Origin: Candidatus Halobonum tyrrellensis G22
GTDB lineage: Archaea; Halobacteriota; Halobacteria; Halobacteriales; Haloferacaceae
Assembly (NCBI RefSeq): GCF_000495475.1
Contig: NZ_ASGZ01000043.1
Coordinates: 1-35,391, forward strand
Reading direction: 5' to 3'
DNA length: 35,391 nucleotides
Notes under the pieces: model-generated
The model's database searches: none
What the model was told of the DNA's origin: nothing
What the model saw: the letters and a program-made list of their open reading frames with translations, nothing else
Made by a program: the position numbers and the translations under genes
Shown here: piece by piece, positions 1 to 35,391 of the stretch
How the letters are laid out: each line of letters starts with the position of its first letter
Position numbering within the stretch: the first letter of the stretch is position 1

Positions 1-792
1 GCTCGCCCCTCCGCCCCCGCCGGCGGACTTCGCGCTCACGACCGTCCCGTCGTGGCGGCCGTCGTCGGTGACGACGGTCACCTCGTCGCCGCGGGCCAGC
101 CCCGTCGGGACGAGCGTCGACAGCGAGACGGCGCGCTTGCCCGCGGGCACCCGCTTCGAGAGCGCGCCCACCGGCGGCGCGGCCGCCACCGACGCGTGCG
201 CCCGTTCGGTGAGGCTCACCGACACGTCCGCGAGGTCGAACTCCGCGCGGAGGCGCTCGACCACTTTCGACTCCAGTTCCACGAGCGGCACGTCCGCGGG
301 GAACGTCGCCGAAAAGTCGGCCAGGTGCTCCCGGAGGTCGGCGGGCAGCGGCGGGTACCCCTCCATGTCGTCGACCGCACCCGAGACGACGACGCGGACC
401 TGCCCGCGCCCGCCCGCGAGGTCGATTACGTCCGCCGACAGCGTCCGCTCGGTCAGGTCGCGGAGGCTGATCCGCTTCGGCATCGACGCCCCCATGGCGT
501 CGCCCTTGGCGTGTGCGTACATCGACAGCATCAGGACGACGATGATGGCGACGAGCAGCGCCGTCTGGTTGGTCGACCCCAGAACCGTCGCGTCCGCCAG
601 CGCGAGCAGTCCGCCGTTGACGCCCGCCACCGCGAGCGCGAGCACGACCACACCGAACCCGGGTATCGTCACCCCCGTGAAGTACTTGAACAGGAACCCG
701 AGCCCCCACGACACCAGCGCGGGCAGGACGCCCGTGAGCAGGCCGAGATACACCCCCAAGAGCACCTGCACCGGGAACGACGTCGAGACCAT
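1..792 (-). CDS. TrkA-C-domain-like membrane protein, C-terminus cut by window edge
   Basis: The ATG is at 790-792 and the frame stays open to base 1, giving 264 residues with the C-terminus missing. The N-terminal ~100 residues hold about three hydrophobic segments (roughly residues 5-28, 43-66 and 76-95). A soluble part follows, with MPKRISL near 104 and SKRVPAGKRAV near 210, resembling haloarchaeal proteins annotated as potassium transporter TrkA or TrkA-C (RCK_C) domain proteins. RCK_C domains bind regulatory ligands in K+ transport, so a role in K+ flux control at the membrane is inferred. No pore loop (TVGYG) is visible in this part, so it may be an accessory protein. A TATA-like box lies 26 nt upstream. 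A K+ channel gene lies at 7506-8684, but nothing ties the two together. Confidence 0.75.
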   Translation of the reverse strand, partial: MVSTSFPVQVLLGVYLGLLTGVLPALVSWGLGFLFKYFTGVTIPGFGVVVLALAVAGVNGGLLALADATVLGSTNQTALLVAIIVVLMLSMYAHAKGDAMGASMPKRISLRDLTERTLSADVIDLAGGRGQVRVVVSGAVDDMEGYPPLPADLREHLADFSATFPADVPLVELESKVVERLRAEFDLADVSVSLTERAHASVAAAPPVGALSKRVPAGKRAVSLSTLVPTGLARGDEVTVVTDDGRHDGTVVSAKSAGGGGGAS

Positions 793-813
793 ACGGGCGG
801 GTGACGCCCGGGG

Positions 814-821
814 CACAAATC
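814..821 (-). promoter_or_regulatory. TATA-like box for the TrkA-C-like gene
   Basis: GATTTGTG on the minus strand is centred about 26 nt before the ATG at 792. This spacing fits a leaderless archaeal transcript. Confidence 0.4.
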
Positions 822-874
822 GATACCGCCGGTCGGGACCGCCCCGGGTCGCCCGCGACCCCGGCCCGCCCCGC

Positions 875-3019
875 TCAGTCGTCGCCGGTCGCCTCGGCGT
901 CGACGGCGACCGCATCGCGGTCCGCGCCCGCGGGGCGGAGCCGCACCGCACACTGCTTGAAGTTGGGCTCGTCCGACCGCGGGTCGGTGTCGGGGAGGGT
1001 GAGTTCGTTCGTCCGCGGGTGGTGGACGGGGAGCCACACCAACTCCCGCGGCACCGCCGGGTCGGCCTCCGGCCGCACCGGCACCGACCCCCGGCGCGAC
1101 CCCAGCGTCGCGCGGTCGGCGTCCGGGTCGAGACCGGTCTCGGAGAGCGTGTCGGGGTGGGCGCGCGCGAGCGGCGCGTCGGGCGTCGCCGCGCCGCGCG
1201 AGCGGACGCCGGTGTTGTAGCCGTCCGCCTCGCGGGCGGTCGTCAAGACGAGCGGGTACTCCTCGTCCGTGGGTTCGGCCACACCGCCGTGCTCGCCGGT
1301 CGAGAAGCGCGCCCGCCCGGAGGGCGTCTCGAACGCCCACGAGGCGTCGCCGCCGGTCCGGCCCGCCGTCTCGTCTGCGCCCGCGAGGTAGCGGTAGCCG
1401 CCCTCCGACGCCGCGTCGGGCGCGGGCCACCGGACCGCCCCCGCATCGTCCAGGCGGTCGTAGCTCACCCCCGAGAGGTCCGCGGGCGTCCCCGCCGTCA
1501 GCGCCGCGAACTCCTCGAACACCGGTTCGGGGTCGGCCGCCCCGAACAGCCCGGGGACCACCCGCTCGCCGACGGTCGTGACGATGTCCAGGTCCGTGCG
1601 GATCCCCGGGGGGGTCTCCATCGCCGGCCGGACGCGCGACACCCGCCGCTCCATGTTGGTCGCGGTCCCGTCGGACTCGCCCCACGTCGCCGCCGGCAAC
1701 ACCACGTCCGCGAGTTCGACCGTCTCCGTGCGGAACGCGTCCTGGACGACGAGGAAGCTGTCTTCGAGGCGTTCGCGCACCGCGGTGGCGTCGGGCATCC
1801 CCGCGACGGGGTTGGTCGCCACCGCCCACACCGCCTCGACGGGACCGTCGTCGACGGCTTCGAGCGTCCCCACGGGTCCGGGTCCGGGGTCGTCGGGGAG
1901 GCGGTCGACCGGCACGCCCCACGCGTCGGCGACGGTCCGCCGCTCTGCGGGGTCGTCGAACGGCCGCTGGCCGGGCCACGACCCCTTCGACGAGCAGACG
2001 CGAGTGCCCATCGAGTTGGCCTGCCCCGTCAGCGAGAACGGTCCCGTCCCCGGACCCAGATTCCCGGTCGCGAGACACAGGTCGATCAGCGCCCCCGCGG
2101 TGTCGGTGCCCTGCACGCTCTGGTTGACGCCCATCCCCCAGTAGACCAGCGTCGGGTCCGACAGCGCCTCGGCGAGTAGGTCGACCGTCTCCACCGACAC
2201 CCCCGCCGTCTCGGCGGCGGACGCCACCGACGGCAGCGAGTCGGCCACCTCCTCGAACCCGGTCGTCGCCGACTCGACGAACTCCCGGTCGACCTCGCCG
2301 CGTTCGAGTACGCGCGCGAGCACCGCACGCGCTAACGCGAGGTCGGTCCCCAGGTCGAGCGCGACGTGGTCGTCGGCGACGCCCGCCGTCTTCGTCCCGA
2401 CGGGGTCGACCACCACGAGCCGCGAGTCGTCGTCGCGCGCGCTCTCGGCGATCCAGCGGAACATCACCGGGTGGGCGACCGCCGGGTTCGCCCCCCACAC
2501 CAGGTGGGTCTCGGCGCCGTCGATGTCGTCGTACGTACAGGGGGGTGCGTCGCTGCCGAACGCGTCGTAGTAGGCGGTCACCGCGCTCGCCATACACAGC
2601 GTCGTGTTGGCGTCGTAGTAGCGGGTGCCGAACCCGCCGCGGGCGAGTTTGCCCAGCGCGTACGCCGCCTCGTTGGTCTGCTGGCCGCTGCCGAGCACCG
2701 CCACCCCGTCGGGGTCGCGTTCGAGCGCGGCCGACAGCCCCGAGACGGCGCGGTCGAGCGCGTCCTCCCACGTCGTCGCCACGAGCGTGCTCCCCTTGCG
2801 GATCAGCGGGCGTTCGAGCCACTCGCCGTCGGGGTCGACCGACTCCTCGATGCCGCGCGGGCACGCCATCCCCCGGTTGACCGGGTGAGAGACGTCGCCC
2901 TGCGCCGAGCCGATGCCGTACCCGGTGTCGACGCGGTGGTGGAGGTGACCGCAGCCGACCGCACACCGCATGCACGTCGTCGGCACGGGGTCGCGGTCCT
3001 CCGGGTCGGGGTCGCTCAC
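875..3019 (-). CDS. nasA: Assimilatory nitrate reductase (molybdopterin oxidoreductase)
   Basis: This 714-residue Mo-bisMGD enzyme of the DMSO reductase superfamily reduces nitrate to nitrite, probably with ferredoxin as donor. C16-x2-C19-x3-C23 and C53 form the N-terminal [4Fe-4S] motif. The molybdopterin domain follows (YWGMGVNQS near 290, LTGQANSMGTR near 330), with a C-terminal dinucleotide-binding domain (LTTAREADGYNTG, WLPVHHPRTNELT near 670). There is no signal peptide, which fits a cytoplasmic assimilatory enzyme rather than an exported NarG. The start is GTG; no in-frame ATG precedes the first cysteine. The frame stays open 18 codons further upstream to the TGA that ends the 56-codon ORF at 3074. 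It is the last gene of the nirA unit. Formate dehydrogenase was considered, but the nirA and narK neighbours favour nitrate. Confidence 0.9.
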   Translation of the reverse strand: MSDPDPEDRDPVPTTCMRCAVGCGHLHHRVDTGYGIGSAQGDVSHPVNRGMACPRGIEESVDPDGEWLERPLIRKGSTLVATTWEDALDRAVSGLSAALERDPDGVAVLGSGQQTNEAAYALGKLARGGFGTRYYDANTTLCMASAVTAYYDAFGSDAPPCTYDDIDGAETHLVWGANPAVAHPVMFRWIAESARDDDSRLVVVDPVGTKTAGVADDHVALDLGTDLALARAVLARVLERGEVDREFVESATTGFEEVADSLPSVASAAETAGVSVETVDLLAEALSDPTLVYWGMGVNQSVQGTDTAGALIDLCLATGNLGPGTGPFSLTGQANSMGTRVCSSKGSWPGQRPFDDPAERRTVADAWGVPVDRLPDDPGPGPVGTLEAVDDGPVEAVWAVATNPVAGMPDATAVRERLEDSFLVVQDAFRTETVELADVVLPAATWGESDGTATNMERRVSRVRPAMETPPGIRTDLDIVTTVGERVVPGLFGAADPEPVFEEFAALTAGTPADLSGVSYDRLDDAGAVRWPAPDAASEGGYRYLAGADETAGRTGGDASWAFETPSGRARFSTGEHGGVAEPTDEEYPLVLTTAREADGYNTGVRSRGAATPDAPLARAHPDTLSETGLDPDADRATLGSRRGSVPVRPEADPAVPRELVWLPVHHPRTNELTLPDTDPRSDEPNFKQCAVRLRPAGADRDAVAVDAEATGDD

Positions 3020-3073
3020 GCGAGCCGCCCCCGAGCGGCGACTGTGCGTTCCGAGCGCGCGGAGCGTGCGAGG

Positions 3074-3244
3074 TCACTCACGCGAGCCACCTCCGGGGTC
3101 GGTCGCCGGCACCGCCCCGGTCGGGTCCGGGTCCGTCGCCGACGCGCCGAGCAACTCGGGCGCGGCGTCGGCGGGCGCGTTCGTCGAGCGTGACGCGTCG
3201 GGGGGAGCGCCGTCGGGGGGTGGGGCGTCGTCCACCGTCGTCAC
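3074..3244 (-). CDS. Small disordered ORF between DUF6360-like gene and nasA
   Basis: This 56-residue reading frame starts with GTG overlapping the stop of the upstream gene by 3 nt (GTGA), a typical arrangement for translational coupling. The product is almost entirely Ala, Pro, Asp, Gly and Thr with no predicted fold; I recognise no family. It is in the same reading frame as NasA, and its TGA (3074-3076) lies 18 codons before the NasA GTG. It could be a genuine small protein, a decayed N-terminal extension of NasA, or non-coding spacer kept open by GC bias. I infer only that ribosomes finishing the upstream gene could enter it. Confidence 0.35.
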   Translation of the reverse strand: MTTVDDAPPPDGAPPDASRSTNAPADAAPELLGASATDPDPTGAVPATDPGGGSRE

Positions 3245-3537
3245 CCCCGCCCGCTCGTCATCGCCTCGCCGGCCTCGGCGGCGTCGGCCGCCGCCTCCAG
3301 TTCGGCGGCGAGCGTCCGGGCTCGCTCGGGCGTGAGCGGGACGTGGTCGGCGTGGTGCGGGAGGTTCGGCGTGTCGCTCGGGTCGAGTTCGAACCCGAGC
3401 GAGACGGTCGGCTCGCCCGCGGGCGAGGTCACGTCGAGCACCGCCACCGCCTCGTCGGTCCAGCCGTCGCCCTCCGCGCGCGCGCCGACGTGGTCGAACG
3501 TGGTGTAGGCGGTCACGTCGAGGTGGCGCGGGCGCAT
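3241..3537 (-). CDS. DUF6360-like small protein in nitrate assimilation operon
   Basis: This 98-residue soluble acidic protein begins MRPRHLDVTAYTTFDHVGAR and contains AVAVLDVTSP near 30 and LTPERARTLAAELEAAAD near 67-85. From memory it resembles the haloarchaeal DUF6360 family, whose function is unknown. The ATG directly abuts the nirA stop (TGAATG), so the genes are cotranscribed and probably translationally coupled. Its position between nitrite and nitrate reductase suggests a helper role, such as enzyme maturation or regulation; this is inference only. No metal-binding Cys/His cluster is visible. Many haloarchaeal nitrate loci carry a MobA-type guanylyltransferase nearby, and this protein does not look like one. 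Confidence 0.75.
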   Translation of the reverse strand: MRPRHLDVTAYTTFDHVGARAEGDGWTDEAVAVLDVTSPAGEPTVSLGFELDPSDTPNLPHHADHVPLTPERARTLAAELEAAADAAEAGEAMTSGRG

Positions 3538-5304
3538 TCAGTCGTCGGCCTCCAGCGGTGCGCCCTCCGCGGAGGTGGGCGCGGGGCTCTCGCCGTCGTC
3601 GAACGGGTACCACGACTGCTTGCCGTCGTACAGACAGGGGTCCTCGTACCCCTCGACCTCCTCGGGTTCCGCGAGTTCGACGATGGCGCCCTGCCCGGTG
3701 GCGTCGACCCACTCGCGGAACGTCTGCCCCTCCTCGCGGAGCGCGGCGTACGCCCCCACGAGGTTCCGGATCAGCCCGGGCACCTCGTCGGCGGGGACGC
3801 GCTGGCGCGCCCACTCGATGAACGACGGCTCCTCGCCGACGCCGCCGCCGACGCCCACGTCGAGCGCCTCGACCATCTCGTCGTTCTTCTGTGCGCGCAT
3901 CCCCTGTAACCCGATGTCGGCGGTCATCGCCTGCCCGCAGTCGGCCGTACAGCCCGAGTAGTGGATCTTGATCCGGTCGACGTCGTCGGGCAACTCGACG
4001 TTGTCCCGCAGCCACGGCAGCATGCGGGCCATCCGCGCCTTCGTCTCCGTGAGCGCGAGCGAGCAGAACTCCGTGCCCGTACACGCCATCGCCCCCTGGA
4101 CGAACGGGTTGGAGTCCGGCGAGTACGTCTCCAAGAACGGCTCGTCGAGCAGGGCGTCCAGCCGGTCGTCGGGCACGTCCATGATCAGCGGGTTCTGCCG
4201 GCGGGTGAGCCGAACCTCGCCCGAGCCGTACTCGTCGGCCAGGTCCGCGAGTTCGAGCACCTTCCCCGCCGCGAGCCGACCCACGGGAATCGAGAGACCG
4301 ACGTAGTTGGTCCCGTCCGCCTGGTCGTAGACGCCGACGTGGTCGTGGGCGCCGTACTCGCTCGACCGCCCCGCGTTGTACGTGTACTCCCGGCGGAAGT
4401 CGGTGCCCGCGTGCTCGGGGTCGAACGAGAGCCGCTCGACCATCGCCTCGCGTATCTCCTCGACCCCCGTCTCGTCGACGAAGAAGCGGGCGCGGTTCTT
4501 CGAGCGGTTCTGGCGGTTCCCCTCCCGGTGGTAGTACTCCACGAACGTCCGGACCGTCTCGTACGCCTGGTCGGGCGTGACGAACAGGTCGAGCGACCGC
4601 GCCCTGCGGGGCTCGCGGCCACCCAGCCCGCCGCCCACGCGCACGTTGAACCCCCTCACGTCCTCGCCGTCGATCAGCCGGTGGGCGGGTTCGAGTCCCA
4701 CGTCGTTGATCGAGTCCTGCGCACAGCCCTGCCGGCAGCCCGACACCGAGATGTTGAACTTCCGCGGCATGTTCGCGAGGTCGTCGTCGCCGCGGATCCC
4801 CTCCTGGATGTCGTCCAAGAGGCCGCGGCTCTCGACGTACTCGTCGGCCTTCCCCGCGACCGGACAGCCGGAGATGTTCCGCATCGTGTCCCCGCCCGCC
4901 GACCGCGAGGACACCCCTACCGACTCCAGTTTCTCCCAGATCGCCGGGATGTCCTCCAGTTTGAGCCAGTGGAGTTGGACCGACTGTCGCGTCGTGAAGT
5001 CGATCCAGGCGTCGCCGAACTCCGGGTTGTCCACCGGGCCGCTGGCGTACTCGTCGGCCACCTCGCCGATGGCGCGCAGCTGGCCGGGTTCGAGCAGCCC
5101 CCCGCAGTTGGTGAGCCGCATCATGAAGTACGACTCCTGCCCCGAGCGGTGGTGGAAGACGCCCCAGAACTTGAACCGCGAGAACCACTTCTCGCGCTCG
5201 TCGTCCGGGATCGACTCCCAGCCCCGCTCGGCGAACTCCTCGATCTTCTCGCGCACCTCGTCGCCGTACAGTTCCTCCTTCCAGCCCTCTTTCTTGTGTA
5301 CCAT
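3538..5304 (-). CDS. nirA: Ferredoxin-dependent nitrite reductase
   Basis: This 588-residue siroheme [4Fe-4S] enzyme reduces nitrite to ammonium with six electrons from ferredoxin. The cluster/siroheme cysteines are C408-x5-C414 (ACTGTEFC) and C452-x3-C456 (SGCTADC), the nitrite/sulfite reductase signature. Two ferrodoxin-like half domains are visible: WIDFTTRQSVQLHWL and GCPVAGK in the first, GSGEVRLTRRQNPLI in the second. Nitrite rather than sulfite reductase is called because of the nasA and narK neighbours. I chose the ATG at 5304 (MVHKKEGWKEELYGDEVREK); a GTG five codons upstream would add MVTSI and is less likely. It is the first gene of the leftward unit with the DUF6360-like gene, the small ORF and nasA. 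Confidence 0.92.
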   Translation of the reverse strand: MVHKKEGWKEELYGDEVREKIEEFAERGWESIPDDEREKWFSRFKFWGVFHHRSGQESYFMMRLTNCGGLLEPGQLRAIGEVADEYASGPVDNPEFGDAWIDFTTRQSVQLHWLKLEDIPAIWEKLESVGVSSRSAGGDTMRNISGCPVAGKADEYVESRGLLDDIQEGIRGDDDLANMPRKFNISVSGCRQGCAQDSINDVGLEPAHRLIDGEDVRGFNVRVGGGLGGREPRRARSLDLFVTPDQAYETVRTFVEYYHREGNRQNRSKNRARFFVDETGVEEIREAMVERLSFDPEHAGTDFRREYTYNAGRSSEYGAHDHVGVYDQADGTNYVGLSIPVGRLAAGKVLELADLADEYGSGEVRLTRRQNPLIMDVPDDRLDALLDEPFLETYSPDSNPFVQGAMACTGTEFCSLALTETKARMARMLPWLRDNVELPDDVDRIKIHYSGCTADCGQAMTADIGLQGMRAQKNDEMVEALDVGVGGGVGEEPSFIEWARQRVPADEVPGLIRNLVGAYAALREEGQTFREWVDATGQGAIVELAEPEEVEGYEDPCLYDGKQSWYPFDDGESPAPTSAEGAPLEADD

Positions 5305-5373
5305 GATCGAAGTCACCACGTGATCCGCGCCGGGTTCCGTGTACTGCCTTCGGGAGCTACCAGACGAACGACC

Positions 5374-5383
5374 ACCAATAAGT
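5374..5383 (-). promoter_or_regulatory. Candidate TATA box for nirA (proximal)
   Basis: CACTTATTGG on the minus strand would place a transcript start near 5353 and a leader of about 50 nt before the nirA ATG. A second candidate, GTATATATTC at 5424-5433, would give a leader of about 100 nt. The sequence alone does not choose between them. Confidence 0.35.
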
Positions 5384-5423
5384 GTTATCTGCGGATAGAT
5401 CGGGTGGGAAATGAGGTCTAGGG

Positions 5424-5433
5424 AGAATATATA
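5424..5433 (-). promoter_or_regulatory. Candidate TATA box for nirA (distal)
   Basis: GTATATATTC on the minus strand is the most TATA-like stretch in front of nirA. If used, transcription would start near 5402, and the inverted repeats at 5441-5500 would lie just upstream of the box, where archaeal activators bind. Confidence 0.35.
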
Positions 5434-5440
5434 CAGTATT

Positions 5441-5500
5441 CCGAGAAGGTATCGGGTACTGGAACTTCTCGGCGGTATTCCCCGCCATATCGGAAGTTCC
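5441..5500. repeat. Overlapping inverted repeats (alternative stems) upstream of nirA
   Basis: Two perfect 8-bp inverted repeats share a middle arm. CCGAGAAG (5441-5448) pairs with CTTCTCGG (5465-5472). GGAACTTC (5461-5468) pairs with GAAGTTCC (5493-5500), and the second stem encloses GGCGG (5471-5475)/CCGCC (5482-5486). The two stems cannot form at once. They may be operator half-sites at the DNA level or a switch in a transcript. No gene overlaps them. Confidence 0.5.
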
Positions 5501-5859
5501 TAGCCGGCTTCGGCCGACCGGACTAGCCGGATCGGAATCGACCCCCGCCGGTATTTACGGGCGCCGGGGCGGCCGACCGGAACCGGTAGCTTCACCGTCA
5601 CGTTCGCGGCGAGGGACGACGGACGGGCGGTCCGCGGCCCGCTCCGACCCGCGCGGGCGAGTCGCCGACCCGCGCCGACGACGGGGTCGGCCGACGCCGA
5701 AACCGCGCGCACGCGGCGGGTTTCGACCGGATCGAGCCCCGGACGCCCCCGGCGCGGTTCGGGCGGCGAGCGATCGGCCGTCGGTTACCGACTGCGACCG
5801 ATCACCGCGCGAACGGTTGCCGACCGTGTGGTTGTCCGTCCACTCGGTGGGAGATATAC

Positions 5860-5880
5860 GGATATAAGGCCATAATATCC
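5860..5880. promoter_or_regulatory. Palindromic operator-like site upstream of narK
   Basis: GGATAT (5860-5865) and ATATCC (5875-5880) form an inverted repeat with a 9-nt spacer in an AT-rich island. It sits about 35-55 nt upstream of the candidate narK TATA box, a plausible regulator position. Confidence 0.35.
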
Positions 5881-5913
5881 CTGTGTATTCCGGCCGTCCG
5901 ATCGGTGAATTAC

Positions 5914-5921
5914 TGTATAAC
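5914..5921 (+). promoter_or_regulatory. Candidate TATA box for narK
   Basis: TGTATAAC in an AT-rich stretch would start transcription near 5944. That places the 42-codon ORF at 5973 as the first reading frame on the message and gives narK a leader of about 150 nt. Confidence 0.35.
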
Positions 5922-5972
5922 TGATGTTCGTAAACGGGCAACGTTATCCCGTTCGCGTTGACGGCAGTATCC

Positions 5973-6101
5973 ATGCCTGATAGGCGTGAAGCGAACGGCG
6001 AACCGGGTCGGATGTCCGAGCGGACGGCGGGGGTATCCGAACCGACGACCGCGGGGTCCCCCGAGCGCGAGCGCGGGGCGGGGGGTGGCGCGTGGGCCTG
6101 A
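5973..6101 (+). CDS. Possible 42-codon leader ORF before narK
   Basis: An ATG at 5973 opens a 42-residue frame ([20 protein letters not shown]...) rich in Arg, Glu, Gly and Ala, ending in TGA at 6099-6101. It overlaps the GTG candidate start of narK at 6092 and ends 5 nt before the ATG candidate at 6107. It lies about 29 nt downstream of the start inferred from the TATA-like box at 5914. It has no recognisable domain. It could be a leader peptide that couples translation to narK, or chance. Confidence 0.25.
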
Positions 6102-7411
6102 TCCGGATGACGAAGTACCGGACGTTGCTGCTCGCGACGATCGGGTTCAACTTCTCGTTTCTGATCTGGTTCTCCTTCGCGCCGTTCACGGGGCCGATGG
6201 CCGAGGAGTTCGGCCTCTCGCTCGCAGAGATCGGCATCCTCGCGAGCGCGGCCATCTGGCTCGCGCCGTTCGGCCGGATACTGACCGGGTGGCTCTCGGA
6301 CAAGTTCGGCGCCCCCACGGTGTTCGCGATCGTCCTCGGCTACGTCGGGGTGTTCTCGATGGCGTCGGCGTTCGCCCAGTCGTACGCGGTGTTCTTCGTC
6401 GAACGGCTGATCGTCGCCACCGCGGGCATCACGTTCGTGATCGGGATCCAGCACGTCTCCGAGTGGTTCGACGAGGGGGAACTCGGCACCGCGGAGGGTA
6501 TCTACGCGGGCGTCGGCAACGCGGGCGCGGCCGGCGGCGCGCTGGTTCTCCCGCGCGTGTTCGGGTCGAACTGGAACGGGCCGCTGTTCTCGACCAACTG
6601 GCGGGCGGCGTTCTTCTACACCGGCGTGATCGCCATCGGTCTCGGGGTGGCGTACTACCTCCTCGGGGAGGCCGCAAAGAGCGACGTCAAGCGGCAGGCG
6701 ACCAAGGACAGCGCGAGCTTCGGAGACTGGGTCTACACCGCCACCCGGTACGGGACGGTCGTGCTCGCGCTCGCGTACGTGATGACGTTCGGGCTGGAGC
6801 TGTCGATGAACGGCTGGCTCGCCACCTACTACCGCGAGGGGTTCGACACGAACAACCTCGTGCTCGCGAGCACGTTCGCGGCGACGTTCTCGGTCGCGGC
6901 GGGGCTGCTCCGCCCCATCGGGGGGTACGTCAGCGACCGCCTCGCGCGCCAACGGAAGAACATCCTCCCGGTGTTCCGGGGGCGCTACCGCGAGCAGTGG
7001 ACGTTCCTCTCGCTGTGTTTCGTCGTGGCCGCGATGCTGGTGATGACCGTCGCCGGCCTCTCGGGCGAACTCCTGTTGGCGGTCGGCGCGGGCTTCCTCG
7101 TCGGGATGAGCTGTGCGTTCGCCGAGGGCGCCATCTTCGCGCAGGTGCCCGCGATGTTCCCCAACAGTTCGGGGTCGGTCGCGGGCGTCGTCGGCGGCGT
7201 CGGCACCGTCGGCGGCATCGTCTACCCGCTGGTCTACTCGGCGCCGTTGCTGCCGAACCTCCACACGGGGTACGCCGTCGTGGCCGTCTCGATGGTCCCC
7301 ATCGTGCTGTTGACCGCGTGGGTGTTCCAACCGAGGATCGCGGGCGTCGCCAACGACGAGGGGTTCGTCGGCGGCGGCAGCCCGGACCCCGCCTCCGGCG
7401 ACTCCGACTGA
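6092..7411 (+). CDS. narK: Nitrate/nitrite transporter (MFS, NarK/NasB type)
   Basis: This 439-residue major facilitator protein has about 12 hydrophobic segments and no long soluble domain. The nitrate-signature regions are visible: [13 protein letters not shown] (about residues 140-155) and [19 protein letters not shown] (about 365-383). [19 protein letters not shown] near the N-terminus matches NarK-type nitrate/nitrite porters. It imports nitrate, or exchanges it for nitrite, across the cytoplasmic membrane. Divergence from nirA/nasA supports an assimilatory role (called nasB in some haloarchaea). The start is unsure: GTG at 6092 with a GGTG stretch 5-8 nt upstream, or ATG at 6107 (MTKYRTLLL). 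The C-terminal ~20 residues are Gly/Asp-rich and cytoplasmic. Confidence 0.9.
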
Positions 7412-7476
7412 GGACCGAGCCGGACCGACCCGAACCGAGCCGGACAACCCGCCGCGGGCCGCCGCCGGACGGCGAG

Positions 7477-7483
7477 CTTTTAC
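7477..7483 (+). promoter_or_regulatory. TATA-like box for the K+ channel gene
   Basis: CTTTTAC is centred 26 nt before the ATG at 7506. A GGAGGG at 7499-7504 is only 1 nt from the ATG, too close to work as a Shine-Dalgarno site, so leaderless transcription is the better reading. Confidence 0.45.
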
Positions 7484-7505
7484 CCGCCCCGCTCGGACGG
7501 AGGGC

Positions 7506-8684
7506 ATGGCCGAGTGGCGCGAACGGGTCGGCGGGCGCGCCGCGGTGTGGCTCGCCGGGGCGGCCGCGCTGGTGTCGGTGCTCGTCGGCATCGCCAACAT
7601 ATCCGGCGGCGCGCCACAGGGGCCGCTCGTCGAGGTGGTGCCGGCGGCGGTCTCCCGGACCGCGGGCTTTACGGGCACGCTCACGGGCTTTCTGCTCCTG
7701 TTGTCGGCGTACGGGCTCAACCGGAGCTACCGGAGCGCGTGGTACTCGACGGTGGTGTTGCTCCCGCTGTCGGCCGCCCAGGGGCTACTCCAGACGAGCG
7801 AACTCTCCTACCCGCTGGTGGGGCTGTCGGTCGTCGCGTGGCCCGTCGTCGCGTTCAACCGCCGGCTGTTCACCCGCGAGGTGGAGCTCACCGTCACCCA
7901 GTGGGCCGCGCTGGCCGCGCTGGTCGGCTCGCTCGGCTACAGCACCGCCGGGGCGTACGCGCTCCGCGACCAGTTCGGCAGCGTCGAGACGCTGACCGAC
8001 GCGGTCTACTTCTCGGTCGTCACCGCCTCCACCGTCGGCTACGGCGACGTCACGCCGACGAGTCAGCTGGCGAAGTGGTTCACCATGTCGGCGCTCGTGT
8101 TGAACGTCGCCAGCTTCGCGGTCGCGCTCGGGGTGCTGTTCACGCCCGCGATAGAGGCCCGCCTCACCAACGCGCTCGGACGCATGACAGAGAACAACCT
8201 CGACATCCTCGAACGACACGTCCTCGTGCTCGGGCACGGGGAGCTGACCGAATCGCTGATCGAAGAACTCGCCGACGCGGGCGTCGACTTCCTGCTGGTC
8301 ACGCCCGACGAGGCGGTCGCGCGCGCGCTCCGCGACCGGGGGGTCGACGTGCTGACCGCCGACCCCTCCGGGGAGGAGCCGCTGACGCGCGCGAAGATCA
8401 CCGAGGCGCGGGCGGTCGTCGCCGCCACCAACGACGACGCCCAGGACGCGCTCGCGATCCTCACCGCCCGACAGCTCAACCCGGAGGTGACCATCGTCGC
8501 CGCCGCGACCGACCGCGAGAACGAGAACAAGCTGAAACGGGCGGGCGCGGACACCGTCATCTCCCCCGCGAGGATCGGCGGCCACCTCCTCGTGGAGTCG
8601 GCGCTCGACCGCGGCGACTCCGAGGCTGTCGCCCGCGAGATACTCGACGACGAGGACGGCGCCGGCGGGGACGAACGCGGCTGA
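7506..8684 (+). CDS. Potassium channel with RCK (TrkA-N) domain
   Basis: In this 392-residue membrane protein the first ~220 residues carry several hydrophobic segments. There are four or so before the pore, more than the two of MthK-type channels. The K+ selectivity filter TVGYGD is T176-D181, followed by a last transmembrane helix. From H238 a Rossmann-type RCK domain begins (HVLVLGHGELTESL), with LLVTPDEAVARALRDRGVDVLTADP and ARAVVAATNDDAQDALAI typical of TrkA-N. It probably passes K+ across the cell membrane under control of a nucleotide or ion bound by RCK, a key function in salt-in haloarchaea. No RCK_C domain is evident at the short acidic tail. It has its own promoter and is convergent with the HPP-UspA gene. 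Confidence 0.88.
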   Translation: MAEWRERVGGRAAVWLAGAAALVSVLVGIANISGGAPQGPLVEVVPAAVSRTAGFTGTLTGFLLLLSAYGLNRSYRSAWYSTVVLLPLSAAQGLLQTSELSYPLVGLSVVAWPVVAFNRRLFTREVELTVTQWAALAALVGSLGYSTAGAYALRDQFGSVETLTDAVYFSVVTASTVGYGDVTPTSQLAKWFTMSALVLNVASFAVALGVLFTPAIEARLTNALGRMTENNLDILERHVLVLGHGELTESLIEELADAGVDFLLVTPDEAVARALRDRGVDVLTADPSGEEPLTRAKITEARAVVAATNDDAQDALAILTARQLNPEVTIVAAATDRENENKLKRAGADTVISPARIGGHLLVESALDRGDSEAVAREILDDEDGAGGDERG

Positions 8685-8755
8685 GTCGCCGCGCCGGCCG
8701 ACCCCGGGACGGCGACCCGCCCGGGGGGTCGCGAGTCGCCGCTCGCCGCGCGCCG

Positions 8756-10261
8756 CTACCGGGGTGTGCCGCGGTCGACGACCGCCACGTCACACTCCAG
8801 GTCGCGGAGTTTCTCGAACGTCGGCGGGGCGACCGCACGCGAGGCGGTCGAGCGGTCCCGCGAGGAGCCGATCAGGACGAGGTCGTACGCGTCGGCGTTC
8901 GCCTCGATGAAGTCGAGCACGTCCGCGCGGGCGACCCGGGTCTCGATCGGGCCGTCGACCGCCTCGACGACGTTCGAGAGGGTGTTCTCCGCCGGCCGGC
9001 GCTCAACCTCGCGGTCGATGCAGGTGCAGACCGAGACGCTGCCCGACCGGCCCGCCAGCCGGGTGGCGAAGTCGACCATCGCGTGTGCGGAGTTGCCCGG
9101 GCGGGCGACCGGGACGAGCACCCGCCGCCACCGCTGTCGGTCCGACACCGACTTGAACGCGATCGCGTCGGTGGGGTCGCGGAACACCGTCCGGACGAAC
9201 TCCGAGAGCAGACCGCGGTCCTCCTCGTAGGGGGTGACGATCAGGTCGCAGTTGGACGCGCGGGCCGTCTCGAGCGTGGTGCGCGCGGGCTGACCGCTCG
9301 CGACCACCACCTCACAGGGCACCCCGACCCGGGTGCGGATCGTCGCCGCGTACTCCTCGAGGCGGCCGGCCGACTCCGCCGCCGCCCGGCGGGTGGTCTC
9401 GTCGGCGATCCCGTCGACGTCGTCGGGGAGCGACGAGTCGGCGCGGTCGCTCGGCCCGCCGACGTCGACCGCCGACCGCTCGACTTCGGCGACCTCCTCG
9501 TCGCCGACCACGTCGAGGAGGACGACCTTACCGGCGTCGTGGGCGGCCGCCAGCCGCGCGCCGAACAGCGCGGTCGTGAGTGCGGTGTCGCCGCGCATCG
9601 GCACGAGCACGTGGTCGTCCGCGCGGGTCGTCCCGTAGAGGTAGCGCGCGCGCTGTTCGTAGAACTTCCCGCGCCAGAGCGCGAACGTCGCGGCGACGAA
9701 CGTGCTGCCGACGAAGATGGAGACGACGTACAGCCCCGGTCCCCGCGGGACGACCCCGAACAGGTACGCCTCGCTCCCCTCCGACGCCGCGAGCACGAGC
9801 AGCGCCGACGAGAACGCCGACGGCTCCTCGACGCCGAGCGTCCACGTCACCACGCCCGTCAGGAACAGCGATATCCCGGCGCTCACCGGCGTGACGAGCG
9901 CGAACGCCGACACCGACGGCACCAGCGTCTCCGCGCCGAGCGCGACCAGCCCGCAGGTCGCGCCGGCGGTCAGGCCGACGACGAACCGCACCGGGTCGGA
10001 GTACTTCCCGCCGGGGTCGGCGAACAGCGTGTACGCGCCCGACGCCAGCGGCGGGAACAGCAACACCGGTAGCAGTTCGTCGAACGCGTTCGCCAGTTCC
10101 GTGATGACGACGACGAGCACCGGCAACAGCAGGAGCACCGACAGGTGGAGGAGGTTGTTCGTCTCCTCGACCCAGACCCGGAACTCCGCGGCTTCCCGCC
10201 GCTCGATCCGGCGGACGTACCGGCTCGCCGCGGCGAGTCGGGCGGTCAGCCGATCGAACAC
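8756..10261 (-). CDS. HPP-type membrane protein with two UspA-like domains
   Basis: The first ~200 of 501 residues are membrane-embedded with about five hydrophobic segments and LFPPLASGAYTLFADP (68-83), which resembles the HPP family (some members are nitrite transporters). Residues ~216-345 (DDHVLVPMRGDT...) and ~377-501 (RRVLVPVARPGNS..., LVLIGSSRDRSTASR) look like two universal stress protein domains; the second keeps a Gly-Ser-rich nucleotide-binding loop variant. The domain order suggests transport or sensing regulated by an adenine nucleotide; this is inference. The GTG start lies 3 nt after the stop of the upstream nucleoside phosphorylase, so the two form one unit. Confidence 0.75.
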   Translation of the reverse strand: MFDRLTARLAAASRYVRRIERREAAEFRVWVEETNNLLHLSVLLLLPVLVVVITELANAFDELLPVLLFPPLASGAYTLFADPGGKYSDPVRFVVGLTAGATCGLVALGAETLVPSVSAFALVTPVSAGISLFLTGVVTWTLGVEEPSAFSSALLVLAASEGSEAYLFGVVPRGPGLYVVSIFVGSTFVAATFALWRGKFYEQRARYLYGTTRADDHVLVPMRGDTALTTALFGARLAAAHDAGKVVLLDVVGDEEVAEVERSAVDVGGPSDRADSSLPDDVDGIADETTRRAAAESAGRLEEYAATIRTRVGVPCEVVVASGQPARTTLETARASNCDLIVTPYEEDRGLLSEFVRTVFRDPTDAIAFKSVSDRQRWRRVLVPVARPGNSAHAMVDFATRLAGRSGSVSVCTCIDREVERRPAENTLSNVVEAVDGPIETRVARADVLDFIEANADAYDLVLIGSSRDRSTASRAVAPPTFEKLRDLECDVAVVDRGTPR

Positions 10262-10264
10262 GGG

Positions 10265-10990
10265 CTACAGCCGGGTCACCGTATCGAGGCTGATCCGGAT
10301 CGCGCGACCGACGTTGTTCTTCGCCTTCTCGGGGAGTTCCTCCTCGGAGTCGGCGCCCTTCTGGGTCCCCTCGACGAGGTTGCCGTCGACGGTGCAGATG
10401 GCGCCCGCGTCCATCCCCCGCCGGCGCGCGAGCGAGAACACCGTCGCCGCCTCCATCTCGATGGCGAGTAGGTTCGCCGCCTCCCAGTCGGCGACGTACG
10501 CGTCGGTCTCGTTGTAGAACGCGTCGTCGGAGACGATCGGGCCGACGTGGACCTCCTCGTCGCGGTCCTCGGCGGCGTCGACCAGCGCGCTCAGCGTCCC
10601 GTAGTCGGGCGTCGCGGGGTACGTCGCCGACTCGTAGCGCTTGCTCGTCCCCTCCTCTTTGGCCGCGCCGGTGGCGACGACCATGTCGCCGACCTCGATG
10701 TCCGGCTGGAGCGCGCCGCAGGTGCCGACGCGGATCACCGTCTCGACGCCGACGTTGTGGAGTTCCTCGACGGCGATGGCGGCGGAGGGACAGCCGATCC
10801 CGGTCGAACAGATCGTGAGGTCGACCCCCTCGTAGCTGGCGTTGACGATGCGGTACTCGCGGTTCTCCGAGACGACCTCCGCGTCGTCACACTGCTCGGC
10901 GATGCGGTCGACGCGGTCGGGGTTGCCCGGCACGAGCGCGACTTCGTTCACGTCGCCCTCGTCGACGAGCAGGTGGGGCTGGTTCGCCAT
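10265..10990 (-). CDS. Nucleoside phosphorylase (uridine/purine type)
   Basis: This 241-residue protein belongs to the PNP/UDP phosphorylase family and performs phosphorolysis of nucleosides to base and (deoxy)ribose 1-phosphate in the cytoplasm. LVPGNPDRV (19-27) is the phosphate/N-terminal motif, IRVGTCGAL (86-94) the phosphate-binding loop with R87 and T90, and AIEMEAA (176-182) contributes the ribose-binding Met/Glu. Uridine phosphorylase is the closest description, but substrate cannot be read from the sequence. It leads a two-gene unit with the HPP-UspA gene. The ATG is supported by a TATA-like box 26 nt upstream. DeoC at 34447 would act downstream of deoxyribose 1-phosphate after isomerisation, but is not linked. 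Confidence 0.88.
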   Translation of the reverse strand: MANQPHLLVDEGDVNEVALVPGNPDRVDRIAEQCDDAEVVSENREYRIVNASYEGVDLTICSTGIGCPSAAIAVEELHNVGVETVIRVGTCGALQPDIEVGDMVVATGAAKEEGTSKRYESATYPATPDYGTLSALVDAAEDRDEEVHVGPIVSDDAFYNETDAYVADWEAANLLAIEMEAATVFSLARRRGMDAGAICTVDGNLVEGTQKGADSEEELPEKAKNNVGRAIRISLDTVTRL

Positions 10991-11012
10991 GTGCGACGGT
11001 TCCGCGGTCGGA

Positions 11013-11020
11013 GCAAAAAG
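11013..11020 (-). promoter_or_regulatory. TATA-like box for the nucleoside phosphorylase unit
   Basis: CTTTTTGC on the minus strand is centred 26 nt before the ATG at 10990, consistent with a leaderless message. Confidence 0.5.
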
Positions 11021-11097
11021 TTCGCGGAACCGTCACGGCCGCCGCCGCGCCGACGACCGTGAGTTGGGGCCGGAACCGCGCCGGCGCGGCCGCCCGC

Positions 11098-13815
11098 TCA
11101 CTCCCCCTCGTCGGTGTACACGTCGTCGAGGTCGACCGCGGGGTCGCGCGTCCCCCGGCCGGCGTCGACGCCGGGCGACCGGCTCTCGTCGGGGGCGGCC
11201 CGCCGCGCGCGCTCCATCAGCCGCTCGTGGACGTCGACCGTCGGCGCCCCCTCGGCGGGTTCGACCTGCGCGTAGCTCCCGTCGGCGCCCATCCGCCACC
11301 GCCGGCGGTTGTCCGCGAGCATCGTCTCCAGCACCGCCCGCAGCTCCGCGCGGGCGGTGGGCTCCTCGACGGGCGCGACCGCCTCCACCCGCCGGTCGAG
11401 GTTGCGGGTCATCCAGTCGGCCGACCCCACGTAGTAGGCGGGGTCGCCGCCGTCGCCGCCGTCACTGCCGTCGTCGGCGCCGGGCCACACCTCCGCCCCC
11501 GCGCCGTTGCCGAAGTAGTACACCCGCGAGTGTTCGAGGAACGTCCCGACGACGCTGTGGACGCGGACGGTCTCCGAGAGCCCCTCGACGCCGGGGCGGA
11601 GCCGACAGATCCCGCGGACGACCAGGTCGATGTCGACGCCCGCGCGGGCGGCCTCGTACAGTTCGCGGACGATAGCGGGGTCTTCGAGCGCGTTCATCTT
11701 GGCGACGATCCGGCCGTCGCCGCCCTCGCGGGCGACGTCGGCCTCCCTGCGAACGTGCTCGGTGACGCCCTCGCGGAGGTTCTCGGGCGCGACGAGCAGT
11801 TTGTCGTAGCGGCGCTGGCGGGCGTGGCTGGTGAAGGAGTTGAACAGTTTCACCACGTCGCCGCCGACGGTCGGGTCGGCGGTGAACAGCCCGAGGTCCT
11901 CGTACGACTTGGCGGTCTCGGAGTGGTAGTTGCCCGTGCCGACGTGGGCGTACGTCCGCACCTCGTCGGCGTCGCCCTCCTCGCGGACGACGAGCGCCAC
12001 CTTCGAGTGGGTCTTCAGCCCGATGGTGCCGTACGCGACGTGGATCCCCTCCTCTTCGAGTCGCTTGACCCACCGGAGGTTGTTCTCCTCGTCGAACCGC
12101 GCCTTCAGTTCGACCATCACCGCCACCTGCTTGCCGTTCTTGGCGGCGGCGATGAGACTCTGGACCACCTTCGAGTCGGGCGCGGTGCGGTAGATGGCCA
12201 CCTTGATCGCCAGCGTGTCGGGGTCGCGCGCGGCCGCGTCGAGGAACGTCTGGACCGTGTTGGCGAACGAGTGGTACGGGTGGTGGACGAGCACGTCGCC
12301 GCGTTTCACCTCGTCGAACAGGTCGCCCGGCCGGTCGGCGTCGAGGCCGGCGAACCGGGGGTGGTTCTGGGGCGACCACGGCTCCGACCGGAGGTCCGGC
12401 CGGTCGAGGTCGAGCACCGCGTCGAACCCGTCGAGCGCCAGCGGCTCCGGCCGGTCGAACGTCTCGCGTTCGGTCACGTCGAGGTTGTCGACGAGTAGCT
12501 TCCGCACCGCCTCGGGCGTGTCGTCGGCCACCTCCAGCCGCACGACCGTCGCGAACCGGCGCTGGCGGAGCACGTCCTCGATCATCTCGATCAGCCCCTC
12601 GGCGACGTCCTCGTTGCGGCGCACCTCGGCGTTCCGCGTCACCCGGAACGTCGAACTGTCGAGCACCGCCACGTCGGGGAACAGCAGGTCGAGGTTCGCC
12701 TCGATCAGCCGCTCGATGGGGAGAAACCGCGCCGTCGCGTCCGCCCCGTCGGCTCCTGCTCCGTCGCCGTCCGACGCGCCCGCGGTCACGTCGGCGTCCG
12801 CGCCGCCGTCGGACTCGCCGCCGCCGTCACGGACCCCGTCGACACGGATCAGCCGCGGCCGGTTCTGAGGCACCTTGATCCGCGAGAAGCGCCGCTCGCC
12901 CGCCTCGTCGCGGGTCAACACCGCGACCGAGAGGCTGAGGTTCGAGATGAACGGGAACGGGTGGGCGGGGTCGAACGTCAGCGGCGTCAGCGTCGGCAGC
13001 ACCGACCGCTCGAAGTGCTCGCGGAGCGCCGCCCGCTCGCCGTCGTCGAGGTCGGTCCACTCGACGAGGTCGACCCCCGCCGCCGAGAGCGCGGGTTCGA
13101 CCAGTTCCCGGTAGCAGCGCGACTGCCGGTCGAGGATGTCGCGCGCCTCCCCGAGCACGTCGGTCAACTGCTCGCCGGGCGTCCGCCCGTCGACGGTCCG
13201 CTCGGTGACGCCCGCGTCGAGCTGCTGTTTCAGCCCGCCGACGCGCTTGCGGAAGAACTCGTCCATGTTCGTCGTCACGATGTCGAGAAACCGGAGCCGG
13301 GTGAGGAGCGGCACCCGGTCGTCCTCCGCCTCGTGGAGCACGCGCCGCTGGAAGGAGAGTTCGCTCAGCTCCCGCGAGAGGTAGTAGCGCGCGTCGTCGA
13401 GGTCCGGCGACTCCACCGGCTCCGACAGCGGTTCGGCCGCGGTCGGCGGCGTCCGCGCCCCGAACCGCCCCCACTCGACCGCCGGGCGGTCGTCGCCCGC
13501 GTACGGCCACGGACGGGCGAGCGGGTCCGCGTCGGCCACCAGCGTCTCGGCGGCCGGGAACTCGGCGGCGGGACCGCCCTCGTCGTCGGCTTCGTCCGTC
13601 CCGTTCGCCTCGCTCCCCCCGTTCGTCCCGGCGGGCTCGCCGCCGGTCGCGGTCCCGGTGTCGTCCGCCGCCGCCTCGTCCTCGTCGGTCGGTCGCTCCC
13701 GCCGGTCGGCGTCGACGTTCGCGCCGCCGCCGGCCGCCGCGTGCGGGGGGTCGGTCGCGTCGCTCTCGCCGTCGGTCGACTGCTCGGCCGTCGGGTCGGG
13801 GTCCTCGCCGCTCAT
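11098..13815 (-). CDS. ppk1: Polyphosphate kinase 1
   Basis: This 905-residue enzyme reversibly transfers the gamma-phosphate of ATP to polyphosphate chains. YLSRELSELSFQRRVL (about 146-161) opens the N domain and LRFLDIVTTNMDEFF follows. The two PLD-like catalytic domains carry the autophosphorylated histidine H603 (KTHSK) and the second essential histidine H762 (EHSR), 159 residues apart, about as in E. coli (435/592). Bacterial Ppk1 is about 690 residues. The excess is an acidic disordered N-terminal extension of about 140 residues and a Gly/Asp/Ala insert at about 325-362. It sits 13 nt downstream of the metallophosphatase gene in one transcript. The ATG at 13815 is the farthest upstream start; a later start cannot be excluded because the extension is low complexity. 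Confidence 0.93.
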   Translation of the reverse strand: MSGEDPDPTAEQSTDGESDATDPPHAAAGGGANVDADRRERPTDEDEAAADDTGTATGGEPAGTNGGSEANGTDEADDEGGPAAEFPAAETLVADADPLARPWPYAGDDRPAVEWGRFGARTPPTAAEPLSEPVESPDLDDARYYLSRELSELSFQRRVLHEAEDDRVPLLTRLRFLDIVTTNMDEFFRKRVGGLKQQLDAGVTERTVDGRTPGEQLTDVLGEARDILDRQSRCYRELVEPALSAAGVDLVEWTDLDDGERAALREHFERSVLPTLTPLTFDPAHPFPFISNLSLSVAVLTRDEAGERRFSRIKVPQNRPRLIRVDGVRDGGGESDGGADADVTAGASDGDGAGADGADATARFLPIERLIEANLDLLFPDVAVLDSSTFRVTRNAEVRRNEDVAEGLIEMIEDVLRQRRFATVVRLEVADDTPEAVRKLLVDNLDVTERETFDRPEPLALDGFDAVLDLDRPDLRSEPWSPQNHPRFAGLDADRPGDLFDEVKRGDVLVHHPYHSFANTVQTFLDAAARDPDTLAIKVAIYRTAPDSKVVQSLIAAAKNGKQVAVMVELKARFDEENNLRWVKRLEEEGIHVAYGTIGLKTHSKVALVVREEGDADEVRTYAHVGTGNYHSETAKSYEDLGLFTADPTVGGDVVKLFNSFTSHARQRRYDKLLVAPENLREGVTEHVRREADVAREGGDGRIVAKMNALEDPAIVRELYEAARAGVDIDLVVRGICRLRPGVEGLSETVRVHSVVGTFLEHSRVYYFGNGAGAEVWPGADDGSDGGDGGDPAYYVGSADWMTRNLDRRVEAVAPVEEPTARAELRAVLETMLADNRRRWRMGADGSYAQVEPAEGAPTVDVHERLMERARRAAPDESRSPGVDAGRGTRDPAVDLDDVYTDEGE

Positions 13816-13828
13816 CGGGTCGGGACCG

Positions 13829-14581
13829 TCACCGGGTGGGGCCGACGCCCTCGGCGCGGGCGGACTCGGCGTCAGAAAAGGGCGGCCGGAGCACCTTCTC
13901 GTCGGCGCGGTCGCCGTCGACCGCGGCGGGCACGGAGACGAACGCGTCGGCGTACCAGTCGTAGGCGGTCAGGTCGCCGCCGTAGACGCAGCCCGTGTCG
14001 AGACCGACCGCGAACGGCCGGTCGACCGGCCGCGCGAGCACGGTGTGGCCGAAGAACACGCGGTGGGGGCCGTCGTACCGCTCCCACCAGTAGGGCCGGT
14101 CGCCGTAGCTCCCGCCGGGGACGAGCGACCGGGCGTTCTGGAGGTCGTCGACCGAGTGCTCCGCGAGCGGCTTGCGCGGGTCGACCCCGCCGTGGACCAC
14201 GAGCGCGCCCGGGCGGTCGTCGACGCCCGGCCACGACACCGCGACCGGACAGCCCTCGATCCACGCGAGTTGGTCGTCGCTCAGACCGGGCAGGCGCTTC
14301 TCGCCGCGGATCAGTTTCTCCTCGTTGTTCCCGCGGACCGAGACGGCGTTGGGCGCGTTCCGGACGCGTTCGACCACGCTCCGGCTGTCGGGTCCCTTCC
14401 GCACCAGGTCGCCGACGAACACGACGAGGTCGTCGTCGGTGACGCCGAGTTCGTCGAGCAGGCGGTCGAGCGCGTCCGGACAGCCGTGGACGTCGCCGAC
14501 CACGTAGATGCGCTGCCAGTCGTCCGGGTCGATGCGCCGGTGAAACGACTCGATCTCCGGTGCGAACCGCGGGGCGGTCAT
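13829..14581 (-). CDS. PPP-family metallophosphatase (ApaH/PrpE-like), ppk1 partner
   Basis: This 250-residue calcineurin-like phosphoesterase shows GDVHG (D30, H32), GDLVRKGP (D58), RGNNEEKL (N85), VVHGG (H130) and FFGHT (H179), the metal-ligand set of PPP phosphatases such as diadenosine tetraphosphatase and Ser/Thr phosphatases. The usual GNHE box reads GNNE, so the general-acid histidine is Asn86; this may change activity. It is cytoplasmic with no signal peptide. It is the first gene of a unit with ppk1 13 nt downstream, suggesting a role in turnover of polyphosphate, dinucleoside polyphosphates or phosphoproteins; the substrate is not readable. The ATG at 14581 is chosen because a TATA-like box lies 28 nt upstream, although the frame is open further. 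Confidence 0.85.
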   Translation of the reverse strand: MTAPRFAPEIESFHRRIDPDDWQRIYVVGDVHGCPDALDRLLDELGVTDDDLVVFVGDLVRKGPDSRSVVERVRNAPNAVSVRGNNEEKLIRGEKRLPGLSDDQLAWIEGCPVAVSWPGVDDRPGALVVHGGVDPRKPLAEHSVDDLQNARSLVPGGSYGDRPYWWERYDGPHRVFFGHTVLARPVDRPFAVGLDTGCVYGGDLTAYDWYADAFVSVPAAVDGDRADEKVLRPPFSDAESARAEGVGPTR

Positions 14582-14604
14582 CGGCGAACCCGACGGTCCG
14601 GAGC

Positions 14605-14613
14605 TACAAAAGC
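14605..14613 (-). promoter_or_regulatory. TATA-like box for the metallophosphatase-ppk1 unit
   Basis: GCTTTTGTA on the minus strand is centred about 28 nt before the ATG at 14581. This supports the start choice and a leaderless message. Confidence 0.5.
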
Positions 14614-14796
14614 GGTCCTCCGGGCCGCTCCCGTGTGATACATAGACGAACGCGCGGCCGTCGTGGAGCCCCGCGGTGGCGGGAACACACCGGGCGGCGC
14701 GTCCCGCCGCTCGCCGCCCCACCGGGACCGACGGTGCGAGTCGACGCGCGTCGGCCGCCGATACGGCGGGAGACGACCCCGCCGCCGGAGCGCAAC

Positions 14797-14805
14797 CCCT
14801 TTGCC
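14797..14805 (+). promoter_or_regulatory. TATA-like box for map
   Basis: CCCTTTGCC is centred 27 nt before the ATG at 14828, so map is probably leaderless. Confidence 0.45.
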
Positions 14806-14827
14806 CGTATCGGTCGAACCCGTCGAC

Positions 14828-15721
14828 ATGAGCGCGCTCGACGAGGACACGCTGGGGAAGTACCGCGAGGCGGGCGAGATCCTGACCACCGTCGTCGAGG
14901 AGGGGCGGGAGATGGTCGAACCGGGCGCGACCCACCTCGAAGTCGCCGAACACATCGAAGCGCGCATCCGCGAGGAGGGCGGGGGTATCGCGTTCCCCGT
15001 CAACATCAGCGTCGACGAGGAGGCGAGCCACGCGACCGCGGGCCGCGACGACGACACCGAGTTCGGCGACGACCTGGTCTGTCTCGACGTGGGCGTCCAC
15101 GTCGACGGCTACATCGCCGACGCCGCGGTCACCGTCGACCTGGCGGGCGAGGCGGAACTGGTCGAGGCCGCCGAGGAGGCGTTAGACGCCGCGGTGGCGG
15201 CGGCCGGGCCCGGCGTCCCCGTCGGCGAGATCGGCGCCGAGATCGAGAGCGTGATCGAGGCGTACGACTACACGCCCATCTACAACCTCTCGGGGCACGG
15301 CGTCGAACGCTACGACGCCCACACGGGGCCGAACATCCCCAACCGCGGCGTGGACCGCTCGGTCGAACTCCAGCCGGGACAGGTGGTCGCGATCGAACCG
15401 TTCGCGACCGACGGCCGGGGGAAGGTCGGCGAGGGGAGCCACGAACAGATCTACGAGCGGACGGGCGACCGCTCGGTCCGCAACCGGACGGCGCGGCAGG
15501 TGCTCGAAGAGATCGAGGAGTTCGACGGCCTGCCGTTCGCGGCGCGGTGGCTCTCGTCGTCGCGGGCGGAGATGGCGCTCCGGCGGCTGAAGACCAACGG
15601 CGTGATCAAGGGGTACCCGGTGCTCAAAGAGGAGGACGGGCGCCTCGTGAGCCAGGCGGAACACACGATGGTCGTCACCGACGACGGCGTGGAACTGACG
15701 ACCGAGGGGCTGTTCGGGTAG
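14828..15721 (+). CDS. map: Methionine aminopeptidase, type II (archaeal)
   Basis: This 297-residue enzyme removes N-terminal methionine from nascent proteins. All five metal ligands of the pita-bread fold are present: D87 (LDVGVH), D98 (IADAAVT), H157 (LSGHGV), E190 (AIEPFAT) and E278 (QAEHTM), with H68 as the additional active-site histidine. The roughly 60-residue insertion that separates type II from type I (about 199-262, including RRLKTNGVIKGYPVL) is present. Length equals that of archaeal homologues. The ATG at 14828 is preferred over frame-open upstream codons because of the TATA-like box 27 nt before it. It diverges from the phosphatase-ppk1 unit across 246 bp. Confidence 0.95.
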   Translation: MSALDEDTLGKYREAGEILTTVVEEGREMVEPGATHLEVAEHIEARIREEGGGIAFPVNISVDEEASHATAGRDDDTEFGDDLVCLDVGVHVDGYIADAAVTVDLAGEAELVEAAEEALDAAVAAAGPGVPVGEIGAEIESVIEAYDYTPIYNLSGHGVERYDAHTGPNIPNRGVDRSVELQPGQVVAIEPFATDGRGKVGEGSHEQIYERTGDRSVRNRTARQVLEEIEEFDGLPFAARWLSSSRAEMALRRLKTNGVIKGYPVLKEEDGRLVSQAEHTMVVTDDGVELTTEGLFG

Positions 15722-15981
15722 CTCGCGTCCGGTCGGTCGAGTACGTCGATAGTATCCGCCGACGCCGCACGCGGACCGTCCGCGTCGCACCGCCGTAGAA
15801 GGCTACCGTCGCGTGGGTCGTCCGTCGGGGTCGCTCCCGCGACGGGTCGTGGGTCGTCGTAGGGTAGTCGTGGGCCGTCCGAGCCGTCCGAACCGGTCGG
15901 ACCGACTCGTCCGCTCGCGTCGCGTGGGCGCGTCGACCGGGATACCAGCCCGCTCCGGGACGGGCCGACTCTCCGTCCGGT
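15722..15981. other. Gene-free spacer after map
   Basis: About 260 bp between the map stop and the zinc-ribbon stop (convergent). It contains degenerate GTCGTGGG-like stretches around 15845-15875 but no supported gene, RNA or clear hairpin. Open frames here have no domain and look like GC-bias artefacts. Confidence 0.4.
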
Positions 15982-16182
15982 TTACGCGTTGTTCATCCGC
16001 ATCGCCGATTCGGTCCCGCACTCGTGGCAGGTGACGACGCGGTACGGTTCTCGAGAGAACTCCGCGTTCTTCTCCTTCTCGCTCTCCGTGCGGATTTCGA
16101 CCCGCACGTCGTGATGGGTTTCCCCGTCACAGTGGGGACAGGCTTCCGTGATGCTGTCCGGGTTGGAAGGTTGGGTCGCCAT
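15982..16182 (-). CDS. Small zinc-ribbon protein (DUF7835-like)
   Basis: This 66-residue protein has two CxxC knuckles, C15-x2-C18 (ACPHCDG) and C52-x2-C55 (TCHECG), typical of a zinc beta-ribbon. It ends in MRMNNA. The central RVEIRTESEKEKNAEFSREP is, from memory, conserved in haloarchaeal small zinc-ribbon proteins annotated DUF7835. Function is unknown; such proteins often bind nucleic acid or protein partners. The ATG at 16182 is preferred over a GTG three codons upstream because of the TATA-like box about 30 nt before it. Confidence 0.8.
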   Translation of the reverse strand: MATQPSNPDSITEACPHCDGETHHDVRVEIRTESEKEKNAEFSREPYRVVTCHECGTESAMRMNNA

Positions 16183-16207
16183 GCACCCCACCCTACACAG
16201 GAAACGC

Positions 16208-16216
16208 CGATAAAGG
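16208..16216 (-). promoter_or_regulatory. TATA-like box for the zinc-ribbon gene
   Basis: CCTTTATCG on the minus strand is centred about 30 nt before the ATG at 16182. It is the clearest AT-rich box in the spacer to the HIT gene. Confidence 0.45.
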
Positions 16217-16355
16217 TACCACGTGAGTAATAAGGGTTTGGCTAGTCGCCCCCCCGAGCCGGGTCAGTAACCCGTCCGCACGGGGAACGCGACGGACGGG
16301 ACGGGAGGAGGCCGGACACGGGCGGATTGAAGGGGGTCGACGGCCTGGCTCGGCC

Positions 16356-16901
16356 GTGGACCAGATATACGCCCCCTGGCGGATCGAGTGGGTCGAACGC
16401 GACGACGAGGGCGGTGACGGCTGTCCGTTCTGTACACTACCCGACCGCGGCGACGACCGCGAGGCGCGGATCGTGGCTCGCTCGCCCGAGTCGTTCGTCC
16501 TGCTCAACAACTACCCGTACAACCCCGGCCACGCGATGGTGATCCCCCGGGTCCACGAGTCGGCGTACGAGGCGCTGAGCGACGAGGTCCTCCTCGACCA
16601 CGCGCGGATGAAGCAGCGAACGTTCCGGGCGCTCGACGACGCCATCGGCCCCGACGGCTACAACGCCGGTCTCAACCTCGGCGACGGCGCCGGCGGGTCG
16701 CTCCCCCACCTCCACACCCACGTCGTCCCGCGGTGGGAGGGGGACACCAACTTCATGCCCGTCGTCGGCGACACGAAGGTGATCGTCGAAGCGCTCGAAG
16801 AGACGTTCGACCGGGTGCGCGCGGCGTTCGCCGACTTGGAGGGGGCGACGGTCGACGGCGACGACGACGCGCCGCGGTTCCCCGCCGTCGACGGCGCGTA
16901 G
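16356..16901 (+). CDS. HIT-family nucleotide hydrolase/phosphorylase
   Basis: In this 181-residue histidine-triad protein the catalytic triad is H118-x-H120-x-H122 (HLHTHVVPRW), which handles nucleotide phosphoanhydrides or AMP-lysine-type bonds. C23 and C26 (CPFC) match the zinc-binding N-terminal pair of the Fhit/Ap4A phosphorylase-like branch. LLNNYPYNPGHAMVIPRVH (49-67) is a classical HIT core. The start is GTG at 16356; no good TATA box is seen at -27. It could degrade dinucleoside polyphosphates, as could the PPP phosphatase at 13829, though the genes are not linked. The acidic tail after residue 160 is probably flexible. Confidence 0.9.
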   Translation: MDQIYAPWRIEWVERDDEGGDGCPFCTLPDRGDDREARIVARSPESFVLLNNYPYNPGHAMVIPRVHESAYEALSDEVLLDHARMKQRTFRALDDAIGPDGYNAGLNLGDGAGGSLPHLHTHVVPRWEGDTNFMPVVGDTKVIVEALEETFDRVRAAFADLEGATVDGDDDAPRFPAVDGA

Positions 16902-16991
16902 CGGCGAGGCCCGGACGGCCACCCCGAGTCCGCGGTCGGCGGCGGAGTCCCGTCACACGCGGCCGGGGCGGTCGCACACGGACGACCCAAC

Positions 16992-16999
16992 GGTTTAGT
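16992..16999 (+). promoter_or_regulatory. TATA-like box for the ArsR-like regulator
   Basis: GGTTTAGT is centred 27 nt before the ATG at 17023. Confidence 0.45.
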
Positions 17000-17022
17000 C
17001 GCCGGGCGGGGATCGTCGAACG

Positions 17023-17931
17023 ATGAGTACTCCCGCCGACGAGGAGACGCGCGAGGCGGTCCGGGAGGCCGACCTCACGCCCGCGGAGGCGTTCTCGCTG
17101 CTCGGCAACGAGACGCGCATCGAGGTGTTGCAGGCGCTCCACGAGGCGACCGTCGAGCAGGGAACCGACGACCCGGTGCCGGTGCCCTTCTCGGAGCTGT
17201 ACGACCGGGTCGACCTCGACGACAGCGCCCACTTCAACTACCACCTCAAGCAACTGCTCGACCACTTCGTCCGCAAGACCGACGAGGGGTACGCGTTCCG
17301 CACGCCCGGCTGGAAGGTGGTCCGCTCGGTGTTCGCGGGCACGTTCACCGGCCGGACCGAACTCGGGCCGTTCGAGGCGCCCGGCGACTGCTACGCCTGC
17401 GGCGGCGACCTGGAGGCGCGGTACGCAGACGAGCGACTCGCCATCGCCTGCGTCGACTGCGGCCGGGGTCACGTCGACTACCCGTTCCCGCCGGGCGGGC
17501 TGGACGACCGCACGCCAGCGGAGTTCCTCGACGCGTTCCACCACCACGTCCGCCACCACTACTGTCTCGCCGCCGACGGCGTCTGCCCCGAGTGCATGGG
17601 CCGGATGACGACGACGCTCGACACGTGCACGCGGATTCCGGGCCAGGAGGTGGTCGTCCGGCACGTCTGCAACCGGTGTGACAACCGCCTCGCCTCCGCG
17701 GTCGGGCTGAACCTGCTCGACACCGCGGCGGTGCTCACGTTCCACTCCGAACGCGGGGTCGACCTCACCACCGAACCGTTCTGGACGCACGACTGGTGCG
17801 TGAGCGACGTCCACACCACCGTCCTCCAGACGAACCCCACGACGATCCGCCTCGATCTGCCCTGTGACGGCGACACGCTGTCGGTCACCGTCGACGAGAC
17901 GATGAGCCTGCTGGAGACGGAACGCGCCTGA
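17023..17931 (+). CDS. ArsR-like winged-helix regulator with two Cys4 zinc sites
   Basis: Residues ~18-100 of this 302-residue protein form an ArsR-type winged helix (AFSLLGNETRIEVLQALHEA, then HFNYHLKQLLDHFVRKTDEGY). A long C-terminal region follows with two four-cysteine sets: C123/C126/C143/C146 and C188/C191/C216/C219, each two CxxC knuckles. It resembles haloarchaeal regulators carrying DUF7347/DUF7351-type domains. It is probably a cytoplasmic DNA-binding regulator; zinc is likely structural, though metal or redox sensing is possible. No operon partner is adjacent: the next gene is convergent and its stop is 2 nt away. Targets cannot be inferred. Confidence 0.85.
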   Translation: MSTPADEETREAVREADLTPAEAFSLLGNETRIEVLQALHEATVEQGTDDPVPVPFSELYDRVDLDDSAHFNYHLKQLLDHFVRKTDEGYAFRTPGWKVVRSVFAGTFTGRTELGPFEAPGDCYACGGDLEARYADERLAIACVDCGRGHVDYPFPPGGLDDRTPAEFLDAFHHHVRHHYCLAADGVCPECMGRMTTTLDTCTRIPGQEVVVRHVCNRCDNRLASAVGLNLLDTAAVLTFHSERGVDLTTEPFWTHDWCVSDVHTTVLQTNPTTIRLDLPCDGDTLSVTVDETMSLLETERA

Positions 17932-17933
17932 AC

Positions 17934-18155
17934 TCAGCGCGACCCGCGTCCGAGCCACCCCGCCCGTTCGGGGTCGCCGAAGAGCCCCAGCCGGACGTTG
18001 AGTGCCGCCGTCGTGAGCGCCATCAGCACACCCAGCAACGCGCCGGTGACGGCTCCGTCGCCGACGACGGCCGTGACGGCGCCGGTCAGCGGGGGCACCA
18101 CGAGCAGGAGCGCGAGCGACTGCCGGACCGCGAGTCCGGGGTCGTCGACTGTCAT
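17934..18155 (-). CDS. Small two-helix membrane protein, unknown function
   Basis: This 73-residue product has two hydrophobic segments, about residues 12-30 (LALLLVVPPLTGAVTAVVG) and 35-52, with a short basic tail (GWLGRGSR). I recognise no family. It has an ATG start and haloarchaeal codon use. Its stop lies 2 nt from the stop of the ArsR-like gene, so the pair is tail to tail. No clear promoter is visible. It could be read with the nad operon, which runs the same way and ends 108 nt upstream. Confidence 0.55.
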   Translation of the reverse strand: MTVDDPGLAVRQSLALLLVVPPLTGAVTAVVGDGAVTGALLGVLMALTTAALNVRLGLFGDPERAGWLGRGSR

Positions 18156-18263
18156 CGGGACGGAGTATCGGCCGCGACCGGATGAGCGTTCGCCCGCCGT
18201 CGCCCGGTGGCACCCGACGGTGTCGGCCAGCGGGGGTGACCGCCGCCGCGGACGTCTGCCCGG

Positions 18264-19070
18264 CTACCCCGTCCGGAACGAGTAGTCGAGCGACGGCGCC
18301 GAGTGGGTGAGCGACCCCATCGACACCACGTCCGCGCCGGTCGCGGCGTACGCGGGCACGTCGCCGAGTTCGATCCCGCCGCTCGCCTCCGCGAGCGTCC
18401 CCTCGGGGAGCGTCCCGACGCCGCGTTCCACCTCGGCGGGGGCCATGTTGTCGAAGAGGACGACGTCCGCGCCAGCCTCGGCCGCGCGCGCGCCGTCCGC
18501 GGGCGCCTCCACCTCGACTTCGACCTTCGTGGCGAACGACGCGCGCTCGCGGAAGCGGCGGACCGCGGGCTCCAAGCCGAGTTCGGCGACGTGGTTCTCC
18601 TTCACCATCACCATCTGCGAGAGGTCCAAGCGGTGGGTGTCGCCGCCGCCCGCGGCCACCGCGCGCTTCTCCACCCCGCGGAGACCGGGCGTGGTCTTGC
18701 GCGTCGCCGCGATCTCGACCGAGTCGCTCACCTCGCGGGCGGCGTCGACCGCCGCCCGGGTGGCGGTCGCCACGCCCGACGCGTGGCCCGCGACGTTGAC
18801 CGCGACCCGCTCGCCCCGCAACACGCCGCGGGCGGGACCCTCGACGCGGAGCACCGCGTCGCCGGACTCGACGCGGTCGCCCGTCTCCACGGCGGGCGCC
18901 GCGTCGACGCCGAGGTAGTCGAACACCCGGACGGCGGCGTCGAGTCCCGCGACGGTGCCCGCCTCGCGGGCGACGAGGCGGCCCGTCGTCTCGCCGGGCA
19001 CGTCGTTGGTCACGTCGCGGTGGCCCAGGTCCTCGGCGAGCCACGACTCGACCGTCGACTCAGTCAGCAC
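18264..19070 (-). CDS. nadC: Nicotinate-nucleotide pyrophosphorylase (carboxylating)
   Basis: This 268-residue enzyme turns quinolinate and PRPP into nicotinate mononucleotide, CO2 and pyrophosphate. Quinolinate- and PRPP-binding motifs are visible: GERVAVN with R87, ATRKTTPGLR (122-131), GGDTHRLDLSQMVMVKENH (142-160) with H146, R147 and K157, VLFDNM and EASGGIEL. I place the start at GTG 19070, overlapping the nadB stop by 11 nt, because that gives the family-length N-terminus ([16 protein letters not shown]); an upstream GTG at 19115 would add 15 low-complexity residues. It is the last gene of nadABC. Confidence 0.93.
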   Translation of the reverse strand: MLTESTVESWLAEDLGHRDVTNDVPGETTGRLVAREAGTVAGLDAAVRVFDYLGVDAAPAVETGDRVESGDAVLRVEGPARGVLRGERVAVNVAGHASGVATATRAAVDAAREVSDSVEIAATRKTTPGLRGVEKRAVAAGGGDTHRLDLSQMVMVKENHVAELGLEPAVRRFRERASFATKVEVEVEAPADGARAAEAGADVVLFDNMAPAEVERGVGTLPEGTLAEASGGIELGDVPAYAATGADVVSMGSLTHSAPSLDYSFRTG

Positions 19071-20751
19071 CCGCCTCGCCCCCCTCGCCGGCCGCGGCGC
19101 CGTCGGAGTCGGCACCCCCCTCGCGCACGAGGCGGTGACAGCCCGCGGAGTCGGCGTTCGCGGCCGCGCGCGCTATCAGCAGGCCGACGACCGTCGCGTT
19201 CCGGAGTTCGTACAGCCCCCTGGAGGTTCGGGTCCGGGTGTACGCGTCCACCTCGCCTTTCAGCCGCCGGAGGGTCGCGGCGGCGCGGCCCACCTCCTCG
19301 GGCCGGCGCTCGATGCCGAGCGCGTCGCTCGCGGTGTCGCGGAGGCGTCGGAACTTCCCGCGGGCGAACGAGTCGGGCAGCGCCGGGTCGCCGTCGCGCG
19401 GGTCGGGCGCCTCCACCCGCTCGGGACCGGCGTCGACGCCGACCCCGGCGGCCGTCTCGCCAGCACGCAGTCCCCAGACGAGTCCCTCGAGGAGGCTGGT
19501 CGACGCGAGGCGGTTGGCGCCGTGGACGCCGGTGTGTGAACACTCGCCGACCGCGAACAGGCGGTCGAGCGACGCCCGGCCGCGGAGGTCCACGTCGACC
19601 CCGCCACAGAGGAAGTGTTCGGCGGGCGCGACCGGGATGCCGTCGGCGGGGTCCACCCCGCGCTCGTCACAGTCGGCGGCGAGGCCCGGGAACTGCTCGC
19701 GAAAGTCGACCGGCGACACGTCGAGTCGCACGTCGTCGGTCCGGTCGCGCTCGCGGGCCACGGCGCGGGCGACCACGTCCCGCGGCGCGAGTTCGGCGTC
19801 GTCGTGGACGGCGGGCATGAACCGCTCGCCGTCGGCGTTCCGCAACACCGCGCCCTCGCCGCGGACCGCCTCGCTGACGAGGAACGGGTCGTCGCCCGCG
19901 TACGCGGTGGGGTGGAACTGGACGTACTGCATGCCGGCCACGTCCGCGCCCGCGAGCGCCGCCATCGCCACGCCGTCGCCGGTCGCGCCGTCGGGGTTGG
20001 TGCTCTCGCGGTACAGCCCCCCGACCCCGCCCGTGGCGAGCACCGTCGCGCCCGCGAACGCGGGCACCGCGCTCCGTCCCTCGGCGTCGCGCCCGCCGTC
20101 GTCGCCGTCTCTCTCGTCCGTCTCGTCGCCGTCCGTTTCGCTCCTCTCGTCGGCGTCGCCGTCCGTCCCCCGCTCGTCGGCCGGGGGTTCCACGAGCGCG
20201 CCGTGGACGCGCCCCTCGTGGGTGATCAGGTCGTACGCCGCCGTGTCCTCCAGGATCCGGACGTTCTCGCGCCCGCGGAGGTGCGCGAGGAACGGCCGGA
20301 GGACGTGCCGGCCGGTCGAGGCGTCGACGTGGAGGATCCGCCGCTCGGAGTGGGCCGCCTCGCGACCCAGGTCGAACGCCGCCCCGTCGGCGTCAGTGGC
20401 GTCCGCAGCGTCACCCTCGCGCCGGTCGAACTCGACGCCGAGCGTGTCGATGAGCGCGTCCTCGACGGCGCCCCGGGCGTCGCCGACCAGCGTCTCGACC
20501 GCGTCGGGGTCGCACTCGCCCGCACCGGCCGCGCGGATGTCGGCCGCGAACGCCTCGGGGTCGGACTGCGTGACCGCGATACCCCCCTGCGCCCAGTCGG
20601 TCGAGGCGTCCGTCGGCTCCTCGGCTTTCGTCGCCACCAGCACGTCGGCGCCCTCGCGGGCGGCCGCGAGCGCGGTCGCACAGCCCGCGATGCCCGACCC
20701 GACGACGAGCACGTCCGCCTCGTACGCCTCGCGCCCGTGGTCCCGGCTCAT
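19060..20751 (-). CDS. nadB: L-aspartate oxidase
   Basis: This 563-residue flavoenzyme oxidises L-aspartate to iminoaspartate, the first step of de novo NAD synthesis. The FAD-binding GSGIAG is at 18-23. [29 protein letters not shown] (split around 410-435) and QFHPTA are typical of succinate dehydrogenase/aspartate oxidase flavoproteins. A strongly acidic low-complexity insert occupies about residues 187-222, between the ALVEPP strand and the [15 protein letters not shown] motif. The ATG overlaps the nadA stop (ATGA), so translation is coupled. The last ~20 residues are acidic/Gly-rich and overlap the start of nadC. Imine product and NadA substrate match, so channelling is plausible. Confidence 0.94.
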
Positions 20752-21878
20752 AGCTCCAGCATCCGCTCCATCGCGGTCGCGGCCAGTTCCTTCTCGCGGG
20801 GGGCGACCTCCACGACGTTCCGCTCGTCGCCCTCGGTGAGTCCCTCCAGCACCCACGTCAGGTAGTTGGGGTCGATCTGACGCATCGCGTTACAGTCCAT
20901 GCACGCGTCGCCGCACAGCGGCAGCACCTCCACGTCGGGGTGCCAGCGGTCGAGGTGGTTCGCCAGGTGGATCTCGGTGCCGATGGCCCACGTCTCGCCG
21001 GGGTCCGCGTTCGCCACCGTCTCCGTGATGGTCGCCGTCGACCCGACCACGTCCGCGGCGGCGGCCACCTCGCGGCGGCACTCGGGGTGGACGACGACGT
21101 TCGCGTCCGGGCGGCGCTCCCGCACGTCCTCGACGTGGTCGACGCGGAAGCGCTCGTGGACCTGACAGTAGCCGTCCCACAGCACCACGTCCGCGCCGGC
21201 CACCTCGCTCGGCTCCTTCCCCTCGGGGTCCCACGGGTCCCACGTCACCGTCGACTCGGTCAGCCCGAGGTCGTGGGCGGTGTTCTCGCCGAGGTGTTTG
21301 TCCGGGAGGAACAGCACGGTGTCGCCGCGGTCGAACGCCCACTCGAACGCGTCGGCGGCGTTCGACGACGTACACACCAGCCCGCCCTGCTCGGCGCAGA
21401 ACGCCTTCAGGTCGGCGTAGCTGTTCATGTACGTCACCGGCACCACGTCGCCGTCGAGCGCCCCCGTCAACTCCGCCCACGCGGCGTCGACCTGGAGCGC
21501 CTCGGCCATCCCCGCCATCGGGCACGACGCCTCCATCGAGGGGAGGAGGACGGTCTGGTCGTCGTCGGTGATCACGTCCGCCGACTCCGCCATGAACGTC
21601 ACGCCCGCGAAGACGACGTACTCCGCGTCCGACTCGGCCGCCTCCCGCGACAACTGGTAGCTGTCGCCGACGAAGTCGGCGTGCTCGACGATCTCCCGTC
21701 GTTGGTAGTTGTGACCGAGGATCACCAGGTCGTCGCCGAGCTCCGCCTTCGCGGCGTCGATCCGTCGGCGTCGAACCTCCTCGTCGAGCGTTCGGTAGCG
21801 TTCCGGCAACTGTTCGAGGTTGTCGTACTTGAACAGGCTCAGGTCCGTGTCCAAGTCAGCAGTCTCCATTCGTGGCAT
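20748..21878 (-). CDS. nadA: Quinolinate synthase A
   Basis: This 376-residue [4Fe-4S] enzyme condenses iminoaspartate with dihydroxyacetone phosphate to quinolinate. LGHNYQR (54-60) and the three repeats of the NadA fold are visible. Likely cluster ligands are C119 (MEASCPMAG), C238 (WDGYCQVHE) and one cysteine of C322/C326/C329 (CGDACMDC). It is longer than the ~300-residue bacterial forms because of an insertion between the first two ligands, as far as I recall usual for haloarchaea. The ATG at 21878 is taken; a second ATG at 21869 (METADLD) is possible. First gene of nadABC, with an AT-rich promoter upstream. Confidence 0.94.
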
Positions 21879-21915
21879 CGTATCGTTCGTACTAGCTACG
21901 TCACGTGCTCGTATT

Positions 21916-21924
21916 GTATAAGAA
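21916..21924 (-). promoter_or_regulatory. TATA-like box for the nadABC operon
   Basis: TTCTTATAC on the minus strand lies in the most AT-rich 40 bp of this neighbourhood and would start transcription near 21894, giving a short leader of about 15 nt. Confidence 0.5.
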
Positions 21925-22036
21925 TTTTCTTCAATACGCTATTCGACCGAGGTACCACTCTCGAATTCGTCTGAACGTACTCCAGAGTCCGAGTGTGTGG
22001 CGTCTCGAAGGAGGTAATTCGGGGGAGGGCGCATAT

Positions 22037-22104
22037 GGCGTTCGAACGAGTGCGGCGTTCGAACGAGTGCGGCGTTCGGGCAGGTGTGGCGCTCTGGCGA
22101 GGGG
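22037..22104. repeat. 17-bp tandem repeat, about four units
   Basis: GGCGTTCGAACGAGTGC occurs twice exactly (22037-22053, 22054-22070). It is followed by two decaying units (22071-22087, 22088-22104). Each intact unit contains the palindrome GTTCGAAC. The unit length is not a multiple of three, so the array is not a coding repeat. Confidence 0.7.
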
Positions 22105-22163
22105 GCGGACGTGTCGGCGGCGGACCGGGTACGGGGCGGGGTGCGGTCGGCCGTCGTCCGCCG

Positions 22164-22229
22164 TTACTGACCGGGTCGCCCGTCGTTACCAGCTGGGTCG
22201 AGCGTCGTTACCGACCGGGTCGCCCGTCG
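22164..22229. repeat. 22-bp tandem repeat, three units plus a partial
   Basis: Units lie at 22164-22185, 22186-22207 and 22208-22229. Units 1 and 3 differ at one position, while unit 2 is more diverged. The start of a fourth unit (CTACCG) runs into the amidohydrolase stop codon at 22230-22232, so the array begins exactly at the 3' end of that gene. Confidence 0.7.
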
Positions 22230-23765
22230 CTACCGGTCGTCGTACACCACGTCGCCGTCGACGGCGGTGAGCGCCACGTCGATGTCGGCGATGGCCTCGG
22301 ACCGCTCCCACGGCGAGTCGTCGAGGAGGACGAAGTCGGCGCGCTTGCCGGCTTCGAGCGTCCCCACCCGGTCCTCGTCGAAGCCGGCGTACGCCGCACC
22401 CAGCGTGTACGCCCGCAGCGCGTCGGTGACGCCGAGCGACTGCGCCGCCGTCGGGGCGTTGACCGCCTGGTCGACGCCGAACAACGGGTCGAGCGGCATG
22501 CAGTCGCTCCCGAACGCGAGCGGCGCGCCCGCCTCGGGGTAGGCGGGGAGGCGGTTGGCGTCGGTCCGGCGGTCACCGAGGCGGGCGTCGTACAGGCCGT
22601 CCTCGCGGCCCCACTTGTGGAAGTTGGGCTGCATCGACGCCACCACACCGAGGTCGGCGAACCGCTCGATGGCCTCGTCGCTCGCCAGTTCGGCGTGTTC
22701 GACCCGGTGACGCATCTCGCCGGGTGCGTCCGTCCCGGCGTACGCGTCGAGGGCGGCGTCGACGGCGGCGTCGCCGATGGCGTGTAACGACACCTGAAAA
22801 CCGGCGGCGTCCGCGCGCGCGACCAGGTCGGCGACCGCCTCGGGGTCGACCACCCACTGGCCGGTCTCGTCGCGCGCGTCGGCGTACCCCGCGGAGAGTT
22901 TCGCCGTCCGGCCGCCGAGCGACCCGTCGGTGAACGACTTGATCGCCCCCACTTGCACCATCTCGCTGCCGTGGTTGGTGCGGAGTCCGGCGTCGACCAG
23001 CGAGTCGAGGTGGTCCGCCCAGTAGTTGATCCGGACGCGCAGCGTGAGGTCGCCGTCGAGGTCCATCGCGCGGTACGCCCCCGGGAGTTTCGACTTCCGC
23101 ACCATGTCGTGGACGCCCGTGACGCCGCGTTCGTTGGCGTATTCTTGCGCCGCCTCGACGAGTCGCCGCGCCTCCGCGGCGTCGGGTTCGATCATCTCGC
23201 GGACGGGGTCGACCGCTTCTTCGACCACGACGCCGGTGGGGTCGCCGCCCTCGGTGAGCACGTCGCCGTCGGGCATCGCGTGCAGCAGGCGGTCGAGCAC
23301 CACGTCGTTGACCGACGCGACGTGCATGTCCTCGCGGAACGCGACCACCGGCACGAACGACGACACCGCAGCGAGGTCGTCGCGCGTGAGGTAGCGCGAC
23401 TCCGCCCACGTCGACTCGTCGTAGCCGAAGCCGAGCACCCACTCGTCGTCGTCCACCTCGTCGGCGCGTTCTTCGAGCAGGCGGACCGCCTCGCCGGGAC
23501 TCGTCGCCCCCGAGAGGTCGGCGTGGACCAGCGACGAACCGACGTTGAGCAGGTGGGTGTGCGCGTCGACGAACCCCGGCAGGACGACGCGACTCCCGGC
23601 GTCGAGGGTCGCCGTCTCGGCGCCCGCGAGGAACTCCACGTCGTACGTCGTCCCGAGGCGGACCACCCGTCCGTCGCGGACCGCCATCGCCTCGTGCGTC
23701 TCGTCGGGGTCGCCGAGCGTGTGGACCTCGGCGTTCGTCACGACGAGGTCCGCGGCTTCGCTCAT
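22230..23765 (-). CDS. Amidohydrolase family 3 protein (YtcJ-like)
   Basis: This 511-residue metal-dependent hydrolase has VDAHTHLLN (near 67-74) as the first metal motif, AIKSFTDGSLGGRT (near 274) supplying the usual bridging position, SLHAIGDAAV (near 325), RVEHAEL and FGSDCMPLDP. The composite beta-sandwich is formed by N- and C-terminal ends (VVTNAEVHTLG, GTLEAGKRADFVLLDDSPW). This matches YtcJ-type amidohydrolases acting on amide or N-acyl bonds; the true substrate is unknown. No signal peptide. The ATG at 23765 has a TATA-like box 26 nt upstream. It diverges from hmgA. Confidence 0.88.
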   Translation of the reverse strand: MSEAADLVVTNAEVHTLGDPDETHEAMAVRDGRVVRLGTTYDVEFLAGAETATLDAGSRVVLPGFVDAHTHLLNVGSSLVHADLSGATSPGEAVRLLEERADEVDDDEWVLGFGYDESTWAESRYLTRDDLAAVSSFVPVVAFREDMHVASVNDVVLDRLLHAMPDGDVLTEGGDPTGVVVEEAVDPVREMIEPDAAEARRLVEAAQEYANERGVTGVHDMVRKSKLPGAYRAMDLDGDLTLRVRINYWADHLDSLVDAGLRTNHGSEMVQVGAIKSFTDGSLGGRTAKLSAGYADARDETGQWVVDPEAVADLVARADAAGFQVSLHAIGDAAVDAALDAYAGTDAPGEMRHRVEHAELASDEAIERFADLGVVASMQPNFHKWGREDGLYDARLGDRRTDANRLPAYPEAGAPLAFGSDCMPLDPLFGVDQAVNAPTAAQSLGVTDALRAYTLGAAYAGFDEDRVGTLEAGKRADFVLLDDSPWERSEAIADIDVALTAVDGDVVYDDR

Positions 23766-23787
23766 GGGCTGTGAGGACGCGCGACGG

Positions 23788-23795
23788 GCAAAACC
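23788..23795 (-). promoter_or_regulatory. TATA-like box for the amidohydrolase gene
   Basis: GGTTTTGC on the minus strand is centred 26 nt before the ATG at 23765. Confidence 0.5.
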
Positions 23796-23869
23796 GTTCG
23801 GGCAGCGGAGGGTGGGACCGCCGCTCGGACGGGGCGGGCGGACGCTCCGCCGGCGGCCCGACCGGAAAC

Positions 23870-23877
23870 GGTTAACC
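23870..23877 (+). promoter_or_regulatory. TATA-like box for hmgA
   Basis: GGTTAACC is centred 26 nt before the ATG at 23900. It favours that ATG over the in-frame GTG at 23885. Confidence 0.5.
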
Positions 23878-23899
23878 GCGCGGCGTGAACCCGAAAGGT

Positions 23900-25240
23900 A
23901 TGAGCGACGCCGACACGGAGCGTCTCGCCGCGCGGGTGCGGGAGGGCGACCTCCGGCTGTACGAACTGGAGGAGCACGCGGACGCCGACACCGCCGTGGC
24001 GGCCCGCAGGCTACTCGTCGAGGAGGCGTCGGGCGCGGAGTTGGAGACGACCGGCGAGTACGCGTTCCCCGCCGAGATGGCGACGGGGACGAACGTCGAG
24101 AACATGGTCGGGGCGGTGCAGGTGCCGGTGGGCGTCGTCGGCCCGGTGACGATAGACGGTGGCGCGCTCTCGGGCGAGCGGCACGTTCCGATGGCGACGA
24201 CGGAGGGGGCGCTGCTCGCGTCGGTCAACCGCGGCTGTTCGGCGCTGAACACCGCGGGCGGCGCGAGCGCTCGCGTGTTGAAGAATCGGATGACCCGCGC
24301 GCCCGTCTTCCGCGTCGACGGCGTCGTGGAGGCGGAGGCGCTCGCGTCGTGGACCCGCGACAACGTCGAGGCGCTCCGAGCCGTTGCGGAGGCGACGACG
24401 AACCACGGCGAACTCCGCGAGGTCCGACCGTACGCCGTCGGCAACAACGTCTACCTCCGGTTCGCCTACGACACGAAGGACGCGATGGGGATGAACATGG
24501 CTACCATCGCGACCGAGGCGGCCTGCGAAGTGGTCGAAGACGAGACGGGCGCGGAACTGGTCGCGCTGTCGGGCAACCTCTGTTCGGACAAGAAGCCCGC
24601 GGCGGTCAACGCCGTCGAGGGGCGCGGCCGGACCGTCGCCGCCGACGTGACCGTCCCCCGCGAGACGGTCCGGGAGACGCTCAAGACCACCCCGGAGGCC
24701 GTCGCCGAGGTGAACACCCGGAAGAACCTCGTCGGGTCGGCGAAGGCCGGGAGTCTGGGCTTCAACGCCCACGTCGCCAACGCGGTGGCGGCGGTGTTCC
24801 TCGCCACGGGCCAAGACGCCGCACAGGTCGTCGAGGGTGCGAACGCCATCACCACCGCCGAGGTCGTGGCCGGCGACGCGCCCTCGCGGACGGTCGACCG
24901 GAACGGGGCCGCCGAGTCCGGCGTCGGCCCGGACGGCGACGCCCCGGACGGCGACGCCCCGGACGGCGACGGCGCCGCCGCGGGGCGCGGCGGCGACCTG
25001 TACGTCTCGGTGACGCTCGCGTCGCTCGAAGTCGGCACGGTCGGCGGCGGGACGAAACTCCCGACGCAGGCGGAGGCGCTCGACGTGCTCGGGGTTCGGG
25101 GCGGCGGCGACCCCGCTGGGAGCAACGCCGACGCCCTCGCGGAGGCGGTGGCGGTGACGGCGCTCGCGGGCGAACTCTCCCTGCTGTCGGCGCTCGCGTC
25201 GCGCAACCTCTCGTCGGCCCACGCCGAACTCGGCCGGTAG
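23900..25240 (+). CDS. hmgA: HMG-CoA reductase (class I)
   Basis: This 446-residue enzyme reduces HMG-CoA to mevalonate with NADPH and commits carbon to the isoprenoid lipids of archaeal membranes. ENMVGAVQVPVGVVGP (67-82) and ATTEGALLASVNRG (99-112) mark the substrate domain. Likely catalytic residues are E102, K231 (SDKKPA), D306 (GQDAAQ) and H441 near the C-terminus (SSAHAELGR). DAMGMN (194-199) and GGGTKLPTQ are also present. It is about 40 residues longer than the roughly 403-residue Haloferax enzyme. The excess is an insert at about 327-365, with DGDAP repeats, just before LYVSVTLASLEVGT. The ATG is chosen from the promoter position. Confidence 0.95.
   Translation: MSDADTERLAARVREGDLRLYELEEHADADTAVAARRLLVEEASGAELETTGEYAFPAEMATGTNVENMVGAVQVPVGVVGPVTIDGGALSGERHVPMATTEGALLASVNRGCSALNTAGGASARVLKNRMTRAPVFRVDGVVEAEALASWTRDNVEALRAVAEATTNHGELREVRPYAVGNNVYLRFAYDTKDAMGMNMATIATEAACEVVEDETGAELVALSGNLCSDKKPAAVNAVEGRGRTVAADVTVPRETVRETLKTTPEAVAEVNTRKNLVGSAKAGSLGFNAHVANAVAAVFLATGQDAAQVVEGANAITTAEVVAGDAPSRTVDRNGAAESGVGPDGDAPDGDAPDGDGAAAGRGGDLYVSVTLASLEVGTVGGGTKLPTQAEALDVLGVRGGGDPAGSNADALAEAVAVTALAGELSLLSALASRNLSSAHAELGR
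24931..24970. repeat. 15-bp in-frame tandem repeat inside hmgA
   Basis: GGACGGCGACGCCCC occurs twice exactly (24931-24945, 24946-24960) plus 10 bp of a third unit. It encodes repeated Pro-Asp-Gly-Asp-Ala in the insert of HMG-CoA reductase. Confidence 0.75.
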
Positions 25241-25276
25241 TCGCCGGTCCGTCGTTCCCGCTCCGCGCGGAGCCGA

Positions 25277-25675
25277 CTACGACGGGGGGTCGGCCCGACT
25301 CCCGCGGACGTTCCGCACCGCGTCGGCGCCGAACGCGACCGCGAGACCGACCACCACGCAGCCGCCCGCGACGACCCGCGCGACCCGACCGGTCGGCGTC
25401 CACCCGAGCGCCCGCGCGAGGAACGGCGCGGCGAACACCGCCCACCCGACCGCCTGTTCCGCGCGGTCGGCGAGCAGGCGGTCGAACGCGATCAGTCCGA
25501 AGAACGTCGCCATCAGCCACCAGCCGACCGCGTCGGTCGGGAAGCCCGCCGGGAGCCACGCCCCGAAGAGAGCGGCCCCGGAGAGGTAGCCGACGCTGAC
25601 GACGCCGACGGCGTTGAGGGGGGCGGAGAGCGGGGAGTCGTCGAACACGGCGGGCGGTCGGTCCGCCGCGGGCAT
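25277..25675 (-). CDS. Small membrane protein, unknown function
   Basis: This 132-residue product has three or four hydrophobic segments (about 20-40, 50-65, 75-95 and 97-115) and a short Asp/Pro-rich tail. No catalytic motif or family is recognised. The ATG at 25675 (MPAADRPPAVFDDSP) is preferred over an ATG or GTG 13 codons upstream, because the upstream part is Arg/Pro-rich and lies in the divergent promoter region. It is convergent with hmgA (36 bp between stops) and divergent from the methyltransferase gene. Confidence 0.65.
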   Translation of the reverse strand: MPAADRPPAVFDDSPLSAPLNAVGVVSVGYLSGAALFGAWLPAGFPTDAVGWWLMATFFGLIAFDRLLADRAEQAVGWAVFAAPFLARALGWTPTGRVARVVAGGCVVVGLAVAFGADAVRNVRGSRADPPS

Positions 25676-25717
25676 AAACGTCCGCGGTCGGGGGTCCCCG
25701 TGCCGACCGACCACGCG

Positions 25718-25726
25718 GCTTTACGG
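25718..25726 (+). promoter_or_regulatory. TATA-like box for the methyltransferase gene
   Basis: GGCTTTACG would start transcription near 25750, about 13 nt before the GTG at 25763. It lies inside the frame-open upstream extension, so a start at 25700 is unlikely. Confidence 0.4.
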
Positions 25727-25762
25727 TCGGCGACGCCCGATGCCCGGCCGAGAGGGACCAAC

Positions 25763-26473
25763 GTGACACGCGACGGAAGTGGGAGCGAGGGGGACGAGGA
25801 CGGCGACGGCGTCAAACGGGCGGTCAGGCGCCACTGGGACGGCCGCGCGGCGACGTTCGACGACGAGGTCCACCACGGTATCCACACCGACGAACAGCGC
25901 GAGCGGTGGCTGTCGGTGCTCGACGCGTGGGTCGACGACCCGCCGCGACGGGTGCTCGATGCGGGCTGTGGGACGGGCGTGGTGTCGCTGCTGTTGGCCG
26001 AACTCGGCCACGACGTGACGGGCGTCGACTTCGCGCCCGGGATGCTCGACCGCGCGCGAGCGAAGGCGGCCGCGCGAGCGCGTCTCGCGGGGTCGGCGCG
26101 CTTTCTGGCGGGCGACGCGACCCGCCTCGCCGCGCCCGACGGCGCGTACGACGCGCTGACCGCGCGCCACCTGCTGTGGACGCTCCCCGACCCCGCGGGC
26201 GCGCTCCGCGAGTGGCGGCGGGTCGTCCGCCCGGGCGGCCGGGTCGTCCTGGTCGAGGGGCGGTGGGACCACGACGAACCGCGCGGGGAGTACCGCGCGG
26301 TCCACGGCGACCTCCCGCTGTACGACGGCCGCCCGCCCCACGACCTGTGCGACCGCCTCGAAGCGTCGGGGTTCGTCGGCGTCGACGCCGAGCGGCTGAT
26401 GGACCCGACGCTGTGGGGGCGCGACCCCCGCCACGAGTACTACGTCGTCGCCGGGACCGTCCCCGAGGCGTAG
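25763..26473 (+). CDS. SAM-dependent methyltransferase (class I)
   Basis: In this 236-residue Rossmann methyltransferase, motif I is VLDAGCGTGVVSLLLAELG (about 62-80). It is followed by VTGVDFAPGMLDRARAKA (the acidic ribose-binding residue is Asp in GVD) and FLAGDATRLAAPDGAYDALTARHLLW. This matches the UbiE/COQ5-like Methyltransf_11 group; the substrate is not readable. The first ~20 residues are acidic and flexible. The start is GTG at 25763, chosen because the promoter lies downstream of the farther upstream start at 25700. It runs alone, convergent with the DUF5817-like gene. Confidence 0.85.
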   Translation: MTRDGSGSEGDEDGDGVKRAVRRHWDGRAATFDDEVHHGIHTDEQRERWLSVLDAWVDDPPRRVLDAGCGTGVVSLLLAELGHDVTGVDFAPGMLDRARAKAAARARLAGSARFLAGDATRLAAPDGAYDALTARHLLWTLPDPAGALREWRRVVRPGGRVVLVEGRWDHDEPRGEYRAVHGDLPLYDGRPPHDLCDRLEASGFVGVDAERLMDPTLWGRDPRHEYYVVAGTVPEA

Positions 26474-26548
26474 CCGGCGCCGGCGGGCGGAGGACCGGCC
26501 GTCCGGGAGCCGTCGACCCGGGGGACGGGCCGGGACCCGACGCGGCCG

Positions 26549-27064
26549 CTACAGCAGGCGGTACTCGCCGCGCGACTCGCTCGCCTCGCCGCGTTTCGTC
26601 AGCCTCTCGAGCAGGTCGCGGGCGCTGTCGGCGGGCACGCCGCGGTCGGTGGCGTACTCGACCACCGCCTCCTCTGTCGTGTGTCCGGCTTCGAGCGCGT
26701 CGCGTACCACCTCGTCGCGCGAGCGCGAGCGCTCCCGCGAGACGTCGCCCGCCGCGGTCACCTCGTCGGCGTCCAACCCCGAGCGTTCGAGGTACTCCCG
26801 CTCGTCCATCCCCGCCTCGTCGGCCGCCTCCGCCAGTTCCGCGACCGTACCGGCGCGCTCGAACGCGTCCTCGTCGCCCGACTTCTCCGCGAGTAGGCGC
26901 GCGCGCGCCTGCGCCGCCGCCGCGCGGTCCTCGGACTCGTAAAAGCGTCGCAGCGGCGTCGAGTGACGCGTCCCGCAGCGCGGACACGTCGCCGACTCCT
27001 GCGTGTCGGGGTCGGAGAGCAGCCAGTAGGTCCCACAGTCCGAACAGCCGACGACCGCGTACAT
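26549..27064 (-). CDS. DUF5817-like protein: zinc ribbon plus C-terminal helical/wHTH region
   Basis: This 171-residue protein opens with MYAVVGCSDC and a zinc ribbon of C7/C10 and C27/C30 (CPRCG). An Ala/Glu/Arg-rich helical middle (about 40-110) follows. The C-terminal winged-helix-like segment runs from about 111 (RSRSRDEVVRDALEAGHTTEE...) to GRGEYRLL-type end ASESRGEYRLL. From memory this is the haloarchaeal DUF5817 architecture, of unknown function. The domains suggest nucleic-acid binding; this is inference. It is convergent with the methyltransferase gene and divergent from the cupin gene. Confidence 0.8.
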   Translation of the reverse strand: MYAVVGCSDCGTYWLLSDPDTQESATCPRCGTRHSTPLRRFYESEDRAAAAQARARLLAEKSGDEDAFERAGTVAELAEAADEAGMDEREYLERSGLDADEVTAAGDVSRERSRSRDEVVRDALEAGHTTEEAVVEYATDRGVPADSARDLLERLTKRGEASESRGEYRLL

Positions 27065-27182
27065 ACCGACGCTACCGCGTCGTCGGGCTTGAATCTGTCC
27101 ACGCGCGAGTGGTGCCCGCCACCGGACACCGCCCGGAGCGGTCGCGCGTCGGCGTCGACCACGCGCCGGGCGGATGCCGGCA

Positions 27183-27190
27183 GAGTTACG
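27183..27190 (+). promoter_or_regulatory. TATA-like box for the cupin gene
   Basis: GAGTTACG is centred 27 nt before the ATG at 27214. Confidence 0.4.
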
Positions 27191-27213
27191 ACCCGTCGCG
27201 TTCGGCTCCCCGT

Positions 27214-27573
27214 ATGGAGGAGACGGAGAACATCGAGACGGTTCGGTACGACTCGGCCGACGACGTGGAGGCGGCGCCCGGCGTCGAACTCGCGCAGCTC
27301 GCGGCGGGCGAGGAGATGAGCGTCCAGCACTTCGCGGTCGACCCCGGCGAGACCATCCCGGAGCACGAACACCACCACGAGCAGGCGGGCTACGTGCTGA
27401 CGGGCGCGCTCACGTTCATCTTCCCCGACGGCGAGGAGGTCACCGTCGAGGAGGGCGACTCGTACGTCATCCCCGGCGGCCGACCCCACGGCGCGGAGAA
27501 CCGCAACGACGAGCGGATCGAGGGTATCGACGTGTTCAGCCCGCCCCGGCTGGACGCCGACTGGGCGGAGTAG
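27214..27573 (+). CDS. Single-domain cupin
   Basis: This 119-residue cupin has motif 1 PEHEHHHEQAGYVLTGALTF (49-68), giving H51, H53 and E57-type metal ligands, and motif 2 GDSYVIPGGRPHGAEN (81-96) giving H92. It is a complete small beta-barrel with a metal-binding site. Function is open: such proteins range from isomerases and dioxygenases to sugar- or ligand-binding proteins. ATG start with a TATA-like box 27 nt upstream; a longer upstream frame is not supported. It is convergent with the aSUI1 gene, 48 bp between stops. Confidence 0.88.
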   Translation: MEETENIETVRYDSADDVEAAPGVELAQLAAGEEMSVQHFAVDPGETIPEHEHHHEQAGYVLTGALTFIFPDGEEVTVEEGDSYVIPGGRPHGAENRNDERIEGIDVFSPPRLDADWAE

Positions 27574-27621
27574 CGGCTCCGCTCGCGGCGCGTCAGTTCC
27601 CAGCGGAGAGGAACTCGGCGG

Positions 27622-27906
27622 CTACTCGACCGTGTACCCCTTGTCGCGGAGCAACTCGGCCGCGCGGTCCTGGTGGTCGCCCTGAAGTTCGATCGCGCCG
27701 TCCTCGACGGTGCCGCCGGTGCCGACCGACTTCTTGAGGTCGGAGGCGAGCGACTTCACGTCGACGTCGCCCTCGAACCCCTCCACGATGGTGACGGGCT
27801 TGTTGTACGTCCGGCGCTCCATCCGGATGGTGAGCCGCTGTTCGGCGCGGTCGAGGTCTGCGGTCGGGTCGTCGGGGATGTCCGCGAACGGGTCGTCGTC
27901 GCTCAT
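27622..27906 (-). CDS. Translation initiation factor aSUI1 (eIF1-like)
   Basis: This 94-residue protein has the SUI1 fold: RLTIRMERRTYNKPVTIVEGF (about 24-44, split), LASDLKKSVGTGGTVEDG with the Gly-rich loop, ELQGDHQDRAAELLRDKGY at the C-terminus. It helps select the start codon on the small ribosomal subunit. An acidic N-terminal tail of about 20 residues precedes the fold, as in other haloarchaeal members. The ATG at 27906 is set by the TATA-like box about 28 nt upstream; a frame-open ATG nine codons earlier would lie within the leader. Confidence 0.93.
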   Translation of the reverse strand: MSDDDPFADIPDDPTADLDRAEQRLTIRMERRTYNKPVTIVEGFEGDVDVKSLASDLKKSVGTGGTVEDGAIELQGDHQDRAAELLRDKGYTVE

Positions 27907-27930
27907 GGACTGAGCGTACGCGCCCCACGT

Positions 27931-27940
27931 CAAAAAGCAC
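27931..27940 (-). promoter_or_regulatory. TATA-like box for the aSUI1 gene
   Basis: GTGCTTTTTG on the minus strand is centred about 28 nt before the ATG at 27906. Confidence 0.5.
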
Positions 27941-28000
27941 GAGGCCGACGGGCACGGTGTCGGGGGGAACGCGGCCGCCGCGCGGTGCGGACCGGTCGGC

Positions 28001-29263
28001 TCAGGCGAGGTCGTGGATCCGCTCGACGACCTCGTCGGCGAACTCGGAGGTGGCGAGCTTCGTGGCGCCGTCGCGCTGGCGTTCGAGGTCGTAGGTGACC
28101 CGGCCCGACGCGATCTGCTCCTCGACGGCGTCGCGCACGAGGTCGCCCGCGTCGCTCCAGCCGAGGTAGTCGAGCATCTCGCGGCCCGAGAGGATCATCG
28201 CGGTGGGGTTGACCTTGTCCTGACCGGCGTGTTTGGGCGCCGAGCCGTGGACGGGCTCCGCGAGCGCGCGGCCGTCGCCGAAGTTGATCCCCGGGGCGAT
28301 GCCGAGCCCGCCGATCTGTGCGCCGGCGGAGTCGGAGAGGTAGTCGCCGTTGAGGTTCGGCATCGCGAGCACGTCGTAGTCGGTCGTCCGGGTGAGCAGT
28401 TGCTGGAGCATGTTGTCGGCGATGCGGTCCTTGACGACCAGTTTGTCGTCGGGCGCCTCGCCGTCGTACTCCTCCCAGAGTTCGTCTTCGGTGATCGTCT
28501 CCTCGCCGTACTCCTCGTCGGCGAGTTCGTACCCCCAGTCGCGGAACGCCGCCTCGGTGAACTTCATGATGTTCCCCTTGTGGACCAGCGTCACCGAGTC
28601 GCGGTCGTTGGCGAGGGCGTACTCGATGGCCTGTCGGATCAGCCGCTTGGAGCCGTACTCGGAGATGGGCTTGAGACCCAGCCCCACGGGACCGTCGTGG
28701 ATCTTCTCGTCGAACCCCATCTCGTCTTCGACGAACTCGCGGACCTTCTCGGCGTCGTCGGTGCCGGCCTCCCACTCGATGCCGGCGTACACGTCCTCGG
28801 TGTTCTCGCGGAACGACACCATGTCCATCTCGCCCGGCTCTTTGACGGGCGAGGGGACGCCGTCGAGGTGGTAGGTGGGGCGGACGTTCGCGTACAGGTC
28901 GAGCGTCTGCCGGAGCGCGACGTTGAGCGAGCGGAAGCCCGACCCGACGGGCGTCGTCAGCGGACCCTTGATCGCGACGCGGTGTTCGCGGATCGCCTCG
29001 ACCGTCTCGTCGGGGAGGTTCTCGTCGTACTTGTCGCGGGCGGACTCGCCGGCGTACACGCGCATCCACGCGATGTCGCGGCCGGTCGCCTCCGCGGCGG
29101 CGTCGAGCACCGTCTGGGCGGCGGGTCCGACGTCGGTTCCGATGCCGTCGCCGTGGATGATCGGGATGATCGGGTTCTCGGGGACGTCGAGTTCGCCGGT
29201 CTCCTCGTCGGCGAGCGTGATAACCTCGCCGTCTTCGGGCGCGTCAGCGATGTCGTAACTCAT
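28001..29263 (-). CDS. icd: Isocitrate dehydrogenase (NADP type)
   Basis: This 420-residue TCA-cycle enzyme converts isocitrate to 2-oxoglutarate and CO2. GSGFRSLNVALRQTLDLYAN (about 108-127) is the substrate and regulatory serine loop, SFRENTEDVYAGIEW the conserved core, and PNLNGDYLSD holds metal-binding aspartates. VTYDLER near the C-terminus keeps the Tyr and Arg used for NADP 2'-phosphate binding in E. coli. The other NADP pair, Lys-Tyr, reads Lys-His here (HGSAPKHAG). Length equals that of haloarchaeal Icd (about 419). The ATG at 29263 is supported by a TATA-like box about 34 nt upstream; 28 more frame-open codons upstream are not credible. Confidence 0.95.
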   Translation of the reverse strand: MSYDIADAPEDGEVITLADEETGELDVPENPIIPIIHGDGIGTDVGPAAQTVLDAAAEATGRDIAWMRVYAGESARDKYDENLPDETVEAIREHRVAIKGPLTTPVGSGFRSLNVALRQTLDLYANVRPTYHLDGVPSPVKEPGEMDMVSFRENTEDVYAGIEWEAGTDDAEKVREFVEDEMGFDEKIHDGPVGLGLKPISEYGSKRLIRQAIEYALANDRDSVTLVHKGNIMKFTEAAFRDWGYELADEEYGEETITEDELWEEYDGEAPDDKLVVKDRIADNMLQQLLTRTTDYDVLAMPNLNGDYLSDSAGAQIGGLGIAPGINFGDGRALAEPVHGSAPKHAGQDKVNPTAMILSGREMLDYLGWSDAGDLVRDAVEEQIASGRVTYDLERQRDGATKLATSEFADEVVERIHDLA

Positions 29264-29291
29264 TAGGCGTACGTGCGCCTTCCGAGGGAGG

Positions 29292-29302
29292 CCGAAAAAG
29301 CC
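29292..29302 (-). promoter_or_regulatory. TATA-like box for icd
   Basis: GGCTTTTTCGG on the minus strand is about 34 nt before the ATG at 29263, so a leader of about 7 nt is expected. Confidence 0.45.
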
Positions 29303-29364
29303 TGCCGTTCTCCGCGTCCCCCGCGTCGGTCCGGAGAGCCGATTCAAACGCTTCGAGACACCGT

Positions 29365-29396
29365 ATAACGTGTACTCCTACCGCGGTAGTCGTTAT
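29365..29396. repeat. Nested inverted repeats between the secreted-protein unit and icd
   Basis: A perfect 12-bp palindrome CTACCGCGGTAG (29378-29389) is flanked by ATAACG (29365-29370) and CGTTAT (29391-29396). It lies about 65 bp upstream of the icd TATA-like box and downstream of the stop at 29466. It may be an operator for icd or part of a transcription end. Confidence 0.4.
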
Positions 29397-29421
29397 TCAC
29401 CCCCGAGTACCCGGGGCGCAT

Positions 29422-29440
29422 CCGCCCGGTCGCCGGGCGG
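29422..29440 (-). terminator. GC-rich hairpin after the secreted-protein unit
   Basis: CCGCCCGG (29422-29429) and CCGGGCGG (29433-29440) form an 8-bp stem with a 3-nt loop about 26 nt past the stop at 29466. A weaker 5-bp stem follows at 29401-29416. No long T-run follows on the minus strand, so termination is only suggested. Confidence 0.3.
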
Positions 29441-29465
29441 GGGAGACGACCACGCCGCGCGCCGG

Positions 29466-29900
29466 TCAGGACGCGTCGCCGGTCGCGTGCGCGTCGACGC
29501 CGACGGACCCGCCGCTGTCGGTGCCGTCGCCGCCGTCGGTCGCACCGTCACCGCTATCGGTCGCACCGTCGCCGTCGTCGTTCGCTCCCGACCCCTCGGG
29601 GGTGTTCGCCCCGGACCCGCCCGCGCCGGCGGGCGTCCGGGCCTCCCCGCAGTCGCACGGGGTCGACGGCGTCGACGCGTCACCGCCCCCGTCGGGGGCG
29701 GGCGTGGCCGTCGGCCCGTCAACCGGCGACGGGGGCGCGTCCGTGGGCGTCGAGGTCCACGCGGCGGTCGGGGCGTCGTCGGACGCGACCGCCGGAGCCG
29801 AGGGCGTCGACCCGTCGAGTCGGTCGAGCGCGAACGCGCCCCCGACGACGAGGCCGACCAGCACGACGACTGCCACGGCGAGTGGCAGTCCGCGGTCCAC
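29466..29900 (-). CDS. Membrane-anchored acidic Thr/Pro/Gly-rich protein, unknown function
   Basis: This 144-residue product has one hydrophobic helix at about residues 6-25 (PLAVAVVVLVGLVVGGAFAL). The remaining ~115 residues are Asp/Gly/Thr/Pro/Ser-rich low complexity and probably outside the cell. A CDCG stands alone near residue 82. Near the end a 7-residue repeat (ATDSGDG, ATDGGDG) follows 21-bp DNA repeats at 29524-29586. The GTG start is 3 nt after the stop of the Tat-substrate gene, so the two are one unit. The composition recalls surface stalks that carry O-glycans in haloarchaea, but this is inference. No family recognised. Confidence 0.65.
   Translation of the reverse strand: MDRGLPLAVAVVVLVGLVVGGAFALDRLDGSTPSAPAVASDDAPTAAWTSTPTDAPPSPVDGPTATPAPDGGGDASTPSTPCDCGEARTPAGAGGSGANTPEGSGANDDGDGATDSGDGATDGGDGTDSGGSVGVDAHATGDAS
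29524..29586. repeat. 21-bp in-frame tandem repeat in the acidic membrane protein gene
   Basis: Three units (29524-29544, 29545-29565, 29566-29586), the third more diverged, encode a repeated 7-residue Ala-Thr-Asp-x-Gly-Asp-Gly motif on the minus strand. Confidence 0.6.
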
Positions 29901-29903
29901 CGG

Positions 29904-31016
29904 TTACTCGCCGGCCTCGGGGACCTCTTCGGTGAGGAAGTACGTGGTCGCCGTCCAGTCGGAGGAGTCCCACGCGGTCTTCCCGTCGTCGGCGTTCGAG
30001 ATGGTGACGTGCTCGCCCCCGCCGCCGTAGCTCGCGTTGGCGACGAACTCGTAGGAGTCGCCCGCCTCGAGGACGTTCCTGCCGGTCAGGTCGACTTCGA
30101 CGCGGAGGTTCGTCCCCTCCTTCGAGACCGAGATGAACTCCGGGATCGACATCTCGTTCCACGAGCCGTTCTTCGCGTACTCCATGTGGAAGCCGTCGCC
30201 GGACTCCCAGATGATCTGGGCGGCGTGGCCGTCGACCGCGAGGCCGAGCGCCATGTTGGCGGCGTCGACCGTCTCGTCGGACCACGGTTCGTCGAGCACC
30301 ACGTCGTAGACGACCGACGAGAGGGCCGTCCCGTCGAACCGGTAGTCGATGAACAGGTCCATCGCACCCTTGGTCACGATGCCCTTGTCGGGGTTCTTCG
30401 GCTCCTGGTTCTCCGGGGAGGCGTAGTGGGAGTCGTAGCCGCCGGCCGACCCGTCGGCCTCGGCATCCATCCCCACGTCGCTCTCGAGGTTGCGCACGGC
30501 GAGGCCCATCGTGTTCTCGGCCTCGGCGGAGAACTCCTCGCCCGCCGCGTCCGTGACCTCGACCGTCAGGCGGAGTTGGAGTTCGGAACTCCCCGTCCCG
30601 CCGTCCTGGTCGACCGAGAAGGCGTCGTCGCCGAACACCTCGGTCACGTCCGTCGGCGCGAGCGAGAAGTCGTACGTTCCCTGCGTGTTCGTGAGACCTT
30701 CGACGGTCGTCTCCGAGACCGCCTCCCAACCGCTGCCGATGCTGCCCTCCAGCGTGATGTCCGCCTCGCGTGCGGGGTCGTCGAAGCTCTCGTAGGAGAA
30801 CGTGCCGGTCACCGCCACGTCGTAGCGGGTGACCCGCCCGTCCGCGTTGACGACCTTCTTCGGGTTGGACTTCGTGAACGTCGCGCCGACCTGCGCCGCC
30901 GCGCTCCCCGCGAGCGCGCCGACGCCGCCGACCGCGCCGACCAGACCGACGCCGAGTGCTTTGACCGCCGTTCGTCGACCGAGACCGCTTCCGTTGGAGT
31001 TGGTGGGTTCGTCCAT
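29904..31016 (-). CDS. Tat-exported protein, unknown function
   Basis: This 370-residue product begins with a twin-arginine signal: GRRTAVKAL (R14, R15), then a hydrophobic stretch GVGLVGAVGGVGALAGSAAA, with likely processing after residue ~41. There is no lipobox cysteine. The mature part has alternating beta-rich sequence and very few cysteines. It includes VTRYDVAVTGTFSYESF (about 62-78), a middle segment with NPDKGIVTKGAMDLFIDYRF, and NASYGGGGEHVTISNADD near the end. I recognise no family. It is probably folded before export and acts outside the cell or at the surface. The partner gene 3 nt downstream encodes a membrane-anchored acidic protein, so the two may work together. Confidence 0.8.
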   Translation of the reverse strand: MDEPTNSNGSGLGRRTAVKALGVGLVGAVGGVGALAGSAAAQVGATFTKSNPKKVVNADGRVTRYDVAVTGTFSYESFDDPAREADITLEGSIGSGWEAVSETTVEGLTNTQGTYDFSLAPTDVTEVFGDDAFSVDQDGGTGSSELQLRLTVEVTDAAGEEFSAEAENTMGLAVRNLESDVGMDAEADGSAGGYDSHYASPENQEPKNPDKGIVTKGAMDLFIDYRFDGTALSSVVYDVVLDEPWSDETVDAANMALGLAVDGHAAQIIWESGDGFHMEYAKNGSWNEMSIPEFISVSKEGTNLRVEVDLTGRNVLEAGDSYEFVANASYGGGGEHVTISNADDGKTAWDSSDWTATTYFLTEEVPEAGE

Positions 31017-31351
31017 CGTGAGATCGTCCCGAACGGGCCCGCCCCTCCCCCCCTCGTGCTGTCGCGTCTGAGGGCGGGGGAACCCGACGGGACGAACCGG
31101 GGCCGACTACCGATTAGTAATGGAGCTGATTAGCGAGTTACAGGACGCGGTTCCGGGCGGGAAACGACTCCCTCGAACCCGTTCTGTGTCGTGTTACGTT
31201 CCGGTTATACACCAACTAACGACCCGTACGCGGACCGGGCGGGCCGGCGCCCTCACGAACTCGCGGTCGCAGGTCCGATGGGGCCGGGTTCGGGTGCCGC
31301 TTCGGCTTCCGCTTTCCGGGCGCTTTTGCGTCGGCCCGCGAACCCGCGAGC
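31017..31351. other. Divergent intergenic region, Tat-protein unit and asparaginase
   Basis: About 335 bp. It holds a possible TATA-like box for the leftward unit (TTACTAATC, 31112-31120, minus strand, leader about 70 nt) and one for the rightward gene at 31322-31329. A C-rich stretch at 31039-31058 faces the G-rich 31069-31080. No gene is supported; frames here lack domains. Confidence 0.5.
31322..31329 (+). promoter_or_regulatory. TATA-like box for the asparaginase gene
   Basis: GCTTTTGC is centred 27 nt before the GTG at 31352 and fixes that GTG as the start. Confidence 0.5.
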
Positions 31352-32209
31352 GTGCGACTCGTATGTCACGGCGGCGCCGGCGGGGCGCCCGACGAACCCG
31401 ACCCCCGACAGGGGGTCCTCGACGAGGCGGCCGAGACCGGCGCCGCGGCCGACGGCGCGGTCGAGGCGGTCGTCGCGGCGGCCGACGTGTTGGAGGGCGA
31501 CGAGCGGTTCAACGCGGGCGTCGGCGGCGCGGTCCAGTCGGACGGCGTCGTCCGCACGGACGCGGGGCTGATGACGAGCGACCGCGACGCGGGCGCGGTG
31601 GCCTCGCTCGCGGGCGTCGAGAACGCCGCGGCGGCCGCGCGCGTCGTCATGGAGGAGACGCCCCACGTGTTCGTCGCCGGCGACCACGCGGTCGACCTCG
31701 CCGCCGAGTTCGGCGTCGGGACGGGCGTCGACCTGTCGACCGACGCGACCCGCGAGCGGTTCGAGTCCGCGGACCCGCCCGACGGGAGCCCCCGCGAGCA
31801 CCTGGCGTGGGTCGACGAGCGGTACGCGGGTCACGACACGGTGGGCGCGGTGGCGTACGACCCCGCGGCCGACGAGTTCGCCGCCTGCACCTCGACCGGC
31901 GGCCGGTTCTTCGCGCTCGCGGGCCGGGTGGGCGACGTGCCACAGGTCGGGTCGGGGTTCTTCGCGGCGCCCGCGGGCGCCGCGAGCGCGACCGGCGCGG
32001 GCGAGGATATCGCGAAGGCGACGCTCACCCGCCGGGCGGTCCGCCACCTGGAGGCGGGTTCGAGCGCGCAGGGAGCCGCCGACCGCGCGATGGCGGAGTT
32101 CGGCGAACTCACCGGGTCGGACGCGGGCGTCATCGTCCAAGACGAGGCGGGGGTCGGAAGCGCGTTCAACACCGAGGCGATGCAGACGGCGGTCGCGCGG
32201 TCCGAGTGA
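31352..32209 (+). CDS. Isoaspartyl peptidase/L-asparaginase (Ntn hydrolase)
   Basis: This 285-residue plant-type asparaginase precursor starts MRLVCHGGAG. RFNAGVGGAVQSDG (52-65) and HDTVGAVAYD with the autoprocessing nucleophile T163 follow. STGG (181-184) and GRVGDVPQVGSGFFA (191-205) complete the substrate pocket. The protein would self-cleave before T163 into alpha and beta subunits. It hydrolyses isoaspartyl dipeptides or asparagine and probably helps protein repair and turnover. Start GTG, leaderless by promoter position. Convergent with the GNAT gene, stops 1 nt apart. Confidence 0.93.
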   Translation: MRLVCHGGAGGAPDEPDPRQGVLDEAAETGAAADGAVEAVVAAADVLEGDERFNAGVGGAVQSDGVVRTDAGLMTSDRDAGAVASLAGVENAAAAARVVMEETPHVFVAGDHAVDLAAEFGVGTGVDLSTDATRERFESADPPDGSPREHLAWVDERYAGHDTVGAVAYDPAADEFAACTSTGGRFFALAGRVGDVPQVGSGFFAAPAGAASATGAGEDIAKATLTRRAVRHLEAGSSAQGAADRAMAEFGELTGSDAGVIVQDEAGVGSAFNTEAMQTAVARSE

Positions 32210-32210
32210 C

Positions 32211-32738
32211 TCACGCGTCGAGTCGTTTGCGCATCTCGACTACGCTCCCCGTCACGCCGTCGGCGTCCCCGCCGAACTCGTGGGGGAGTTCCACCACCCG
32301 CTCGTAGCCGCGCGCCTCGTAGAAGGGGACGGCGTTCAGCGCCGCGTGGAGACCGAGCGCCGTGAGACCCCGCTCGCGGGCGCGCCGCTCCAGTTCCGCG
32401 AGCAGCGCCGACCCGACGCCCTCGCGCGCCGCGTCGGGGCGAACGTACACCGCGCGGACCTCGCCGGTCCACGGTCCCGCGCGCACCCGCTGGAAGTAGT
32501 CGCCGCCGTGCGGGCGGAGTTCGCCGAACCCCACCACCCGGCCGTCGGCGGCGTCCTCGGCGACGACGAACTCCGCGCCGTCGGGCGTCGTCTCGTAGTC
32601 GGCGGCGGTCGGGTCGCCCGCCCACGCCGTCACCTGCTCGGCGTCGTAGCCCGCGGAACCCAACCCGCGGATGGACGCCGCGTGGACCTCGCGGACCGCC
32701 TCGGCATCCGCCGGGGTCGCGTCGCGGAGCGTGACCAT
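32211..32738 (-). CDS. GNAT-family N-acetyltransferase
   Basis: In this 175-residue GNAT-fold protein VTLRDATPADAEAVREVHAAS opens beta1-alpha1 (positions 2-22). GEVRAVYVRPDAAREGVGSALLAELERRA contains the acetyl-CoA-binding V-x5-G-x-G-type loop (REGVGS, about 109-114). GLTALGLHAALNAVPFYEARGYERV is the C-terminal motif B (beta5 to beta6). It transfers an acetyl group from acetyl-CoA to an unknown amine. ATG start. It diverges from the GrpB gene across 96 bp. Confidence 0.9.
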   Translation of the reverse strand: MVTLRDATPADAEAVREVHAASIRGLGSAGYDAEQVTAWAGDPTAADYETTPDGAEFVVAEDAADGRVVGFGELRPHGGDYFQRVRAGPWTGEVRAVYVRPDAAREGVGSALLAELERRARERGLTALGLHAALNAVPFYEARGYERVVELPHEFGGDADGVTGSVVEMRKRLDA

Positions 32739-32834
32739 GCAGGGCGTTCACACCCCGGGCGCATCAAGACCGTCGGTCGGGCGGGTCGGCGACGCACCGA
32801 AACCGACTCGGCGGCACCTACCGCTCGTGGACCC

Positions 32835-33365
32835 GTGCCCGAGTCCACTGTCGAGATAGTCGACTACGACCCCGCCTGGCCGACCCTGTTCGAGCGCGAG
32901 GCGGAGCGCATGCGCGCCGTCGTCGACGACCACGTGGTCAGCATCGAGCACGTGGGCAGCACGGCGGTACCCGGACTCGCGGCCAAACCGATCGTCGACG
33001 TCTGCCCGGTGATCGAGGACGCGGACGGGGTTCGGACCGTCAGCGACCTGCTGGACGACGCCGGCTGGCCTCGCGCGCGCGAGCGCGGCGACGCCTGGGT
33101 CGAACACCAGCGGGTCGCCGACTCCGGGCAGGAGTACAACGTCCGCGTTCGACCCCGCGAGGTCGCCATCGAGCGGTACCTCCTCGTCAGGGAGTACCTA
33201 CGCGCCCATCCCGACGCGCGCGACGAGTACGCCCGCATCAAGCGCGGGGCCGCCGAGACGTACCCCGACGACGTCGAGCGCTACACGCTGGCGAAAAGCG
33301 GGACCGTCGAGCGTATCAGGGAACGAGCCCGCGAGGCGGGATACGCGGATCGCATCGACCTTTGA
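32835..33365 (+). CDS. GrpB/UPF0157 nucleotidyltransferase-like protein
   Basis: This 176-residue protein of the GrpB (UPF0157) family has VEIVDYDPAWPTLFEREAERM near the N-terminus. The signature VSIEHVGSTAVPGLAAKPIV follows (about 35-54), with Asp in VDVCPV as the presumed metal-binding acid. The family has a nucleotidyltransferase fold; activity is mostly unproven, although GrpB in some bacteria is linked to CoA or glutamate-rich partners. Start is GTG at 32835; no convincing TATA-like box. The C-terminal helices (ERIRERAREAGYADRIDL) complete the domain. Confidence 0.9.
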   Translation: MPESTVEIVDYDPAWPTLFEREAERMRAVVDDHVVSIEHVGSTAVPGLAAKPIVDVCPVIEDADGVRTVSDLLDDAGWPRARERGDAWVEHQRVADSGQEYNVRVRPREVAIERYLLVREYLRAHPDARDEYARIKRGAAETYPDDVERYTLAKSGTVERIRERAREAGYADRIDL

Positions 33366-33479
33366 ACGCCGGGACGACCGGAGACGCGCGTCCGTCCAGA
33401 CCCGAGACGAGCTAGTTCACCCACGGAACTGCGAGCGAGCGGACGCGTCGGGTCGACGCCGAGCGTGTGGACTGCCCGC

Positions 33480-34343
33480 TCAGCCGCCCGCGACCGCGAA
33501 CAGCAGGGCGTTGTGGACGCCCGGCCCGAGTCCGACCGCGGTCACGAGCGCGAGCAGGGCGTTCCCCTCGCGGGGCGCCTCCTCGGCGGCGGGCGCGATA
33601 ACCGCGACCACGACGCACGCGACGGCGAGTTTCACCAGGACGAACAGCCAGCCCGCCCCGAGCGTCGGCTCGGTCGGCAGGCCCGCGGCGAACTCGATGA
33701 TGAGCCGCGAGAGCGGCGTCCGCTCACCGTAGCCCAGCAGGTCGACCCCGACGGCCGTGGTGAGACCGTCGACGCCGTGAGCCGCGACGGCGAGCGCGCC
33801 CGCCGTGCCGGTCACCGCCGCGGGGTCGTACGCCGCGAAGAGGAGCCGCGCCGCGACGACTCCGAGCGCGGCGCCCCCGAGGAGACCGAGACCGGGCAAC
33901 GCCGGCGCGAACGTCCCCCGGCCCGCGCCGTAGGCGGCGACGCCGGCGAGGACGACGGCGAGGGCGACGGTACCGACGACCGCGAGCGTCCGTGCGTCGC
34001 CGGAGCCGTGGCCCGCCTCGCTCCCGACACTGTCGCCGCCGACCGACAGCGCCGCGAGCCAGACCCCGCCCGCGAGCGCGGCGGTCGTGAGGTAGGCGGA
34101 CGGCGTGCCGAACAGCGGCCGGAGGGGAGTCGGGAGCGCGCCGAGCACGTAGAGAACGTGCCCGCCCGCGCCGACGCACATCCAGGGGACGAGCGCGAGG
34201 ACGTGCCGCTCGCCGAACGGCGGGTCGCGCGCGCGCAGGACGTAGCCCACGGCCGCGAGCGCGACAGCCAGGACGAGCAGGTAGCCGAGCGGGGGGAGCG
34301 CGAACCCCTCGGGGAGCACCTGTAGTTGGAGCGAGTCGTACAC
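33480..34343 (-). CDS. DUF63-family integral membrane protein
   Basis: This 287-residue protein has about seven or eight hydrophobic helices spanning nearly the whole length. The N-terminal [39 protein letters not shown] and [26 protein letters not shown] are typical of archaeal DUF63 proteins of unknown function. It is probably an enzyme or transporter in the membrane. The frame is open far upstream, but the GTG at 34343 is set by a TATA-like box 28 nt before it. It diverges from deoC; both boxes lie in the 103-bp gap. Confidence 0.85.
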
Positions 34344-34367
34344 GGGTTGGTCGCTCGCCGGGGGCGG

Positions 34368-34375
34368 TGAAAGCG
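34368..34375 (-). promoter_or_regulatory. TATA-like box for the DUF63 gene
   Basis: CGCTTTCA on the minus strand is centred 28 nt before the GTG at 34343. Confidence 0.45.
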
Positions 34376-34412
34376 TTGCGGATGCGGGCGCACGGCGGCG
34401 GGGGCGCGCGAT

Positions 34413-34421
34413 AGCTTTTCC
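34413..34421 (+). promoter_or_regulatory. TATA-like box for deoC
   Basis: AGCTTTTCC is centred about 29 nt before the GTG at 34447 and supports that start. Confidence 0.5.
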
Positions 34422-34446
34422 CCCTCGCCGGCCCACCGGGCGAGTC

Positions 34447-35097
34447 GTGCCCCCCGAGTTCACCCGAGCCGAGTTCGCCGCGCGCATCGACCACACGGTC
34501 CTCGGACCGGAGACGACCCCCGCCGACATCGAGCGGGTGGTCGACGAGGCGGCGGAGTACGGCACGAACGCCTGCATCCCGCCGTGTTACGTGTCGGCGG
34601 CGGCCGAACGCGCGCCCGACGTGACGCTCGCCACCGTCGTGGGGTTCCCCCACGGCCAACACGCCACCGACACCAAGCGCGACGAGGCCGAGCGGGCGTG
34701 GCGCGACGGCGCCGACGAACTCGACGCGGTGATCAACGTCGGACGGCTGAAGGCCGGCGACGACGACGCGGTCGAGTCGGAGATAGCCGAGATAGTCGCC
34801 GCCGTCCCGCTGCCGGTGAAGGTGATACTCGAGACGGCGCTGCTCACCGACGACGAGAAACGCCGGGCGTGTGCGGCCGCCCGCGACGCCGACGCGGCGT
34901 TCGTGAAGACCTCCACGGGGTTTTCCGACGGCGGCGCGACGGTCGCGGACGTCGAACTCATGAGCGAGTACCTCCCCGTGAAGGCGAGCGGCGGCGTCGG
35001 CAGCTACGAGGAGGCGCTGGCGATGTTCGACGCGGGCGCCGAGCGGGTCGGCGCGTCGTCGGGCGTCGACATCGTGCGCGGCCACCCCGACGTCTGA
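34447..35097 (+). CDS. deoC: Deoxyribose-phosphate aldolase
   Basis: This 216-residue class I aldolase splits 2-deoxyribose 5-phosphate into glyceraldehyde 3-phosphate and acetaldehyde. The Schiff-base lysine is K154 (FVKTSTGF) and the proton-relay lysine K179 (PVKASGG). D93 (ELDAVINVG) and the C-terminal phosphate-binding SGG/GASSG motifs are present. [11 protein letters not shown] near 14 marks the N-terminus. Length and motifs match archaeal DeoC. GTG start, probably leaderless. It would connect to the nucleoside phosphorylase at 10265 in deoxynucleoside salvage, though the genes are 24 kb apart. Confidence 0.95.
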
Positions 35098-35140
35098 CCC
35101 GAGACTCGCGCGCCGTCGCCCGACCCGCAGGCCGCCGGGG

Positions 35141-35391
35141 TCACTCCAGTACGACGATTCCGGGCGCGCCGTCGACGTCGTCGGCGACGGCGAACACCGC
35201 GCCGTCGGCGACCGCGACCGCGCGCGGCGAGACGTCGTGCGTCCAGCGTTCGGTCCCCAGTCGGTAGGGACCCGCGCCGGTCCCGCCGCCGAGCGCGAGC
35301 GCGCGGAGCTTCCCCCCGACGCCGACGTACAGCGTGTCGCCCGCGGCCGCCGGCGCCGACGCGGGCGCCCCGGCGCCGTTGTCGATCGACC
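35141..35391 (-). CDS. PQQ-like beta-propeller protein, C-terminal fragment
   Basis: The stop TGA is at 35141-35143 and the frame stays open to the window edge, giving 82 residues of a C-terminus. Repeated short beta-strand phrases with AAGDTLYVGVGGKLRALALG and ADGAVFAVADD end in GIVVLE, resembling the blades of PQQ-binding-like (BamB-type) propellers. The start lies beyond the window. Such proteins in haloarchaea are often exported and of unknown role. Confidence 0.65.
   Translation of the reverse strand, partial: SIDNGAGAPASAPAAAGDTLYVGVGGKLRALALGGGTGAGPYRLGTERWTHDVSPRAVAVADGAVFAVADDVDGAPGIVVLE

Follow-up and report, generated by a model that had tools for sequence, protein, structure and literature searches.

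Haloarchaea are reported to synthesize polyphosphate by means of polyphosphate kinase 1 (PPK1), and the available text of two surveys (PMC6864096, PMC6355812) and of a 2026 study (PMC13318637) recognises no enzyme that releases it; the first of these surveys describes them as being without exopolyphosphatase (PPX) and the known endopolyphosphatases (PMC6864096). The stretch of DNA analysed here (the window), a contig of 35,391 nucleotides from Candidatus Halobonum tyrrellensis G22, raises the question of what a PPP-family phosphatase with an unusual active site does directly upstream of ppk1, and whether it could be such an enzyme. The features of the window that bear on this question are the following.

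13829..14581, minus strand: ALPH-like PPP-family metallophosphatase, 250 aa, 27.5 kDa (translation, Pfam and AlphaFold model)
14390..14413, minus strand: its GDLVRKGP motif, residues 57-64, with Arg61 replacing the dyad Asp and Lys62 replacing the phosphate-binding Arg
14321..14332, minus strand: its GNNE motif, residues 84-87, with Asn86 where the catalytic His is expected
13816..13828, minus strand: gap of 13 nt between the phosphatase stop codon and the ATG of ppk1
11098..13815, minus strand: ppk1, polyphosphate kinase 1, 905 aa (Pfam and NCBIfam)
10265-10990, minus strand: gene of the PNP_UDP_1 nucleoside phosphorylase superfamily, immediately 3' of ppk1 on the same strand
14828..15721, plus strand: divergent M24-family metallopeptidase, likely a methionine aminopeptidase
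16356-16901, plus strand: HIT-domain protein, two genes away from the phosphatase

Some members of the HIT family are dinucleotide hydrolases. The same neighbourhood holds genes for a zinc-ribbon-like microprotein of 66 aa with CPHC and CHEC and a DUF7835 match (15982-16182, minus strand), and for a regulator-like protein with a DUF7347/DUF7351 and winged-helix match (17023-17931, plus strand).

The phosphatase matches Pfam Metallophos (PF00149) with 61.1 bits against a cut-off of 21.5 and carries the metal ligands D-H, D, N, H and H, as PPP or calcineurin-like metallophosphatases do; its remaining motifs are found in the translation at residues 29-33 (GDVHG), 130-132 (HGG) and 178-180 (GHT), and its AlphaFold model has a pLDDT of 93.6. 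PPK1 is full length, with 735.5 bits for the NCBIfam model poly_P_kin (cut-off 465.85). The first-pass annotation had described intact metal-ligand motifs, an Asn86 in GNNE and a ppk1 gene 13 nt downstream, and translation of the minus strand agrees on each point, with the ppk1 ATG at 13815 following the phosphatase stop codon; it gave no strand, however, and although the motifs it named were correct, it overlooked a second departure, along with the likeness to ApaH-like phosphatases (ALPHs) and the lack of a recognised polyphosphatase in haloarchaea. The canonical signature of PPP protein phosphatases (GDxxDRG plus GNH(E/D)) is replaced at both places, by GDLVRKG and GNNE, so that neither residue of the Asp-His dyad is left.

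That loss argues against a phosphoprotein phosphatase acting, for instance, on PPK1 or on a phosphate-signalling protein, since the dyad is used on poor leaving groups. The PPP fold would suit such an enzyme, and the phosphatase domains of lambda phosphatase and Pnkp are also near in comparisons, but the class that combines Asp-to-neutral with Arg-to-Lys changes is reported for ApaH/ALPH and not for other PPPs in the available text of PMC535813. We regard this as the least likely of the readings considered, and a very improbable one.

In order to determine whether the substitutions are a property of the family, we aligned homologues, as the first-pass annotation had proposed. GNNE was found in 76 of 76 matches of a first set, in which a few genomes are present twice, and Asn86 is therefore not due to chance. 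Leaving out three loci with GDPHG, which still have the D and the H, and two duplicates, these 76 loci gave 71 distinct sequences, 47 of which form the family alignment; three of the 71 are read-through matches that extend past a stop, with the scored columns preceding it. Arg61, Asn85, Asn86 and Glu87 are invariant in all 71 and Lys62 is found in 70; the metal ligands D30, H32, D58, N85, H130 and H179 are present in 71/71, and the basic residues R83, K89 and R151 are conserved together with R61 and K62. Among 98 distinct homologues, 96 carry GNNE, one GNND and one GNTE. With linkage judged inside the fetched stretch, where short loci may undercount linked copies, 84 of them have ppk1 (83 GNNE and 1 GNND; Arg61-Lys62 in 82 and Met-Lys in 2) and 14 do not (13 GNNE and 1 GNTE; Arg-Lys in 10, Arg-Arg in 2 and Thr-Arg in 2). 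Asn86 is present in 84/84 linked copies and in 13/14 of the others, and departures in the active site are concentrated among the unlinked copies (Fisher p 0.003, relatedness ignored). A His at this site in homologues beside ppk1, one of two observations that would have contradicted the initial proposal, occurs in 0 of the 84 distinct copies.

We then analyzed how closely the gene follows ppk1. When 392 genomes from the window's order were searched, 215 had a phosphatase match, the matches falling into a strong class, mostly with E <1e-60, and a second class between 1e-4 and 1e-13; ppk1 was found in 164 of the same genomes. At cut-offs of our choosing (E <= 6.5e-40 for the phosphatase and E <= 1e-30 for ppk1), both genes occur in 161 genomes, the phosphatase alone in 4 (G096, G197, G323 and G344), ppk1 alone in 3 (G145, G185 and G290) and neither in 224, giving a phi of 0.96; the genomes are related, and a Fisher p for this table is not a probability for independent events. 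G290 is counted as having ppk1 alone because its phosphatase match of 1.4e-23 misses the cut-off, and two of the exceptions are poor genomes (G096, 61% complete; G185, 72%).

Physical linkage is similarly strong. Among 126 placed copies, that is, listed phosphatase matches whose genome also had a listed ppk1 match, 116 lie within 3 kb of ppk1, a somewhat flattering figure that omits second copies in several genomes (those of G207, G216, G282, G359 and G354 are without ppk1 in the fetched loci). The adjacent pairs are mostly in tandem with ppk1 downstream (101), the others being convergent (13), divergent (1) or with ppk1 first (1), so that nearness to ppk1 outlasts rearrangement. The idea of an operon with ppk1 as a constant neighbour consequently stands as a conserved association, in tandem in 101 of 116 pairs, but does not extend to the 15 pairs in which the order or direction differs. 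The 10 copies that are not adjacent come from genomes with ppk1 elsewhere. Several of them retain the M24 peptidase-like and HIT-like neighbours of the window, pointing to a phosphatase that stayed in place while ppk1 moved away or was lost; these neighbours were predicted with a simple gene caller, and their names come from similarity at the start of the sequence rather than from profile matches. By the same measure, the M24-like gene flanks the phosphatase in further genomes, including some in which the site has no ppk1, and a HIT-like sequence start also recurs near it.

Gap lengths for many of the first 76 matches were left unused, because an N-terminal extension of ppk1 makes them wrong. 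On the plasmid pHMA411 of Haloarcula marismortui the gap is 4 nt, and on a plasmid of Halomontanus rarus the two genes overlap by 4 nt. The Halomontanus locus (L116) also carries, near the pair, genes for a second metallophosphoesterase, with GNHD, and for the phosphate uptake regulator PhoU (9047-10054 and 10244-10630). Taken together, co-occurrence, adjacency and Asn86 in every linked copy uphold the earlier suggestion of a subfamily coupled to ppk1; that subfamily is genuine, conserved and haloarchaeal. A limited literature search found no published mention of the link.

The plasmid pHsi540 of Haloarcula sinaiiensis (L117) has the order phosphatase-ppk1-phosphatase-CHAD, with phosphatase copies at 4983-5690 and 8645-9364 flanking ppk1. 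CHAD is described as a polyphosphate-binding domain (PMC6537752, available text). As a general companion of the family it was rejected: it scored above cut-off in 1/146 genomes, and the arrangement is therefore rare. The first phosphatase copy, which is the GNND copy, has lost metal ligands (GG for GD, EHT for GHT), and the second, just past ppk1, retains the Asp of motif 2 and has the His in GHK. These copies bear on the possibility that the family is catalytically dead and serves as a polyphosphate-binding or PPK1-regulating protein on a PPP scaffold. The absence of both members of the acid dyad and the strong tie to ppk1 are compatible with such a role, and the conserved R61, K62, R83, K89 and R151 would suit an anion-binding site. 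A binder, however, would be expected to lose some of D30, H32, D58, H130, H179 and N85, none of which varies among the 71 sequences, and the ligand-losing copy of pHsi540 sits beside one that keeps its ligands. Since the six metal ligands are retained in all copies bar this decayed one, a binding or regulatory role is less likely, and we consider it improbable.

To place the family among known phosphatases we compared its fold and motifs. The closest solved structure to the AlphaFold model is 2qjc (Z 28.4, rmsd 2.1 over 206 residues; the next has Z 24.1), which is also the closest profile match (109.5 bits; next 85.2). It is titled a putative diadenosine tetraphosphatase and has the motifs GDLVNKGP and GNHD; from these and from its source organism, which we take to be trypanosomal, it is presumably an ALPH. 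With the ALPHs (T. brucei ALPH1, yeast Ppn2/YNL217W) the haloarchaeal family shares this nearest fold, the loss of the dyad Asp, an LDTG motif and, in motif 2, a Lys where other PPPs have Arg. Judged by the published definition, as far as its text was available (PMC8220851), five of the six ALPH motifs and their spacings are shared. Motifs 1, 3, 4 and 6 agree in 71/71 distinct sequences and motif 5 in all but 2, with spacings of 27-29, 27 and 19 when the definition is taken to count from start to start. Motif 2 does not fit: position 5 is Arg in 71/71, where the ALPH matrices exclude it, and position 6 is Lys in 70/71, so that motif 2 alone fails in 69 of the 71 sequences and motifs 2 and 5 in the other 2. 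The family is therefore ALPH-like and not ALPH under that definition. It further differs from the ALPHs in being archaeal, tied to ppk1 and nearly fixed for GNNE; Asn at this place is not unheard of, since the ALPH matrix permits H, N, W or Q at the GNH position (PMC8220851). The same survey, in its available text, counted an ALPH in 1/285 archaeal proteomes and considered it a possible contaminant (PMC8220851), a near-absence that the Arg of motif 2 may explain.

ApaH, the symmetrical Ap4A hydrolase, has the PPP fold (Z about 23) and has likewise lost the dyad Asp (PMC535813, available text), but, unlike the haloarchaeal family, it retains GNH. A role like that of ApaH or ALPH1, in which dinucleoside polyphosphates (Ap4A, Np4N) or the nucleoside-polyphosphate ends of RNA would be hydrolysed, and the link to ppk1 would reflect shared nucleotide and phosphate stress, draws on ApaH and trypanosomal structures being among the nearest. 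ALPHs and ApaH are also reported to have wide substrate ranges and to decap RNA in vitro (PMC8220851, available text), and the chemistry would be the same as that of a polyphosphatase, so that sequence cannot tell the two apart. Nevertheless, scores against the ApaH equivalog models of NCBIfam fall far below cut-off (NF001204, 75 vs 176 bits; TIGR00668, 42.1 vs 222.85), and the close following of ppk1 would be left unexplained. We find this role unlikely.

The Ppx/GppA exopolyphosphatases share with the family the proposed role, breakdown of polyphosphate beside its kinase, but have an unrelated fold; in the Pfam search the window phosphatase matched only Metallophos families, and PF02541 (Ppx/GppA) was absent. 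LpxH, with the motif GNRD, and YfcE (GNCD) are di-metal phosphoesterases that lack the GNH histidine and are nonetheless active. They belong to other branches of the superfamily, and the YfcE model gives 21.8 bits against a cut-off of 56.25. YfcE naturally has a Cys, Cys74, at the His position (PMC3407115, available text); our literature search returned no paper giving the LpxH motif.

The PPP fold, the kept metal ligands, the fixed Asn86, Arg61 and Lys62, the tie to ppk1 and the absence of PPX in the sampled genomes make one reading the best: the protein is probably a cytosolic di-metal polyphosphatase, hence a phosphoanhydride hydrolase, that serves as the degrading counterpart of PPK1 and belongs to a haloarchaeal PPP subfamily close to the ALPHs. 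The different chemistry that the first-pass annotation had offered for this subfamily is plausible and the likeliest reading. Two Mn2+/Co2+ ions would activate water or hydroxide for attack on a phosphorus of the chain. As the leaving group would itself be phosphate, a protonated His would not be required, nor the Asp that maintains its protonation, and Asn86, Arg61 and Lys62 would fill the vacated space and hold the anionic chain. PPK1 would build polyphosphate and the phosphatase release it, one locus setting the balance.

Published work on related enzymes bears on this mechanism from both sides. In PPP enzymes the second Asp of GDxxDRG is reported to stabilise the protonated catalytic His, and the Arg to coordinate phosphate (PMC535813, available text). 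The GNH His is proposed to act on an alcohol leaving group and to be potentially less important when phosphate leaves; in C. thermocellum Pnkp, changing it to Ala, Asn or Gln lowered hydrolysis of 2',3'-cAMP and raised activity on an activated diester (PMC3407115, available text). An internal phosphate of the chain resembles an activated diester, so that an Asn-containing site would suit it. On the other hand, H97A in zebrafish ADPRibase-Mn strongly reduced phosphoanhydride hydrolysis (PMC3407115); loss of the His is then not harmless to anhydride cleavage as such, and Asn86 would have to be compensated somehow. The incomplete agreement with the ALPH definition, five motifs out of six, also counts against the reading. 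A literature search for general-acid mutants of lambda phosphatase yielded nothing direct. If the mechanism were true, this would be a PPP enzyme that performs anhydride chemistry without the catalytic histidine.

We also asked what else could degrade polyphosphate in these organisms. Among 146 genomes from the window's order, none had a PPX match above cut-off and 5 weak matches fell below it; the control was detected in 10/14. PPK2 is present in 2/146 genomes. SurE, which is counted with NAD kinase as a possible polyphosphate degrader (PMC6355812, available text), is present in 138/146 and so does not track ppk1. The phosphatase is the strongest genomic candidate that we found for the missing haloarchaeal polyphosphate-degrading enzyme, with its activity predicted from sequence.

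Extracts of Haloferax volcanii are reported to degrade polyphosphate by an activity without an assigned gene, which prefers Mn2+ to Co2+, is EDTA-sensitive and likely soluble, is induced by phosphate starvation and releases Pi from polyP3 to polyP100 (PMC13318637, 2026, available text). Yeast Ppn2, an ALPH, acts in the vacuole as an endopolyphosphatase and works with Zn2+ and Co2+ (PMC8220851, available text). The phosphatase gene is present in 15/15 genomes of one genus. We assigned this genus to Haloferax from PCNA, not from strain names: 14 of the genomes have a PCNA with 234 to 246 of 247 residues identical to PDB 3hi8, presumably the H. volcanii protein, and in the fifteenth, G242, PCNA was not read by our script. 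One of these genomes, G311, encodes PPK1s of 83.9 kDa (phosphatase-linked) and 93.2 kDa; the H. volcanii PPKs are published at 83.7 and 93.7 kDa (PMC13318637). More tentatively, the family may represent the missing haloarchaeal polyphosphatase, the Mn2+/Co2+ activity of H. volcanii included, as a PPP subfamily in which Arg, Lys and Asn replace the Asp-His dyad and suit the site to phosphoanhydride chains. Three observations count against that identity and weigh on the main reading as well. The zymogram band of the activity, in a native gel, lies at ~45 kDa, and the Haloferax homologue has a mass of 26.0 kDa, a difference that would require dimerisation or anomalous migration; the activity was read as exo-type (PMC13318637), whereas Ppn2 is endo-type; and a search with yeast-enzyme queries including PPN2 reported eukaryotic polyphosphate enzymes absent (PMC13318637, available text). 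With a gene that tracks ppk1 throughout the 392 genomes, the problem of the missing degrader can be tested on a single gene in a tractable archaeon.

Finally, we examined how far the family extends. In a profile search of a phylum-wide sample of 392 genomes, matches at E <1e-90 were confined to the window's order, and beyond the family no match was stronger than 1e-13. The motifs could be read in 6 of 14 weak-match regions outside the family and gave no reading in 8; of the six, five are canonical PPPs with GDYVD and GNHE, and the sixth is another kind of metallophosphatase, with GNHD. Matches outside the haloarchaea in a plasmid collection were 25-41% identical, several of them annotated as Pnkp or metallophosphoesterase, and a pattern scan of genome contigs, whose patterns were overly specific, returned 6 loci, all haloarchaeal. 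Virus-borne copies were considered and rejected, as none of the 22 stretches of viral contigs that matched the family alignment encodes a relative. Within the haloarchaea, two paralogues away from ppk1 carry GDLVTRGP (L139, 3190-3879, and L145, 2973-3662, both on the minus strand), one of them, L145, with GNTE, and judging from these motifs they appear to form a second branch, in which the active site of the family varies in another way.
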